Shown: positions 1-64,000 of the stretch, in pieces
Position numbering within the stretch: position 1 is the first letter of the stretch
Layout: the number at the start of each line of letters is the position of its first letter
Assembly (NCBI RefSeq): GCF_023130475.1
Contig: NZ_JAKHEX010000001.1
Coordinates: forward strand, 186,001 to 250,000
Direction of reading: 5' to 3'
Length of the DNA stretch: 64,000 bases
DNA from: Aciditerrimonas ferrireducens
GTDB taxonomy: Bacteria; Actinomycetota; Acidimicrobiia; Acidimicrobiales; UBA8190
Notes under the pieces: model-generated
What the model was told of the DNA's origin: nothing
Seen by the model: only the letters and a program-made list of their open reading frames with translations
Databases searched by the model: none
Program-made: the position numbers and the translations under genes

Positions 1-483
1 CGCTACCTGCGCTGGCGGTCCCCTGGGGGTGCCGAGGACCTGGCCCAGGAGACCTGGCTGGCCGTCGCTCGGGGGCTTCCCCGCTTCGAGGGCGGGGTGA
101 GCGAGTTCCGGGCCTGGCTCTTCGCCATCGCCCGCCGGAAGCTCGTGGACGAGCAGCGCGCCGCGCTGCGCCGGCCGCGGAGCGAGCCGTGGCCGGCGCG
201 CGACGAGCCGGGAACCCTGGTGCTCGACCCGGGGCAGGACCCCGGGGACCTGGTGGCCGGGGAGCTCGACGCCCAGCGGGCAGTGGCCGCGCTCACGGAG
301 CACCTGAGCGAGGAGGTTGCGGAGGTGGTGGTGCTGCGGGTGGTGGCCGGGCTGAGCGTGGAGCAAGTGGCCGCCCTGACCGGCCGCTCGCCCGGGGCGA
401 TCCGGGTCCTTCAGCACCGGGCCCTGCGGAAGCTCGCCCGGGCCCTCGGGCCGACCGGCTCCCTGGAGGCGCAAGAGGCGTGA
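1..483 (+). CDS. ECF-type RNA polymerase sigma factor, 5' end outside window
   Basis: Sigma-70 family regulator that directs RNA polymerase to a specific promoter set. The frame is open from base 1, so the start lies to the left of the window. Visible parts are the end of region 2 (EDLAQETWLAVARGL, then FRAWLFAIARRKLVDEQR, the -10 recognition part) and region 4 (VVAGLSVEQVAALTGRSPGAI, a helix-turn-helix for the -35 box, followed by VLQHRALRKLARAL). The downstream gene starts 13 bases after the stop and encodes a single-pass membrane protein of anti-sigma style, so the pair is probably a sigma/anti-sigma operon. The ECF group cannot be assigned without the N-terminus. Confidence 0.9.
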   Translation, partial: RYLRWRSPGGAEDLAQETWLAVARGLPRFEGGVSEFRAWLFAIARRKLVDEQRAALRRPRSEPWPARDEPGTLVLDPGQDPGDLVAGELDAQRAVAALTEHLSEEVAEVVVLRVVAGLSVEQVAALTGRSPGAIRVLQHRALRKLARALGPTGSLEAQEA

Positions 484-496
484 GGACGGTAACGCG

Positions 497-1804
497 ATGG
501 CCGGCTGGAGCGATCTCCCTGGTGCGATGGCTTTCCCGCCGCTGAACGACGCCACGATCGAGGCCCTGTTGGAGGGCCGGCTGCAACCGGAGGACGCACC
601 GCCGGGCCTCCGACACCTGGCGGCCACGGTCCAAGCGGCCAAGGCCCCGGGACAGGCTGCCGAACTGGCCAGCCAGCACCAGGTGGTCTCGGCCATGGTG
701 GCGACCCTGAAGGCGGCGGGAGGGGCATCGGTCGGCACCCAGGCGGCCAGGACGGCCGCGACGAGCGGGAGGAAGACGATGCTCGGGAAGCTCCTCACCA
801 TGAAGGCGGCGGCCGCTGCCCTCGGCACCGCGGTCGTGGCCGGCGGCGCCGCGGCGGCCGCCGGCGCCCTGCCCGGACCCCTGCAGCAGGCGGCGGCCAG
901 CGCCGGCAAGGTGATCGGGCTGAGCTTGCCGAGCGGGACCGGGAGCAGCTCGGGTGGAACCAGCAGCGGATCGGGGACCGAAGGGACCGGACCCACGGGG
1001 AGCGGTTCCACAGGGACGGGCAGCAGCAGCGGTACCGGCACGGGATCGGGCGCCACGGGCAGTACCAGCACTGGCGCGACGTCGACGGGCACGACCAGCG
1101 GAGCCTCGAGCTCGGGTGGGACTGTCGGCGGCGGTGTGGGTCCGACCATCGGTGGTCCCTCGACCTTTGGCCTGTGCACCGCCTACCTCGCTAGTCACGG
1201 GTCCTCGGGCAGCACCGGCTCGTCGGGCAGTGCGAGCTCGTCGACGAGCACGGGGACGAGCGCCGGGGGATCGAGCACGACCAGCACGGGGAGCAGCGAG
1301 CCGGTGCCCTTCGCCAACCTGGCGCAGGCGGCCGCCGCCCAGGGCGAGAGCGTGACGGACTACTGCGAGGCCGTCGTGGCCACCCACCCGGGTGAGGACC
1401 GTGGGGCCGGCAACGCTGCGTCGAGCGGCCCCTCGACCAGCCATGACCAGGGCCAGTCCTCGGATCGGGGCCAGTCCGGTGGGCACGCAACTGACGGGAC
1501 CGATCAGGGCCAGCCGGCATCGACGCCTCCTGGCGCTGGCGAGGGTCAGGCGCACGGCAACCAGCCGAACGGCGACGGCCAGCTGAGCCAGAACGCCTCG
1601 GCGGGCGCCGGGCAGGGAGCTGACGGGCGAGGTGGTGTGACGACCAGCGGTGGAGCGCCGAGCGGCAATGTGAACGGCGACGGGTCAGCTGGGGGATCGG
1701 CTGGCTCGGCGGGCGAGCCGGGGACAAGCGCCCCGGGCTCGGCCGCTCAGTCGGGCCACGGGGCGGGCCAGGGCGACGGCGCCTCGCAGCGCGGGGACCA
1801 CTGA
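497..1804 (+). CDS. Ser/Gly/Thr-rich single-pass membrane protein, probable anti-sigma regulator
   Basis: 435 residues. Residues 1-90 form a cytoplasmic part with LEGRLQPEDAPPGLRHLA, a style I know from actinobacterial membrane proteins encoded beside sigma factors. A hydrophobic Ala/Gly segment at about residues 98-118 can cross the membrane. The rest is low-complexity Ser/Gly/Thr (residues about 135-220), a short ordered part with two cysteines (FGLCTAYLASHGSS and SVTDYCEAVVATHPG), and a Gly/Ser/Gln/Asp-rich C-terminus that would lie outside. No HxxxCxxC zinc motif is seen. The start ATG follows GAGGACGG. The partner role is inferred from position and topology; a sugar-linked surface protein is the alternative. 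Confidence 0.7.
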   Translation: MAGWSDLPGAMAFPPLNDATIEALLEGRLQPEDAPPGLRHLAATVQAAKAPGQAAELASQHQVVSAMVATLKAAGGASVGTQAARTAATSGRKTMLGKLLTMKAAAAALGTAVVAGGAAAAAGALPGPLQQAAASAGKVIGLSLPSGTGSSSGGTSSGSGTEGTGPTGSGSTGTGSSSGTGTGSGATGSTSTGATSTGTTSGASSSGGTVGGGVGPTIGGPSTFGLCTAYLASHGSSGSTGSSGSASSSTSTGTSAGGSSTTSTGSSEPVPFANLAQAAAAQGESVTDYCEAVVATHPGEDRGAGNAASSGPSTSHDQGQSSDRGQSGGHATDGTDQGQPASTPPGAGEGQAHGNQPNGDGQLSQNASAGAGQGADGRGGVTTSGGAPSGNVNGDGSAGGSAGSAGEPGTSAPGSAAQSGHGAGQGDGASQRGDH

Positions 1805-1861
1805 GCACCGGGTCGGCCCCGGGGGATCGGGGGGCTGGGGGGCCGGGCCGTCTTGATCCGC

Positions 1862-3997
1862 TCAGGCGGCCAGGACGGCCCGGGCTCCCGTCACGATGTC
1901 CTCCACCTGCGGGAGGACGGTGGCCTCGAGCTCGGGGGCGTAGGGCACCCAGAGGTCAGGGGCGGTGACCCGACGGACGGGGGCGTCGAGGGACCAGAAG
2001 CACTCCTGAGCGGCGAAGGCCGCCACCTCGGCCCCAAATCCGCAGGTGAGGACGTCCTCGTGGACGACGAGGAGCCGGCCGGTGCGGCGGACGGAGTCGG
2101 CGACGAGCTCCCGGTCCCAGGGCACGAGGGTCCGCAGGTCGATGACCTCCACGTCGGCCTCGTCGGCGGCTTCCAGGCGGCGGGCGGCCTCCAGGCAGAG
2201 CCGGACGGTGGCCCCCCAGGTGACGATGGTGAGGTCCTGGCCGGGCCGGACGACGGCGGCCTGCCCGAAGGGCAGCTGCCAGGAGGCCTCGGGGAAGGGA
2301 TCGGCGCAGTCCCGCTGGCGGTAGAGGTGCTTGTGCTCGAGGAAGAGCACGGGGTCCTCGCCGGTCAGGGCGCTGCGGAGCAGACCGACGGCGTCAGCGG
2401 CCCGGGAAGGGAAGGCGATGCGGAGGCCCGGGACGTGGGCCAGGATCGCCTCGCCGCTTTGGGAGTGCCAGATGGCCCCGCCCTTCAAGTAGCCGCCGAT
2501 GGGCACCCGGATGACGGCCGGGCAGGCGAAGGCGCCGTTGGAGCGCCACCGGAGGGTGGCGAGCTCGGAGCGGAGCTGCTGCATGGCCGGCCAGAGGTAG
2601 TCGAAGAACTGGATCTCGGCGACCGGGCGCAGGCCCCGCAGGGCCTGGCCGACCGCCCGGCCGACGATGTTGGCCTCGGCGAGGGGCGTGTTGTAGCAGC
2701 GGGCCGAGCCGAAGCGGCGCTGGAGTCCCCGGGTGACCCCGAAGACCCCGCCCTTGCCCTCGACCTCCGCCAGGAGGCCCTCGTCGGCGTCGGCCACGTC
2801 CTCCCCGAAGACCACGATGCGCTCGTCGGCGGCCATGCGCTCGAAGAGGGTGGCCCGGATGGCCTCGGCGAGGACCAGGGGCTCGGTGCCCTCGCCTGTG
2901 GGGGGCGCGGCGGGCGCTGGGACGGGGGAAGCCGAGGGGGCCCTCGGCGAGGAGCCCTCGGCGAAGAGATGGAGGTGGACTCGCGCCGGGTCCGGCCGCG
3001 GGGCGGCGAGGGCCGCGTCGGCTGCGGCTGCCACCTCTGCCCGTGCCTGGCGGCGGATGGCGTCGAGCTGCTCGGCGTTGGCCAGGCCGGCAGCGAGGAG
3101 GGCGGCGGCGAAGCACTCGATGGGGTCGTGGCGGGCCTCCTCGGCCAGCTCGGCCCCCGGGCGGTACTTGGCTTGGCTGTCGGCCGAGGAGTGGGAGTAG
3201 GGGCGGGTCACCCGGGCGTGGATGAGGCCCGGCCCTTCCCCGGCCCTGACCCGGGCGACGGCCTGGGCCGCGGTCCGACGGCACTCGGCGTAGTCCCAGC
3301 CGTCGCAGCGGCTGACGGCCAGGCCCCGGAAGCCTTGGACGAGCTCGGAGATCGGGGCCGGGGCCTGATCCGCGGCCCGGACCGAGATGGCGTAGCCGTT
3401 GTCGGCGACGAGGTAGAGGACGGGGAGATGGAGCCGGCAGGCGGTGTTCAGGCTCTCCCAGAACTCGCCTTCGGAGGTGGCCCCGTCGCCGAGGGACACG
3501 TAGACGACCTCGTCCCCGGCGGCGTGGAGGCCGGCGGCGAGGAGCTCGGGTCGCCGGACGAGGTAGCGGCCGGCCTCGGCGCAGCCGACGGCCGGCAGGC
3601 ACTGGCTGCCGGTCGGGCTCGACTGGCTGACGATGTGGCGGGCCCGGTCCCCGAAGTGGCAGGGCATCTGCCGGCCCCCCGAGGCCGGGTCGAGGGCGGA
3701 GCCGACCGCCTGGAGGAGCAGGTCGAGCGGGCTGACCCCGAGGGCCAGCACGAGCGCCCGGTCGCGGTAGTAGGGGAAGAACCAGTCCGAGCCGGGTCGG
3801 AGCGCCCGGGCCACGGCGGTCAGGAGGACCTCGTGGCCGGCCCCGGAGATCTGGAAGAAGACCTTGCTCTGCTTCTGGAGCAGGATCTCCCGGTCGTCGA
3901 GCGCCCGGGAACGGCAGCAGGTCGCGAAGTCCTCCAGGAGCTCTTGGACCGGAAAGCCGGCTAGCGGGTCGGCGACCTGGTCCGGGGCGATCACCAT
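1862..3997 (-). CDS. 2-oxoacid dehydrogenase E1, alpha and beta subunits fused
   Basis: 711-residue thiamine-diphosphate enzyme that would decarboxylate a branched-chain 2-oxoacid or pyruvate and pass the acyl group to a lipoyl E2. The N-terminal half is E1-alpha: YYRDRALVLALG, the ThDP motif GDGATSEGEFWESLNTA ending in VADNGYAIS, and YSHSSADSQAKYR near the phosphorylation-loop position of animal E1. A Pro/Ala linker lies at about residues 355-375. The second half is E1-beta: VFGEDVADADEG, YNTPLAEANIVG, FFDYLWPAMQQL, VIRVPIGGY, EHKHLYR. ATG 3997 was chosen because a GAGGGGGAGGGGG ribosome site precedes it; ATG 4021 is possible. No E2 or E3 gene lies in the window, so the substrate is undecided. 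The fused layout is known in other bacteria. Confidence 0.9.
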   Translation of the reverse strand: MVIAPDQVADPLAGFPVQELLEDFATCCRSRALDDREILLQKQSKVFFQISGAGHEVLLTAVARALRPGSDWFFPYYRDRALVLALGVSPLDLLLQAVGSALDPASGGRQMPCHFGDRARHIVSQSSPTGSQCLPAVGCAEAGRYLVRRPELLAAGLHAAGDEVVYVSLGDGATSEGEFWESLNTACRLHLPVLYLVADNGYAISVRAADQAPAPISELVQGFRGLAVSRCDGWDYAECRRTAAQAVARVRAGEGPGLIHARVTRPYSHSSADSQAKYRPGAELAEEARHDPIECFAAALLAAGLANAEQLDAIRRQARAEVAAAADAALAAPRPDPARVHLHLFAEGSSPRAPSASPVPAPAAPPTGEGTEPLVLAEAIRATLFERMAADERIVVFGEDVADADEGLLAEVEGKGGVFGVTRGLQRRFGSARCYNTPLAEANIVGRAVGQALRGLRPVAEIQFFDYLWPAMQQLRSELATLRWRSNGAFACPAVIRVPIGGYLKGGAIWHSQSGEAILAHVPGLRIAFPSRAADAVGLLRSALTGEDPVLFLEHKHLYRQRDCADPFPEASWQLPFGQAAVVRPGQDLTIVTWGATVRLCLEAARRLEAADEADVEVIDLRTLVPWDRELVADSVRRTGRLLVVHEDVLTCGFGAEVAAFAAQECFWSLDAPVRRVTAPDLWVPYAPELEATVLPQVEDIVTGARAVLAA

Positions 3998-4279
3998 GGC
4001 CCACCCCCTCCCCCTCGGCATCCTCGGCCCCCGGCGGCCGGGTTGCCGGGGTGCCCCTGGGACCGAGGCTAGCCCGCGGGGGTGGGGACCGGCGGGAGCC
4101 GGGGTTCGGGGCAGCTTGACCATCTCGGTGACCGACCCCCATAGTGGGGGGCGGCCGTCACCGAGCTCTCGTCGACCCGCAGGAGGCCTGTCCATGGAGG
4201 TCCCGGCCGTGCTGAAGCGGTGCTGGCCGGCCCCCTGCTCCCCGGACAGTGGTGTGCAGCGGGGGAGGGGCGCGGGGCG

Positions 4280-5218
4280 ATGAGCGCGTCGCTGCTCTAC
4301 GCCTTCAGCCTGGGGCTGGTAGCCGCTTTGAACCCCTGCGGCTTCCCGCTGCTCCCCGCCTACCTGACCGGGTTCGTGGACGGTGGGGCCGGCGGGACCT
4401 GGACGGCCCGAACCGGCCGGGCCCTGGCCGCCGGGGCGGCGGTGACCCTGGGTTTCCTGGCGGTCCTCCTGCCCCTCGGAGCCCTGGTCGCCGGGGGGGT
4501 CCACGTGGTGCTGGGCTGGGTGCCCTGGGCCATGATCCCCTTCGGCCTGCTGCTCGTGGCCGTCGGGGCCCTGACCGCCGCGGGCCGGCCCCTCAAGGTG
4601 ACCGTGCCGGTGGTGCCGGTCGGCCGGGCCCGGGGCCGGTGGTCCCAGATGGTGCTCTTCGGGGTTGCCTACGCCGTGGCCTCCCTCTCCTGCGCCTTGC
4701 CGGTGTTCGTGGCCGGGGTGACCGGCACGGTGGCCCAGCGGGGCGTGGCCCAGGGGGTGGCCGACTTCCTGGCCTACGCCCTCGGCATGGGCCTGCTGCT
4801 GGCGGTCGCCGCGTTGGTGGTGGCCCACCTGGGTGCCCCGACCCTGCGGCGGGTCCGGCGGCTCGGGCCCCTGCTGCAGCGGCTGGTGGGGGTGGTGCTG
4901 GTGGCGGTCGGCGCCTACCTCGTCTACTACTGGGCGAGCTTCGAGGCCGACGGGCGGACCGTGCCGGGGCTGGTCCGGGCGGTCGAGCGGGTCCAGTCGA
5001 CCCTAGTGGCCTGGCTCTCGGGGGCGGTCCGGCCGGTGGGGGCCGGGCTCGTGGTGCTGGTGGCCCTGGCCCTCTTGGCCCTCCTCGTGCGGGGTGGCTC
5101 AGCCCGCCAGACCGAACCAGCGATCCCGGTGCGGGAAGAGGTAGCGGTCGGTGACCGTGGCCAGCACCCGGCGGGCGTCGTCGAAGCGGTCGGCCACGGT
5201 GGCGAGGACCCGCAGTGA
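4280..5218 (+). CDS. ccdA: CcdA/DsbD-type thiol-disulfide membrane transporter
   Basis: 312-residue polytopic membrane protein that would pass reducing equivalents from the cytoplasm to outer thiol proteins, as in cytochrome c maturation. The two redox cysteines are in the expected first and fourth membrane segments: LNPCGFPLLPAYLTG and VASLSCALPVFVAGV. About seven to eight hydrophobic segments are visible, the last being LVVLVALALLALLV. The final 40 residues are hydrophilic, unlike the family, and are antisense to the 3' end of the convergent gene, so the stop may have drifted. No ResB, CcsA or thioredoxin partner is adjacent. ATG 4280 follows GGGGAGGGGCGCGGGGCG. Confidence 0.85.
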   Translation: MSASLLYAFSLGLVAALNPCGFPLLPAYLTGFVDGGAGGTWTARTGRALAAGAAVTLGFLAVLLPLGALVAGGVHVVLGWVPWAMIPFGLLLVAVGALTAAGRPLKVTVPVVPVGRARGRWSQMVLFGVAYAVASLSCALPVFVAGVTGTVAQRGVAQGVADFLAYALGMGLLLAVAALVVAHLGAPTLRRVRRLGPLLQRLVGVVLVAVGAYLVYYWASFEADGRTVPGLVRAVERVQSTLVAWLSGAVRPVGAGLVVLVALALLALLVRGGSARQTEPAIPVREEVAVGDRGQHPAGVVEAVGHGGEDPQ

Positions 5219-6088
5219 GCGGGTGAGGGGCTCCGGCACGCTCGCCAGGGCCGCCCGGTAGGCGCGGCGGCCGATCTCCTCGAGGAGGGCCACGGCGCTG
5301 GCGTCGCCCATGCCCGGCAGGCCGGCCAAGGTGGGGGCGTTGGCGGTGTCGCCGAGCCGGGCTCCGGTCAGGCGGGCCAGGCGCTCGGCGTCGAGGGGCG
5401 AGAAGCCCCGGCGGGCGACGGCGTCGGGGAAGACCCCGGTGGAGAAGAGGGCCAGGTCGCCGAGGCGTCTGAGCACCCCGGGACGCTCAGCCGGCGGGGC
5501 CAGGGCCACGAGCTCGGCCATCCGCACCGGGTCGAGCTCGGAGAAGCGGCGGCGGCGGAGGCCCCGGCGGGTGGCCACCCAGACGGCGCCACTGGCGACG
5601 TGGGTGTAGGACGCCAGGAGCTCGGCCAAGAAGAGTCGGTGGGCGGGGTCGGCCAGGAGCTGACGGAGGGGCTCGACATCGAAGACCGGGGCACGGTGGC
5701 GGGGGCCCAGCCATTCCCAGGTGAAGCTGGCCCGTTGGAGGCTCTGCGCCACCTGCTCGAGGGCCACCGCGAAGACCGCGAAGGGCGAGCAGGCAGCGAA
5801 AGGCTCGGCCCCGAGGGGCAGGGCCTGGCCGGGGGGGTCGCCAGGGCGCGACGCCGGCGGACCGTCCTCGGGCGTAGCCGGCTGGGGACCGAGGACCAGC
5901 TGGGCGAGCGAGGGGTCCCCGAGGGCCTCGAGGAGCCGCCTGGGTTCCTGACGCAGGACCCGGCGGAGGCTGCCGACGTCCTTCGACCCGGTCCCGGCCA
6001 GGGCTCGGGTCTCGGCCAGCAGGGCCAGGTCGGCGTCCGTCAGGTGCTGGAGGTACCCCTCGACGACGCTGCGGAGCGGCACGTCCAT
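5099..6088 (-). CDS. Unrecognised 329-residue protein
   Basis: I do not recognise a family. The protein is soluble, rich in Leu, Ala and Arg, and mostly helical in appearance. A variable Pro/Gly linker (about residues 70-92) divides a short N-terminal helical part from a longer conserved-looking part containing FTWEWLGPRHRAPVFDVEPL, YTHVASGAVWVATRRGLRRR, a segment LPGMGDASAVALLEEIG that resembles a Gly-rich turn, and the C-terminus VTDRYLFPHRDRWFGLAG. There is no signal peptide. A TACCCT box ends 7 bases before the ATG, suggesting a leaderless message. Its last 120 bases overlap ccdA in antisense. Reading-frame length and GC-biased third positions support it being coding. Confidence 0.7.
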   Translation of the reverse strand: MDVPLRSVVEGYLQHLTDADLALLAETRALAGTGSKDVGSLRRVLRQEPRRLLEALGDPSLAQLVLGPQPATPEDGPPASRPGDPPGQALPLGAEPFAACSPFAVFAVALEQVAQSLQRASFTWEWLGPRHRAPVFDVEPLRQLLADPAHRLFLAELLASYTHVASGAVWVATRRGLRRRRFSELDPVRMAELVALAPPAERPGVLRRLGDLALFSTGVFPDAVARRGFSPLDAERLARLTGARLGDTANAPTLAGLPGMGDASAVALLEEIGRRAYRAALASVPEPLTRSLRVLATVADRFDDARRVLATVTDRYLFPHRDRWFGLAG

Positions 6089-6095
6089 GCTTGGG

Positions 6096-6101
6096 AGGGT
6101 A
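6096..6101 (-). promoter_or_regulatory. -10 box (TACCCT), leaderless start for the 6088 gene
   Basis: TACCCT on the minus strand, then 7 bases, then the ATG at 6088. A start of transcription 7 bases after a -10 would coincide with the A of the start codon. No good -35 is visible. Confidence 0.5.
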
Positions 6102-6136
6102 GCGAGCCCGGTGCGCAGCGGGGCGCTGGGCGGGGG

Positions 6137-8404
6137 TCAGGGGCTGTTCGAAGCCAGGTGGGTGCTGGTGCTCGAGGTGGTGCTGGTGCTCGAGGTGGTG
6201 CTGGTGCTCGAGGTGGTGCTGGTGCTCAAGGTGGTGCTGGTGCTCAAGGTGGTGCTGGTGCTCAAGGTGGTGCTGGTGCTCGAGGTGGTGCTGGTGCTCG
6301 AGGTGGTGCTGGTGCTCGAGGTGGTGCTGGTGCTCGAGGTGGTGCTGGTGCTCGAGGTGGTGCTGGTGCTCAAGGTGGTCGAAACGTCGGAAGCGACGCC
6401 AGAGGATTGGTTCTGGACGAACACGATCGTGAGCCGAGCGGTGTTGGCCGGTTCTCGAAGGCTCAGTTGGGCGACAAATGACGGGCTGAGATCCCAGGGC
6501 AAAGAAGGCTGCCCGGTCACGAACGTACCCCCGACTTGGACGACAGAGCCTCGGAACAGGAACGTTCCTTGGAGAGCAGGGGTACCGGGTTCACTAGGAG
6601 GGGTTGTCGAATCGTTCCCGACGGTCCCAACCAGGGTCCCAACAAGCTGGACGACGTCGCCATCGGGTCCAGTGAGGTCGACCGCCAAGAGACCGCCTCC
6701 CTGGCGAAAGCACGTTCCTGCGTCGACGATTAGCGTATTGCTTACTGCACTCAAAGTCGGTGAGGTGCCGAACCAGCCGACAGTCGAGAACGTCGGTTGG
6801 GTGCCGACCGACGTGAGATTGGCCGGGGTGGTCTGCACCCACTCGTCGAGTTCGCCGGATTGGATCGCCGGTGTGACCGTTGGGGTGGTGGCGAGGGTGA
6901 ATCCGGGGACGTCACCGCAGCGACCCGGAGGCAGAGCGTCTGACGTCGCCCTGCCCCCGGTCTCGGGTGCCGGAGGAGCAGTGGTCCCGGATCCGGCCGA
7001 AGCAGCCGATGCGCTCGTTCCCGAGGTCGTTGTGTCCGCGACTTGGCGTTCCCCGGCTGTGGCCTGGTGGGCCCGAAGGCCGTTGGCCTGGTTGCTTGAC
7101 CCGAGGGTCTGGGCGGTCGACGGTGACGTCGTGGAATTAGTGCCGGTCCCTTCGGCAGCAAGCAGAACCCACGCTGGTGCATCGCTGAGCCACTGAGTCG
7201 ACGAGCTGGCCAGAGCGCTCCCGCTTGCGGACGACGACTGTTGTCCTCCCGAGGGCGATCCCGGGGAGATCAGGGGATTGTCATTCGGTGATGGGTTCCC
7301 CGACGACGAGCTGCCTGGCGAGGGCGGTGTGGCGTGCAGCGAAGGGTCCTCGGATCCAGTGACCACAGGCCGTGACGACACTGGTGCTCGAGATCCCTCG
7401 GTAGAGCGAGCGGGCCGTGCCGGGCGTGCGGGCATGACGAGGACGGAGGCCGAGGCAAGGGTTGCGGCGAGTCCGACCAGCAAGGAGCCCTTCCCCGGGG
7501 TTGCGGCCGAGAGGGCGCCGACTGCGGACTGCACAGTCGGCGAGGCCATGACCTGGGCAATGAACGGTGACCAGCCTGCACTGGCGTTCGAGGCGATCGG
7601 AGCTGCGGTGCCGACCAGTGAAGCTTGTCCCCCACCAACGCATGAGGCCGACTGCGCCACGACATGTCCCGCTACTACGGACGAGCGGCCTCCAGGACTC
7701 CCACCGGGGCACCCGCTCGGGGGTCGGTGAAGCAGGTGGAGCGCTCGCAGAAGCAGACCGCCTGCTCGGCGTGGCGCTGTCAGAACGAGCGTTCCGAGGG
7801 CTCCGACATGACCGAGTCGACGACGCAGGTTGTTCCGGGCTCGTTGCACCCTCGTACGGGCGTTGTCCTCCGAGATGCCGAGTCGGTTGGCGATGGCACG
7901 GTACGAGAGGTCATCGAGCGCTCTCAGTTGGAAGGCCAGCCGCTGGGCTTCCGGCAGGGTCGCGAGCGCCTCGCGAACCATCGCCAGCTTGACCGGGTCG
8001 CCAACGGACTCGCTGGGGTCGGTGAGGGAAGCGGGTTGATCGAGAAGAGAATGATTTGTGCTCCACGAGGTGTTCCTTGCGCGCTGCATGGCCATGTCGT
8101 TGCAGACGTGGACCAGAATTCGGTGCAGCCATGCGCCAAGGCGCCACGTGCCGTCCTGGCCGAAGTGATCGAGGGCCCGGAGAGCGCGGAGAAAGGTTTC
8201 CTGGACAGCGTCCTCGGCTTCCTCGCGCCCAAGGAGAAGGCGCCGGGCCTGGTGGTAGAGACTGCTGTAGTGCCGTCGAACCAGGTCTCCCAGAGCAGAG
8301 GGGTCTCCAGCTCGATGGGCTTCGATGAGCAGTCGATCAGCGAGGTCTGGGTCGTCGGCGTCGTTGCGACCGGCCTGACCGGTTGGACTCGCAATGAGGA
8401 CCAT
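6137..8404 (-). CDS. Sigma factor fused to a membrane segment and a large extracytoplasmic domain
   Basis: 755 residues. Residues about 37-108 are sigma region 2 (AEDAVQETFLRALRALDHFG, WLHRILVHVCNDMAM); residues about 145-198 are region 4 (LPEAQRLAFQLRALDDLSY, ANRLGISEDNARTRVQRAR). After a linker a hydrophobic stretch at about 307-325 (LLVGLAATLASASVLVM) can cross the membrane. Residues 330-520 are Ser/Thr/Pro-rich; about 520-665 look beta-rich (LLAVDLTGPDGDVVQLVG, GTFLFRGSVVQVGGTFV); the end is a 12-fold TTSSTS/TTLSTS repeat. If correct, the sigma domain is tethered to the membrane and could sense an outside signal directly, perhaps through proteolytic release. ATG 8404 follows GGAGAGCGGCGAGC. 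Codon use is less GC-biased than in flanking genes. Some ECF groups are known to carry membrane C-termini; this outer domain I do not recognise. Confidence 0.85.
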   Translation of the reverse strand: MVLIASPTGQAGRNDADDPDLADRLLIEAHRAGDPSALGDLVRRHYSSLYHQARRLLLGREEAEDAVQETFLRALRALDHFGQDGTWRLGAWLHRILVHVCNDMAMQRARNTSWSTNHSLLDQPASLTDPSESVGDPVKLAMVREALATLPEAQRLAFQLRALDDLSYRAIANRLGISEDNARTRVQRARNNLRRRLGHVGALGTLVLTAPRRAGGLLLRALHLLHRPPSGCPGGSPGGRSSVVAGHVVAQSASCVGGGQASLVGTAAPIASNASAGWSPFIAQVMASPTVQSAVGALSAATPGKGSLLVGLAATLASASVLVMPARPARPARSTEGSRAPVSSRPVVTGSEDPSLHATPPSPGSSSSGNPSPNDNPLISPGSPSGGQQSSSASGSALASSSTQWLSDAPAWVLLAAEGTGTNSTTSPSTAQTLGSSNQANGLRAHQATAGERQVADTTTSGTSASAASAGSGTTAPPAPETGGRATSDALPPGRCGDVPGFTLATTPTVTPAIQSGELDEWVQTTPANLTSVGTQPTFSTVGWFGTSPTLSAVSNTLIVDAGTCFRQGGGLLAVDLTGPDGDVVQLVGTLVGTVGNDSTTPPSEPGTPALQGTFLFRGSVVQVGGTFVTGQPSLPWDLSPSFVAQLSLREPANTARLTIVFVQNQSSGVASDVSTTLSTSTTSSTSTTSSTSTTSSTSTTSSTSTTSSTSTTLSTSTTLSTSTTLSTSTTSSTSTTSSTSTTSSTSTHLASNSP
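6161..6376. repeat. 12 tandem copies of an 18-base coding repeat
   Basis: Twelve uninterrupted 18-base units with period GGTGCTGGTGCTCGAGGT on the plus strand. On the minus strand they encode STTSST or STTLST hexapeptides at the C-terminus of the sigma-fusion protein. Variation is a single base (CGA to CAA) that swaps Ser for Leu; units 4-6 and 12 (from the left) carry Leu. No stop occurs in any frame, so antisense frames here look falsely open. Confidence 0.95.
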
Positions 8405-8609
8405 GCTCGCCGCTCTCCGTCCCTGCCGCTCTGTGCGGGCCGCGTCTGCTCGTGCTGGCACCTCGGACCCATTCGTGGGTGTCACGGTGATGTTAGTCTC
8501 ATCGACAACGAGTGGCGTGGCAGTAAGGTGCGGAACGGCTTCGCGGCCAGGAATCGATGAGGCCGGTGCTGAGCGTTCGAGCCCGGAGGATGACCACAGG
8601 TGATCTCCG

Positions 8610-9866
8610 ATGCTAAGGCGTTGGCCCTTCGAGACCAGTGTGGGGCCCGGGGTCCTGCTGGTGGGGGACCGGGGGCTGCAGGGCGTGGTCCTCGGGTCCG
8701 AGCGGGTCGGGGGAGGCACTGGAACGCCGAGTGACCCCGGGCGACCCGGCCGGGGAGGCCGAGCCGGGGACGCCGGAGTGGTGGCGTTCGACCGGAGGAT
8801 CGTCCCGAGCTGGGTCGAGCCGGCCGCCGCTGCCGTCGCCGCCCAGCTGGACGGCGCGACGCCCCGGACGGAGGACCCGCCGCTGGACTGGACGGTCGTC
8901 AGCCTGTTCACCGAGCGGGTGCTCCGAGCCTTGGGGCAGGTTCCTGCCGGGACGACCGCCAGCTACGGAAAGGTGGCGGCGGCGATCGGTGCGCCGGGGG
9001 CGGCCCGTGCCGTGGGACGGGCCCTGGCCGCCAACCCCTGGCCGGTGCTCGTGCCCTGCCACCGGGTGCTCCGGAGCGACGGCCAGCTCGGGGGCTATTC
9101 GGGGCCCGGCGGGGTGCACCTGAAGGCACGCCTGCTGGCACTCGAGGCCGGGGCCGCAGCCCTGGGCGACCCGGAGGCGTGGCGGAGGGTGCTGGCGAGC
9201 GCTCGGGAGCGGCTGGGGGCCGCCGATCCGGCCCTCGGCCGGCTCATGGCCGCGGTGGGCCCCTGCCAGTGGGTGCCCGACGGGGCTCAGGACACCTGGT
9301 CGGCGCTGGCCCGGGCCGTGGTGGCCCAGCAGCTGGCCGGGCCGGCGGTGCGGGCGGTGCGGGCCCGCCTGGAGGCTGCCCTCGGGGCAGTCGAGACCGG
9401 TTCGCCCGCGGAGCGGTACCTGCGGGTTGCCGAGGACCGGCTTGCCGGCGTCGGCCTCTCCGGGGCCAAGCGGGCCGCCCTCGGGGGGTTGGCCGAGGCT
9501 GCCCGATCGGGGGCGCTGCTCGCCATGGCCGAGCTGCGGACCATGGCCGACCAGGCGGTGATCGAACACCTCTGCGGCTTCCGGGGGGTGGGTCGCTGGA
9601 CCGCCGAGATGGTCCTGCTCTTCGGTCTCGGGCGGCTGGACGTCCTGGCGACCGACGACTACGGCCTGCGGCGGGGCCTGGGGGTCCTGCGCGGGGGTCC
9701 GGCGGCCAGGCCGGCGACGGCGGCCGAGCTGGCCGAGGCCGGGGAACGCTGGCGGCCCTACCGCTCGGTCGCCTCCTGGTACCTCTGGCGACTGGCCGAG
9801 CGGCCCGAGCTGCTCGACGCGCCAACGAAGACGAGGCGCCAGGCGAGCCGCCGAAACGCGTCCTAA
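8610..9866 (+). CDS. Fused O6-alkylguanine-DNA methyltransferase and AlkA-type 3-methyladenine DNA glycosylase
   Basis: 418-residue DNA alkylation repair protein. Residues about 90-180 are the suicide methyltransferase core, with the active site VPCHRVLRSDGQLGGYSGP (acceptor Cys near residue 150) and the DNA-binding GTTASYGKVAAAIG. Residues about 210-400 are an HhH-GPD glycosylase: LCGFRGVGRWTAEMVLLFG is the helix-hairpin-helix and DVLATDDYGLRRGL holds the catalytic Asp. The N-terminal zinc domain and AraC helices of Ada are absent, so it should not be a transcription regulator. Direct methyl reversal and base excision of alkyl adducts would be joined in one chain. Its TAA overlaps the stop of the convergent gene by four bases. 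The exact start is uncertain because no strong ribosome site precedes ATG 8610. Confidence 0.88.
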   Translation: MLRRWPFETSVGPGVLLVGDRGLQGVVLGSERVGGGTGTPSDPGRPGRGGRAGDAGVVAFDRRIVPSWVEPAAAAVAAQLDGATPRTEDPPLDWTVVSLFTERVLRALGQVPAGTTASYGKVAAAIGAPGAARAVGRALAANPWPVLVPCHRVLRSDGQLGGYSGPGGVHLKARLLALEAGAAALGDPEAWRRVLASARERLGAADPALGRLMAAVGPCQWVPDGAQDTWSALARAVVAQQLAGPAVRAVRARLEAALGAVETGSPAERYLRVAEDRLAGVGLSGAKRAALGGLAEAARSGALLAMAELRTMADQAVIEHLCGFRGVGRWTAEMVLLFGLGRLDVLATDDYGLRRGLGVLRGGPAARPATAAELAEAGERWRPYRSVASWYLWRLAERPELLDAPTKTRRQASRRNAS

Positions 9867-11005
9867 CCGCCCGGTGGGCTGGCCCGGCCCTGCAGCCCGA
9901 GGAGGGCGGAGCACACTGGCCACTGCCCCCAACCCGCGGTCTCGGCCAACCTGGCGGCCGCCTGGTCCTGCTCGGCGGGAGGGGCGGCACTGGGGAGACC
10001 GCTGTAGCCAAGGGCCTGCCAGGTCTGGAGGGAGAACTGGTAGGCGCCGTAGTAGCCGTTGCCCGTGTTCGCCGTGTAGTCGTCGCCCGACTCGCACGCC
10101 CGGAGCCTCGCCAAGTCCTCGGCCAGGCTGCTCGGCCCGCTGCCAGTGGCCGACGAGGGGTCGCTGGTGCTGGACGTCGGCGCAGGCGGAGTCGGTGAGG
10201 GAGGGCTCACGAGCTGGGCGCTGACCGCCAACGGGGCCCCCTGGCCGGTCGGCTGGGGGCTCGGTGCCGAAGCCTGCGGGGTTGCGGCCCTGGCGGCCGC
10301 GGCCTGTTGGGCTGCGGCTTGCTGGGCCGCGGCCTCCTCGGCCGCTTGGACCTGGGCCAAGAGGGTGCGCTCCTGGGAGAGCTGGCTCGTCAGCTGCTGG
10401 TCCTGGGCCGTGGCCTGCGCTTGGGCCGCCTGGGCGCTTGCCAGGAGGGCGTCCAGGCGGGCCTCGTGGCGCTCGACGGCGACTTGCGCGACCCGCCAGC
10501 GGGCGACGGCGGTGGCCAGGTCGCCGTCGACCAGGTCCTGGTACTCGCTGCGGGCCGCGGCCTGGAGCTCGGAGTTCGCCAGCAGTGCGGTGACCGGCCC
10601 GAAGCTGCCGGCACTGCCCGCTCCGGTGACGTAGGCCCTGACCGCTACCTGGCGGAGCTGGGCGCGGGTGGCTGCGAGCCGGTCTTTGAGACGGCCCAGT
10701 TCGGCCCGCTGGTCGGCCAGGTCGGCTTCGAGGTGCTCGACCCGGCCGCGGTCGGCGGCCAGTGCCAGGCCCGAGCGGTGGAGGGCCTCGCCGAGCTGCT
10801 GGACGTCATTCGTGAGCGGCCCGAGCGAATCCGACATGGAAGCACTCGCGAGGTCGACGTCGTGGCGCGTCGACAAGACATTTGTGACCGAAGGCCTAGT
10901 CCTGGACAGGCCGACGCTGAGCACAACGATCAGCAGTGTGACGAAGAGGCACCGTCCTCGTGGCCACCAGCCTGAGCCGGACCGCACCACTGGGTCCCAG
11001 CGCAC
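9863..11005 (-). CDS. Membrane-anchored coiled-coil protein with Rpf-like transglycosylase domain
   Basis: 380 residues. An N-terminal hydrophobic segment (about 20-35, LFVTLLIVVLSVGLS) anchors or exports it. Residues about 55-135 and 165-235 are heptad-rich coiled coil, ending in a Gln/Ala run (EEAAAQQAAAQQAAA). A Ser/Pro/Thr linker leads to the C-terminal resuscitation-promoting-factor-type domain (about 295-365): LARLRACESGDDY with the catalytic Glu, GNGYYGAYQFSLQTWQALG, and a second Cys in WGQWPVCSALL that can pair with the first. It would cleave peptidoglycan glycan strands outside the cell. The GTG start is supported by TATCCT ending 8 bases upstream. Confidence 0.85.
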   Translation of the reverse strand: MRWDPVVRSGSGWWPRGRCLFVTLLIVVLSVGLSRTRPSVTNVLSTRHDVDLASASMSDSLGPLTNDVQQLGEALHRSGLALAADRGRVEHLEADLADQRAELGRLKDRLAATRAQLRQVAVRAYVTGAGSAGSFGPVTALLANSELQAAARSEYQDLVDGDLATAVARWRVAQVAVERHEARLDALLASAQAAQAQATAQDQQLTSQLSQERTLLAQVQAAEEAAAQQAAAQQAAAARAATPQASAPSPQPTGQGAPLAVSAQLVSPPSPTPPAPTSSTSDPSSATGSGPSSLAEDLARLRACESGDDYTANTGNGYYGAYQFSLQTWQALGYSGLPSAAPPAEQDQAAARLAETAGWGQWPVCSALLGLQGRASPPGG

Positions 11006-11013
11006 AAGCGATC

Positions 11014-11019
11014 AGGATA
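11014..11019 (-). promoter_or_regulatory. -10 box (TATCCT) before the Rpf-like gene
   Basis: TATCCT on the minus strand, 8 bases before the GTG at 11005. This fits a leaderless or nearly leaderless message. No clear -35 is seen. Confidence 0.45.
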
Positions 11020-11193
11020 GTCTCGGGTGCTGCAGTGTGTCGCTGGTCCGGCCTCACCCCCGAAGGTCGTCTTCCGAGCCGGCACCTGCGTCAGAGGATC
11101 GAGGGAGAGCAGCACCATCTCCCTGGTTGGCAAGGTCGTTCACCACTCGGGGATCCTTCAAGTAGTGGGCAGACGGTGCGGAGGGAGGGTTGC

Positions 11194-13209
11194 GTGACAG
11201 CCGCCGAGGACGCGGAGGACGACAGTCGAGCCGACGATGTTGTCAGGGACCTCGTTGAAGCGTGGGAGTTCGCAGAGCTGCGAGGCCGGCAGTCAGCGGT
11301 GCTTTGGGCCGCATTGGAGGAACTTGCAGCTATCTCCGCGAAGACCGAGGGAAGGGCCCATCCGAAGACCGCTGCGTGGGGACCCGATGCCCTTAGCGAC
11401 CACGAGCGCTACGCCCTCTGGGTCCTGCAGGAGGGAACTCGGGCAGGGCGGGCCGAAAAAACGCTGGCGTTGCCCTCCGTCGATCATGCGCCAACGATTT
11501 CGGTGGTCGTCCCCCTCTACCACCCTGACCTCGACCTCCTCGAGCGGGCCCTCGGCTCCGTCGAGGCGCAAACCTACGGGGGCTGGGAGCTCTGTTGCTG
11601 TGACGATGGATCGAACTCCGACGAGCTCACTGACTTTCTGGAGCGCTTTCAGCAGCGTCATCCTGGCCGCGTTCGGTGGACGGCCATCGCGAAGAACCAA
11701 GGGATCTCAACTGCAACGAACACTGCGCTCACTCTGGCGTCCGGTAGTTGGGTTGCTTTTCTGGACCAAGACGATGAGCTCGCGCCTGAGGCGCTCGAGG
11801 TGGTGGCCGAGGCGATCGCTGCCGACGACGAGGTCGACCTCGTCTATACTGACGATGACAAGATCGATCGTGTTGGCCGACGGTTCGGTCCCCAGTTTAA
11901 GCCCGATTGGGCGCCTGAGCTGCTCCTCTCCATGTGCTACTTCTCGCATCTCGTCGTAGCCCGACGATCGCTGGTCGAGGAGGTTGGAGGGCTAAGGAGT
12001 GAGTTCGACGGGAGTCAGGATTACGATCTTTGGTTGCGAGTTTCCGAGAAATGTCGCAAGATCAGACACATTTCTCGCGTGCTCTATCACTGGCGAGCGA
12101 TCCCCGGATCAGCGGCGCTCAGCGCCGAAGCAAAACCGTGGGCATACGTGGCGGGGAAACGAGCACTGGAGGACACGCTACGGCGCCGTGGTGTGACCGG
12201 CGAGGTCGTACCCCATCCCAAGTACCCCGGAATTTATCGGGTGAAACCGGCCGTCCAAGGCCGACCGCTGGTTTCGGTGATCGTTCCCTTTCGGGACCGC
12301 GCTGCCCTCCTGCAGCGTTGCATCGAACACACCGTGGCTCGTGCGGGCCACGAACCGCTCGAGGTAGTTTTGGTCGACAACGGGTCGAGCGAGCCCGAGA
12401 CGGAGGCGCTCCTCCGGCGACTCACTTCGGACCCTCGGATCCGCGCCGTGCGCGACCCCGGTGTGTTCAACTGGTCACGTCTCGTGAACCTCGGGGCGAA
12501 GGAGGCAGCCGGGTCCTTCTTGCTGTTCTTGAACAACGACATCATCGAGGCCAGCCAAGGGTGGTTGGCCGAGATGCTCGGCCACGCCCAGCGTCCCGAG
12601 ATTGGGGCTGTCGGTGCGAAATTGTGCTACCCGGATGGCCGGCTCCAGCACGTCGGCATGGTTCTGGGCGTGAACGGACTTGCGGGACATGTGCTTCGAG
12701 GGTTGCCAGCTGATCAACCCGGTTACCTGGGTTATGGTGTCGCGATCCGAAACTGGAGCGCGGTTACTGGAGCGTGCCTTCTGACGCGCCGGTCCGTCTT
12801 CGAAGAGGCTGGTGGGTTGGACGAGAGCCTTGCGGTGGGATTCAATGACGTGGACTACTGCCTTCGCATCGCTTCCCTTGGCTACCGAATCCTTTGTGTT
12901 CCCGAGGCGCGGCTCGTCCACGTCGAGTCCTCGAGCCGGGGCCTTGGCGGTGCCGAAGAGGATCTCGCCCGTTTCGCCGAGCGTTGGGGGGAAAGGGTGC
13001 TGCAACCCGATCCCCTCTACCACCCGGTCCTTTCTCGATTCGATCTCAGCTACGTCCTAGCCCGCTCGGAGGAGGAAGAGCAATGGAGCAGACTGCTCAA
13101 GAGGCTCGAGCAGCACTCGACGAGTACCGAGGCCATCGGGAACGGCAAGGTCGTCGCTGGCGGCCCAAGCCCTTGCCGGGCCCGACCACCCGTGTCGCGC
13201 TTGCCCTGA
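11194..13209 (+). CDS. Glycosyltransferase with two tandem GT2 domains
   Basis: 671 residues. Domain 1 starts near residue 101 (TISVVVPLYHPD), with CCDDGSNSDE, the DQDDE metal-binding motif and DLVYTDDDKID. Domain 2 starts near residue 358 (LVSVIVPFRDRAALLQRC), with LVDNGSSEPETEALL, LLFLNNDI and a VGFNDVDYCLRI acceptor-side motif. Two GT-A active sites in one chain usually mean alternating sugar addition to a polysaccharide. There is no membrane segment. GTG 11194 was chosen because GGAGGGAGGG precedes it; the frame stays open upstream without a ribosome site. The last 127 bases overlap the next gene in another frame. Base composition is lower in GC than in the upstream genes, and this gene opens the glycan block. 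Confidence 0.9.
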   Translation: MTAAEDAEDDSRADDVVRDLVEAWEFAELRGRQSAVLWAALEELAAISAKTEGRAHPKTAAWGPDALSDHERYALWVLQEGTRAGRAEKTLALPSVDHAPTISVVVPLYHPDLDLLERALGSVEAQTYGGWELCCCDDGSNSDELTDFLERFQQRHPGRVRWTAIAKNQGISTATNTALTLASGSWVAFLDQDDELAPEALEVVAEAIAADDEVDLVYTDDDKIDRVGRRFGPQFKPDWAPELLLSMCYFSHLVVARRSLVEEVGGLRSEFDGSQDYDLWLRVSEKCRKIRHISRVLYHWRAIPGSAALSAEAKPWAYVAGKRALEDTLRRRGVTGEVVPHPKYPGIYRVKPAVQGRPLVSVIVPFRDRAALLQRCIEHTVARAGHEPLEVVLVDNGSSEPETEALLRRLTSDPRIRAVRDPGVFNWSRLVNLGAKEAAGSFLLFLNNDIIEASQGWLAEMLGHAQRPEIGAVGAKLCYPDGRLQHVGMVLGVNGLAGHVLRGLPADQPGYLGYGVAIRNWSAVTGACLLTRRSVFEEAGGLDESLAVGFNDVDYCLRIASLGYRILCVPEARLVHVESSSRGLGGAEEDLARFAERWGERVLQPDPLYHPVLSRFDLSYVLARSEEEEQWSRLLKRLEQHSTSTEAIGNGKVVAGGPSPCRARPPVSRLP

Positions 13210-13559
13210 GCCCCTCGCTGCAGTACCTGCACCAGCACTGGCGGCTACCCGGTCCGCGTCCCGTTGAGAACGTCCCTCGTTGGCGCCGAGTGCTCTCAAG
13301 GCTGCTGGCGACGGAGGTCGGACGAATCCTCTCGCAATACTTCGACCAGGAAGAGGCCTTTCGGGCGAATCTTGTCCAGACTTGCGACCTGTTGGCCCGG
13401 CAGGTCGACGAACTCGAGGGCTTGATCGAGCAGCTCGGTCGGGCCGTCCAAGCGGAGCTGGCTAGGTTGGCTCCATACGTCCCGGAACGGGCGGTTGCCC
13501 GAGCCGACGTCGACCGGCCTCTCGATTCCGAGGAAGTCGAAGCTCCAGGCGAGAAATGA
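13083..13559 (+). CDS. Small helical protein of the glycan block, function unknown
   Basis: 158 residues, beginning inside the 3' end of the double GT2 gene. ATG 13083 has an ideal GGAGGAAGAG site. The protein is basic at the N-terminus; about residues 70-135 are strongly helical (EVGRILSQYFDQEEAFRANL, then LLARQVDELEGLIEQLGRAV). A similar helical segment occurs, as I recall, at the N-terminus of methyltransferases in actinobacterial polysaccharide clusters; here it stands alone. It may dimerise or scaffold the transferases. It ends in ATGA with the next start, so it is translationally coupled. The family is not identified. Confidence 0.65.
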   Translation: MEQTAQEARAALDEYRGHRERQGRRWRPKPLPGPTTRVALALSPSLQYLHQHWRLPGPRPVENVPRWRRVLSRLLATEVGRILSQYFDQEEAFRANLVQTCDLLARQVDELEGLIEQLGRAVQAELARLAPYVPERAVARADVDRPLDSEEVEAPGEK

Positions 13560-14902
13560 GTGCAGGAGTGGCGGTGTCGGAGAGTCTGGAGCCGTGTTCC
13601 CGCGTCGTGGTCGTCACGAGCCACTGGGGAACCGAGCCGCTCGAGCCCGACGTCGTCCGCATGATCGTGGGGAGCCTGACGCTGGACGCGGACGTGGAGG
13701 TCTGGTCGCTTCTCGGTCCGGGTCGGTCGGGAGAACCAGACGGTGCCGTGGTAGTCACGGATCTCGCAGGCTTGCCGCAAAACGAGCAAGTCTGGCACCT
13801 GCTCGTCACGCTCCTGCGTGGAGCGGGCGCAGCACAGCCTTCTCCGATCCGCGAATGGGTAGAGAGGCGAGACGAGACGAGCGACGAGGAGGGGATGTTC
13901 CGGAGACTCGGACGAGGGGGTCCCGTGGGGTTGAGCGATGATGCGTTCGCTGGGCTGGCCGGCTCTCTCGCCAATGCGTGGCGGACGGCAAGGGACCGGC
14001 TTGAGGACGGGCCGCCTTCGCTCGTGCTGCTGGTTGGCGACCCAACGGCCGGGGTCTCCGCGGTCGAGCCGCTGTTGACGGAGTTGGTACGCGACGCGAT
14101 CAAGACAGCAGAAGCGCGAGTTGCCATGCCGCTCATTGGAGGCAGTCCGATCCCTGACTGGTGCCGATCCCTGTCACGGGAGATCGAGACGTTCTGGGCG
14201 TTGAGTCCGCGAGAGGCCGAACGATTGGCCGCGTTCGAGAACGCCGTAACGGTCGAGGTGGGTGGCTTCTTGAGCGTGAACTCCTTCGTCCTCGCTGAAC
14301 CATTTCACGAGCTGGCAGGGAAACCCTATGCAGTGTTCGCCGATGGCGAGTTCGGGCCTGGCATCCTCTTCGAGGGGATGCTCGAGCTGGCGCAGTTCGG
14401 GGACGCCGAGGAGCTGCGAGAGGGGGCCGAATGGCTTTCGGCGGGTCTCCCAGACCTGCGCGTCGTGATGCTCGGAGGGTCGGGAGAGGTCGAGATCCTT
14501 CAGCAGGGTCGAGCCCGACCGTTGCCCCCGGTAGGGAATCGTGCGGACGTCCAGCGGTTGCTTGCTCATGCCAGCTGCGTGGTGATCGGGAGGTCCGGGA
14601 CGGTGGTGGGACGGACAGCACTCGAGAGCCAGCGGCTGGGTGTGCCCGTTGTCGCACCAACTGGCTCGCTGGAGGCGTCCCATCTCGAACGGTCGCTGGG
14701 TGGGATCGTCACGTGGTGGCGAGGTGAGGAGCTCGAGGCTTGCCGATGGGTGATGGAGCAGCCCGAGCTGGCGAGGAAGCTCGGAGCTGCAGGATCGAGC
14801 TGGGCGAAGGACCACTGGGGAGACGTGACTGCCTTCAAGGCTCGCCTATCCGCCGCGGTTGGGGAAGCGCTGGTGCAAGCGAGACATCGGAGCGGTGGCT
14901 AG
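13556..14902 (+). CDS. Probable GT-B fold glycosyltransferase
   Basis: 448 residues, coupled to the upstream gene by ATGA. The C-terminal half looks like a GT-B nucleotide-sugar domain: PDLRVVMLGGSGE, VQRLLAHASCVVIGRSGTV, RTALESQRLGVPVVAPTGSL, then LARKLGAAGSSWAKDHWGDV. The N-terminal half opens with VVVVTSHWGTEPLEPDVVRM and holds an Asp/Glu-rich variable part. The EX7E motif usual in GT4 enzymes is not clear, so the family assignment is loose. It sits between a GT2 gene and a GT4 gene, which supports a role in the same polysaccharide. Confidence 0.65.
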   Translation: MSAGVAVSESLEPCSRVVVVTSHWGTEPLEPDVVRMIVGSLTLDADVEVWSLLGPGRSGEPDGAVVVTDLAGLPQNEQVWHLLVTLLRGAGAAQPSPIREWVERRDETSDEEGMFRRLGRGGPVGLSDDAFAGLAGSLANAWRTARDRLEDGPPSLVLLVGDPTAGVSAVEPLLTELVRDAIKTAEARVAMPLIGGSPIPDWCRSLSREIETFWALSPREAERLAAFENAVTVEVGGFLSVNSFVLAEPFHELAGKPYAVFADGEFGPGILFEGMLELAQFGDAEELREGAEWLSAGLPDLRVVMLGGSGEVEILQQGRARPLPPVGNRADVQRLLAHASCVVIGRSGTVVGRTALESQRLGVPVVAPTGSLEASHLERSLGGIVTWWRGEELEACRWVMEQPELARKLGAAGSSWAKDHWGDVTAFKARLSAAVGEALVQARHRSGG

Positions 14903-14904
14903 GC

Positions 14905-16254
14905 ATGACGGAGTTCGACCGGTCGCGACGGCAGCCACCGTCGATCTGGTTGGTTGTGCACGGCTTCCCGCCTGCCGAGTTCACTGGCACGCCGCTGATC
15001 GCCCACGGATATGCCACGGAACTCGTGCGGCGGGGCTGGCATGTCGTCGTGGTGGAGCCGTCACCGGACGGGATGGGGCGGTGCAGAGCCCGCGACGCGA
15101 CGGACGGGGTCGCAGGCCGGGACGGGAGAGGACTGCTGCGTCGTCGCTTCCTTCGTCGGGAGCCGCCAGGCGGCGGACTCTGGTCCCTTGAGGCTGCGGC
15201 TCGTCGGGATCCGATGGTCGTAGCTGAGGTCCGACGGGCGCTCCTGGAGGATCGGCCCGACCTCGTCCATGTAGTCGACAACGTCGACTTGCCGCTTGTC
15301 GTACCGGAAGTGGCGGGAGAGCTCGGCATCCCGGTCGTTCGAACCGTGGCCTGCGCTGAGGATCTCTGTGCCCTCATCGCTCCGGTCTCACCCCGTTCGG
15401 ACTCATCGGGTTTCTGCCGAGCTCCCCTTCGCCCCGAACGTTGCCTAGGCTGCCTTGAGGCCACCGTTCCCCTCCGGGGCCGGGGTGAGGCCGATTGGGC
15501 GATGAGGCTCCTGCGCGCCAAGCGCGCTCGAGCGGCTTGGCAATTCTGGAACGTCTACGACCGTATCCTCTTTCCCTCTCAGGGATTTCGGGCATACTTC
15601 GAGCGCAGCCTGCCGCTACCGAAGGCGCGTGTGCGGGTGGTACCGATGGGCTTCGATCATCGTCCATTCGACTGCTTGCGAAGAAGGAGTGCGGAACCCG
15701 CGAGGAAACCGCTCACGTTCCTCTTTCTTGCCACCGGCCACCCGGCCAAGGGGGTCGGAACGGTCGTCGAAGCCTTCCTCGCACCAGCGGTCGCCGAGCG
15801 AGAGGACTGGCGCCTCGTCACGGCAGGAGGTGGTGAGCGCAATCTCCTCGGACCCCTGCGGCATGATCGTCGGGTGACTGACATCGGCCCGTACGACATC
15901 GGGGCACTCCCTGAGCTCCTCAAGCGGGCCGACATTGGCATCTCGGCATCGGTCTTCGAGACCTTCCACCGGGTGACTCGCGAATACCTCCTCGGCGGAC
16001 TCCCGGTCTTGGCAGCGAAGACGTTCGGGATCATGGACGTGGTGCGGAACGGCCTGAATGGCTTGTGGTTCTCGCCCAATGAACCAGGTGAGCTGACCCG
16101 GGCTATCGTCGAGGTCCTTGAGGATCCAGCGCTGGTCGAGCGCCTCAGGGCCGGAGCTGAGCAGACCGAGATCAGAAGCCTCGAGGACGAGGTGGAAGAG
16201 CTCATTTCAATCTACGCAGAGGTCGTCGACGCCAGCGGGCTTGCGAGGGCCTGA
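14905..16254 (+). CDS. GT4-family glycosyltransferase
   Basis: 449 residues, starting 2 bases after the previous stop. The N-terminal domain has WLVVHGFPPAEFTGTPL and HGYATELVRRGWHVVVVEPS, the acceptor-side fold typical of GT4 enzymes. The middle is rich in Cys (CRAPLRPERCLGC), seen in GT4 proteins that bind a structural metal. The C-terminal domain has FLFLATGHPAKGVGTVVEAF, ALPELLKRADIGISASVFET and VTREYLLGGLPVLAAKTFGI, matching the donor-sugar site with its EX7E-like end. Donor and acceptor are unknown. The last 53 bases overlap the convergent DUF2142 gene. Confidence 0.85.
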   Translation: MTEFDRSRRQPPSIWLVVHGFPPAEFTGTPLIAHGYATELVRRGWHVVVVEPSPDGMGRCRARDATDGVAGRDGRGLLRRRFLRREPPGGGLWSLEAAARRDPMVVAEVRRALLEDRPDLVHVVDNVDLPLVVPEVAGELGIPVVRTVACAEDLCALIAPVSPRSDSSGFCRAPLRPERCLGCLEATVPLRGRGEADWAMRLLRAKRARAAWQFWNVYDRILFPSQGFRAYFERSLPLPKARVRVVPMGFDHRPFDCLRRRSAEPARKPLTFLFLATGHPAKGVGTVVEAFLAPAVAEREDWRLVTAGGGERNLLGPLRHDRRVTDIGPYDIGALPELLKRADIGISASVFETFHRVTREYLLGGLPVLAAKTFGIMDVVRNGLNGLWFSPNEPGELTRAIVEVLEDPALVERLRAGAEQTEIRSLEDEVEELISIYAEVVDASGLARA

Positions 16255-17977
16255 GCAATACTGTGGATTGCCAGCCGTCGTGTTGATGGAAGACCTGCGT
16301 GATGTCGTCCGCCAAGAAGCTTTGGCGGCGCGGTTCCTTGGTGATGGCCCCGCCCTGAGGGAAACCGGCCGGCTGTAGCGTGTGCGCGGAGCTCACGCTC
16401 CCGCGTGAGGAGCCTCTGCGGTCGGACCTGGGGTGGAGGTGCAAGCCGAGCGTGGCGTAGGAGACGGTTCCGAGGACGGCAACGAAGAGCAACAGGGGAA
16501 CGACAACAGGGGGGTGCCAGACGCCTTGGGATCGTGAGAAGACGTCGAGCGGGCCTGCGAGGCCGACGATGTTGCGCCGCAGTGCCCAATACCACGCGAG
16601 GAGCTGCGCAGAGCAAGCGAGGATCGTGGTGAGGGCGACGAAGCGGCGAAGAAGGTTTGGCGATGAGGGCATGGTGCGGTCAGCACGAGTGGGGGTGCAT
16701 GCCGCGAGGAGGGGGACACCGATCCAGAGAGGAAGGCCGTCCCGGCCCTGCCAAATCAGACCGTCGAAGCGAGCACGAGAGGCAATGAGAAGTGCTGGCA
16801 AGAGGATCACGAGGATAAGGAAGCTGCCGAAGACGATGAGTTTCCATCGCCGTCCGAGGAGGAGTGCTGTCGCCACCATCAGGGCGCCGAGCAGACCCCA
16901 GATCAGATAGGTGAGCAGCGGGGACGGGGTATCGAGCCAGCCGAAGACGCCGATGGCTTCTCGGAGGAAGAGACCCATGCGGCCGAGGGCAAGGACGAGG
17001 ATCTCTTCCCGTGAGGCACGGTGGGGTACCGGCACGCCGTCGGGCAGGACGGTCAAGCTGCCAGCCGTCAGGATCCACGTCGTGGCGAGGGTGCCGATCA
17101 CGACGAGGCCGGCGATCCAGCGGCGAACCAGAGGGCGGGTCAGGAGGCGTCGAGCACCCAGAGGGTTGCTCGCCATCGCCACCAGGGCGATGATCGCGAC
17201 CCAGAGGGGCGAAAGCCCTCGAACACACGCGAGGACGGCAACCGAGAGGCCGCTGGCGGCGACAAGGCCAGGTGGCGGGTCGTCGGCGTGCTCGGTGATG
17301 AGGATCAGTGTGCTGGTCCACGCGGCGACAGCCGCCGAGATCTCGAGCCCCGAAGCGTTGATCACAGCGTCGAGGTAGATCGTCATCGGCGTGATGGCCA
17401 CCAAGAGCGCCGGCAGCATGAGGGGATTTCTTGACCATCGGGCAACGACGGCAAATGCTAGGCCCAAGAAGAGTGCCGCCCAGAGACTGGAGAGAGCCCT
17501 CATGGCGTAGACAGCAGCGGGTCCTGAGAGCCAGAGGCTTGGCGGGCCAACGAGGAGGTAGTAGAGAGGCGGATAGTGGCCCATATACGTGAGCGCAGGC
17601 GTGGCCCGGGATGAGCGAGTGTCGGGCGGTGCACAGGCAGCCGATTGGTTAGGTCTGCCCATGTAGCAGAGGGGGAGCTGGCTCAGGTCGGCGATGCTGT
17701 CGGGTACCACGACGCCGGTTACCGCTTTGGGTTGCCCCCGCACTGGATGCCCGATCCACTCACCCCGGACGATTGCAGCAGCTCGAATCGCTTGGGACGC
17801 CTCATCAGGGGCACTCCCGAGTGGTGTGGCGAGGGACCAAGCGAGTCCGAGGAGGAGGAAGACCGCGGTGGCAGCGAACCAGATCGGAGCGAGGCGTCGG
17901 ACTGATTTCGCCTGGCGGGACGAAGCGGTGTCGGTCGGCCCGAGGGCGGCGGGTGGCTTGGTGGCCATCCGAATCAC
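16202..17977 (-). CDS. DUF2142-type polytopic membrane protein
   Basis: 591 residues with about 11-12 hydrophobic segments. The N-terminus carries a first membrane helix (WFAATAVFLLLGLAWSLATP) followed by GSAPDEASQAIRAAAIVRGEW, then SHLQ-type loop LPLCYMGRPNQSAAC and THMGHYPPLYYLLVGPP-like YMGHYPPLYYLLVG, all usual for this family of GT-C-like proteins near envelope glycan genes. The Asp-Glu pair in APDE could be the catalytic or donor-binding acid. The start is GTG 17977 or ATG 17968; neither has a good ribosome site. The C-terminal 80 residues after the last helix are basic and cytoplasmic. Confidence 0.8.
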   Translation of the reverse strand: MIRMATKPPAALGPTDTASSRQAKSVRRLAPIWFAATAVFLLLGLAWSLATPLGSAPDEASQAIRAAAIVRGEWIGHPVRGQPKAVTGVVVPDSIADLSQLPLCYMGRPNQSAACAPPDTRSSRATPALTYMGHYPPLYYLLVGPPSLWLSGPAAVYAMRALSSLWAALFLGLAFAVVARWSRNPLMLPALLVAITPMTIYLDAVINASGLEISAAVAAWTSTLILITEHADDPPPGLVAASGLSVAVLACVRGLSPLWVAIIALVAMASNPLGARRLLTRPLVRRWIAGLVVIGTLATTWILTAGSLTVLPDGVPVPHRASREEILVLALGRMGLFLREAIGVFGWLDTPSPLLTYLIWGLLGALMVATALLLGRRWKLIVFGSFLILVILLPALLIASRARFDGLIWQGRDGLPLWIGVPLLAACTPTRADRTMPSSPNLLRRFVALTTILACSAQLLAWYWALRRNIVGLAGPLDVFSRSQGVWHPPVVVPLLLFVAVLGTVSYATLGLHLHPRSDRRGSSRGSVSSAHTLQPAGFPQGGAITKEPRRQSFLADDITQVFHQHDGWQSTVLLRPSQARWRRRPLRRLK

Positions 17978-17989
17978 GGGGGCCGAGGC

Positions 17990-18451
17990 CTAGAGGGACC
18001 CAGGTTCCCGACGGCAGGCGACGAGGACCGGAATGGTACGACTGGCGCGCGCTTGGTACTCCGCGTAGGGGGGATAGGTCGCCACTGCCCGCTCCCACCA
18101 GGTCTTCCGCTCCTCTCCTTCTACCTCTCGCGCGACCGCATCGAAGACCTCGGCGCTATCCTGAATGGTGAGGGCCCTGGGGTCCGCGACGATGTTCCAG
18201 TACCACTCAGGGTGGTTCGGCGCACCTCCCTTGGAGGCGATCAGGGCGTAGCAGCCCTGCTCGTTGCTGACGCGCATCACCGCGAACTTCCGGATCTTCC
18301 GAGAGCGGCGTCCTCGGGTGGTGACGACGATAATTGGTATTCCCGTGTCTCGGAGAGTATTGGCTTCGCGGCCGCCGGTCCGTTCGTAGGTTTCGACCTG
18401 CTCACGGACCCACGCAATCGGACTTGGTTCGTACTCCCCCGACAGCAGCAT
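17990..18451 (-). CDS. Deazaflavin (F420)-dependent nitroreductase-family protein
   Basis: 153 residues, split-barrel Ddn family, which uses reduced coenzyme F420 to reduce quinones and nitro compounds. Diagnostic segments are WVREQVETYERTGGREANTL, IPIIVVTTRGRRSRKIRKFA (the F420 phosphate-binding stretch) and YALIASKGGAPNHPEWYWNI, followed by WWERAVATYPPYAEYQ. ATG 18451 is preceded by GAGGAGGTG. The presence of this gene implies F420 biosynthesis elsewhere in the genome. Its place between a DUF2142 gene and a flippase has no clear functional meaning. Confidence 0.9.
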   Translation of the reverse strand: MLLSGEYEPSPIAWVREQVETYERTGGREANTLRDTGIPIIVVTTRGRRSRKIRKFAVMRVSNEQGCYALIASKGGAPNHPEWYWNIVADPRALTIQDSAEVFDAVAREVEGEERKTWWERAVATYPPYAEYQARASRTIPVLVACRREPGSL

Positions 18452-18492
18452 CGTGGCACCTCCTCGTGGGACCTCTGGTCCTCGCCGCGACG

Positions 18493-21383
<2,891 letters not shown>

Positions 21384-21394
21384 GTGAACGGTCC

Positions 21395-21436
21395 CAGGGG
21401 CGGGCGCCTGGCCCAGAGCTGAAGGGCCCGCCCCTG
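21395..21436 (+). terminator. Hairpin after sqdB
   Basis: Perfect 11-base inverted repeat CAGGGGCGGGC / GCCCGCCCCTG with a 20-base loop, 12 bases after the sqdB stop. There is no T-run, as is common for actinobacterial terminators. Confidence 0.55.
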
Positions 21437-21587
21437 CGGACGGACCGGGTTCCCCGCGGCTTGCGAGGGGATGCCCGGTCGCCTAAGCTGCGGGCGGTCC
21501 GGGTCACGTCTCGCGGCGGGACCGAGGCGCATCCCCCCGCAGCCTCAGGTTCAGCCCGATCGACCGCTTCCTCAGCAGCCCGGCACC

Positions 21588-21638
21588 AGGCCTGCTCCGT
21601 TCTCCCACACATCCCCGACCGGAGCAGGCCTCGGTCGG
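21588..21638 (+). promoter_or_regulatory. Two overlapping, mutually exclusive hairpins
   Basis: AGGCCTGCTCCG at 21588-21599 pairs perfectly with CGGAGCAGGCCT at 21620-21631. CCGACCG at 21615-21621 pairs perfectly with CGGTCGG at 21632-21638. The two stems share bases 21620-21621 and the second encloses most of the 3' arm of the first. Function is unknown. Confidence 0.5.
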
Positions 21639-21722
21639 AGAAAGTTACTCGGTGGTCATCCTAGCCAATCCGATGGCGCCCCGCCAGCCCGTGGGGCCAG
21701 GGAACGGTCGCCCCGAACGACG

Positions 21723-21750
21723 TTGGACCCCGGGAGCGGGGCGCTAGCGT
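21723..21750 (+). promoter_or_regulatory. Promoter TTGGAC-16-TAGCGT, leaderless start
   Basis: TTGGAC at 21723-21728, 16 bases, TAGCGT at 21745-21750, then 7 bases to the ATG at 21758. This is the best combined -35/-10 among the leaderless-type starts and selects ATG 21758 over GTG 21749, which overlaps the -10 box. Confidence 0.65.
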
Positions 21751-21757
21751 GCCGCCG

Positions 21758-23167
21758 ATGCCGGGCCCTCGTCGCCAGTTCTGGGGTCGCCAGGCCTGGG
21801 GCCGCCAGTCCTGGGGGGGGCGCGGCCGGCGGAGCCGCTGGCTGCGCCGGCGTCTGCCGGCCCTGGCCGGGGTTTGCCTGGTCGTGGCCTTCGCCGTGGG
21901 AGTGGGCCTGCAGGTGCCCCGGGCCATGACCGCACCGGAGCGGGCACTGGACGACGGCTTCGGCGGCATGCTCGGCGCTCTCGGCAAGGCTTCGGCGGCC
22001 ACCGGCCGGGCCCTGGGCCAAAGCCTCACGACCGCCCCCAGCGCCCAGCGGCTGGCCCTGCTCGCGAGCCTGCAGGTCGTGGACCAGCAAGCCCGGGCCC
22101 AGGCGGCCGAAGCCCAGGTGGACGGCCAAGCCGGCCCGGCCGCCGGTGCCTCGTGCCTGGTCGCCCTCGAGGACCGGGCCGATGCCGCCGGCCTGGTCGA
22201 CCAGGCGGTGGGCACGCTCCTTGGGGGTGCCACAGGCCTCGGAGCCGGCAGCTCGAAGGCCCAGGCCCAGGCCCTGGTCGGCATGGACCAAGCCTTGAGC
22301 CTGGTCGAGCGCTCCGATGCCGCCTGGCGGTCCTGCACCGGCCAGCTGGCCCGGGACCCCGGTCGGGTCCAGCTGCCCGGGTCCAGCTGGCGGAACGGGG
22401 AGGGGATCTGGTCGAAGGCGGCTCTCGCGGCCTGGGTCCCGGTGGTGGCGGCGTCCCCCGGTCTCCAGCCGGCCCCGAGTCTGGCCCTCGAGGTCCCCAC
22501 GACCCGGCCCGCCGCCGTGGCCGGAGGCGGCACCAGCGGCCCGTACCACCTGGTCGCGGTACGACAGCTGACCCTCCAGGCGGTCCTCCAGAACACCGGC
22601 AACGTCGCGCTGCGGGCCATCACCGTCTCGGCCCGCCTGGTCCCCACCGGCTCGCTCGGGCGGACGGCGGCCGTGAGCACCACCCTCGGCCTCGCCGCCC
22701 AGGCCCTTCGTCCCGTCACGCTTCCGCCACTCGAGGTCACTCCCGGGGCGAGCTACACCGTTTTGGTCACGGCGAGCGCATCTGGCGGTTCGGCTGGTGG
22801 TTCCGTCACCGCGAGCAGCCAAGCGATGGTGGTGTCGGTGGCCCAGGAGGCCACCGTCACGGCCGTGGTGGCCTCGGCGAACCCGGTGGCCGTGGACCAG
22901 GCGGTCACCTACACGGCGACCGTCACGCCAGCGCTGAACGGAAGCTCGCCGCCCCCAGGCCGGGTCGTCTTCGACGACAACGGGGCGCCGGTCCCCGGCT
23001 GCGGGGCCGTGGCGCTGCACCAGGGGGTGGCCACCTGCACCCTGGCCTACGCCCACACCGGCCTGCACTCGGTGACCGTCAGCTACCCGGGCACGGCCTC
23101 CCTGGCCGGCTCGGTCTCGCCGGCGATCACCGTCACCGTGACCCCGGCCCGGCGGGCCAGCTCCTGA
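21758..23167 (+). CDS. Membrane-anchored surface protein with C-terminal Ig-like domain
   Basis: 469 residues. A very basic N-terminus (Arg-rich, residues 1-33) precedes one hydrophobic segment (ALAGVCLVVAFAVGVGLQV), giving an uncleaved anchor with the rest outside. Residues about 55-220 are helical and Ala-rich with paired Cys (ASCLVALEDR, AWRSCTGQLA). About 240-360 look like a beta domain (LQAVLQNTGNVALRAITVSA, a CARDB-like pattern). The last 95 residues resemble a bacterial Ig-like domain 3: ATVTAVVASANPVAVDQAVT, VVFDDNGAPVPGCGAV, HSVTVSYPGTASLAGS. A role in the cell surface or binding is inferred; no enzyme motif is seen. Confidence 0.75.
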   Translation: MPGPRRQFWGRQAWGRQSWGGRGRRSRWLRRRLPALAGVCLVVAFAVGVGLQVPRAMTAPERALDDGFGGMLGALGKASAATGRALGQSLTTAPSAQRLALLASLQVVDQQARAQAAEAQVDGQAGPAAGASCLVALEDRADAAGLVDQAVGTLLGGATGLGAGSSKAQAQALVGMDQALSLVERSDAAWRSCTGQLARDPGRVQLPGSSWRNGEGIWSKAALAAWVPVVAASPGLQPAPSLALEVPTTRPAAVAGGGTSGPYHLVAVRQLTLQAVLQNTGNVALRAITVSARLVPTGSLGRTAAVSTTLGLAAQALRPVTLPPLEVTPGASYTVLVTASASGGSAGGSVTASSQAMVVSVAQEATVTAVVASANPVAVDQAVTYTATVTPALNGSSPPPGRVVFDDNGAPVPGCGAVALHQGVATCTLAYAHTGLHSVTVSYPGTASLAGSVSPAITVTVTPARRASS

Positions 23168-23204
23168 GCAGCCGGCCGGGCCCCGGGCCTCGGGTCGGCT
23201 CCCA

Positions 23205-23300
23205 GCCCACCGGATCGGCAGCCCACCGGATCGGCAGCCCACCGGATCGGCAGCCCACCGGATCGGCAGCCCACCAGATCGGCGGCCTACCGGATCGGCG
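23205..23300. repeat. Six tandem 16-base repeats before citrate synthase
   Basis: Units of GCCCACCGGATCGGCA repeat six times at 16-base steps (23205, 23221, 23237, 23253, 23269, 23285). The first four are identical; the last two differ by one and two or three bases. Each contains CCGGATCGG, nearly self-complementary. No spacers, so not a CRISPR. The array ends 11 bases before the TAGGAT box of gltA. Confidence 0.9.
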
Positions 23301-23310
23301 GACCTCGCCC

Positions 23311-23316
23311 TAGGAT
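23311..23316 (+). promoter_or_regulatory. -10 box (TAGGAT) for citrate synthase
   Basis: TAGGAT, directly after the 16-base repeats, so the -35 region would lie within the last repeat unit. Transcription would start near 23323 and leave a leader of about 30 bases with GAGGAGGG. Confidence 0.4.
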
Positions 23317-23353
23317 CGAGCCAGAGAGCACGAGCGAGGAGGGTCCGAGGGCC

Positions 23354-24625
23354 GTGACCGAGAGCATCACCATCATCGACAATCGGACGGGCAACCAGCT
23401 GGAGATCCCCATCGTCCGTGGCGGGGTATCGGCGGCCGAGTGGCAGAAGCTGCTGCCGGGCATCTGGTTCTTCGACCCGGCCTTCATGGCCACGGCAGCC
23501 TGCGACAGCGCCATCACCTACCTCGACGGGGAGGCCGGCATCCTGCGCTACCGGGGCTATCCGATCGAGGAGCTGGCCGAGCGGTCGACCTACCTGGAGG
23601 TCGCCTACCTGCTGCTCCACGGGGAGCTGCCGACCGCCGAGCAGTTCGAGCAGTGGAAGCACGACATCACCTACCACACGTTCATCCACGAGAACGTGCG
23701 AAAGCGCTTCCTGGAAGGGTTCCACTACGACGCCCACCCGATGGGCATGCTGGTCTCGGCGGTGGCTGCCCTCTCGACCTTCTACCTGGACGCCAAGGAC
23801 ATCTTCAACTTGGAGTCCCGCAACAAGCAGATCATCCGCCTGATTGCCAAGATGCCGACCCTGGCGGCTGCGGCCCATCGCTTCAGCGTCGGCATGCCCT
23901 TCGTCTACCCGGACAACTCCCTCGACTACTGCGCCAACTTCCTCTCCATGATGTGGAAGGTGGCCGAGCCCCGCTACGAGGCCCATCCCACCTTGGTCCG
24001 GGCCCTCGACATCCTCTTCATGCTTCACGCCGACCACGAGCAGAACTGCTCGACGACGGCCATGCGGGTGGTGGGCTCCTCGCACGCCGACCCCTACTCG
24101 GCCTGCGCGGCGGCCTGCGCCGCCCTCTACGGGCCCCGGCACGGGGGAGCCAACGAGGCGGTCATCCGCATGCTGACCCAGATCGGCTCCATGGAGAACG
24201 TGCCGGCCTTCGTGGAGTCGGTCAAGCAGGGCCACGGCCGCCTGCAGGGCTTCGGCCACCGGGTGTACAAGAACTACGACCCCCGGGCCAAGATCATCAA
24301 GCGGACCGCCGACGAGGTCTTCGCGGTGACCGGCAAGAACCCGCTGCTGGACATCGCCCTCAAGCTCGAAGAGATCGCCCTGGCGGACGAGTACTTCGTC
24401 TCCCGGAAGCTCTACCCGAACGTCGACTTCTACTCGGGCCTCATCTACCAGGCCATGGGCTTCCCCCTGGAGATGTTCCCGGTGCTCTTCGCCATTCCCC
24501 GGACCTCGGGCTGGCTGGCCCACTGGGTCGAGATGCTGGACCAGGACTCCAAGATCGCCCGGCCCCGCCAGATCTACAGCGGTGCCGAGAAGCGGGACTA
24601 CGTCCCGATGGACCAGCGCAGCTGA
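23354..24625 (+). CDS. gltA: Citrate synthase
   Basis: 423 residues, condenses oxaloacetate and acetyl-CoA to citrate at the entry of the TCA cycle. Catalytic motifs are in place: LHADHEQNCSTTAMRVVGSS with the first His, GPRHGGANEAVIRML, and QGFGHRVYKNYDPRAKIIK with the second His and CoA-site residues; the catalytic Asp is in YPNVDFYSGLIY. Length and the WFFDPAF and ACDSAITYLDGEAGILRYRG N-terminus match the type II-like hexameric group of Gram-negatives and actinobacteria. GTG 23354 follows GAGGAGGGTCCGAGGG. It is the only TCA gene here and lies alone. Confidence 0.96.
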   Translation: MTESITIIDNRTGNQLEIPIVRGGVSAAEWQKLLPGIWFFDPAFMATAACDSAITYLDGEAGILRYRGYPIEELAERSTYLEVAYLLLHGELPTAEQFEQWKHDITYHTFIHENVRKRFLEGFHYDAHPMGMLVSAVAALSTFYLDAKDIFNLESRNKQIIRLIAKMPTLAAAAHRFSVGMPFVYPDNSLDYCANFLSMMWKVAEPRYEAHPTLVRALDILFMLHADHEQNCSTTAMRVVGSSHADPYSACAAACAALYGPRHGGANEAVIRMLTQIGSMENVPAFVESVKQGHGRLQGFGHRVYKNYDPRAKIIKRTADEVFAVTGKNPLLDIALKLEEIALADEYFVSRKLYPNVDFYSGLIYQAMGFPLEMFPVLFAIPRTSGWLAHWVEMLDQDSKIARPRQIYSGAEKRDYVPMDQRS

Positions 24626-24661
24626 GCCCAAGGTCCCCGAGGCTCGGCTGGGGCCCTGGGC
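24626..24661. terminator. Bidirectional hairpin between gltA and tesB
   Basis: GCCCAAGGTCCC pairs with GGGGCCCTGGGC with one mismatch and one G-T pair across an intervening 12-base loop, placed between the two convergent stop codons. No T-run. Confidence 0.5.
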
Positions 24662-24667
24662 GCTGCG

Positions 24668-25543
24668 TCAGGGCTCCAGCCGGGTCGAGGCCCGGGAGAC
24701 CACCCGCATGAGGCCCTCTTGGACCATGGAGACGGCCAGGCGGCCGTCCCGGGTGAAGAGGAACCCCCGGGCCAGGCCTCGGGCCCCGTAGGCCGTCGGG
24801 CTGTCCATGTCGTAGAGCAGCCACTCGTCGGCCCGGAACGGCCGGTGGAACCACATGCAGTGGTCCAGGCTGGCCCCCATGAAGTCGGCGTCGTCCCAGT
24901 GGACGGCGTGGGGCGCCAGCATGGTGTCGAAGAGGGACATGTCCGACGCGTAGGTGGCGATGCAGGCGTGCAGCAGCGGGTCGTCGGGCAGCTGGCCGTC
25001 GGCCCGGATCCAGAGCCGCTGCACTGGCTCGTCCCCGGCCTCCTCGGCCGCCCAGGGCAGCCGGCCGATGTGACGCTGGTCGATGGGGTGGGGCCGGGCG
25101 AACCACTCGGCCAGGCGGTCCCGGTAGGGCTCGAGGCGCTCCCGCAGCGTGGGCAGGCTCTCGGGGTCGGGCACCTCGGGCATCGGGAACTGGTGCTCCA
25201 GGGGGCCCTCCTCCTCGACGTGGAAGGAGGTGGCCATGTTGAAGATGGCCTGGCCGTGCTGGATGGCCACCACCCGACGGGTGGTGAAGGACCGGCCGTC
25301 GCGGATCCGGTCGACCTCGTAGAGGATCGGGACCGTGGGGTCGCCGGGGCGCAGGAAGTAGGCGTGCAGGGAGTGGACCCGGCCCCGCTCGACGGTGCGG
25401 CCGGCGGCCATGAGGGACTGGGCGGCGACCTGGCCCCCGAAGACCCGCTGGCGGTGCTCGTCCGGACTGACCCCCCGGAAGATGTTCACCTCGATGGGCT
25501 CGATGTCCAAGAGCTTGACCAGGAAGTCCAGCGCGTCGCTCAT
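24668..25543 (-). CDS. tesB: Acyl-CoA thioesterase II
   Basis: 291 residues, double-hotdog enzyme that hydrolyses acyl-CoA to free acid and CoA. Typical segments are RVFGGQVAAQSLMAAGRTVE at the first hotdog helix, HSLHAYFLRPGDPTVPILYE, RDGRSFTTRRVVAIQHGQAI, then the second hotdog with ATYASDMSLFDTMLAPH, GASLDHCMWFHRPFRADEWL and GLARGFLFTRDGRLAVSMVQ, which carry the Asp, Ser/Thr and Gln of the active site. ATG 25543 follows GAGGATGAGGGG. It converges with gltA. Confidence 0.95.
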   Translation of the reverse strand: MSDALDFLVKLLDIEPIEVNIFRGVSPDEHRQRVFGGQVAAQSLMAAGRTVERGRVHSLHAYFLRPGDPTVPILYEVDRIRDGRSFTTRRVVAIQHGQAIFNMATSFHVEEEGPLEHQFPMPEVPDPESLPTLRERLEPYRDRLAEWFARPHPIDQRHIGRLPWAAEEAGDEPVQRLWIRADGQLPDDPLLHACIATYASDMSLFDTMLAPHAVHWDDADFMGASLDHCMWFHRPFRADEWLLYDMDSPTAYGARGLARGFLFTRDGRLAVSMVQEGLMRVVSRASTRLEP

Positions 25544-25584
25544 CCCCTCATCCTCGCAGGTCGCCGGGGTCCTGGCGACCGGGA

Positions 25585-26736
25585 TCAGTCGGGGATGCCC
25601 TGGCCGGGCCGCGGCTGGGCCGGCCGGCTGCTCGCCGACGAGGCCCCTGCGGGGGTCGGGTGGGTCCGGTGGTGCTGGAAGGTGCCGGGTCCCCAGCCGG
25701 TGGTGACCGTCCGCCCCAGCGCCCCGAGGGCCAGACCCAGGAGCAGGCTGCCCGCCACCAGGGTCCGGCGGGCCCGGGCGGCTCGCTGGCGGGCCGGGTC
25801 GGCCCCTGCTCGCTGGGCCTTCGCCTCTGCGGCATCCGCCGCCGCCAGCCGACTGGCCCGCAGGAGATGGCTGACGACGTGGACGGCCACGACGACGAAC
25901 CAGAAGACGAACGAGACCTGGTGGATGCGCAGCAAGGTGGTGTGCCCCGGGCCGGCCAGCCAGAGGGCCACTCCCGAGGCCAGGAGGATGACGGTGGAGA
26001 GGATCACGAAGGGGCCGAGGGCCCGCAGCAGCGGGTGGGGAGGGCCGGCGGCCCGGTAGCGGGGGTCGCCGAGGTAGTAGCGGCCAAAGCGCCACAGGAC
26101 CGAGCAGAGCTTCACGAGGACGGGGGGGATGAGGGCCAGGCCGATGACGATGTGCCAGGAGATCAGCCGGCTGATGAACGGGATGGTCAGGCCCTCCAGG
26201 AAGAACAGCACGACGAGCAGCAACCCCGTGGTCCCGGTCAGGCGGGCGTTCCCCTCCACGCCCGCCGGCCTCGTCTCCTGGGGCCGATCGAGGCCGATGA
26301 TCTTCGCCACCTGGCGAGCGGCCGGGGGGGCGTCGAGGTAGGAGAGGGCGGCCAGTCCCTCCCCCGGCTCGAGGCCGGTCAGGTCCTCGACCGCCTCCTC
26401 GTCCAGCGTGCCGGGGCCCGCCGGGGGGTCGAGGAGCGCGGCGGGCGACCGGGCCCCACCCTTGTGGACTCGGTCCGGGTCCGCGGTCCGAAGCCGGCTG
26501 CTCGCCGGGCCGCTTCGGCGGTTCCCGACGACGGCGCCGGCCGAGGGGCGACGAGCGTGCGCTGGCCGTCCGGCCCGGCCCTCGGCCCGCTCGGGCAGGC
26601 GCCGGAGCCGGGCGAGGGCATCCCCGTAGCGCTCCACCGAGCGACGTTCGTCCGTGGCGTTGCCCAGGAGCAGGCGTCCGACCCGGGCCGCCACCACGAC
26701 GGCGAGGGCGATGAGGAGCAGGACGAGGAGGGCCAT
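25585..26736 (-). CDS. Cytochrome b-like membrane protein, unknown partner
   Basis: 383 residues. One N-terminal hydrophobic helix (ALLVLLLIALAVVVAARVG) is followed by a long Arg/Pro-rich cytoplasmic loop (about 30-150). A second part has four or five helices with histidines at heme-ligand spacing: PFISRLISWHIVIGLALIPP, VILSTVILLASGVALWL, LRIHQVSFVFWFVVVAVHVV and SHLLRASR. The pattern suits a b-type cytochrome similar to DUF4405 or cytochrome b561 proteins, so electron transfer in the membrane is possible. The C-terminal tail is Pro/Thr/His-rich after one more helix. Heme binding is inferred only. GGAGGTTGA lies 12 bases before the start. Confidence 0.6.
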   Translation of the reverse strand: MALLVLLLIALAVVVAARVGRLLLGNATDERRSVERYGDALARLRRLPERAEGRAGRPAHARRPSAGAVVGNRRSGPASSRLRTADPDRVHKGGARSPAALLDPPAGPGTLDEEAVEDLTGLEPGEGLAALSYLDAPPAARQVAKIIGLDRPQETRPAGVEGNARLTGTTGLLLVVLFFLEGLTIPFISRLISWHIVIGLALIPPVLVKLCSVLWRFGRYYLGDPRYRAAGPPHPLLRALGPFVILSTVILLASGVALWLAGPGHTTLLRIHQVSFVFWFVVVAVHVVSHLLRASRLAAADAAEAKAQRAGADPARQRAARARRTLVAGSLLLGLALGALGRTVTTGWGPGTFQHHRTHPTPAGASSASSRPAQPRPGQGIPD

Positions 26737-26845
26737 GGCGTGCTATTCAACCTCCCGAAGTGCACCGAGCGGGGGCGGGTCCCCGCCTGCAGCCGGGCAC
26801 GTTGGGACCTCGGCCCCGCGGCCCGGGTCTGAGGCATTCTCCCGG

Positions 26846-26851
26846 TAGGAT
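26846..26851 (+). promoter_or_regulatory. -10 box (TAGGAT), leaderless start for the GtrA gene
   Basis: TAGGAT followed by 7 bases and the GTG at 26859. Confidence 0.5.
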
Positions 26852-26858
26852 CTGACGC

Positions 26859-27395
26859 GTGGATGACATCGTGGCGAAGCTGCGCGCCTGGCTGACTTCG
26901 CCACGAGGCCGCAAGCTGAGCCGCTACTTCCTCGGGTCGGTCATCTGCACCGGGGTGTCCTTCGGCACCCTCACCCTGGTCTACGGCGTCTTCCGGCTCT
27001 GGACCCAGGTGCCCTCGACCCTCTTCGCCAACCTGGTGGCGACCGTCCCCTCGTACTACCTCAACCGGAACTGGACCTGGGGTCGGACCGGCCGGGGCGA
27101 CCTCTGGCGGGAGATGCTGCCGTTCTGGGTGGCGTCGATCGTGGGCATCCTGGCCTCCATGGCCGGGGCGCAGGGTGCCCGCGACCTGAGCCTCGACCTG
27201 CACCTCCACCACCTGCTCTCCACCGTGGCGGTCGACGGGGCCAACGTCGCCACCTACGGCGTCCTCTGGATCGCGAAGTACCTGTTCTTCAACGTGCTGT
27301 TCCGCAGCGACACCCCCAGCGCCCCCACCAGCCCGGGCCGGACCGAGCCGGCCGAGCAGGGCGGCGAGGTCGGGGAGCTGGCCGAGCTGGCCTGA
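26859..27395 (+). CDS. GtrA-family membrane protein
   Basis: 178 residues with four membrane helices: FLGSVICTGVSFGTLTLVYG, LFANLVATVPSYYLNRNWTW, WVASIVGILASMAGAQ and VATYGVLWIAKYLFFNVLF. The NRNWTW motif after helix 2 and the YLFFN ending are diagnostic of GtrA proteins, which are thought to help move polyprenyl-linked sugars. The C-terminal 25 residues are Pro/Glu-rich and hydrophilic. No glycosyltransferase gene is adjacent, so its sugar partner is unknown. The start is GTG; an ATG 4 bases later is out of frame. Confidence 0.88.
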   Translation: MDDIVAKLRAWLTSPRGRKLSRYFLGSVICTGVSFGTLTLVYGVFRLWTQVPSTLFANLVATVPSYYLNRNWTWGRTGRGDLWREMLPFWVASIVGILASMAGAQGARDLSLDLHLHHLLSTVAVDGANVATYGVLWIAKYLFFNVLFRSDTPSAPTSPGRTEPAEQGGEVGELAELA

Positions 27396-27451
27396 CCCCT
27401 CGCCGTCCTCGAGCACGGGGTTCGTCGAGGAGGGCGGCGTGGCACCGGGGT

Positions 27452-27457
27452 TAGGGT
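27452..27457 (+). promoter_or_regulatory. -10 box (TAGGGT), leaderless start for cobT
   Basis: TAGGGT followed by 7 bases and ATG 27465. This favours ATG 27465 over the in-frame GTG 27456, which overlaps the box. Confidence 0.5.
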
Positions 27458-27464
27458 GTCGCCC

Positions 27465-28574
27465 ATGTCGCTGCTGGCCGCCGTCTCGAGCGCCGATCTG
27501 CCAGAAGGGGCGCAGGGGGCCTTCGAGGAGGCCCGGGCTCGCCTCGGTCCCCTGGACCAGGCTGCCCTGGCCGCCGCCTGGTCCCGTCAGGCCAGCTTGA
27601 CGAAGCCCCCGGGATCGCTGGGCCGACTGGAGGACCTGGCTGCCCAGCTGTCGGGCATCGCCGGGACCTGCCCCCCGCCGCGTCCGCTGCCGGCCGTGGT
27701 CGGGGTGTTCGCCGGGGACCACGGCGTGGTCGCCGAAGGGGTGACGCCCTGGCCCTCGGAGGTCACGGCCCAGATGGTGGGCAACTTCCTCCACGGCGGG
27801 GCGGCGGTGAACGTCCTGGCCCGGCGGGTGGGAGCCGAGGTGCTGGTGGTCGACGTGGGGGTGGCCGGCGCCCTCCCCGCAGGGGCCGGGCTGGTCCGGG
27901 CCAAGGTCCGGCCGGGCACGGCGAACCTGGCCGAGGGGCCGGCCATGACCGTCGAGGAGGCCACGGCCGCCCTGGACGTGGGCGCCGCCCTGGCCAGCCG
28001 GCTGGCCGAGGCCGGCGCAGCGTGCCTGCTCACCGGGGACATGGGGATCGGCAACACCACCCCCTCGGCCTGCCTGGTGGCCGCCCTGACCGGCCTGCCC
28101 GCCGAGCGGGTCACGGGCCGGGGGACCGGGGTGGACGACGAGCGCCTCGCCCGGAAGCAGGCGGTGGTGGCGGAGGCGGTCCGGCGGCTGCCGGCCGACG
28201 CCTCGGCCCTCGAGGTCCTGGCGTCGGTCGGTGGGCTCGAGATCGCCGCCCTGGCCGGCTACGTGGTGGGAGCCGCGGCCGCCCGCCGGCCGGTCCTCCT
28301 CGACGGGGTCATCGCCGTGGCCGCTGCCCTGGTGGCGGTGGCCCTGGCGCCGGCGTGCCGGGACTACCTGGTGGCCGGCCACCGCTCGGTCGAGCCAGGG
28401 GCCGGTGCCGGCCTCGAGCACCTGGGCCTCACGCCCCTCATCGACCTCGACCTGCGCCTGGGAGAGGGCAGCGGCGCCTGCCTGGCCCTCCCCGTCCTCG
28501 ACGCTGCGGCCAGCCTGCTCGCCGAGATGGCCACCTTCGAGGGGGCCGGGGTCGCCCAGGGCCCCTTGGCCTGA
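27465..28574 (+). CDS. cobT: Nicotinate-nucleotide-dimethylbenzimidazole phosphoribosyltransferase
   Basis: 369 residues. Transfers phosphoribose from nicotinate mononucleotide to the lower-ligand base in cobamide assembly. Family signatures: LTKPPGSLGRLEDLAAQL, VGVFAGDHGVVAEGVTPWPS, the substrate loop TGDMGIGNTTPSACLVAALT, GRGTGVDDERLARKQAVV and RLGEGSGACLALPVLDAA with the catalytic Glu. No other cobalamin gene is nearby, which suits lower-ligand attachment or salvage. The start is discussed under the -10 box. Confidence 0.95.
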   Translation: MSLLAAVSSADLPEGAQGAFEEARARLGPLDQAALAAAWSRQASLTKPPGSLGRLEDLAAQLSGIAGTCPPPRPLPAVVGVFAGDHGVVAEGVTPWPSEVTAQMVGNFLHGGAAVNVLARRVGAEVLVVDVGVAGALPAGAGLVRAKVRPGTANLAEGPAMTVEEATAALDVGAALASRLAEAGAACLLTGDMGIGNTTPSACLVAALTGLPAERVTGRGTGVDDERLARKQAVVAEAVRRLPADASALEVLASVGGLEIAALAGYVVGAAAARRPVLLDGVIAVAAALVAVALAPACRDYLVAGHRSVEPGAGAGLEHLGLTPLIDLDLRLGEGSGACLALPVLDAAASLLAEMATFEGAGVAQGPLA

Positions 28575-28673
28575 GAGCTCCTGACCGGCCCCCCGGTGGG
28601 GGACCCAGGTCCTCGACGTCGCCCGGGCGCCGACCGTCCGGCGGGCCACCCCCAGGACGTTGGCTCCGGGGGA

Positions 28674-29162
28674 TCAGTCCCGAAAGTTGGTGAACTGCAA
28701 GGGGATGCCGAAGTCCTGCTCCTTGAGCTGCCGGATGACCTCCTGGAGGTCGTCGCGCTTCTTGCCCTGGACCCGGACCTGGTCCCCCTGGGTCTGGGAG
28801 GTCACGCCCTTCAGACCCAGGTCCTTCACCGCCTTGTTCAAGGCCTTGGCGTGCTCGGCGGAGATGCCCGCCTTGATGGCCACCCGCTGGCGGGCCGTGC
28901 CCTTGGCCGCCTCCTCGATCTTGCCGTCCTCCAGGGCCTTCAAGGAGACCTGCCGCTTCACCAACTTCTCCTCCAGGACCTGGTGGAGGGCCCGCAGGCG
29001 ATCCTCGGTGTTGGCGTGCAGCACCAGCTCGTGGTCCCCGAGCTCGATGCGGGCGTCGGTGCCCTTGAAGTCGAACCGGGTGGACGCCTCCCGATTGGCC
29101 TGGTCCACGGCGTTGCGGACCTCTTGCATGTCGACCTGCGACACGATGTCGAAGGTGGGCAT
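28674..29162 (-). CDS. YajQ-family nucleotide-binding protein
   Basis: 162 residues with the tandem YajQ/DUF520 fold. MPTFDIVSQVDMQEVRNAVD, TRFDFKGTDARIELGD, LVKRQVSLKALEDGKI and VIRQLKEQDFGIPLQFTNFRD-type ending are diagnostic. Members bind cyclic di-GMP or other nucleotides in some bacteria; no GGDEF gene is seen in the window, so ligand and role are open. TAGGGT ends 6 bases before ATG, so the message should be leaderless. Confidence 0.93.
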   Translation of the reverse strand: MPTFDIVSQVDMQEVRNAVDQANREASTRFDFKGTDARIELGDHELVLHANTEDRLRALHQVLEEKLVKRQVSLKALEDGKIEEAAKGTARQRVAIKAGISAEHAKALNKAVKDLGLKGVTSQTQGDQVRVQGKKRDDLQEVIRQLKEQDFGIPLQFTNFRD

Positions 29163-29168
29163 GGACCC

Positions 29169-29174
29169 ACCCTA
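29169..29174 (-). promoter_or_regulatory. -10 box (TAGGGT), leaderless start for the YajQ gene
   Basis: TAGGGT on the minus strand, 6 bases before ATG 29162. Confidence 0.5.
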
Positions 29175-29261
29175 GCGGCCCGACCCGGCCGGCCCTCGCC
29201 GGTGGCCCGACCGGCCCGGGCAGGGCTGGCCCTGCTCAACAGGAGCAGGTTGCCGGCTTGC

Positions 29262-29267
29262 TAGCAT
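29262..29267 (+). promoter_or_regulatory. -10 box (TAGCAT) just before tRNA-Tyr
   Basis: TAGCAT ends 6 bases before the mature 5' end of tRNA-Tyr, so the transcript could begin at or next to the mature end. No clear -35. Confidence 0.4.
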
Positions 29268-29273
29268 CCAGCC

Positions 29274-29356
29274 GGGTCGGTGTCCGAGTGGCCAAAGGAA
29301 GCAGACTGTAAATCTGCCGGCGTACGCCTACGGGGGTTCGAATCCCTCCCGGCCCA
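29274..29356 (+). tRNA. tRNA-Tyr (anticodon GTA)
   Basis: Class II tRNA of 83 bases. Acceptor GGGTCGG pairs with CCGGCCC, discriminator A at 29356. Anticodon stem GCAGA/TCTGC with loop CTGTAAA gives GTA at 29308-29310. A long variable arm follows the anticodon stem, as expected for bacterial tRNA-Tyr. T arm GGGGGTTCGAATCCCTC. CCA is not encoded. Confidence 0.95.
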
Positions 29357-29402
29357 CGGTGCCCCGTCGGGGCCCGGTCGAGCCGTGCGCTGACCCCGGG
29401 GC

Positions 29403-31676
29403 TCACGGGTCGTCGGGGGTCTTTGGAGCTCCAGGAGGCGGTTCCGGCGGCGGGGTCGGCGGTTCGGCACTCGGCGCCTGGGGGAGGACCACGGCCACCA
29501 CGGCCATCTCCAGGCGTTCGAGGAGGCTCGGCACCGTGCTCCCAAGAGCCAGGCGACCCTCGGCCTGTCGGCTGGTCACGCCGAGCACGACCAGGTCGGC
29601 GTCGACCTCGGCGGCCAGCCGGGCCAGGGCTTGGGCCGGCGCGTCGCTGCGCCGACCGAGGACCTGGGGTCGGAGGCCCACCTGACGAGCCAACCGCTCG
29701 GCCTCCCGGAGCACGGCTTGACCGGCTCGCTCGGCGGGCCCCTCGGGGGCGAGGGCCCGAGAGCTGGGGGACCCCCGGCGGGGCGGCGCCACATGGGCGA
29801 GCAGCACGGTGGCCCGTTGGGCGGCGGCGACGCCAGCGGCCAGTTCGAGGGCGGCTCGCGCTGCCCGGGAACCGCTGACCGGCACGAGGATGCGCTCGAA
29901 GCGCAGGTCCTCGGGGAGGGCGTGTCCGGAGCGGGGTCCGCGGCCACGCCGGCGCTGACGGGCCCGGCGGGCGACGACCACGGGCACGGGGGTGGCTGCC
30001 ACGACGGCGTCGGTCTGCACACCAAAGACGTGGTCGGTCGGCGGGCGGGGAGGGGCACCCAGGCCCACGACGGCGTAGCCCAGGCGGGCCTCGGCCAGGA
30101 CCGCGTCGGCGACCCGGTCGGTGGCCACCGCCCGACGTTCCACCGGTCGCCCCGGGAACGGCCAGGTGGCGGTCCGGAGGGGCGTCGGTCGAGGGACCCC
30201 TGGGTCGGCGGTCAGGACCGTGACCGGCTGGTCGGTCGGCCACGCCTGGTGGAGCACGGTGGCCGCCAAGGTGGCGTCGGGGTTGCCGTCGGAGGCCAGC
30301 AGCAGACGTCCGGGTCGGACGAGCTGGTTGGTGGCGAACCGGGCCTCGTCGGCGAGCCGAGCCCGCTCGTCGGGCGAGCCCGGCCAGCGGGCCACGAGGG
30401 CCTGGAGGGCCGGGGCCAAGGGCAGGGAGCTGATCAGGGCAAGGACGATGACCGCGCTGTAGGCGGCGGGGGTGAAGACGTGGGCGGTCAGGCCGGCTCC
30501 GGCCAGGATGACCTGCAAGGTGCCCCGGCCGTTCAGGACGACCCCGAGTGCCGTTCCCTCCCGAAGGCTCCGCCGGCTCAGCCAGGCCCCGAGCCAACCG
30601 GCGAGCAGCTTGCTGGCCAGGGCGGCGAGGACCATGGCCAGCAGCGCCGTGGCCAGGCGGGGTGTGGCCAGGTCGCGCAGGTCCACCCGGAGGCCGGCCG
30701 TGGCAAAGAAGAGGGGGGCGAACACGGCGCTGGTCAGACGCTCGAGCTCCTCGGTGGCGGCTGGCTGCTGGAAGCGGGACCGGCCGAGGGCGACGCCGAC
30801 GAGGAAGCCCCCGAGGGCACCCTCGATGCCGAGGGCCTGGGTCAAGGCCGCAGCCGAGAGGGCGGCGACGAGGGCCACCCCGAGGGCGCCCTCCAGGTTG
30901 GGGCCGCTGCGGCGGACCTCCCGGAGGGCATGATCGAGGAGCCGCTGGCCGACGCTGAACAGCAGAAGGCTCAACACGACCAGGCCCCCGAGGGCCAGGG
31001 CGAGGCGGGCCGTCGGGTCCGCGTGGGCTTGGCCCCCGTGTCGCGTGAGCCCGGTGGCCACGGTCGCGAGCAGGAACGCGGTGATGTCGTTGGCCGTGCC
31101 GGCCGCCAGGGCCAGCTGGGCGAAGCTGCGCCGGAGCAGGCGGAGATCGCCGAGGATCTTCGCCACCACCGGGAGCGAGGAGACCCCGAGGGCCCCGGCG
31201 AGCAGGAGGTCGAAGGCCACGGGCGAGCCCCCCGGGGCTCGCAAGGTGGGCGTCAGCAGCATGGCCACCACCAGGCCGGCCGCCAGCGGCACGATGAGGC
31301 TGCTTGCGGCCACGGCGAGCGCACCGGGGCCGAGCGACCGGATGAGGGCCAGGTCGGTCTCACTCCCCACGGCCACCAGCAACACCAAAAGCGCCACCTC
31401 GGCCACCGCTTGCAGCAGGTCGCTGCCCGCCGGGCTGGTCGGCAGGAACCAGCGACCCGCAGCGGGCCAGAGCAGGCCGAGGACCGAGGGGCCAAGGACC
31501 AGGCCAGCCAGCAGTTCGCCGACCACGGGGGGTAGGCGGAGCCGCCGCGCCCCGGCCCCGAGGAGGCGGGCCGCCCCGAGCAAGGCGGCCAGCTGGGCGA
31601 AGAAGACCACCAGCCGTTCCCCGGGAACCGGCGGCAGCAGGACCGTGGCGAGGACGGTGTTGGACGCGGTGCTCAC
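29403..31676 (-). CDS. CPA2-type cation/proton antiporter with two C-terminal USP domains
   Basis: 757 residues. Residues 1-430 are a monovalent cation:proton exchanger with about 12 helices: LRLPPVVGELLAGLVLGPSV at the N-terminus, the ion-site segment AAGTANDITAFLLATVATG with an Asn-Asp pair, and GTALGVVLNGRGTLQVILAG. Two universal-stress-type domains follow: the first (about 455-590) is degenerate, the second (about 605-735) has RILVPVSGSRAARAALELA, VDADLVVLGVTSRQAEGRLA and LGSTVPSLLERL, the ATP-binding signature. The USP parts may regulate transport by nucleotide binding. The C-terminus is Pro-rich. Start is GTG 31676. Confidence 0.9.
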   Translation of the reverse strand: MSTASNTVLATVLLPPVPGERLVVFFAQLAALLGAARLLGAGARRLRLPPVVGELLAGLVLGPSVLGLLWPAAGRWFLPTSPAGSDLLQAVAEVALLVLLVAVGSETDLALIRSLGPGALAVAASSLIVPLAAGLVVAMLLTPTLRAPGGSPVAFDLLLAGALGVSSLPVVAKILGDLRLLRRSFAQLALAAGTANDITAFLLATVATGLTRHGGQAHADPTARLALALGGLVVLSLLLFSVGQRLLDHALREVRRSGPNLEGALGVALVAALSAAALTQALGIEGALGGFLVGVALGRSRFQQPAATEELERLTSAVFAPLFFATAGLRVDLRDLATPRLATALLAMVLAALASKLLAGWLGAWLSRRSLREGTALGVVLNGRGTLQVILAGAGLTAHVFTPAAYSAVIVLALISSLPLAPALQALVARWPGSPDERARLADEARFATNQLVRPGRLLLASDGNPDATLAATVLHQAWPTDQPVTVLTADPGVPRPTPLRTATWPFPGRPVERRAVATDRVADAVLAEARLGYAVVGLGAPPRPPTDHVFGVQTDAVVAATPVPVVVARRARQRRRGRGPRSGHALPEDLRFERILVPVSGSRAARAALELAAGVAAAQRATVLLAHVAPPRRGSPSSRALAPEGPAERAGQAVLREAERLARQVGLRPQVLGRRSDAPAQALARLAAEVDADLVVLGVTSRQAEGRLALGSTVPSLLERLEMAVVAVVLPQAPSAEPPTPPPEPPPGAPKTPDDP

Positions 31677-31755
31677 GGGTCGATCGCCAAGGGTTCAGTG
31701 CGCAGGGCGCGCCGGGCGCTTCGGCGCCGATGGGGTCTGCGGCCGTACCGGCGAC

Positions 31756-32613
31756 TCAGATGGTGAACGCCAGGTGCTCCAGGACCCGCTGCGCCAGCGC
31801 CGAGTCGCCCTCCAGGGTGATCCCCCCCGCCGCCAGCAACCCTGCCGGGGCCTGGCGACCGCAGGCCAGCCGGAGGAAGTCCAGGGCGCCGAGCGTCAGC
31901 GTGGCGGTGGCTGGCGGGGCCGCTTCGGGCACGAGCCGCGCTCGGCCTCCCTGGACGGCCACCTCGAGGGTCCTGCCCGCCGGTGGGGCCAGGTGGAATC
32001 GGATCGAGGAGCCCTCGGGGGCGCCGGCCCGCTTGCCGACGATGACGCCGAGAGCCCGGACCACCTCGTCGAGGGCCTGCTCCACCGCCGCGCCCTCCTG
32101 ATGGCCGGGTCGCCCAAGGGCGTCCCGGACGTCCAGCTCGTGCACGTAGCAGTCGAAGACCCGGATCTGCATGAAGCGCCGGTAGGTGGCGTGGCCGACC
32201 GGGGTCCACGACGGCGCGTCGAAGGCCGCCTCGTCCATCTCCCCGAGGGCGTCGAGCCGAGCCGCCGTCACCCGCTTCAGGTCCGCCACCAGCGCCGCCG
32301 TGCCCGCCTCCCGATAGTGCAGCACCCACTGCTCGTTGAACCGACCGATGTCGTTGCGGACGTGGGGTGCCGAGCCGAGCTGCCGCTCCGGCGCGGCCTC
32401 CCCGAGCAGGAGGCGCTCGGTGCCGACCACGTGGGCCACCTGATCGGCCACCGTCCAGCCGGGGCAGGCGGTCGGCGCCTGCCAGTCCTCAGGCGAACAG
32501 TCGTCGACCAGCTCGGTCAGCGCCCCCCACGTCTCGGCCAGTTGGTCGCGCAACGCCCCGCCACTGCTGCTGGCGCGCAGGCCCGGCGCCTCGGAGTCCA
32601 CGGGACCAGCCAC
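31756..32613 (-). CDS. Mycothiol-dependent DinB-family enzyme (maleylpyruvate isomerase family)
   Basis: 285 residues. The N-terminal DinB-like four-helix part (about 20-200) has PTACPGWTVADQVAHVVGTE and RRFMQIRVFDCYVHELDVRD, which place metal-binding histidines as in mycothiol-dependent maleylpyruvate isomerase. The C-terminal part (about 205-285) is a sterol-carrier-like domain: FHLAPPAGRTLEVAVQGG, TATLTLGALDFLRLACGR, LEGDSALAQRVLEHLAFTI. Members act on mycothiol adducts; the substrate here is unknown. It implies mycothiol use by the host. A TACACT box lies 6 bases before the GTG. Confidence 0.88.
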   Translation of the reverse strand: MAGPVDSEAPGLRASSSGGALRDQLAETWGALTELVDDCSPEDWQAPTACPGWTVADQVAHVVGTERLLLGEAAPERQLGSAPHVRNDIGRFNEQWVLHYREAGTAALVADLKRVTAARLDALGEMDEAAFDAPSWTPVGHATYRRFMQIRVFDCYVHELDVRDALGRPGHQEGAAVEQALDEVVRALGVIVGKRAGAPEGSSIRFHLAPPAGRTLEVAVQGGRARLVPEAAPPATATLTLGALDFLRLACGRQAPAGLLAAGGITLEGDSALAQRVLEHLAFTI

Positions 32614-32619
32614 CCGGGC

Positions 32620-32625
32620 AGTGTA
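32620..32625 (-). promoter_or_regulatory. -10 box (TACACT), leaderless start for the DinB-family gene
   Basis: TACACT on the minus strand, 6 bases before GTG 32613. Confidence 0.5.
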
Positions 32626-32678
32626 GGTCGGGCTGTCCGGGGGAGCGACGTCTCACGGGACTGCCTGCCGCCCGCCAG

Positions 32679-32708
32679 TTGCTCGCCGCCCCGAAATGTC
32701 CGTACAAT
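32679..32708 (+). promoter_or_regulatory. Promoter TTGCTC-18-TACAAT, leaderless start for the TauE/SafE gene
   Basis: TTGCTC at 32679-32684, an 18-base spacer, TACAAT at 32703-32708, then 7 bases to GTG 32716. Confidence 0.6.
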
Positions 32709-32715
32709 AGGTGTC

Positions 32716-33552
32716 GTGACCCCGCTGGACCTCGTGATCCTCCTTTTCATCATCTCCATCGCTGCGGGGGTCCTGGGCTCCCTGATCGGCCTGGGTGGTG
32801 GCGTGGTGGTGGTGCCCGTCCTGACCCTGCTGTTCCACGTCGACATCCGGCTGGCTATCGGGGCCTCCATCGTGTCGGTCATCGCCACCTCCTCGGGGGC
32901 GGCAGCGGCCTACGTGCGCGAACGGATGACGAACCTGCGGGTGGGCATGTTCCTGGAGATCGCCACGACGACCGGGGCGGTCACCGGCGCCTACCTGACG
33001 ACCCTGCTCCCGGCCCGGGCGCTCTTCGTGCTCTTCGGCGTGGTCCTCGCCTACTCGGCCGTGGCCACCTACCGAAAACGGCACGCCGACCAGCCCCTGG
33101 CGGTGTCCCACGACCGGATCGCGAACGCCTTGCGGTTCCACGGCGCCTACTACGACGAGGCAGTGGGCAAGGAGATCCCCTACGCCGTGACCGGGACGCT
33201 GCCAGGCCTCGGGATGATGTACGTGGCAGGCCTGGTCAGCGCCCTGCTCGGCATCGGGTCAGGCGCCTTGAAGGTCCCTGCCATGGACCTTGCCATGCAC
33301 CTGCCCATGAAGGTGTCCACGGCCACCTCGAACTTCATGATCGGGGTGACGGCGGCCGCCAGCGCCGGGGTCTACTTCGCCCGGGGCCAGATCGACCCGA
33401 TCATCGCCGCGCCGGTCGCCGCCGGGGTCCTCGGCGGGGCCACGGTCGGGGCCCGGGTCCTGGGCAAGATCGAGAACAAGGTGGTCCGGCTGATCTTCGT
33501 GGTGGTCCTCATCGTGATCGCCCTCGAGATGTTCCAGCGGGGTGTGCTGTGA
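32716..33552 (+). CDS. TauE/SafE-family membrane exporter
   Basis: 278 residues with about 8 helices in two repeats: LLFIISIAAGVLGSLIGLGG and GLVSALLGIGSGALKVPAMD are the paired Gly-rich re-entrant motifs of the family. Members move sulfite, sulfoacetate or other organic anions. It overlaps the next gene by GTGA, and TauE-DUF1634 pairs are a common operon. A sulfonate link with the UDP-sulfoquinovose synthase 11 kb away is tempting but not supported by position. GTG 32716 is set by the leaderless-type promoter; the frame is open far upstream by chance. Confidence 0.9.
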   Translation: MTPLDLVILLFIISIAAGVLGSLIGLGGGVVVVPVLTLLFHVDIRLAIGASIVSVIATSSGAAAAYVRERMTNLRVGMFLEIATTTGAVTGAYLTTLLPARALFVLFGVVLAYSAVATYRKRHADQPLAVSHDRIANALRFHGAYYDEAVGKEIPYAVTGTLPGLGMMYVAGLVSALLGIGSGALKVPAMDLAMHLPMKVSTATSNFMIGVTAAASAGVYFARGQIDPIIAAPVAAGVLGGATVGARVLGKIENKVVRLIFVVVLIVIALEMFQRGVL

Positions 33553-33998
33553 CCGAGTCCTCCGAACCGACCCAGCCAGCGTCGCCGGGTACTGGCTCCG
33601 GGGCCGCGGCCCCAGGCCCCGGGGCCCTGACCGCCACGCCCGACGTGGTGGCCGCCGCGGAGGGTGGCGTCGCCGGGGGCTCGCCCTCGGACATCCCCGA
33701 CGACCCGGTCCTCCACAAGCTGGAGACGGTCGTCTCCTGGGTCCTGCGCATCGGGGTGGTCCTGGCGGTGGCCATCGTGCTGGCCGGTCTGATCATGACC
33801 TTCCTGAACCATCCGGACTACTCCCGGCTGACCCACGGGGTGCGCTACCAGGCCCTGACCAGTCCCCACTCGCCCTTCCCCCACACCGTCGGCCAGCTCG
33901 GACGGGCCCTGGCCGCTGGCGAGGGCCGGGGGGTCATCGTGCTGGGCCTCGTCGTCCTCCTGGCCACCCCGGTGCTGCGGGTGGGGACTGGAAGATGA
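33549..33998 (+). CDS. DUF1634 membrane protein, C-terminus lost by an out-of-frame deletion
   Basis: 149 residues. A Ser/Thr/Pro/Ala-rich N-terminus (1-50) precedes VLHKLETVVSWVLRIGVVLA, a first helix, then HPDYSRLTHG and a second helix VIVLGLVVLLATPVLRV, all typical of DUF1634 proteins encoded beside TauE/SafE. After LRV the frame runs GTGR and stops, while the usual last part (DWKM then helix TAFVLCVLLFSIIF) continues in another frame to 34060. The joining loop of a dozen or so residues is missing, so this is a deletion, not a one-base slip. Genuine loss or an assembly error are both possible. Confidence 0.8.
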   Translation: MTESSEPTQPASPGTGSGAAAPGPGALTATPDVVAAAEGGVAGGSPSDIPDDPVLHKLETVVSWVLRIGVVLAVAIVLAGLIMTFLNHPDYSRLTHGVRYQALTSPHSPFPHTVGQLGRALAAGEGRGVIVLGLVVLLATPVLRVGTGR

Positions 33999-34060
33999 CC
34001 GCAGCGACGGCCTTCGTGCTCTGCGTCCTGCTCTTCTCCATCATCTTCGTCGGTCGTTAG
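33983..34060 (+). pseudogene. Detached C-terminal helix of the DUF1634 protein
   Basis: Frame reading GDWKMTAATAFVLCVLLFSI to a TAG at 34058-34060. An ATG at 33995 overlaps the upstream stop as ATGA, so a 21-residue single-helix peptide could be made by coupled re-initiation. Whether it is expressed cannot be told. Confidence 0.6.
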
Positions 34061-34098
34061 CGAGCCGCACGCCTCGAGCATCGCCCCTTCTGACCGGC

Positions 34099-34118
34099 CG
34101 GCGGGTCAGCACCCGCCG
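34099..34118 (+). terminator. Hairpin after the TauE-DUF1634 operon
   Basis: CGGCGGGT / ACCCGCCG perfect 8-base stem with a 4-base loop CAGC, 38 bases after the last stop. No T-run. Confidence 0.5.
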
Positions 34119-34294
34119 TGTGCCATGGCGCCCGGCTCGTTACAATGCCGTTACGACGCGGCGACGGCGGTCGTGCCGGGTCCCCGGGTCTGCCGGGGAC
34201 GCCGTTGTGGTGCCGCCGGTCCCCATCGAGCCGGAGACGGCCCGACTGGCGCGCCCGGGACGGGGAGCCGAGCTGACCAGCCGAGGAGGAGCGG

Positions 34295-36019
34295 GTGGCC
34301 CGAGGAGCCGAGGAGGAGGACCGGGGGTCGGTGGTCGCCGGTCGTTCCGGCGCTGAGGCCGAGGGCCTCGGGCTCGAGGAGCCCGGCTTCAGCCGGTGGC
34401 TCCCGGCCTGGCTGGACCGGAGCCTGGACCGGGTGACGGCCTGGGACACGGCCATGCGGAACCGCTGGCCCTTCAAGGCCATCGTCGGGCCCGAGATCGA
34501 CCCTGCCCGGGTGGAGGGGAGCGGTGCTCGGCTGCTGGTCCGACCGGCCCTGCTCGGGCTGGTCGGCCTCTGCGCCATCGCCGCGGGCGCCTCCCAGCCC
34601 AGCTCCCCCTTCGCGCTCAAGCTTCCGGGCTCCTGGTTCTTCGGGGTGCCGAGCCCCGGCTCGCACCCCTCGACCACCGGCCTCTTCCTGGGCCTGGTGG
34701 CGGTCTACGGGGGCTTGCTGCTGCTCATGCGGGCCTGGTTCTCGATGGCCCGGACGCTGGCCACGGTGCCCGGGGTGCCGGTCCGGGCCGTCGGTTGGGT
34801 GCTGGTCCTGTGGTGCCTGCCGATGCTGGTGGCGCCGCCGGTCTTCAGCCACGACGTCTACGCCTACGCGGCGCAGGGCGAGATGATGAGCCGGCACATC
34901 GACCCCTACCGGTTCGGACCGAACGTCCTGGGGATCGGCGCGCCCTTCCAGCGTCTGGTCGACCCCATCTGGGGCAACGCCCCCGCTCCCTACGGCCCGC
35001 TGTTCCTCCTGGTCGACGGCTGGCTGGTCAGCCTCTCGGGCCACCACGAACTCCTGGCCATCGTCCTCTTGCGCCTGGTGGAGCTCCTCGGGGTGGCCAT
35101 GATCGCCGTGGGCGTGCCCGACCTGGCCCGGAGCTACGGGAAGGACCCGGCCACGGCCTTCACCCTCGGGGTCTTGAACCCCATCGTCATCCTCTACCTG
35201 GTGGGTAGCGCCCACAACGACGCCTTGATGGTGGGCTTCTTGGTCCTCGGCATCGCCGCCTACCGCCGGGATCGGCCCCTGCTCGGCGTGCTCCTGTGCG
35301 CCCTGGGCACCGCCATCAAGGCCCCCGCTGCCCTGGGGTGCCTCTACATCGGCTGGACCTGGCTCGGTCCGAACGCCACCTGGAAGCAGCGCATCCGGCC
35401 GGTCGTCCTGGCCGGGGTGGTCTCGGTCCTCGTCGTCCAGGCCATCGCCGAGATCGCGGGTCTGGGGTGGGGGTGGGTGGCCAACCTGGACACCCCCGGG
35501 ACCGTGACCTCCTGGCTGGCGCCGGCCACCGGGGTCGGGCTCCTCCTGACCCATGTCGTGCACGGCCTGGGCATCAGCGTGGCGGGCACGGTCATCCGCT
35601 CCCTCACCCGGGTCCTCGGCCTGGCCCTCGCCGGCGGCGTGGGCCTCTGGCTGCTCTGGCACTACCAGCGCTTCGGCATCCTCCGAGCCATGGGCGCCAC
35701 CTTGGTGCTCGTCGTGGCCCTGGGCCCCGTCGTCCAGCCCTGGTACCTCTCCTGGGGCTTCGTCGTCCTGGCGCCCATCGCCTCCACCCGGCTCCGGCCG
35801 TGGCTGGCCGGGCTGTCCATGGCCACGGCCTTCATCGGCCTGCCCGGGGGTCGGCAGCTGCTCGGCGAGCTGCCCTCCCACCCGGCCAGCATGGCCATCG
35901 CCCTCCTGGCGCTCCTTTTCATCCTGACCGTCCCCCTCACCCCCCTCGGCCGAGGAGCCGGGCCAGAGGGTCCCGACGGGGTGCCCGGCCGGGAGGACGA
36001 GGAGCTGGCGACCACCTAG
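34295..36019 (+). CDS. MptB-like polyprenol-phosphomannose alpha-1,6-mannosyltransferase
   Basis: 574-residue GT-C membrane enzyme with about 12 helices. The first outer loop has PPVFSHDVYAYAAQGEMMSR followed by HIDPYRFGP, the His-Asp metal/donor motif of MptA/MptB-type enzymes that extend the mannan core of lipomannan from polyprenyl-phosphomannose. Later segments VLNPIVILYLVGSAHNDALM and VVQPWYLSWGFVVLAPIA are also typical. A hydrophilic N-terminus (1-80) precedes helix 1. GTG 34295 follows GAGGAGGAGCGG. It suggests a lipomannan-like glycan in the envelope; acceptor specificity is inferred from the family. Confidence 0.85.
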   Translation: MARGAEEEDRGSVVAGRSGAEAEGLGLEEPGFSRWLPAWLDRSLDRVTAWDTAMRNRWPFKAIVGPEIDPARVEGSGARLLVRPALLGLVGLCAIAAGASQPSSPFALKLPGSWFFGVPSPGSHPSTTGLFLGLVAVYGGLLLLMRAWFSMARTLATVPGVPVRAVGWVLVLWCLPMLVAPPVFSHDVYAYAAQGEMMSRHIDPYRFGPNVLGIGAPFQRLVDPIWGNAPAPYGPLFLLVDGWLVSLSGHHELLAIVLLRLVELLGVAMIAVGVPDLARSYGKDPATAFTLGVLNPIVILYLVGSAHNDALMVGFLVLGIAAYRRDRPLLGVLLCALGTAIKAPAALGCLYIGWTWLGPNATWKQRIRPVVLAGVVSVLVVQAIAEIAGLGWGWVANLDTPGTVTSWLAPATGVGLLLTHVVHGLGISVAGTVIRSLTRVLGLALAGGVGLWLLWHYQRFGILRAMGATLVLVVALGPVVQPWYLSWGFVVLAPIASTRLRPWLAGLSMATAFIGLPGGRQLLGELPSHPASMAIALLALLFILTVPLTPLGRGAGPEGPDGVPGREDEELATT

Positions 36020-36056
36020 GCCCCCGGCGCGCCGAGCGGCCCGGCCCGGGCGGCGC

Positions 36057-36578
36057 TCAGAGCAGCCGCTGGAGGACGCAGACGTCGAGCCAGCGGCCGA
36101 ACTTCCGCCCGACCTCCCGCTCGAGGCCCACCGGCTCGAACCCACAGCCCTGGTGGAGGGCGATGGACGCCTGGTTCGTGGCCTCGATCCGGGCCAGGAC
36201 CGTGTGGAACCCGTGCCGGGCTGCCTGGACCAGCAGCTCCGCGAGCAGCTGGCGCCCAAGGCCCTGGCCGCGAGCTTCGGCGTCCACGTAGACCGAGTCC
36301 TCGACGGTCGTGGCGTAGGCCGGCCGACGACGGTACGGGGAGACGCTGGCGAAGCCCACCACCCGACCGGCCACCTCGGCCACGACGGCCGGGTAGGCCC
36401 CGAGGTGGTCCTGGACCCAGCGCTCCTGCTCCTCGGGGGTCCGGGGCCGCAGGTCGAAGGTCGCGGTGGAGCCCAGGACCTCGGCGTTGTAGATCCGCCG
36501 GACCGACTCGGCGTCCGCTCGCCCGAGCGGACGAATCGTGGCCCGGGGCAGCGCGGGACGAGGGGGGCGGACGGCCAC
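36057..36578 (-). CDS. GNAT N-acetyltransferase, phosphinothricin/methionine-derivative type
   Basis: 173 residues. ATIRPLGRADAESVRRIYNA, the loop FDLRPRTPEEQERWV and SVYVDAEARGQGLGRQLLAE (acetyl-CoA pyrophosphate loop RGQGLG) match the Pat/MnaT group, which acetylates phosphinothricin or methionine sulfoximine. IEATNQASIALHQGCGFEPV is the usual C-terminal signature. The substrate is not proven. GTG 36578 is chosen because TAGCAT ends 6 bases upstream; an ATG 8 bases upstream is out of frame. Confidence 0.88.
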   Translation of the reverse strand: MAVRPPRPALPRATIRPLGRADAESVRRIYNAEVLGSTATFDLRPRTPEEQERWVQDHLGAYPAVVAEVAGRVVGFASVSPYRRRPAYATTVEDSVYVDAEARGQGLGRQLLAELLVQAARHGFHTVLARIEATNQASIALHQGCGFEPVGLEREVGRKFGRWLDVCVLQRLL

Positions 36579-36584
36579 GGACCC

Positions 36585-36590
36585 ATGCTA
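36585..36590 (-). promoter_or_regulatory. -10 box (TAGCAT), leaderless start for the GNAT gene
   Basis: TAGCAT on the minus strand, 6 bases before GTG 36578; the six spacer bases GGGTCC are the same as before the YajQ gene. Confidence 0.5.
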
Positions 36591-36661
36591 GGGCCCCTTC
36601 CCCGAGCCCGGTTGTCCAGTGCTCACGCTCCGTGGCCCGTGGAGCGGGTCCGTGGTCGAGT

Positions 36662-36683
36662 CGACGCAGGCTATGCTGCGTCG
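36662..36683. promoter_or_regulatory. 8-6-8 palindrome over a -10-like box upstream of tRNA-Thr
   Basis: CGACGCAG and CTGCGTCG are perfect inverted repeats separated by GCTATG; TATGCT at 36672-36677 would be a -10 inside it. It could be an operator for, or a structure in, the tRNA-rpmG transcript. Confidence 0.45.
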
Positions 36684-36726
36684 GCGTCACCGGCGGCCCC
36701 GGGCGGGGTCTGCCGGGCAGTTCGGC

Positions 36727-36802
36727 GCCCCCTTAGCTCAGTCGGCAGAGCACAGCCATGGTAAGGCTGGTGTCGTCGGTTCGATTCCGACAGGGGGCTC
36801 CA
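36727..36802 (+). tRNA. tRNA-Thr (anticodon GGT), CCA encoded
   Basis: Acceptor GCCCCCT pairs with AGGGGGC, discriminator T, encoded CCA at 36800-36802. Anticodon stem CAGCC/GGCTG with loop ATGGTAA gives GGT at 36760-36762. First gene of the tRNA-Thr, tRNA-Met, rpmG group. Confidence 0.96.
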
Positions 36803-36803
36803 A

Positions 36804-36880
36804 GGCGGCGTAGCTCAGTTGGTCAGAGCACACGGCTCATAATCGTGGGGTCGCGGGTTCGAGTCCCGCCGCCGCTACCA
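36804..36880 (+). tRNA. tRNA-Met (anticodon CAT, elongator type), CCA encoded
   Basis: Acceptor GGCGGCG pairs with CGCCGCT (first pair G-T), discriminator A, CCA at 36878-36880. Anticodon stem CACGG/TCGTG with loop CTCATAA gives CAT at 36838-36840. The stem lacks the three G-C pairs of an initiator. One base separates it from tRNA-Thr. Confidence 0.95.
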
Positions 36881-36920
36881 TCGGCCCCGGAGCGGCCGCC
36901 GACGCCCAAGGAGGAGGGTC

Positions 36921-37085
36921 ATGGCCAAGAACGAGAAGCGAGTCCAGGTGACCCTTGCCTGCGAGGTCTGCAAGCGGCGGAACTACATCACGACCAAGAA
37001 CCGGCAGAACGACCGGGAGCGGATCGAGCTCACGAAGTACTGCCGCTTCGACCGCCGGCACACCCTCCACCGGGAGACCCGCTGA
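36921..37085 (+). CDS. rpmG: Ribosomal protein L33
   Basis: 54 residues, part of the large subunit near the E site. [37 protein letters not shown] and [16 protein letters not shown] match L33. The first CxxC is intact, but in the second the last Cys is Asp (CRFD), so only three of the four zinc ligands remain. ATG 36921 follows AAGGAGGAGGG. It sits after tRNA-Thr and tRNA-Met as in other actinobacteria. Confidence 0.96.
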
Positions 37086-37132
37086 GGCCAGGGCGGTCCC
37101 GGCAGAGCGCCGAGGAGTCCGGGCTGGCCGGC

Positions 37133-37765
37133 GTGGTCCGGGCGGCCCGAGCCGGCGACGCCGGTGCCGTCGGGGCGTTGATCGCCGCCACCTACGGCGA
37201 GGTCCTCGGGGTCGCCCAGCGGATCCTCCAGGACCCCCACGACGCTGCCGACGCCGCCCAGGAAACCTACGTCCGGGCCATCCGTGGCCTGCGTCGTTTC
37301 CGGGGCGACGCCCAGGTCAGCACCTGGCTCTACCGGATCGCTGTCCGCTGCGCCCTGGATCTCCGCCGGGCCCAGGCCCGGCGGCGGGAGATCGGCTTGG
37401 ACCAGCTGACCGCCGACCAGCTGGCCGCCGAGCACGGGGCCCTGCGCAGCGCTGCGCCGGACCCGGCGGTCGCTCCCGAGCGGGCCGAGCAGCGGGCCGA
37501 GCTGGCCGCCGCCCTCCAGGGACTCCCCGACCGGCTCCGCTTGACGGTCCTGCTTCGAGATGTCGAAGGCTTCTCGACCGCCGAGACCGCCCAGTTCCTG
37601 GGCATCAGCGAGACCGCGGCCAAGGTCCGGCTCCATCGGGGCCGTCGGTTGCTCCGAGAACGGCTCTTCGGCGCTCAGGACCCACGACCGGCCGCCAGGG
37701 ACGCCCGGCGGCCCCGCTCCAGCGAGCGTCAGGCCCCAGGAGGGCCCCGTGCGGTGGCCGGCTGA
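37133..37765 (+). CDS. ECF RNA polymerase sigma factor
   Basis: 210 residues from GTG 37133. Region 2 is DAADAAQETYVRAIRGLRRF and STWLYRIAVRCALDLRR; region 4 is LPDRLRLTVLLRDVEGFSTA, ETAQFLGISETAAKVRLHRG. The end is a basic Arg/Pro tail. The start is uncertain: the frame is open upstream, GAGGAG lies 17 bases before this GTG, and rpmG ends at 37085. It overlaps the anti-sigma gene by 17 bases, so the pair is coupled. It sits between rpmG and tRNA-Trp, a place where mycobacteria have the hadABC genes. Confidence 0.88.
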   Translation: MVRAARAGDAGAVGALIAATYGEVLGVAQRILQDPHDAADAAQETYVRAIRGLRRFRGDAQVSTWLYRIAVRCALDLRRAQARRREIGLDQLTADQLAAEHGALRSAAPDPAVAPERAEQRAELAAALQGLPDRLRLTVLLRDVEGFSTAETAQFLGISETAAKVRLHRGRRLLRERLFGAQDPRPAARDARRPRSSERQAPGGPRAVAG

Positions 37766-38366
37766 ACCCAAGTCGTGGGGCCGCTGGCCCCTCGGAGGAG
37801 CACGGCGCCGAGCGGCGGGGTTCCCTGACGATGGCGCCATCGCCGACTGCGCCCGCGTGCTCGCCGCCCTCCCCGAGCTCGTCGAGCGGCTCCCGGGCGG
37901 CCGGCCGGCCGGTCCGATCGCCGAGAGGTCGACCGGGCAGCGGGGGGAGCCGAGCGGGGAGCCGCTGCTTCGCCACCTGGCGGGTTGTCCGGCGTGCCAA
38001 GAGGAGCTCGCTCGTTACCGCTGGCTCCGCCGGGGGCTGCGGGGCCTTCGCGTCGCGTGGGCCGGGGGCCCGAGCCCGTCGGGGTGGGTCGAACAGGTCG
38101 GGGCGATGGAGGCCCGGGTCCTGGCCGAGCTCCGCCGCCGAGCCGCCCGCACCAGACGGCGTCTCTTCGCTGCCGGTGCGTCCCTCAGCGTGGTGATCGC
38201 TGGCGCGGTGGTCGTGCGGCGGGGACCCGGGCTCGTGCGCCACCGGCGCCCTCCCGCCGAGCCCGCCGGCTGGCCCGACCTGCTAACCTCGCGCATCGGC
38301 CCCGTGCGGTCGGTCCCGGCGGGGCGGACGACGGCGACCGGGCTCAGGGCCGTCGAAGGGCAGTAG
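37749..38366 (+). CDS. Zinc-binding-type anti-sigma factor, membrane-anchored
   Basis: 205 residues. The cytoplasmic part carries LLRHLAGCPACQEELARYRW, an HxxxCxxC anti-sigma zinc motif (about residues 75-83), then helices (RVLAELRRRAARTRRRLF) and one membrane helix (FAAGASLSVVIAGAVVV, about 145-161), with some 45 residues outside. It should hold the upstream ECF factor at the membrane. GTG 37749 is preceded by AGGAGGGCCCC. Its TAG stop at 38364-38366 is inside the tRNA-Trp gene, so the last ten bases are shared. Confidence 0.85.
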   Translation: MRWPAEPKSWGRWPLGGARRRAAGFPDDGAIADCARVLAALPELVERLPGGRPAGPIAERSTGQRGEPSGEPLLRHLAGCPACQEELARYRWLRRGLRGLRVAWAGGPSPSGWVEQVGAMEARVLAELRRRAARTRRRLFAAGASLSVVIAGAVVVRRGPGLVRHRRPPAEPAGWPDLLTSRIGPVRSVPAGRTTATGLRAVEGQ

Positions 38367-38432
38367 CTCAAGTGGTAGAGCACCGGTCTCCAAAACCGGC
38401 GGTTGGGGGTTCGAGTCCCTCCTGCCCTGCCA
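38357..38432 (+). tRNA. tRNA-Trp (anticodon CCA), CCA end encoded
   Basis: Acceptor AGGGCAG pairs with CTGCCCT, discriminator G, CCA at 38430-38432. Anticodon stem CCGGT/ACCGG with loop CTCCAAA gives CCA. It precedes secE as in other actinobacteria. The upstream anti-sigma frame runs into its first ten bases. Confidence 0.96.
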
Positions 38433-38475
38433 GGACCGGGCCCGAGCGTCGCCGGAGACGAGAACGAAGAGAGCC

Positions 38476-38790
38476 GTGAGCCGTCAGAGCAACCCCACCA
38501 GTGGAGCGTCCGAGACCCTCGAGGAGGGTCCGGTCGTCTCCGTGGCTGCCGGACAGCGAGCCGCCGTCCGGGGCGAGGTCGACCACCCCGAAGGGCTTTC
38601 GCTGCCTGCTCGGGTCGCCGAGTTCGGTCGGGAGATCCGCGCCGAGCTCCGCCAGGTGGCCTGGCCCAGTCGTTCCGAAGTGGTGAACTCTGCCACGGTC
38701 GTCATCGTGACCCTCGTCGTGCTGGTGGCAGCCATCTTCGGCCTGAACTGGCTGTTCTCCCACGCCGTGACCTTCCTGCTCGGAGCATGA
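38476..38790 (+). CDS. secE: Preprotein translocase subunit SecE
   Basis: 104 residues. A hydrophilic N-terminal extension (1-45) leads to the conserved [20 protein letters not shown] amphipathic segment and a single membrane helix ([20 protein letters not shown]). SecE clamps SecY in the Sec channel. GTG 38476 follows GAAGAGAG. The stop overlaps nusG as ATGA. Confidence 0.96.
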
Positions 38791-39527
38791 TGGGCGACGA
38801 CCTGGACCTGAGCACCGGTGGGGCCGACGCCTGGGCCCTCGTGGACCAGGTCACCGACCCGGCCTTGGCCCCCGCCGACGACCAGGGGGCCGATTCGGGC
38901 GCCTTCGAGGGCGCCGAGGTGGAGGACCTCGAAGGGCTGGAGGAGTTGGAGGAGGCGCCTCCCCAGGAGAGCCCCTACGACCGGCCCGGCCGGTGGTACG
39001 TCATCCACAGCTACGCCGGCTACGAGAACAAGGTGAAGTCCAACCTCGAGAGCCGGATCGTCTCCATGAACATGGAGGACCGCATCTTCGAGGTCGTGGT
39101 GCCGGTCGAGGACGTCGTGGAGTTCAAGAACGGCCGCAAGGTCGTCGTCCAGAAGAAGGTCTTCCCCGGCTACCTCCTGGTCCGCTGCCACCTCGACGAC
39201 GACTCCTGGGCGGTCATCCGCAACACCCCTGGCGTCACCGGGTTCGTCGGTCCGGGCACCAAGCCCACGCCGCTCTCCCGTCGGGAGGTCGAGAGCATCC
39301 TGCAGGTCCCAGCGGCCGGAACGGCCAGCGAGGCGCCCAAGCGGAGCAAGCCGCGCCTGGCCTTCGAGGTGGGCGAGTCCGTCCGGGTCCGAGAGGGACC
39401 GTTCGCCGACTTCTCGGGGCAGATCGCCGAGATCAACGAGGACCAGCTCAAACTGAAGGTCCTCGTCAACATCTTCGGCCGGGAGACCCCGGTCGAGTTG
39501 GAGTTCAGCCAGGTCGCCAAGCTCTGA
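38787..39527 (+). CDS. nusG: Transcription termination/antitermination factor NusG
   Basis: 246 residues. An acidic N-terminal extension of about 65 residues, common in actinobacteria, precedes the NGN domain ([45 protein letters not shown]) and the C-terminal KOW domain ([20 protein letters not shown]). It binds RNA polymerase and couples it to Rho or the ribosome. The start is the first of two in-frame ATGs at 38787/38790, overlapping the secE stop. Confidence 0.96.
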
Positions 39528-39590
39528 CCCCGGCCCCCTGGGGGTCGAGGACGAGCGCGCTGGGAGAGGATCGGGAGAGGAGCACCAAGG

Positions 39591-40022
39591 GTGGCACCGA
39601 AGAAAAAGGTCGTGGCCGTCGTGAAGATCCAGTTGCCCGCGGGCGGGGCGACCCCAGCCCCGCCGGTCGGCACCGCCCTCGGTCCCCACGGCGTCCAGAC
39701 CATGGAGTTCTGCAAGCAGTACAACGCGGCGACCGAGGCCCAAAAGGGCACCATCGTGCCCGTCGAGATCACCATCTACGAGGACCGCAGCTTCACCTTC
39801 CAGCTCAAGACCCCCCCGACCCCCGTCCTCATCCGCCAGGCGGCCGGGCTGGAGAAGGGCTCGGCCACCACCGGCCGCAGCCAGGCCGGCAGCTTGACGC
39901 TCGAGCAGGTCCGGGAGATCGCCAAGGTGAAGCTGCCAGACCTCAACACCGAGGATCTCGAAGCCGCCGCCAAGCAGGTGGCCGGCACCGCCCGATCCAT
40001 GGGTGTCGCCGTCGTCGGCTGA
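39591..40022 (+). CDS. rplK: Ribosomal protein L11
   Basis: 143 residues, GTPase-associated centre protein. [40 protein letters not shown] and [20 protein letters not shown] are diagnostic, including the Pro-rich hinge region. GTG 39591 follows GAGAGGAGCACCAAGG. It lies 63 bases after nusG and before rplA, the usual order. Confidence 0.97.
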
Positions 40023-40125
40023 GTCGGGGCCGACCAGGGGCTTGCAACAGCAGAGAGGAGGCGGTCCCTTCGGGCCGCAGACCGGGCGGCCAGGGCCGCT
40101 CGCCAGGAGCGTGGAGGACCGGGAC

Positions 40126-40842
40126 GTGCACAGAGGCAAGAGGTATCGGCAAGCGGCTGAGCGCTTCGACCGCAACGCGCTCTACCCCCCGGGCGACGCC
40201 ATCGACCTGGTGAAGGCCCTGGCTGCCGCTCGTTTCGACGAGACCGTCGAGCTGGCAGTCCGCCTGGGGGTCGACCCCCGCAAGCAGGACCAAGTGGTCC
40301 GGGGCACTGTCAGCCTCCCTGCCGGGACCGGCCGGGAGACTCGAGTCGCGGTCTTCGCCGCTGGCGAGGCGGCTGCCGAGGCCCGCGAGGCCGGGGCGGA
40401 CGTGGTCGGGGCCGACGACCTGGTGGCCCGGGTCGAAGGGGGCTTCTTGGACTTCGACGTGGCCATCGCCACCCCGGACCTCATGGCCCAGGTCGGCCGC
40501 CTGGGCCGCATCCTTGGTCCCCGGGGCCTCATGCCCAACCCCCGCACCGGCACCGTGACCACCGACGTCGGCCGGGCCGTGCGGGAGTTCAAGGCCGGCC
40601 GGGTCGAGTACCGGACCGACAAGGTCGGCAACGTCCACGTGCCCATCGGCAAGATCTCCTTCGAGCGGGAGCAGCTCCTGGAGAACTTCCACGCCGTCAT
40701 CGAGGAGCTGGTCCGAGCCAAGCCGGCCTCGGCGAAGGGCCGCTACCTCCGGGCCGTCACCGTTGCCTCCACCATGGGCCCCGGGGTCCGGGTCGACCCG
40801 GCCAAGGCTCGCGAGGCCCTCGAGCTGGCGGCCACCGCCTAG
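40126..40842 (+). CDS. rplA: Ribosomal protein L1
   Basis: 238 residues, L1 stalk protein and, in many bacteria, repressor of its own operon. [60 protein letters not shown] and MGPGVRVDP match. GTG 40126 is chosen for GGAGG eight bases before it; GTG 40111 lacks useful spacing. The KSL signature Cys is absent as usual. Confidence 0.97.
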
Positions 40843-41072
40843 GTCTCGCCGCCAGCGGGCATGCGCTAGCATGCCTGGGCTGCACTCCGCAGCACCGCAG
40901 CAACGACCAGCGCCGCTGCCGAAGACCCCTGGCTGTGCCAACGGCACCGAAGACCCACCACCGTGGGGGCCGGGCGAGGGAGCGACTTTGCAGCCTGCTT
41001 CGCTCGGGCTTCGAAGGCGGCGCCTGCCCGTCGACGGGCAGCGCAGCAGGATCCCGAGGAGGCAGGAGCGAC
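40843..41072 (+). promoter_or_regulatory. Leader of the rplJ-rplL transcript
   Basis: 230 bases without a convincing gene. GCATGCGCTAGCATGC at 40859-40874 is a double palindrome that contains a TAGCAT -10-like box (40867-40872), so an internal promoter is possible. Several GC-rich stems before the GAGGAGGCAGGAG site could form the L10-binding leader known from other bacteria; I cannot fold it to a confident match. Confidence 0.35.
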
Positions 41073-41663
41073 GTGCTCGAGCAACCCAGGCCCGAGAAGG
41101 TGGCGGTCGTCGAAGAGGTCCGGCAACGACTGGACCAGGCCGACGCCGCCATCCTCACCGAATACCGGGGCCTCACCGTGGCCGAGTTGGCCCAGCTCCG
41201 GCGATCGTTGGCGCCGGTCGGCGGCGACTACAAGGTCTTCAAGAACACCCTGGTCCGCCTGGCCGTGACCGGCCGCCCCGAGGAGCCGATCAGCGAGCTC
41301 CTCAAGGGCCCCACCGCCCTGGCCTTCGTTCGGGGGGACGTCGCGGCCGTCGCCAAGGCCCTCCGGGACTTCGCCCGAGCCAACCCGGCGCTGGTCATCA
41401 AAGGCGGCCTCGTCGACGGCCGGCTCCTCTCGGCCCCCGAGCTCTCCTCCCTGGCCGACCTCCCGCCCCGCGACGTCCTCCTGGCCCAGCTCGCCGGGGC
41501 CCTGGCGGCACCGCTGCGTCAGCTGGCCGGCCTGCTCGAGGCCCTGCCCCGCAACCTCGCCTACGGCCTCAAGGCCCTCCTCGATCAGCAGGGTGGGGCG
41601 CCCGCCGAGCCCGCCGAGGCAGCCGGGCCCGCCGAGCCGGCCGACGAGGCCCCGACGGCCTGA
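41073..41663 (+). CDS. rplJ: Ribosomal protein L10
   Basis: 196 residues. PEKVAVVEEVRQRLDQADAA, TEYRGLTVAELAQLRRSLAP and YKVFKNTLVRLAV are the rRNA-binding part; the helical C-terminus (about 135-172) binds L7/L12 dimers. A Pro/Ala/Glu tail of about 25 residues follows. GTG 41073 has GAGGAGGCAGGAG upstream. Confidence 0.96.
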   Translation: MLEQPRPEKVAVVEEVRQRLDQADAAILTEYRGLTVAELAQLRRSLAPVGGDYKVFKNTLVRLAVTGRPEEPISELLKGPTALAFVRGDVAAVAKALRDFARANPALVIKGGLVDGRLLSAPELSSLADLPPRDVLLAQLAGALAAPLRQLAGLLEALPRNLAYGLKALLDQQGGAPAEPAEAAGPAEPADEAPTA

Positions 41664-41747
41664 CCACGCCGGCTGGGTTGCTGCCCGGGCGGCGACCCAG
41701 CCCTTCGACCCCCGACCGTGACCAACCGCACGAAGGAGCAAGCATCG

Positions 41748-42140
41748 ATGGCACTGACGAAGGAAGAGATCCTCGACGGCATCGCCTCCCTGACGGTCCT
41801 GGAGCTCGCCGAGCTCCTCAAGGCCTTCGAGGAGCGCTTCGGGGTCACCGCCGCCGCCCCCGTGGCAGTGGCCGCCGCGCCCGTGGCCGCCGGTGGTGGG
41901 GAGGCCGCTGCTGCCGAAGAGGACGAGAAGAGCGAGTTCGACGTCATCCTGGCCTCGGCCGGCGACAAGAAGATCCAGGTCATCAAGGAGGTCCGGGCCC
42001 TCACCAGCCTGGGGCTCAAGGAGGCCAAGGACCTCGTCGACGGGGCGCCCAAGCCGGTCCTCGAGCGGGTCTCCAAGGAGGAGGCCGAGAAGGCCAAGGC
42101 GCAGCTGGAAGAGGCTGGCGCCACCGTCGAGATCAAGTAG
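41748..42140 (+). CDS. rplL: Ribosomal protein L7/L12
   Basis: 130 residues, stalk protein that recruits translation GTPases. N-terminal dimer domain ([20 protein letters not shown]), an Ala/Pro-rich hinge (about 40-60), and the C-terminal domain [42 protein letters not shown] 41748 follows GAAGGAGCAAGC. A strong hairpin comes 66 bases after the stop. Confidence 0.97.
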
Positions 42141-42206
42141 CCCACCGTCGAGCCCACGGAGCCGGGCGCGGGGTCTCCGACCCCAGCGACCCGAGCGGGG
42201 CGTCTG

Positions 42207-42243
42207 GAGCTGGGCTCGGCGCGTTGGTCGCCGGGCCCAGCTC
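42207..42243 (+). terminator. Strong hairpin after rplL
   Basis: GAGCTGGGC (42207-42215) pairs with GCCCAGCTC (42235-42243); after one mismatch CGGCG pairs with CGCCG; loop of 7. It can terminate or attenuate transcription between the L7/L12 genes and rpoB. No T-run. Confidence 0.6.
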
Positions 42244-42506
42244 CGCGACCGGTGCCAACGGGAAAAAGGAAGAAGGAGTCTTCCGGCTGGGCCACCGGCG
42301 CTGGTCCGGCCGGCGCGGCAGCGTCGGGTGGTGCCGGGGCGGTGTGGGCCCGAACGCCTCAGCGAGGGGCGGACGACTCCAAAACACAACATGTCACACA
42401 AACTCCACAACGGCGGCGCGCTGATCCTCGAGTGCGGGCCCGCGCGGAGCTGGCCGATCGCCGGCGGGGGCACGCGACCCGCGAGGGCGATCAGCCGAAG
42501 AAGTGC

Positions 42507-42535
42507 TTGACGACGGGCCAGCGGGTCCGTACCCT
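42507..42535 (+). promoter_or_regulatory. rpoB upstream promoter, TTGACG-17-TACCCT
   Basis: A near-consensus -35 TTGACG, 17-base spacer, and TACCCT, the same -10 sequence as before the gene at 6088. Confidence 0.65.
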
Positions 42536-42555
42536 GACCGTGGTCGACTGCCGGT

Positions 42556-42584
42556 TTGCAGTCGGCGGCGTCAGCGCGTAAACT
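42556..42584 (+). promoter_or_regulatory. rpoB second promoter, TTGCAG-17-TAAACT, with hairpin over the -35
   Basis: TTGCAG at 42556-42561, 17 bases, TAAACT at 42579-42584. The -35 lies within a perfect inverted repeat CGACTGC/GCAGTCG (42545-42564, loop 6), which could be an operator. Transcription would start near 42591 and leave a leader of about 265 bases. Confidence 0.6.
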
Positions 42585-42857
42585 GAGGGAGCCGTGTCCC
42601 TCGTCGCGCTCTCCCTCTCTCTCGTGCTTGCATGACGCGACTCTCGCTCGCGTCAAACCGCTGTCGAACCGTCACGCCTGGTGCTCTCCCGTTGCTGGGG
42701 GCCAGTCAGGGCGTGGTGGCGGTCCGTGCCGGGCGCGATCTGACTGGCAGGGGTGAGGAGCGCTCACGTCAGTGTGCCCGCCGGAGGGATCCGGCCGCGC
42801 CGACGAGGGGGTGGCGGTCCCACACATGCCGTTCCGCTGACAGGGAGGAGTAGGCCC

Positions 42858-45800
42858 GTGCCTTCTCGGTCGAAGAGCCCCGATCGGTTCTCCTTCGCCA
42901 ACCTCGACGAGGTCTTGCCGCTCCCTGACCTGATCGCCATCCAGCGGGAGTCCTTCCAGTGGTTCTTGGACAAGGGCCTGGCTGAAGCCTTCGCCGACAT
43001 CAGCCCAATCGAGGACTTCACCGGCCAGCTGAGCCTGGAGCTGGAGTTCGACGCCAGCGACCCGGACCTGCGGCCCCCGCCGAAGTTCTCGGTGGAGGAG
43101 TGCCGGGAGAAGGACATGACCTACGCCGCCCCGGTCTTCGTGCGGGCCCGGTTCATGAACGCCCAGACCGGGGAGATCAAGGAGCAGACGGTCTTCATGG
43201 GCGACTTCCCCATGATGACCGACAAGGGGACCTTCATCATCAATGGCACCGAGCGGGTGGTGGTGAGCCAGCTGGTGCGGTCGCCGGGGGTGATCTTCCA
43301 GCCGGGGCGAGACGCCAAGACCATCGTGACCGGCACGATCCACCCCTACCGGGGCGAGTGGATCGAGCTCGACGTGGAGGCCCGGCCGTCACGGGACGTG
43401 ACCGCAGGGGCCCGGGTGGCCCGCAAGCGGCGGCTGTCGCTGTTCGTGCTGTTGCGGGCCCTGGGCTACGAGGACCCGGCCTTCTTGGAGCGTTTCGTCC
43501 GGCACTTCGACTTCCTGGAGGGTCAGTGGGACAAGGAGCGGGACCTGGCCCCGACCCGGGACGAGGCCCTGCTGGAGATCTACAAGCGGGCTCGGCCCGG
43601 TGAGCCGCTGTCGGTGGAGGCCGCCCGGGCGTACTTCGAGAACGCCTTCTTCAACCCGAAGCGCTACGACCTGACGAGGGTCGGGCGGTACAAGCTGAAC
43701 CGGAAGCTGGGGCCGGAGATGGACCGGATCGAACGGGAGCTCCAGGTGGAGCTGGAGCGGCCCGACCCGGACCAGCCGGTGCTGAGCCCAGCCGAGATCC
43801 TGGCCACGGCCAGCTACATGCTGCACCTGGCCGACGGTGAGGTGGGGTACCGGATCGACGACCAGGACCACTTCGCGAACCGGCGGATCCGGTCGGTCGG
43901 GGAGTTGATCCAGAACCAGGTGCGGGTGGGGCTCTCGCGCATGGAGCGGGTGGTGCGGGAGCGGATGACGACGCAGGACGTGGAGGCCATCACCCCGCAG
44001 ACCCTGATCAACATCCGGCCGGTGGTGGCGGCCATCAAGGAGTTCTTCGGGACCAGCCAGCTGAGCCAGTTCATGGACCAGAACAACCCGCTGTCGGGGC
44101 TGGCCCACAAGCGGCGGCTCTCGGCGCTGGGTCCGGGGGGCCTGTCGCGGGAGCGGGCCGGGTTCGAGGTCCGGGACGTCCACAGCTCGCACTACGGCCG
44201 GATGTGCCCCATCGAGACCCCAGAGGGACCGAACATCGGCCTGATCGGTGCCCTGGCCACCTACGCCCGGGTGAACGAGCACGGTTTCATCGAGACCCCC
44301 TACCGGAAGGTCGTGGACGGCCGGGTGACCGACGAGATCGTCTACCTGGCCGCCGACGAGGAGGAAGAGCACGTCATCGCCCAGGCCAACGCGAAGTTGG
44401 ACGACGAGGGGCGGTTCGTGGACCAGCGGGTGCTGGTCCGCCGGGGGCCCCAGGGCGCGGGGGTGCGGGTGGGGGCCACCTCGACCTCCTACGGGACGAC
44501 CAGCGAGGTCGACTACGTCCCGCCGAGCGAGGTGGACCTCATGGACGTGTCCACGAAGCAGATCGTCTCGGTCTCCACGGCCCTGATCCCCTTCGTGGAG
44601 CACGACGACGCCAACCGGGCCCTGATGGGGGCCAACATGCAGAAGCAGGCCGTGCCGCTGGTGGTGCCCGAGGCGCCCTACATCGGGACCGGCGTGGAGG
44701 CCCGGGCCGCCCAGGACGCCGGGGACGTGGTGCTGGCCGAGGGCGAGGGCACCGTGGTGGAGGTGACGGGCGACCACGTGGTGGTCGAGTACCGGCCGGG
44801 CGAGAAGGACCGGCTGGGCCAGGAGCTCGGGCGGAAGGTGTACCGCCTGGCCAAGTTCCGGCGGTCCAACCAGAACACCTGCATCAACCAGAAGCCGGTG
44901 GTGGACGAAGGGCAGGAGGTCGAGCGGGGGGACCTGCTGGCCGACGGCCCGGCCACCCACAACGGCGAGCTGGCCCTGGGCAAGAACCTGCTGGTGGCCT
45001 TCATGCCCTGGGAGGGCTACAACTTCGAGGACGCCATCATCCTCTCCGAGCGCCTCGTCCGGGACGACGTCCTGACCTCCATCCACATCGAGGAGCACGA
45101 GGTGGACGCCCGGGACACGAAGCTCGGTGCCGAGGAGATCACCCGGGACATCCCGAACCTGCCCGAGGAGGTCCTGGCGGACCTCGACGAGCGGGGCATC
45201 ATCCGGATCGGTGCCGAGGTCGACGCCGGCGACGTGCTGGTCGGCAAGGTGACCCCGAAGGGGGAGACGGAGCAGACCCCCGAGGAGCGGCTGCTGCGGG
45301 CCATCTTCGGGGAGAAGGCACGGGAGGTGCGGGACACGTCCTTGAAGGTCCCCCACGGGGAGTCCGGCAAGGTCATCGACGTGCGGGTCTTCTCCCGAGA
45401 CGACGCCCACGAGCTCCCACCCGGGGTGAACCAGCTGGTGCGGGTGTACGTGGCCCAGAAGCGGAAGATCTCCGAGGGCGACAAGCTGGCCGGGCGGCAC
45501 GGCAACAAGGGCGTCATCTCGAAGATCCTGCCGGTCGAGGACATGCCGTTCCTGGCCGACGGGACGCCGGTCGACATCATCTTGAACCCCTTGGGCGTGC
45601 CGAGCCGGATGAACGTGGGCCAGGTCCTCGAGTCCCACCTGGGCTACGCGGCCCGCTGGGGCTGGGAGGACAGCCCGCTGCACAACGAGCCGATCCGGGG
45701 CACCGAGCGCAAGACCCGCCCGCGCACCGAGCCGGCGGTCTGGGTGGCCACGCCGGCCTTCGACGGGGCCCACTGGGACGAGGAGGACGAGGCTGGTCGG

Positions 45801-46418
45801 CACCCGACCATCAAGCAGCTCTTCGAGCGGCTGCGGCCCGACGCCGCCGACGGTCGTCGACTGATCGGGCCGGACGGCAAGGCCACCCTCTACAACGGTC
45901 GGACCGGCGAGCCCTACGACAACCCCATCTCGGTGGGCTACGTCTACATCATGAAGCTGGCCCACCTGGTGGACGACAAGATCCACGCCCGCTCGACGGG
46001 CCCCTACTCGATGATCACGCAGCAGCCCCTCGGCGGGAAGGCCCAGTTCGGTGGGCAGCGCTTCGGGGAGATGGAGGTCTGGGCCCTCGAGGCCTACGGG
46101 GCCGCCTACGCCCTCCAGGAGCTGTTGACCATCAAGTCCGACGACGTGCTGGGTCGGGTGAAGGTCTACGAGGCCATCGTGAAGGGGGAGAACATCCCTG
46201 AGCCGGGCATCCCGGAGAGCTTCAAGGTCCTGATCAAGGAGATGCAGTCCCTCTGCCTGAACGTCGAGGTGCTCTCGACGAGCGGCGAGGAGATCGAGAT
46301 GCGGGAGCTGGACGAGGACGTCTTCCGGACGACCGAGGAGCTGGGGATCGACATCAGTCGGCCCGAGCGGGGGTCGGACGAGGAGGACGAGCGCCGTGCC
46401 GCGGAGAGGAGCCTGTAG
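42858..46418 (+). CDS. rpoB: RNA polymerase beta subunit
   Basis: 1186 residues, catalytic core of RNA polymerase with RpoC. The rifampicin region reads [20 protein letters not shown], then [20 protein letters not shown], with Asp, His and Ser at the classic resistance positions, so it is of the sensitive type. [55 protein letters not shown] and [20 protein letters not shown] are in place. GTG 42858 follows GGGAGGAG. The C-terminus is acidic. rpoC starts directly after the stop. Confidence 0.98.
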
Positions 46419-49400
46419 ATGCTGGACGTGAACGACTTCGACCAGCTCCGGATCGGCCTGGCCACCGCGGAGGCCATCAGGGCCTGGTCCAACGGCGAGG
46501 TGAAGAAGCCCGAGACCATCAACTACCGGACCCTGCGGCCGGAGAAGGACGGGCTGTTCTGCGAGAAGATCTTCGGTCCGACCAAGGACTGGGAGTGCTA
46601 CTGCGGGAAGTACAAGCGGGTCCGCTTCAAGGGCATCATCTGCGAGCGCTGCGGCGTCGAGGTGACCCGCTCGAAGGTCCGTCGGGAGCGCATGGGCCAC
46701 ATCGAGCTGGCGGCGCCGGTGGTCCACATCTGGTACCTGCGGGGCACCCGGAGCTGGCTGGCCTACCTGCTGATGGGCACCGAGGCCCGTGAGGAGCTGA
46801 AGGCCAAGCAGCTGGAGAAGGTCATCTACTTCGCCGCCAACCTGGTCACGGCGGTGGACGAGGAGAAGCTCCACCAGGACCTGCCGAACCTGGAGGCCGA
46901 GCTCCAGGAAGAGGTCGCCCAGATCGAGCGGCAGCGGGACCTGGAGATCGACCAGCGCTTCAAGGCCCTCGAGGAGGAGCTGTCCCGTCTGGAGGCCGAG
47001 GGGGCCCGGGAGGCCGAGCTGAAGGCCCGCCAGCGGGCGGTGGAGCGGGAGATCGCCCAGGTCCGGGAGCGGGCCGAGGCCGACATCGAGATCGCCAAGC
47101 GGGCCTTCGACGAGCTCCGGGACCTCTTCCCCCGCAAGATCATCGAGGACGAGATGCTCTGGCGCGAGCTGCGGCTCCGCTACGACGAGTACTTCGAGGG
47201 CGGCATGGGCGCCGAGGCCATCGCCCAGCTCCTGGAGCGGATCGACCTGGACGCCGAGGAGCAGAAGCTGCGGGAGGCCATCGACGCCACCGACGGCCGC
47301 CGGCCCCTGTCGGCGCAGCGGCGCCAGAAGGCCATCAAGCGGTTGAAGATCGTCTCGGCCTTCAACCGCCGCGACGAGCAGGGCCGGCGGGTCAACGACC
47401 CGCGGGCCATGATCCTGCAGGCCGTCCCGGTCATCCCGCCGGACCTGCGGCCCATGGTGCAGCTGGATGGCGGCCGGTTCGCCACCTCGGACCTGAACGA
47501 CCTCTACCGGCGGGTCATCAACCGGAACAACCGCCTGAAGCGGCTCCTGGACCTCGGCGCCCCCGAGATCATCATCAACAACGAGAAGCGGATGCTCCAG
47601 GAGGCGGTCGACGCCCTCTTCGACAACGGCCGCCGGGGCCGGCCGGTCACCGGTCCGGGCAACCGGCCCCTGAAGAGCCTCTCGGACATGCTGAAGGGCA
47701 AGCAGGGCCGGTTCCGGCAGAACCTGCTGGGCAAGCGGGTGGACTACTCGGGCCGGTCGGTCATCGTGGTCGGCCCGACCTTGAAGCTGCACCAGTGCGG
47801 GCTTCCCAAGCTCATGGCCCTCGAGCTCTTCAAGCCCTTCGTCATGAAGCGCCTGGTCGACCTCGAGCTGGCCCAGAACGTGAAGTCGGCGAAGCGGATG
47901 GTGGAGCGCCGTCGTCCCCAGGTCTGGGACGTGCTGGAGAGCGTCATCAAGGAGCACCCGGTCCTGTTGAACCGGGCCCCGACCCTGCACCGCCTGGGCA
48001 TCCAGGCTTTCGAGCCGGTCCTGGTCGAGGGCAAGGCCATCCAGATCCACCCGCTGGTCTGCACGGCCTTCAACGCCGACTTCGACGGGGACCAGATGGC
48101 GGTCCACCTGCCGCTCTCCGCCGAGGCGCAGGCCGAGGCCCGGGTGCTCATGCTGTCGGCGAACAACATCCTCTCGCCCGCGACCGGCCGGCCGATCACG
48201 GTGCCCACGCAGGACATGGTCTTCGGTGCCTACTACCTGACCCTGCAGGTCGAGGGCGAGCCCGGCGAAGGGCGGGTCTTCCGGCACGCCTTCGAGGTCG
48301 AGCGGGCCCTCGACGAGGGTTCCTTGGGCCTGCACGCCCCGATCGAGCTGCGGCCTCAGCCGGGGACCGAGCTCTACCGGGCGGTGGCCCGCGCCGAGGG
48401 GGCCGACCCCGAAGCGGGCGAGCCGCTGCGGATCCAGACGACGGCTGGTCGCCTGCTGTTCAACCTGGCCCTCCCCGAGGGCTTCCGCTACGTGAACGAC
48501 GTCATCGGCAAGCGGAACACCCCCATCGGGGCGGTGGTGGAGGAGATCTCGGCCAACCAGCCCAAGGCGGTGGTGGCGGCCTGCCTGGACCGCATCAAGG
48601 AGCTGGGCTTCCGCTACGCCGCCCAGTCCGGTCTGACCATCTCGATCGACGACGTCCGGACCCCGCCGGAGAAGGCGGCCATCTTGGACCGCTACGAGCG
48701 GGAGGCCGAGAAGGCCGAGAGCCAGTTCAAGCGGGGCATCATCACCGACGACGAGCGCCGCCAGAAGGAGGTCGAGATCTGGACCTCGGCCACCTCGGAG
48801 GTCGGTCGGGTCATGGAGCAGACCCTCTCGCAGATGCGCTTCAACCCCCTCGACATGATGGTCGACTCAGGGGCCCGAGGGAACGCCCAGCAGATCCGGC
48901 AGATCGCCGGCATGAAGGGGCTGGTCTCCAACCCCCGGGGCGAGATGATCCCCCGGCCCATCAAGTCCTCCTTCCGGGAGGGCCTCTCGGTCCTGGAGTA
49001 CTTCATCTCGACCCACGGGGCCCGCAAGGGCCTGGCCGACACCGCCCTGCGGACGGCCGACTCCGGGTACCTGACCCGGCGGCTGGTCGACGTGGCCCAG
49101 GAGCTGATCGTCCGGGAGGAGGACTGCGGCACCAGCCGGGGCATCTGGCTCGACGACGTGGTGCCCGACGAGGCCGGCCGGCGCTCCTACCTGGAGACCC
49201 GGCTCTACGGCCGGGTGCTGGCCGAGCCGGTCCAGCTGAGCGACGGCACCCGCCTGGAGGCGGGGGAGCTGCTGGACGACGCCAAGGTCGCCCAGCTCCG
49301 GGACGACCCCGGGGTGCAGCGGGTCCGGGTCCGCTCGGTCCTGACCTGCGAAGCCGAGCACGGCGTCTGCGCCCTGTGCTACGGCCAGTCCCTGGCCACC

Positions 49401-50441
49401 GGCAAGCTGATCGAGCTCGGGGAGGCCGTGGGGGTCATCGCTGCCCAGTCCATCGGGGAGCCGGGGACCCAGCTGACCATGCGGACCTTCCACACCGGGG
49501 GCATCGTCGGCGAGGACATCACCCACGGCCTGCCCCGGGTGGTCGAGCTCTTCGAGGCCCGGACCCCGAAGGGGGCGGCCGTCTTGGCCCGGACCTCCGG
49601 GGTGGTCCGGATCACCGACGAGGAGAACGGCAAGCGGATCACGGTCGTGGCCGACGACGGCACCGAGGAGTCCACGGTGGTCAGTGCCCGGGCTCACCTG
49701 GAGGTGCGAGACGGCCAGGAGGTCCAGGCCGGCGACGCCCTGGTCGAGGGGCCCAAGGACCCCAAGGAGCTGCTCGAGGTCCGGGGCATCCGGGAGACCC
49801 AGCAGTACCTGGTGGCCGAGGTCCAGAAGGTCTACCGGGACCAGGGCGTCTCGATCCACGACAAGCACATCGAGCTCATCGTCCGGCAGATGCTCCGCCG
49901 GGTCCTGGTGGCCGAGTCGGGAGACTCCCCGTTCCTGCCCGGTGAGCGGGTCGACGCCCAGGTCTACGCCGAGGTCAACCGGTCCCTGGTCCAAGAGGGC
50001 AAGCGGCCGGCCGAGGGTCGCCCCGAGCTCATGGGCATCACGAAGGCCTCCTTGGCCACCGACTCCTGGCTCTCGGCGGCCTCCTTCCAGGAGACCACCC
50101 GGGTGCTGACCGAGGCGGCCATCGAGAGCCGCTCCGACCAGCTCTTCGGCCTGAAGGAGAACATCATCATCGGCAAGCTCATCCCGGCGGGGACCGGCAT
50201 GGACGCCTACCGCCGGATCCAGGTCGAGCTGCCCGACGCCGTCACGGTGGCCCTCCGCAGCTACGGCTTCGACGAGGAGACCGAGGGCCTGGCTGCCTGG
50301 CTCCGGGACAGCGGTGAGCGTCCCGCCGACGGGCTGAGCGGCGACGGCCTGCCTGACGGGGTGCCGACCGGCTGGCCGACCGACGGCGACCCGGGCAGCG
50401 GCCCGGAGGAGGCCGGCGGCCAGCTGGAGGCTGGCGCCTGA
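46419..50441 (+). CDS. rpoC: RNA polymerase beta' subunit
   Basis: 1340 residues. N-terminal zinc site [20 protein letters not shown], clamp, a long coiled coil (about 150-230), the rudder/lid region, the catalytic [16 protein letters not shown], bridge helix and trigger loop ([20 protein letters not shown]), and a second zinc site (CGTSRG with [19 protein letters not shown]). The last 55 residues form a Gly/Asp/Pro-rich tail. ATG 46419 abuts the rpoB stop; GAGAGGAG precedes it. Confidence 0.98.
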
Positions 50442-50592
50442 GGTCCCGGGTCCACGGGGGCGCCGGGTTGGTCCCCCGACCGGCCCGGTTGCCCCGGGGG
50501 CCCCGAGGCACTACCATTGCTCCGCTGCGCGCCGGGCGGCCTGGCCGGCCAGGTTCCCGGCAGTCCACCACCGTCTCACCACGAGGTCACGC

Positions 50593-50964
50593 GTGCCCAC
50601 CATCGAGCAGCTGGTCCGCAAGGGTCGGGCCACCAAGCCGTCGAAGACGAAGACCCCGGCGCTCCGTGGCGCTCCCCAGCGCCGCGGGGTGTGCACCCGG
50701 GTGTTCACCACCACCCCGAAGAAGCCGAACTCGGCGCTGCGGAAGGTCGCGCGGGTCCGGCTGACCTCGGGGATCGAGGTCAGCGCCTACATCCCCGGCG
50801 TGGGCCACAACCTGCAGGAGCACTCCATCGTCCTGGTGCGGGGCGGTCGGGTGAAGGACTTGCCGGGGGTGCGCTACAAGGTCGTCCGGGGGGCCCTCGA
50901 TGCCGCCGGGGTCCGGGAGCGCAAGCAGGCCCGGTCCCGCTACGGCGCGAAGAAGGAGTCCTGA
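50593..50964 (+). CDS. rpsL: Ribosomal protein S12
   Basis: 123 residues, decoding-centre protein. [19 protein letters not shown] carries the streptomycin-site Lys 43, and [20 protein letters not shown] the second site Lys 88, both of the sensitive type. GTG 50593 is the start. It opens the str group after a 151-base gap that follows rpoC. Confidence 0.97.
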
Positions 50965-50965
50965 G

Positions 50966-51436
50966 ATGCCGCGCAACGGTCCGGCACCGCGCCGGGAGCT
51001 GACCCCGGACCCGGTCTACCGCTCGGTCCTGGTCACCCAGCTGGTCAACAAGGTCCTCTCCCGGGGCAAGCGAACCCTGGCCGAGCGGATCGTCTACCAG
51101 GCCTTGGAGCTGGTCCGGGAGCGCAGCGGGAACGACCCGGTGCAGACCCTGAAGAAGGCGGTGGAGGCGACCCGACCCGAGCTCGAGGTCCGCAGCCGGC
51201 GGGTTGGCGGCGCCACCTACCAGGTGCCGGTCGAGGTCCGGCCTCGGCGGGCCACCACCCTGGCCATCCGCTGGCTCGTCGGCTACGCCCGGCAGCGGCG
51301 GGAGAAGACCATGGTGGAGCGCCTGGCCGGGGAGATCCTGGACGCGGCGAACGGCACGGGGGCGGCGGTGAAGCGGCGGGAGGACCTCCACAAGATGGCC
51401 GAGTCGAACCGGGCCTTCGCCCACTACCGCTGGTGA
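50966..51436 (+). CDS. rpsG: Ribosomal protein S7
   Basis: 156 residues, head of the small subunit. [60 protein letters not shown] and [20 protein letters not shown] match. ATG 50966 is one base after the rpsL stop; AAGGAG lies inside the end of rpsL. Confidence 0.97.
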
Positions 51437-51537
51437 GCCACCAGCTGCGAACAGTGCTGACCGTTGCCTGGGGGGGTGCCGGCGGCCGGCACGACCGTTC
51501 TCCAGTCCCGAGCCCCGACGAGCGATAAGAGCAGAGC

Positions 51538-53631
51538 ATGGCCGACGCACGCCCCATTCGAGAGTTTCCCCTGGCCAGGACCCGGAACATCGGGATCATG
51601 GCCCACATCGACGCCGGCAAGACGACGACGACCGAGCGGATCCTCTACTACACCGGCAAGAACTACAAGATCGGCGAAGTCCACGAGGGCGCCGCCACCA
51701 TGGACTGGATGGTCCAGGAGCAGGAGCGGGGCATCACCATCACGTCGGCCGCCACCACCTGCACTTGGCGGGACCACTGGATCAACATCATCGACACCCC
51801 GGGCCACGTGGACTTCACCGTTGAGGTCGAGCGGTCCCTGCGGGTCCTCGACGGCGCGGTGGCGGTGTTCGACGCCGTGGCCGGGGTGGAGCCGCAGACC
51901 GAGACGGTGTGGCGGCAGGCCAACAAGTACCACGTGCCTCGGATCTGCTTCGTCAACAAGATGGACCGGGTCGGGGCGGACTTCCCTCGGACGGTGGCCA
52001 TGATCCGGGATCGGCTGGAGGCCGTCCCGGCGGTGGTGCAGCTGCCGATCGGCGTCGAGGCCAGCTTCCAGGGCGTGGTCGACCTGCTGACCATGAAGGC
52101 CTTGGTCTGGGAGGAGGGCCTGGGGGACCGCTGGCGGGAGGAGGAGCTGCCGGCCGAGCTGGTCCAGGAAGCCGAGGACGCCCGGCACCAGCTGGTGGAC
52201 ACCCTCTCGAACTTCGACGACGACCTGACCGAGAAGTTCCTGGCCGAAGAGGAGATCACGGCGGAGGACCTTCGTCGGGCCCTGCGGCGGGCCACCATCG
52301 GGGCCCAGGTGGTGCCGGTCCTCTGCGGGTCGGCCTTCAAGAACAAGGGCGTCCAGCCACTGCTCGACGCGGTCGTCGACTACCTGCCGAGCCCCTTGGA
52401 CCTGCCCCCGGTCACCGGGAGCGGCCCCGGTGGCGAGACGGTGGAGCGCAAGGCGGACGACAACGAGCCGTTCTGCGCGCTGGCCTTCAAGATCATGACC
52501 GACCCCTACGTGGGCAAGCTGACCTACATCAGGGTCTACTCGGGCAGCCTGGCCAAGGGGTCCACGGTGCTGAACGCCACGAAGGACCGCAAGGAGCGCA
52601 TCGGGCGGATCCTCCAGATGCACGCCAACCACCGGGAGGACAAGGACGCGGTCTTCACCGGGGACATCGTGGCGGTCGTCGGGCTGAAGAACACCACGAC
52701 CGGGGACACCCTCTGCGACCCGGCTCATCCCCTGACCCTGGAGGCCCTGGAGTTCCCCGAGCCGGTCATCCACGTGGCCGTGGAGCCCAAGACGAAGGCC
52801 GACCAGGACAAGCTCTCGAAGGCCCTCTTCGCCCTCGCCGAGGAGGACCCGACCTTCCGGGTGCGGACCGACGAGGAGACCGGCCAGACCGTGATCTCGG
52901 GCATGGGCGAGCTGCACCTGGAGGTGCTGGTCGACCGGATGCTGCGGGAGTTCTCGGTCGACGCCAACGTGGGCAAGCCCCAGGTCGCCTACCGGGAGAC
53001 GATCCGGAAGCCGGTCGAGAAGGTCGAGGAGCGCTACGTCCGGCAGACCGGTGGCCGGGGCCAGTACGGCCACGTGGTCATCAACCTCGAGCCCACCGGG
53101 CCCGGCGGGGGCTACGAGTTCGTCGACAAGATCACCGGCGGGGTCATCCCGAAGGAGTACATCCCGGCGGTCGACGCCGGCATCCAGGAGGCCCTCACGA
53201 ACGGGGTCCTGGCCGGCTACCCCATGGTGGACGTCCGGGTGACCCTGGTCTTCGGTTCGTTCCACGAGGTCGACTCCTCGGAGATGGCCTTCAAGATCGC
53301 CGGCTCGATGGCCGTGAAGAAGGCCGCCCAGCTGGCCGACCCGGTCCTCCTCGAGCCGATCATGGCCGTCGAGGTCGTCACCCCGGAGGACTACATGGGG
53401 GACGTCATCGGCGACCTGTCCTCCCGGCGGGGCAAGATCGAGGGCATGGAGCAGCGGGGCGCCAGCCAGGTCATCCGGGCCTTGGTCCCGCTGGCCGAGA
53501 TGTTCGGCTACGCTACCGACCTGCGTTCGCGGACGCAGGGCCGCGCCACGTACACCATGCAGTTCAGCGCCTACCAGGAGGTGCCGGACTCCATCGCTCG
53601 GGAGATCGTCGCCCGGGCGAAGGGGGAGTGA
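51538..53631 (+). CDS. fusA: Elongation factor G
   Basis: 697 residues, translocase GTPase. G1 [20 protein letters not shown], switch [15 protein letters not shown]3 [21 protein letters not shown]4 NKMDRVGAD. Domains II to V follow with [18 protein letters not shown] (domain IV) and [17 protein letters not shown] (domain V). ATG 51538 is preceded by AAGAGCAGAG. A perfect hairpin lies right after the stop. Confidence 0.98.
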
Positions 53632-53639
53632 CCGAGGTG

Positions 53640-53661
53640 ACCAGCGGTCCACACCGCTGGT
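53640..53661 (+). terminator. Hairpin between fusA and tuf
   Basis: ACCAGCGG / CCGCTGGT, perfect 8-base stem, 6-base loop, 8 bases after fusA. It may attenuate or set RNA stability. No T-run. Confidence 0.5.
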
Positions 53662-53840
53662 GCCGGTGGTCCCGACCCGCAGGCGGGGGAGGACGGCCGG
53701 CCACCGAGGAACCGCCGCCCCCCACCGGGGCCCCGGCACCCGCCTGGGCCGCTGGCTGCTGAGCAGCGAGGACCACCGAAGAGCAACCGGAGGCGTCGCC
53801 CGACAGGGACCGCCTGAGACCAGGAGCCGTACCGACCGCC

Positions 53841-54976
53841 ATGGCCAAGCAGAAGTTCGAGCGCACCAAGCCCCACGTCAACATCGGGACGATGGGCCAC
53901 ATCGACCACGGCAAGACCACCTTGACCGCGGCGATCACGAAGGTCCTCTCCGAGCAGAACCCGAACGTCTCCTTCACGCCCTTCGACCAGATCGACAAGG
54001 CGCCGGAGGAGAAGGCCCGGGGCATCACCATCTCGATCGCCCACGTGGAGTACGAGACCGAGAAGCGGCACTACGCGCACGTCGACATGCCGGGCCACGC
54101 CGACTACATCAAGAACATGATCACCGGCGCCGCCCAGGTCGACGGGGCGATCCTGGTGGTCTCGGCGGCCGACGGCCCCATGCCCCAGACCCGGGAGCAC
54201 GTCCTCTTGGCCCGGCAGGTCGGGGTGCCCTACATCGTGGTGGCCCTGAACAAGGCCGACATGGTGGACGACGAGGAGCTGCTCGACCTGGTCGAGCTGG
54301 AGGTCCGGGAGCTGCTGAACCAGTACGAGTTCCCGGGGGACGACGTCCCGGTGGTCCGCGTTTCCGCCCTGAAGGCCCTCGAGGGCGACCCCGAGTGGAC
54401 GCCGAAGATCCTCGAGCTCATGGCGGCCGTTGACGAGTACGTGCCCGAGCCCGAGCGGCCGATCGACCGGCCCTTCCTCATGCCCATCGAGGACGTGATG
54501 TCGATCACCGGGCGGGGCACCGTGGTGACCGGCAAGGTCGAGCAGGGGGTCATCAAGGTCGGTGAAGAGGTCGAGATCGTCGGCCTGCGGCCCACCCAGA
54601 CGCCGGGGACAACATCGGCGCCCTGCTGCGGGGTATCAAGAAGGAGGAGGTCGAGCGGGGCCAGGTCCTGGCCAAGCCGGGCTCCATCACCCCCCACACG
54701 AACTTCGAGGCCAACGTCTACGTCCTGACCAAGGAGGAGGGCGGTCGGCACAAGCCCTTCTTCAACAACTACCGGCCCCAGTTCTACTTCCGGACCACCG
54801 ACGTCACCGGCTCCATCAGCCTGCCCGAGGGCACCGAGATGGTCATGCCGGGGGACAACACGGCCATGACCGTCGAGCTCCAGAAGCCCATCGCCATGGA
54901 CGAGGGCCTGCGGTTCGCCATCCGGGAGGGTGGCCGGACGGTCGGCGCCGGTCGGGTCACGAAGATCCTCAAGTAG
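53841..54976 (+). pseudogene. tuf: Elongation factor Tu, broken by an internal out-of-frame deletion
   Basis: The N-terminal 255 residues are a normal EF-Tu: [75 protein letters not shown]. After IVGLRPTQ the frame goes off and stops at 54726-54728. Bases from about 54602 to 54976 in the next frame encode the usual rest ([20 protein letters not shown] to [13 protein letters not shown]). The 17-18 residues that normally join the two halves (domain II) are missing; by family spacing about 52 bases are gone. EF-Tu is essential, so either a second copy exists or this is an assembly or sequencing fault. Confidence 0.9.
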
Positions 54977-55012
54977 TTCGCACCAGGGCCCGACCCGAAG
55001 GAGAACGGCGAA

Positions 55013-55339
55013 GTGGCCGACCAGAGCAGGCAGCGGATCAGGATCCGGCTGAAGGCCTACGATCACGAGATCCTGGACCAGTCCACGGAGAAGATCGTGC
55101 AGACCGTCCTGCGGACCCAAGCGAAGGTCCAGGGTCCCGTACCCTTGCCGACCGAGAAGCACCGGTTCACCGTGATCCGGTCGCCCCACAAGTACAAGGA
55201 CAGCCGGGAGCACTTCGAGATGCGGGTCCACAAGCGGCTGGTCGACATCGTCGACCACACCCCGAAGACCGTGGACTCCCTCCAGCGCCTGGACCTGCCG
55301 GCCGGGGTGGACATCGAGATCAAGATCCAGCAGGCCTGA
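55013..55339 (+). CDS. rpsJ: Ribosomal protein S10
   Basis: 108 residues. [40 protein letters not shown] and [20 protein letters not shown] are diagnostic, including the His pair near the loop. GTG 55013 follows AAGGAGAACGGCG. It follows tuf by 36 bases and is separated from rplC by 365 bases with a hairpin. Confidence 0.97.
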
Positions 55340-55362
55340 ACCCGCTGGGTCGTGACGGCGCA

Positions 55363-55388
55363 GGGCCCCGGGCGGACGCCCGGGGCCC
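55363..55388 (+). terminator. Perfect GC hairpin after rpsJ
   Basis: GGGCCCCGGGC / GCCCGGGGCCC, 11 perfect pairs, loop GGAC, 23 bases after the rpsJ stop. No T-run follows. Confidence 0.6.
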
Positions 55389-55479
55389 GAGCGCGTCGGG
55401 GGCCAGGACCGGCGGCCCGAGGACCGGCGGCCCGGCGTCCCGAGGCGGGGAGCCGGCCGGGGCCAGGGGCCCCGAGGGG

Positions 55480-55508
55480 CTGGCATGGATGCCGAGAGGG
55501 TGTATGAT
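55480..55508 (+). promoter_or_regulatory. Promoter candidate for the rplC operon, CTGGCA-17-TATGAT
   Basis: TATGAT at 55503-55508 is the closest match to TATAAT in this gap; CTGGCA 17 bases upstream is a partial -35. Confidence 0.5.
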
Positions 55509-55704
55509 CTCCGCTCGGCTCGCCGGGCGGCCGGCCGAGGCTGACGCCCCTGCCCGGCAGACATGTCGACGTCCCCGGGCGCCCGCCCCTGGCGGGGACC
55601 CCGGGGCGCACCAGGTGCGGCGCTCCGCTCGGGCACCCGGGCGGAGCGTTGGCGTGCGAGGGCAGCTGCCCGGCGCAAGACGAGACGGAGAGGACCACGG
55701 GAAG

Positions 55705-56367
55705 GTGGCGACGAAGGCGATCGTGGGCGAGAAGCTCGGGATGACCCAGGTCTGGGACGACCAGCAACGGGTCGTGCCCGTCACCGTGCTCCGGGTCGCG
55801 CCCGCCCGGGTGGTGCAGGTCAAGACGCCCGAGAAGGAGGGCTACGCGGCCCTGCAGGTGACCTGGGGGGTCCGCCGGCCCTCCACCTTGACGAAACCGG
55901 AGCGAGGGCACTACGAGAAGGCCGGGGTGGAGCCGGGTCGGCGGCTGCTGGAGCTCCGGCTGGACGACGCCTCGGGCTACCAGGTGGGCCAGCAGCTCGA
56001 CGCCGGTCTGCTGAGCGCCGGCGAGCGGGTGGACGCCATCGCGGTGTCCAAGGGCAAGGGGTTCGCCGGGGGCATGAAGCGGCACCACTTCCGGGGCCAG
56101 GGGGCAGCCCACGGCAACCACAAGAAGCACCGGGCCCCCGGGTCGGTGGGGGCCTGTGCTACCCCGGCCCGGGTCTTCAAGGGGACCCGGATGGCTGGTC
56201 GCCTGGGCGGTCGCCGGGTGACCACCTTGAACCTCCAGGTGGTCACGGCCGACCCGGAGCGGGAGCTGGTGGTGGTGAAGGGGGCCGTCCCCGGTCCGAA
56301 GGGAGCGGTGGTGATCCTGCGGAGCACCGTGAAGGCGCCGGCGGCTCGACAGGAGCGTTCGGCATGA
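55705..56367 (+). CDS. rplC: Ribosomal protein L3
   Basis: 220 residues, peptidyl-transferase-side protein. IVGEKLGMTQVWDDQQRVVP, VSKGKGFAGGMKRHHFRGQG, SVGACATPARVFKGTRMAG and GRRVTTLNLQVV match. GTG 55705 was chosen as the first codon of the conserved start VATKAIVGEK; GGAGAGGACCACGGGAAG lies upstream. The stop overlaps rplD by ATGA. Confidence 0.97.
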   Translation: MATKAIVGEKLGMTQVWDDQQRVVPVTVLRVAPARVVQVKTPEKEGYAALQVTWGVRRPSTLTKPERGHYEKAGVEPGRRLLELRLDDASGYQVGQQLDAGLLSAGERVDAIAVSKGKGFAGGMKRHHFRGQGAAHGNHKKHRAPGSVGACATPARVFKGTRMAGRLGGRRVTTLNLQVVTADPERELVVVKGAVPGPKGAVVILRSTVKAPAARQERSA

Positions 56368-57146
56368 GCGAGGGCACCGTTCTCGCAGAGCGAAGCGCCC
56401 GGCGGGCTCGGGTCCGTCCAGCCCCGGTCGCCCGGACCGTGACGAAGCGGTCTATGGACGGCAGCGCCCAGGGCGAGCTCGTCCTGGCGCCCGAGGTCTT
56501 CGGTATCCAGCCCAACCTGGCGGTCCTCCACCAGGTGGTCACGGCCCAGCTGGCGGCGGCCAGGGCTGGGACCCAGTCGACGAAGACCCGAGCCGAGGTG
56601 GCGGGGGGCGGCGCGAAGCCCTTCCGGCAAAAGGGCCTCGGGCGTGCCCGGCAGGGCTCGATCCGGGCCCCCCAGTGGGTCGGTGGCGGGGTGGCCCTGG
56701 GTCCGAAGCCCCGGAGCTACCGCCAGCGAACCCCGAAGAAGATGATCCGTCTGGCCCTCCACTCGGCCCTGGCCGACCGGGCGGCGGAGGGGCGGGTCTG
56801 CGTGCTGGACCGCTGGCAGTTCGAGCAGCCCTCGACGAAGCGGGCCAAGGCGGCCCTCGCCGCCCTGGGCCTGCGGGGCCGGGTCCTCGTGGTCGTCGGC
56901 CCCGAGGACGACCTGGCGGCCCGCTCCCTGCGCAACCTGCCGGAGGTCCAGCTGGTGGCTGCTGGGGAGCTGAACGCCTACGACGTGCTGCGCAGCGACT
57001 GGGTGCTGTTCACCGAGGCGACCCTGCCGGGCGCGGAGGGGAGGGGCGCTGCGGCTGAGCCGCCGTCCTCGGCGTCGCTGGCAGCGGCCCCCGAGGTCCC
57101 GGCCAGCGCCGAGCAGTCCGAGGCCGAGGAGGGCGGCGAGTCATGA
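56364..57146 (+). CDS. rplD: Ribosomal protein L4
   Basis: 260 residues. GIQPNLAVLHQVVTAQLAAA, AGTQSTKTRAEVAGGGAKPF, RQKGLGRARQGSIRAPQWVG (tunnel loop) and LNAYDVLRSDWVLFTEATL match. About 35 residues at the N-terminus and 40 Ala/Glu/Ser-rich residues at the C-terminus go beyond the usual length. Overlaps with rplC and rplW are both ATGA. Confidence 0.96.
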   Translation: MSEGTVLAERSARRARVRPAPVARTVTKRSMDGSAQGELVLAPEVFGIQPNLAVLHQVVTAQLAAARAGTQSTKTRAEVAGGGAKPFRQKGLGRARQGSIRAPQWVGGGVALGPKPRSYRQRTPKKMIRLALHSALADRAAEGRVCVLDRWQFEQPSTKRAKAALAALGLRGRVLVVVGPEDDLAARSLRNLPEVQLVAAGELNAYDVLRSDWVLFTEATLPGAEGRGAAAEPPSSASLAAAPEVPASAEQSEAEEGGES

Positions 57147-57436
57147 AAGCAGCTGAGCAGGTCCTGCTCCGGCCGGTGATCTCCGAGAAGACCTACGGCC
57201 TCATGGACCGGGGGGTCTACGTCTTCGAGGTGGCACGCGACGCCACGAAGGTCGACGTCCGCACGGCCGTCGAACGGATCTTCGGGGTCCGGGTCGCCAA
57301 GGTCAACACCTTGGTCCGCAAGGGCAAGCAGCGCCGAAACCGCCGCACTGGCGTGGTGGGGCGGACGCCAACCGTGAAGCGGGCGGTCGTGAGCCTGGCG
57401 GGCGGGGACCGCATCGACCTGTTCGAGCAGAGCTGA
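57143..57436 (+). CDS. rplW: Ribosomal protein L23
   Basis: 97 residues, at the tunnel exit, docking site for trigger factor and [43 protein letters not shown] and [20 protein letters not shown] match; no tail. Confidence 0.97.
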
Positions 57437-57449
57437 GGAGTCGGGTCCG

Positions 57450-58253
57450 ATGTCGTTGCGCAAGCGCAAGCCCACGAGCCCCGGCCGGCGGTTCCAGACG
57501 GTCTCGGACTTCGCCGAGATCACGCGGTCCCGTCCCGAGCGCTCCCTGGTCGTGCCCCTGCCGAGCACCGGGGGCCGCAACGCCCAGGGCCGCAAGACCG
57601 CCCGGCACCGGGGCGGTGGCCACAAGCGGCAGTACCGCATCATCGACTTCCGGCGGGACAAGGACGGCGTCCCGGCGAAGGTGGCGGCCATCGAGTACGA
57701 CCCCAACCGCAACGCCCGCATCGCCCTGCTCCACTACCTGGACGGCGAGAAGCGCTACATCCTGGCTCCGGCCCAGGTGAAGGTGGGCGACGTCCTCCAA
57801 AGCGGGCAGGGGGCCGAGATCCGACCGGGCAACGCCATGCCCCTGCGCTACGTGCCGGTGGGCTCGACGGTCCACAACATCGAGCTCCGTCCCGGCCAGG
57901 GCGGCAAGCTGGCCCGGGGGGCGGGCATGAGCGCCCAACTGGTGGCCAAGGAAGGGGCGTACGCCACCCTCCGGCTGCCCTCCACCGAGATGCGCCGGGT
58001 CTCCATCGACTGCCGGGCCACCTTGGGGGTGGTCGGCAACGCGGAGGCCGAGCTGGTCTCCATCGGCAAGGCCGGCCGGAACCGCTGGCGCGGGGTGCGG
58101 CCTCAGACCCGAGGGGTGGCCATGAACCCGGTGGACCACCCCCTGGGGGGTGGGGAGGGCTGGGGCAAGCCCGAGGGGCGGACCCGTCGCCGTCACAAGC
58201 CGTCCGACCGGCTCATCGTCCGTCGCCGGCGCACCAGGGGTGCGCGGCGATGA
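57450..58253 (+). CDS. rplB: Ribosomal protein L2
   Basis: 267 residues, slightly shorter than the usual 275-280. [60 protein letters not shown] and [20 protein letters not shown] (with the conserved His for peptidyl transfer region) match. Confidence 0.97.
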
Positions 58254-58292
58254 GCCCCAGCCCGAGGTGGTCGCGGAGGAGAGGACCAGGTC

Positions 58293-58571
58293 ATGCCGCG
58301 TAGCGTGAAGAAGGGGCCGTTCGTCGACGGCCACCTCCTCAAGAAGATCGACGCGCTGAACGCCGCCAACGAGAAGCGGGTCGTGAAGACCTGGTCGCGG
58401 CGCTCGACGATCATTCCCGAGATGGTCGGCCACACCATCGCCGTCCACGACGGCCGCAAGCACGTGCCGATCTACGTCACCGAGTCCATGGTCGGGCACA
58501 AGCTCGGCGAGTTCGCGCCGACGAGGACCTTCCGGTTCCACGCCGGCCAGGAGCGCCAGGGGAGGCGGTGA
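58293..58571 (+). CDS. rpsS: Ribosomal protein S19
   Basis: 92 residues. [40 protein letters not shown] and [20 protein letters not shown] match. ATG 58293 follows GGAGGAGAGG. Stop overlaps rplV by GTGA. Confidence 0.97.
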
Positions 58572-59263
58572 GAGTGGCCGGACCGAAGACCAACGAGCGG
58601 CCCGGCACCCGGGCGGTGCTCCGCCACTGCCGGATGTCGGCCAGCAAGGCCCGGCAGGTGCTCGACCTGGTGCGCGGCGAGGACGTCGACCGGGCCGAGG
58701 AGATCCTCCGGGCCACCCCCAGGGAAGCGGCCCGGGTCGTGGCCAAGGTCCTGGCTTCGGCGGTGGCCAACGCGGCCCACAACGACGGCCTGGACCCCGA
58801 GGAGCTCTACGTCGCGGCCTGCTACGCCGACGAGGGCACCACGCTGAAGCGCTGGCGGCCCCGGGCACGGGGTCGGGCCACCCGGATCCGCAAGCGCAGT
58901 TGCCACATCACGGTCATCGTGGCCCGCCTGCCCGAGGAGCGCCTGGCTCGGCGCCGGGCCAGGGCGGCGTCGACGGCCGCCCAGCGGGCCCGCCGGGTGG
59001 CGGCCAGCCGTCGCGAGGAGGTCCCGGCGCGGGCCCCCGAGGTCGAGGAGCCGACCCCGGAGGAAACGGCCCCCGGTGCGCTGACCGGCGAGGGGAGCGG
59101 CGTGGCGCAGACCGAGTCTGGCCCCGAGTCGACGACCGCCGAGGGCGCCCAGGCGGCCGAGCCGGACCTGGCAGAGGCGAGCGACCACGAAGAGGAGGGC
59201 CAGGCGGCGGCCGCGGAGCCGGCCGGGGCGGCCGAGGACGAGACCGAGGGAACCGAGGACTGA
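58568..59263 (+). CDS. rplV: Ribosomal protein L22 with a long Ala/Glu-rich C-terminal tail
   Basis: 231 residues; the usual length is about 110-130. Residues 1-118 are L22: [60 protein letters not shown] (tunnel hairpin). Residues about 119-231 are first basic ([20 protein letters not shown]), then strongly acidic, Ala/Glu/Pro/Gly-rich and surely disordered. L22 sits near the tunnel exit, so the tail would project from the ribosome. GTG 58568 is coupled to the rpsS stop; GTG 58574 is the alternative. Confidence 0.96.
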
Positions 59264-59264
59264 G

Positions 59265-60203
59265 ATGGGTCAGAAAGTCAATCCCTACGGCTTCCGGCTG
59301 GGGGTCACCACCGACTGGAAGTCCCGCTGGTTCGAGGAGCGCCACTACCAGGACTTCGTGGTCGAGGACTGGCGGATCCGGCACCTGCTCATGACCCAGC
59401 TGGAGGCGGCGGCCGTCAGCCGGATCGAGATCGAGCGGACCCGGGACCGTCTCCGGGTCGACATCCACACCGCCCGCCCGGGCATCGTCATCGGCCGCCG
59501 GGGGGCCGAGGCCGACCGGCTGAAGCGGGAGCTGGAGCAGCTGACCGGTCTGCGGAACCGGATCCAGCTGAACATCCAGGAGATCAAGCAGCCCGAACTC
59601 GACGCCGCCCTGATCGCCCAGAGCATCGCCGACCAGCTGGCTCGTCGGGTGGCCTTCCGGCGGGCCATGAAGCGGGCCATCCAGACGGTCACGAAGGCCG
59701 GGGCCCAAGGGGTCCGGGTCCAGTGCTCGGGGCGCCTGGGCGGCTCGGAGATGGCCCGGAAGGAGAGCTACCGGGAGGGCCGGGTGCCGCTCCACACCCT
59801 GCGGGCCGACATCGACTACGGCTTCCGGGAGGCCCGGACGACCTTCGGCCGGATCGGCGTGAAGGTCTGGATCTACAAGGGCGACATCCTGCCCTACCGG
59901 CTGGCCAGCGACGAGAAGATCCGGCGGGAAGCAGCCATGGCCGTCGGGGAGACCTCCGGCCAGGCCCGGCCGCGCCGGCTGGTGACCGCGGGCGGCGGGC
60001 GGCGGCGGGCCGGGGCCGGCGAGCCGGGTTCCATCGCGGGGACGGGGGCGCCCGCGGCGCCGACGAGCGCCCCGCTGCCCGGGGCGACTCCGGCCGACGG
60101 GGCCGACGACCTCGAGCGCCTGCTGGCCGAGGAGGAGGAGATCGAGCGGCGGACCCGGGTGGAGCACCACGAGGCCCCCCACTTCCGGAAGGAGGCCGAC
60201 TGA
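59265..60203 (+). CDS. rpsC: Ribosomal protein S3 with an extended C-terminal tail
   Basis: 312 residues; common length is 210-275. Residues 1-215 are S3: [20 protein letters not shown], the KH domain [20 protein letters not shown] and [20 protein letters not shown]. The tail (about 216-312) is Gly/Ala/Pro then acidic ([20 protein letters not shown]). S3 lines the mRNA entry. Confidence 0.97.
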
Positions 60204-60204
60204 G

Positions 60205-60642
60205 ATGCTCATGCCCCGCAAGGTCCGGCACCGCAAGCAGCAGCGGGGCCGGCTGACCGGACAGGCCAAGGGTGGGACGACCGTCACGTTCGGGGACTAC
60301 GGCATCCAGGCCCTCGAGCCCGGTTGGCTGACCGCTCGGCAGATCGAGGCGGCTCGAATCGCCATGACCCGCCACGTCCGCCGAGGCGGCAAGGTGTGGA
60401 TCCGGGTCTTCCCGGACAAGCCGGTCACGAAGAAGCCGGCCGAGACCCGCATGGGGTCCGGCAAGGGCAACCCCGAGCACTGGGTGGCCGTGGTCCGACC
60501 CGGCCGGATCCTCTTCGAGCTGGCCGGGGTGGACCCGGAGCTGGCCCGGGGGGCCATGGAGCGGGCCATCCAGAAGCTGCCCATGAAGGCGAAGTTCGTC
60601 GTGCGTCCCGGCAGCCACGGGACGCCCGAGGTGGAGGTCTGA
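60205..60642 (+). CDS. rplP: Ribosomal protein L16
   Basis: 145 residues, A-site finger and CP region. [40 protein letters not shown] and [20 protein letters not shown] (the Arg that becomes hydroxylated in some species) match. Confidence 0.97.
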
Positions 60643-60643
60643 G

Positions 60644-61021
60644 ATGGTCCGGGCAGACGAGCTCAGGACCCTGGACGACGAGGAGCTCGAGGGCCGGCTG
60701 GCCGAGCTCCGCCGGGAGCTGCTGAACCTGCGCTTCCAGCTGGCCACCGGCCAGCTGGACAACGTCGCCCGGATCGGCCAGGTCCGCCGGGACGTGGCCC
60801 GGGTCCTCACGGTCCTGCGGGAGCGGGACATCGAGGTGGCCGAAGCCGACCTGGCTGCTGCGGGCCACGCGCCGGCCCTGCTGGCCCAGGCCCGCCAGCG
60901 GGCCGAGGAGCAGGCGGCGGCCCGGGCGGCGGCGGACGAGGCGGCGGTGGACGCCTCGGACCAGGGCGAGCAGGCGGCCGAGGACGACCCGGCTGAGCAG
61001 GCCGAGGAGGAGGCAGAGTGA
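60644..61021 (+). CDS. rpmC: Ribosomal protein L29 with an Ala/Glu-rich tail
   Basis: 125 residues; the usual length is 65-80. Residues 1-68 are the L29 helical hairpin: [53 protein letters not shown]. The rest is Ala/Glu/Asp-rich. L29 lies at the tunnel exit close to L23, so this tail would also be outside. GTGA overlap with rpsQ. Confidence 0.95.
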
Positions 61022-61341
61022 GCGAGGACCAGGCAGCCCCGGTGGCGCCGTCGGCCACCCCGGCCTCGGGGGCGAGCGGCGCACCGTCGGCCGGTCGGGG
61101 CCAGCGGAAGGTCCGGGAGGGCACGGTGGTGTCCGACAAGATGACCCGGACGGTGGTGGTGGCCGTGGTCGAGCGGGTCCGCCACCCCCGCTACGGCAAG
61201 ACCGTGCAGCGGACCACGAAGCTCTACGCCGACGACCAGCTCGAGGCCCGGGTCGGCGACCGGGTCCGGGTCATGGAGACCCGACCCCTCTCCCGGCTCA
61301 AGCGCTGGCGGGTCACGGAGATCTTGGAGCGTGCACGATGA
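61018..61341 (+). CDS. rpsQ: Ribosomal protein S17
   Basis: 107 residues. An Ala/Ser/Pro-rich N-terminal extension (1-30) precedes the OB-fold: [39 protein letters not shown] and [20 protein letters not shown]. Confidence 0.96.
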
Positions 61342-61706
61342 TCCAGCAGGAGTCCCGACTGAAGGTGGCCGACAACTCGGGGGCCCGGGAGGTGCTCTGC
61401 ATCAAGGTCCTCGGCGGTTCGGGCCGGCGCTACGCCAGCATCGGGGACGTCTTCGTGGCCACCGTGAAGGACGCCATCCCCGGGGCGGCGGTGAAGAAGG
61501 GCGACGTGGTCAAGTGCGTGGTGGTCCGGACGGCCAAGGAGAAGCGACGGCCCGACGGGAGCTACATCCGCTTCGACGAGAACGCGGCGGTCCTCATCAA
61601 CGACCAGCAGCAGCCCCGGGGGACCCGCATCTTCGGGCCCGTGGGCCGCGAGCTGCGGGACAAGCGGTTCATGCGCATCGTGTCCCTGGCCCCGGAGGTG
61701 CTCTGA
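61338..61706 (+). CDS. rplN: Ribosomal protein L14
   Basis: 122 residues. [40 protein letters not shown] and [20 protein letters not shown] match. Overlaps both neighbours by a few bases. Confidence 0.98.
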
Positions 61707-62014
61707 TGCGGGTTCGCAAGGGCGACCTCGTCGAGGTCCTCTCGGGCAAGCAGCGGGGCAAGCGCGGCCGGGTCATGGTGGCGCTGCCCAAGGAGGGCCG
61801 GGTGATCGTGGACGGGGCCAACATGGTCAAGCGCCACACCAAGCCCCGGGGCGCCACCATGCAGGGCGGCATCATCGACAAGGACATGCCCCTGCCGGTG
61901 AGCGCCGTCGGCGTGGTCTGCCCGGCGTGCTCGAAGCCGACCCGCATCGGGGTCCGGTTCGACGACCAGGGCCGCAAGGTCCGGGTCTGCCGGAAGTGCG
62001 GAGGGGACCTGTGA
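61706..62014 (+). CDS. rplX: Ribosomal protein L24
   Basis: 102 residues. A KOW domain ([20 protein letters not shown]), [20 protein letters not shown], and a [13 protein letters not shown] with CRKCGG zinc-ribbon-like ending. ATG 61706 shares one base with the rplN stop. Confidence 0.96.
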
Positions 62015-62583
62015 GCGCGCCCACCCTCGCCGAGCGGCCCCGGCTCAAGCAGCGCTACGACGCCGAGATCCGCCAGCGGCTCCAGCAGGAGCTGGGCCTG
62101 CGCAACGTCATGCAGGTCCCCCGGCTCGAGAAGATCGTCGTGAACATGGGGGTTGGCCGGGCCGCCCAGTCCCCCTCGCTCCTGGAGGGGGCCCTGCGGG
62201 ACCTGGCCACCATCACCGGGCAGAAACCCTTGGTGACCAAGGCCCGGCGGTCCATCGCCGGCTTCAAGCTGCGCGAGGGCATGGCCATCGGGGCCAAGGT
62301 CACCCTCCGAGGCGACCGGGCCTGGGAGTTCCTGGACCGGCTGATCTCGATCGCCATCCCCCGCATCCGAGACTTCCGGGGCCTCTCCCCGCGGTCCTTC
62401 GACGGGCGGGGCAATTACACCTTCGGCGTGACCGAGCAGCTCATCTTCCCCGAGGTCGACTACGACAGCGTCGACCAGGTGCGAGGCATGGACATCACCA
62501 TCTGCACGACCGCCCGGACGGACGAGGAGGGCCGGGCCTTCCTCCGGGCGTTCGGCTTCCCCTTCAGGCAGGAGGGCGTCTGA
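62011..62583 (+). CDS. rplE: Ribosomal protein L5
   Basis: 190 residues. [56 protein letters not shown] and [20 protein letters not shown] match. GTG 62011 overlaps the rplX stop. Confidence 0.97.
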
Positions 62584-62587
62584 CCCC

Positions 62588-62773
62588 ATGGCCAAGAAAG
62601 CGCTGATCCAGAAGCAGCAGCGAACCCCGAAGTTCAAGGTGCGGGCCTACAGCCGGTGCCGGCGCTGCGGACGGCCCCACTCGGTGTACCGCAAGTTCGG
62701 GCTCTGCCGGATCTGCCTGCGGGTGATGGTGCACGCCGGCGAGGTGCCGGGCGTGACGAAGGCCAGCTGGTGA
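62588..62773 (+). CDS. rpsZ: Ribosomal protein S14, zinc-binding type
   Basis: 61 residues, short zinc-containing form. Four cysteines in [18 protein letters not shown] and [20 protein letters not shown] form the zinc site, unlike the three-Cys L33 upstream. Place between rplE and rpsH is the usual one. Confidence 0.97.
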
Positions 62774-62789
62774 GGGGAGGGACAGGCCT

Positions 62790-63194
62790 GTGACCATGAC
62801 CGACCCCATCGCCGACATGCTGACCCGGATTCGCAACGCCAACATGGCGATGCACGACACCGTCAGCATGCCCAGCTCCAAGCTCAAGGAAGCCCTGGCC
62901 AGCATCTTGGTCAAGGAGGGCTACATCGAGGGCTACGAGGTCACCCCGGCGCCCAAGGGGCCCGGCTCGGTGCTGCGCATCAAGATGAAGTACGCCCCCG
63001 ACCGCACCCGGACCATCGGGGGCCTGCGTCGGGTCTCGAAGCCGGGGCTCCGCATCTACGCCCAGGCCGACCGTCTGCCCCGGGTCCTGGGCGGCATGGG
63101 GGTGGCGGTGGTCTCCACCAGCCAAGGGCTCATGACCGACAAGGAGGCCCGGCGGCGCCGGGTCGGTGGCGAGGTGCTCTGCTATGTCTGGTGA
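62790..63194 (+). CDS. rpsH: Ribosomal protein S8
   Basis: 134 residues. [20 protein letters not shown] and [20 protein letters not shown] with [14 protein letters not shown] are diagnostic. GTG 62790 has GGGAGGG nine bases upstream; ATG 62796 in the same frame begins the family consensus MTDPIAD. Confidence 0.97.
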
Positions 63195-63206
63195 GGAGGT
63201 CCGCTG

Positions 63207-63746
63207 ATGTCCCGCATCGGCCGCGCCCCGGTGCCGTTGCCGGCCGGGGTCACCGTGGGGGTGGAGGGCCGGCTGGTCACCGTCCAGGGGCCCCAGGGAA
63301 CGCTGACCCATGAGCTCCCCGAGCCCATCTCGGTCCGCCAGGAGGACGGCCAGCTGCTCGTCGAGCGGGCGAACGACGAGCGGCGCAGCCGGGCCCTCCA
63401 CGGCCTGACCCGGACCCTGGTGGCCAACATGGTCACCGGGGTGACCCAGGGGTTCGCCAAGGAGCTGGAGATCGTTGGGGTGGGTTACCGGGCCCAGGCC
63501 AAGGGGCAAAACGCCCTGGAGCTGGCCCTCGGGTTCTCCCACCCGGTCGAGGTGCAGGCCCCCGAGGGCATCAGCTTCGAGGTGCCCACCCCCACCCGGA
63601 TCGTGGTCCGGGGGATCGACAAGTGCAAGGTCGGCCAGGTGGCCGCCGACATCCGCAAGATCCGCAAGCCCGAGCCGTACAAGGGCAAGGGCGTGCGCTA
63701 CGCCGGCGAGCGCGTCCTGCGCAAGGCCGGGAAGGCGGCGAAGTGA
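63207..63746 (+). CDS. rplF: Ribosomal protein L6
   Basis: 179 residues. [60 protein letters not shown] and [20 protein letters not shown] match. Confidence 0.98.
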
Positions 63747-63747
63747 G

Positions 63748-64000
63748 ATGAGCCTGACAGCGAAGCACAAGCGGGAGCTCAGGCAGCGCCGGCACCAGCG
63801 GGTCCGGCGCCGGGTCCAGGGCACGAGCACCCGTCCCCGCCTGGCCGTCTTCCGCTCGGCCCGACACATCAGCGCCCAGGTCATCGACGACAGCGCGGGC
63901 CGGACCCTGGCGGCCGCCTCGACCGTCGAGCCGGCCCTCCGGGACAAGCCGGGCGGCAACGTGGCCGCTGCCCGCGAGGTCGGCCGGCTGGTGGCCGAGC
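63748..64000 (+). CDS. rplR: Ribosomal protein L18, 3' end outside window
   Basis: 84 residues visible, cut by the right edge. [40 protein letters not shown] and [15 protein letters not shown] match L18, the 5S rRNA-binding protein. ATG 63748 is one base after the rplF stop. Confidence 0.96.

Follow-up and report, generated by a model that had tools for sequence, protein, structure and literature searches.

A membrane-fused ECF sigma factor with an unmatched outer domain and a candidate wall-binding protein target in the Acidimicrobiales

Can a sigma factor, its membrane anchor and a surface domain be carried by one polypeptide, and what might such a protein control? The question is raised by a gene in a 64,000-nucleotide stretch of the Aciditerrimonas ferrireducens genome (contig NZ_JAKHEX010000001.1, positions 186,001 to 250,000), referred to here in its entirety as the window. 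An earlier note, made from the DNA letters alone, had described one uninterrupted frame encoding sigma regions 2 and 4, a hydrophobic helix, a Ser/Thr/Pro region, an unfamiliar outer domain and a repeat stalk, and had suggested that the sigma factor is tethered to the membrane.

The uninterrupted frame was confirmed (Table 1), and the ATG at 8404 is supported as its start by relatives that share it (MAIAP...). Both sigma regions were recovered by Pfam, and the protein scored 93.7 bits against the sigma70-ECF model TIGR02937 (cut-off 42.9). The two regions are separated by a short gap and regions 1 and 3 are lacking, as is characteristic of ECF (group 4) sigma factors. Beyond residue 200 the window protein had no Pfam match. 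The helix is the sole strong hydrophobic segment (Kyte-Doolittle mean 2.0) and the low-complexity region after it is 44% Ser/Thr/Pro, so that the earlier description of these parts also holds. In the relatives the segment before the helix reads QVATSPxAQ..., with a single Lys/Arg abutting the helix, which is itself Ala-rich. Three Arg within residues 327-333, directly after the helix, are contrary to the positive-inside rule and are peculiar to the window protein. Further along the linker a Trp-containing motif resembles, by eye, the SWVVLA-type motifs of relatives. The window protein and its relatives have neither an LPxTG sorting motif nor an HxxxCxxC zinc-finger motif.

Table 1. Parts of the membrane-fused sigma factor and their positions in the window.
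Feature	Residues	Position	Strand	Basis
Whole CDS, membrane-fused ECF sigma factor	755 aa	6137..8404	-	single open frame; relatives with same start, order of parts and end
Sigma region 2	41-110	8075..8284	-	Pfam PF04542, E 2.2e-13
Sigma region 4	142-192	7829..7981	-	Pfam PF08281, E 1e-14; independently found in genome search
Conserved pre-helix segment	278-307	7484..7573	-	alignment of relatives
Membrane helix	308-326	7427..7483	-	hydropathy peak, in the window protein and every relative not cut short
Ser/Thr/Pro-rich linker	327-495	6920..7426	-	composition
Linker motif SDAPAWVLLAAEG	407-419	7148-7186	-	by-eye comparison with relatives
Outer domain (Cys 496 and 565)	about 496-666	6407..6919	-	profiles A1/A2
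Ser/Thr tail	665-755	6140..6412	-	composition, 82% Ser/Thr
Tandem repeat within tail		6156..6379	-	Tandem Repeats Finder

Evidence that the fusion is genuine came from its relatives. A contig search with the window protein returned only unrelated Thalassospira sigma factors, and a search of 60 related genomes recovered full-length relatives in several genera. When the outer domain was turned into a profile (A1) and run against 298 genomes of the order, matches were obtained in eight genomes (G000, the window's own, and G003, G013, G008, G009, G024, G065 and G176) and in seven of 171 genera; a class-wide search added one weak partial match (G452). Every outer-domain match not cut by a contig end has a sigma domain in frame with it, and each fusion has a membrane helix between the two. 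A further genome, G015, has its sigma part on one contig and its outer domain on another, and both are truncated at a contig end. The long Ser/Thr/Pro linker and the tandem repeat are hard to assemble and could be taken to favour an assembly or frameshift artefact. The same fusion is nevertheless present in seven other genomes, which belong to six other genera and represent four of the order's families. A chimeric assembly was rejected on this ground, and we regard an artefact of any such kind as vanishingly unlikely. Homologues in which sigma factor and outer domain are consistently separate genes were not found in this collection, which consists mostly of incomplete assemblies.

In a tree built with the other ECF sigma factors of the same genome and its relatives, the sigma domains of the fusions form one clade (support 98/96) together with two sister proteins from G029 in which the outer part is different or cut off. 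One of these sisters (locus L033, 3894-5693, minus strand, on contig G029:C47) has a helix and another outer domain without the two cysteines described below, and adjoins a gene for a CWB2 protein; its outer module may be the product of a swap or of divergence. The frames found in G013 (contig C81) and G003 (contig C3) encode an identical 724-aa sigma protein beside the same CWB2 gene, while the two genomes are assigned to different genera, an identity due to contamination or to very recent transfer. A second ECF clade with a helix was also observed, comprising two proteins of the window's own genome (G000:C43:59500-61600 and G000:C15:19300-21200; L095 and L096) and their relatives L013 and L016, all with a long Ser/Gly/Thr-rich C-terminal extension after the helix. 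Tethered sigma factors have arisen at least twice in these bacteria.

The outer domain had been placed at about residues 330-665. A conserved domain does exist, but it extends only over about residues 496-664, since 327-495 is low-complexity linker. The statement that it matches nothing recognisable stood up at the level of sequence: the domain, of approximately 170 aa, has no match in Pfam, NCBIfam or PDB sequences. Two cysteines, 63-70 residues apart, are kept in all eight outer-domain sequences, which fits an oxidising location outside the cell, and the domain is probably held by one disulfide. A single-sequence AlphaFold model had a mean pLDDT of 35.5, too poor for use, and its strands give no more than a hint of a beta fold.

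It was the repeat stalk that did not survive comparison. The tandem repeat comprises 12.4 copies of an 18 bp unit with 98% match, each unit encoding STSTTS or STSTTL hexapeptides, and lies within a tail formed by the last 91 residues of the protein. The repeats are C-terminal to the outer domain and are optional: the tails of relatives range from 8 to 144 residues, are Ser/Thr/Gly/Pro-rich throughout and are built on differing repeat units, and in one relative (L044) the tail is nearly absent. The repeats were therefore rejected as a stalk and are a distal tail; the real stalk is the Ser/Thr/Pro linker that precedes the outer domain. The near-identity of the copies at the DNA level points to recent tandem expansion or slippage in a fast-evolving tail, and copy number is probably variable. 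Elsewhere in the window, at 23203-23299, there is another tandem array (16-bp unit, 6.1 copies, 95% match), the unit length of which is not a multiple of three.

A candidate for the gene controlled by the fusion was provided by its neighbourhood. With neighbouring genes called from codon composition and Pfam rather than by a gene finder, the sigma gene was found directly beside a CWB2 gene in G013/G003, G009 (at two loci), G015, G008 and G176, and the sister-type sigma gene of G029 is placed in the same way; the pairs are mostly divergent in orientation. The partner is a large secreted protein of approximately 930 aa with CWB2 repeats, which are wall-binding and S-layer-like. Matches to PF04122 had E values of 1e-19 to 7e-32 in five partners and 2e-4 in a sixth, cut by a contig end. 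Homology extends beyond the CWB2 repeats, as the L034 partner is 44-46% identical over some 890 residues to the single CWB2 protein that the window genome encodes. CWB2 is encoded in eight of eight outer-domain genomes, whereas among all 298 genomes 42 encode it (hypergeometric 8e-8, or 6e-7 after merging G013 and G003, the two genomes with identical sequence), figures made optimistic by kinship among the genomes. Of the genomes sampled from the family to which the window belongs, five have both outer domain and CWB2 and six have neither. Among the titles and abstracts of the open papers surveyed, none was found that links a fused sigma factor to a CWB2 protein.

The pairing is not universal. 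In G000 and G065 the partner CWB2 gene is on a different contig from the sigma gene, and the G024 contigs are too short for linkage to be judged. A single CWB2 gene was recovered from the window's genome (locus L047, 6772-9969, minus strand, on contig G000:C42), and its coding frame is interrupted by a stop codon close to the start and by a frameshift close to the end. Genuine decay or an error in the sequence may account for this damage, and the sigma/CWB2 pair of this genome may accordingly be decaying or mis-sequenced. Downstream of the window sigma gene, at 5099-6088 on the minus strand, a 329-aa frame begins 49 bases after the sigma stop codon and could be co-transcribed with it; it has no Pfam match and was not seen beside the sigma genes of the relatives.

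The regions upstream of the partner genes share a two-box, promoter-like element, [CT]GTCAC-N17/18-GTT, located about 90-180 nt before the estimated CWB2 start. The element is present upstream of eight of nine partner-type CWB2 genes, the chance of finding it in shuffled sequence being 0.15-1.2% per region for those eight regions. It was absent from all nine paralogous CWB2 genes in the same genomes and present at one of seven CWB2 genes elsewhere. The pattern was derived from six of the partner upstream regions; among the genes examined once it had been fixed, the CWB2 gene of the window's own genome and the unlinked gene of G065 have the element and the gene of G024 does not. The DNA upstream of CWB2 was also considered as a housekeeping -35/-10 promoter, a reading that was dropped because the distance between the boxes, judged by eye, is wrong for it. 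No such element was found upstream of the window sigma gene, which gives no sign of self-activation. The looser form GTCAC-N17/18-GTTG occurs 19 times in the window's genome against 10 in a reversed control, so a regulon is not readable from motif counts.

From these data a model can be proposed in which the protein is an ECF sigma factor tethered by a single membrane pass. Its sigma domain would be cytoplasmic, and the outer domain would stand outside the cell on its Ser/Thr/Pro stalk, followed by the disordered Ser/Thr tail; we hold this topology with high confidence. A change at the surface, most likely in the wall or the CWB2 layer, would be sensed by the outer domain and would free or activate the sigma domain. 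By analogy with IutY and ECF52, the simplest route would be stepwise proteolysis, a step that we put somewhat below even; M50 site-2 proteases are encoded in the fusion genomes, but also in 14 of 14 control genomes. The freed sigma domain would then transcribe the CWB2 gene from the ECF-type promoter [CT]GTCAC-N17/18-GTT, and that CWB2 is its direct target we consider probable. The fusion, the single clade, the conserved architecture, the gene neighbourhood, the co-occurrence and the conserved element are observed. Against the model, the sigma gene of the window is not beside its own CWB2 gene, and that gene reads as damaged. On balance, and narrowly, we believe that the model as a whole, in which a single protein is both surface sensor and sigma factor and drives a wall-binding protein of the surface, is correct. 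A stricter version is rather doubtful: a one-protein feedback device in which the wall or CWB2 layer is monitored directly by the outer domain and its tail, and loss of the layer frees the sigma domain so that the layer gene is transcribed. Were this true, a single polypeptide, built on an unmatched outside domain, would combine sensor, anti-sigma function and sigma factor and serve one surface protein alone.

The same observations can be read in other ways. The tethered sigma factor might answer envelope stress or polysaccharide, like ECF52 (SCO4117), and drive other genes, CWB2 being a neighbour in an envelope island with a promoter read by another regulator. The layout is shared by ECF52 members, whose regulon is broad (PMC5826349), and the unlinked pairs of G000 and G065 are in keeping with this reading. 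Linkage in several genera, co-occurrence and the specificity of the element for partner-type CWB2 genes argue against it, and we think it unlikely. The reading in which the sigma half is no longer active as a sigma factor, and a wall-anchored surface protein retains its sigma-like part on the inner side as an anchor or partner, draws on the fast-evolving tail and on the window genome, where the two genes seem to be unlinked and the CWB2 gene to be damaged. It is very unlikely, since both sigma regions show good conservation throughout the clade and score far above the Pfam cut-offs.

The identity of the element itself opens a further alternative. Its boxes and spacing equal the ECF41 promoter form, TGTCACA-n16-CGTC/TGTT, which has been shown experimentally (PMC3426412), and for this reason another sigma factor could read it. 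The CWB2 element would on that account be the promoter of an ECF41-type (SigJ-like) sigma factor and not of the tethered one. G000 and G003 each encode a near full-length SigX4-type (ECF41-like) sigma factor, with 284 and 313 bits. The other seven fusion genomes have no SigX4 match above 71 bits, and six of these seven carry the element at the partner CWB2 gene; in genomes 82-92% complete a single absence of ECF41 is weak evidence, but a joint absence is not. Since a near full-length SigX4-like sigma factor is present only in G000 and G003 of the nine, ECF41 is not a general explanation, and the reading is improbable.

To our knowledge, the membrane-fused sigma factors of groups ECF48, ECF52 and ECF53 have been named for years while their signals and direct targets have mostly stayed unknown. 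In the clade described here a new outside domain comes together with candidates for the target gene and its promoter, which makes both the signal and the target of a tethered sigma factor directly testable. The clade also suggests a candidate regulator of S-layer-like, wall-binding proteins in bacteria known mostly through genome assemblies; sensing of the cell surface and part of its rebuilding may fall to a single molecule.

Comparison with known systems helps to place the fusion. SCO4117 of Streptomyces coelicolor, an ECF52 member, consists of a sigma factor, a zinc finger, a membrane helix, a Pro-rich stretch and a carbohydrate-binding module, and proteolysis-based release has been proposed for this group (PMC5826349, PMC8999054). 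The protein of the window resembles it in having an N-terminal ECF sigma domain, a membrane helix, a long low-complexity linker and a large outside domain in one chain, and in that no separate anti-sigma gene was seen beside the sigma gene; the helix with Pro-rich extension has its counterpart in the helix and Ser/Thr/Pro linker. It differs in that no zinc finger lies between sigma domain and helix (neither an HxxxCxxC motif nor a Pfam match was found), in that Pfam and NCBIfam sequence searches recognised no carbohydrate-binding module, the outer domain being another one, and in having as partner a CWB2 gene preceded by a promoter-like element of its own. Proteins of groups ECF48 and ECF53 carry a zinc-finger domain and one or two helices, and their C-terminal membrane extension is expected to act as a built-in anti-sigma factor (PMC8999054); a C-terminal membrane extension is shared by the present fusion, whereas the zinc-finger anti-sigma segment is missing from it.

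In IutY of Pseudomonas putida (ECF243) a sigma factor and a membrane-bound regulator are likewise fused in one chain, and activation through cleavage by Prc and RseP has been shown (PMC8999054), a release step that here would be supposed by analogy. IutY works with a siderophore surface receptor, unlike the window gene, near which nothing of that kind was seen. The likeness to ECF41 lies in the promoter form, TGTCAC...GTT/GTC with the same spacing, and in a neighbouring gene as target, a candidate here and in ECF41 the main or only one (PMC3426412). ECF41 proteins have a soluble C-terminal extension and no helix, whereas a membrane helix is present here and no SnoaL-like Pfam match was found; against SigX4 the sigma domains of the fusions reach only about 43-65 bits, over the region 2-4 part alone. 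The clade of L013, L016, L095 and L096 shares the order of ECF sigma domain, hydrophobic helix and Ser/Gly/Thr-rich outer tail, but it is a separate sigma clade and its members do not match the outer-domain profile. As it lacks a zinc finger and any carbohydrate-binding module that could be recognised, the fusion is not filed under ECF52; judged from its sequence, it is a membrane-fused ECF sigma factor of a kind with an unmatched outer domain, set apart from ECF52 by the features described.
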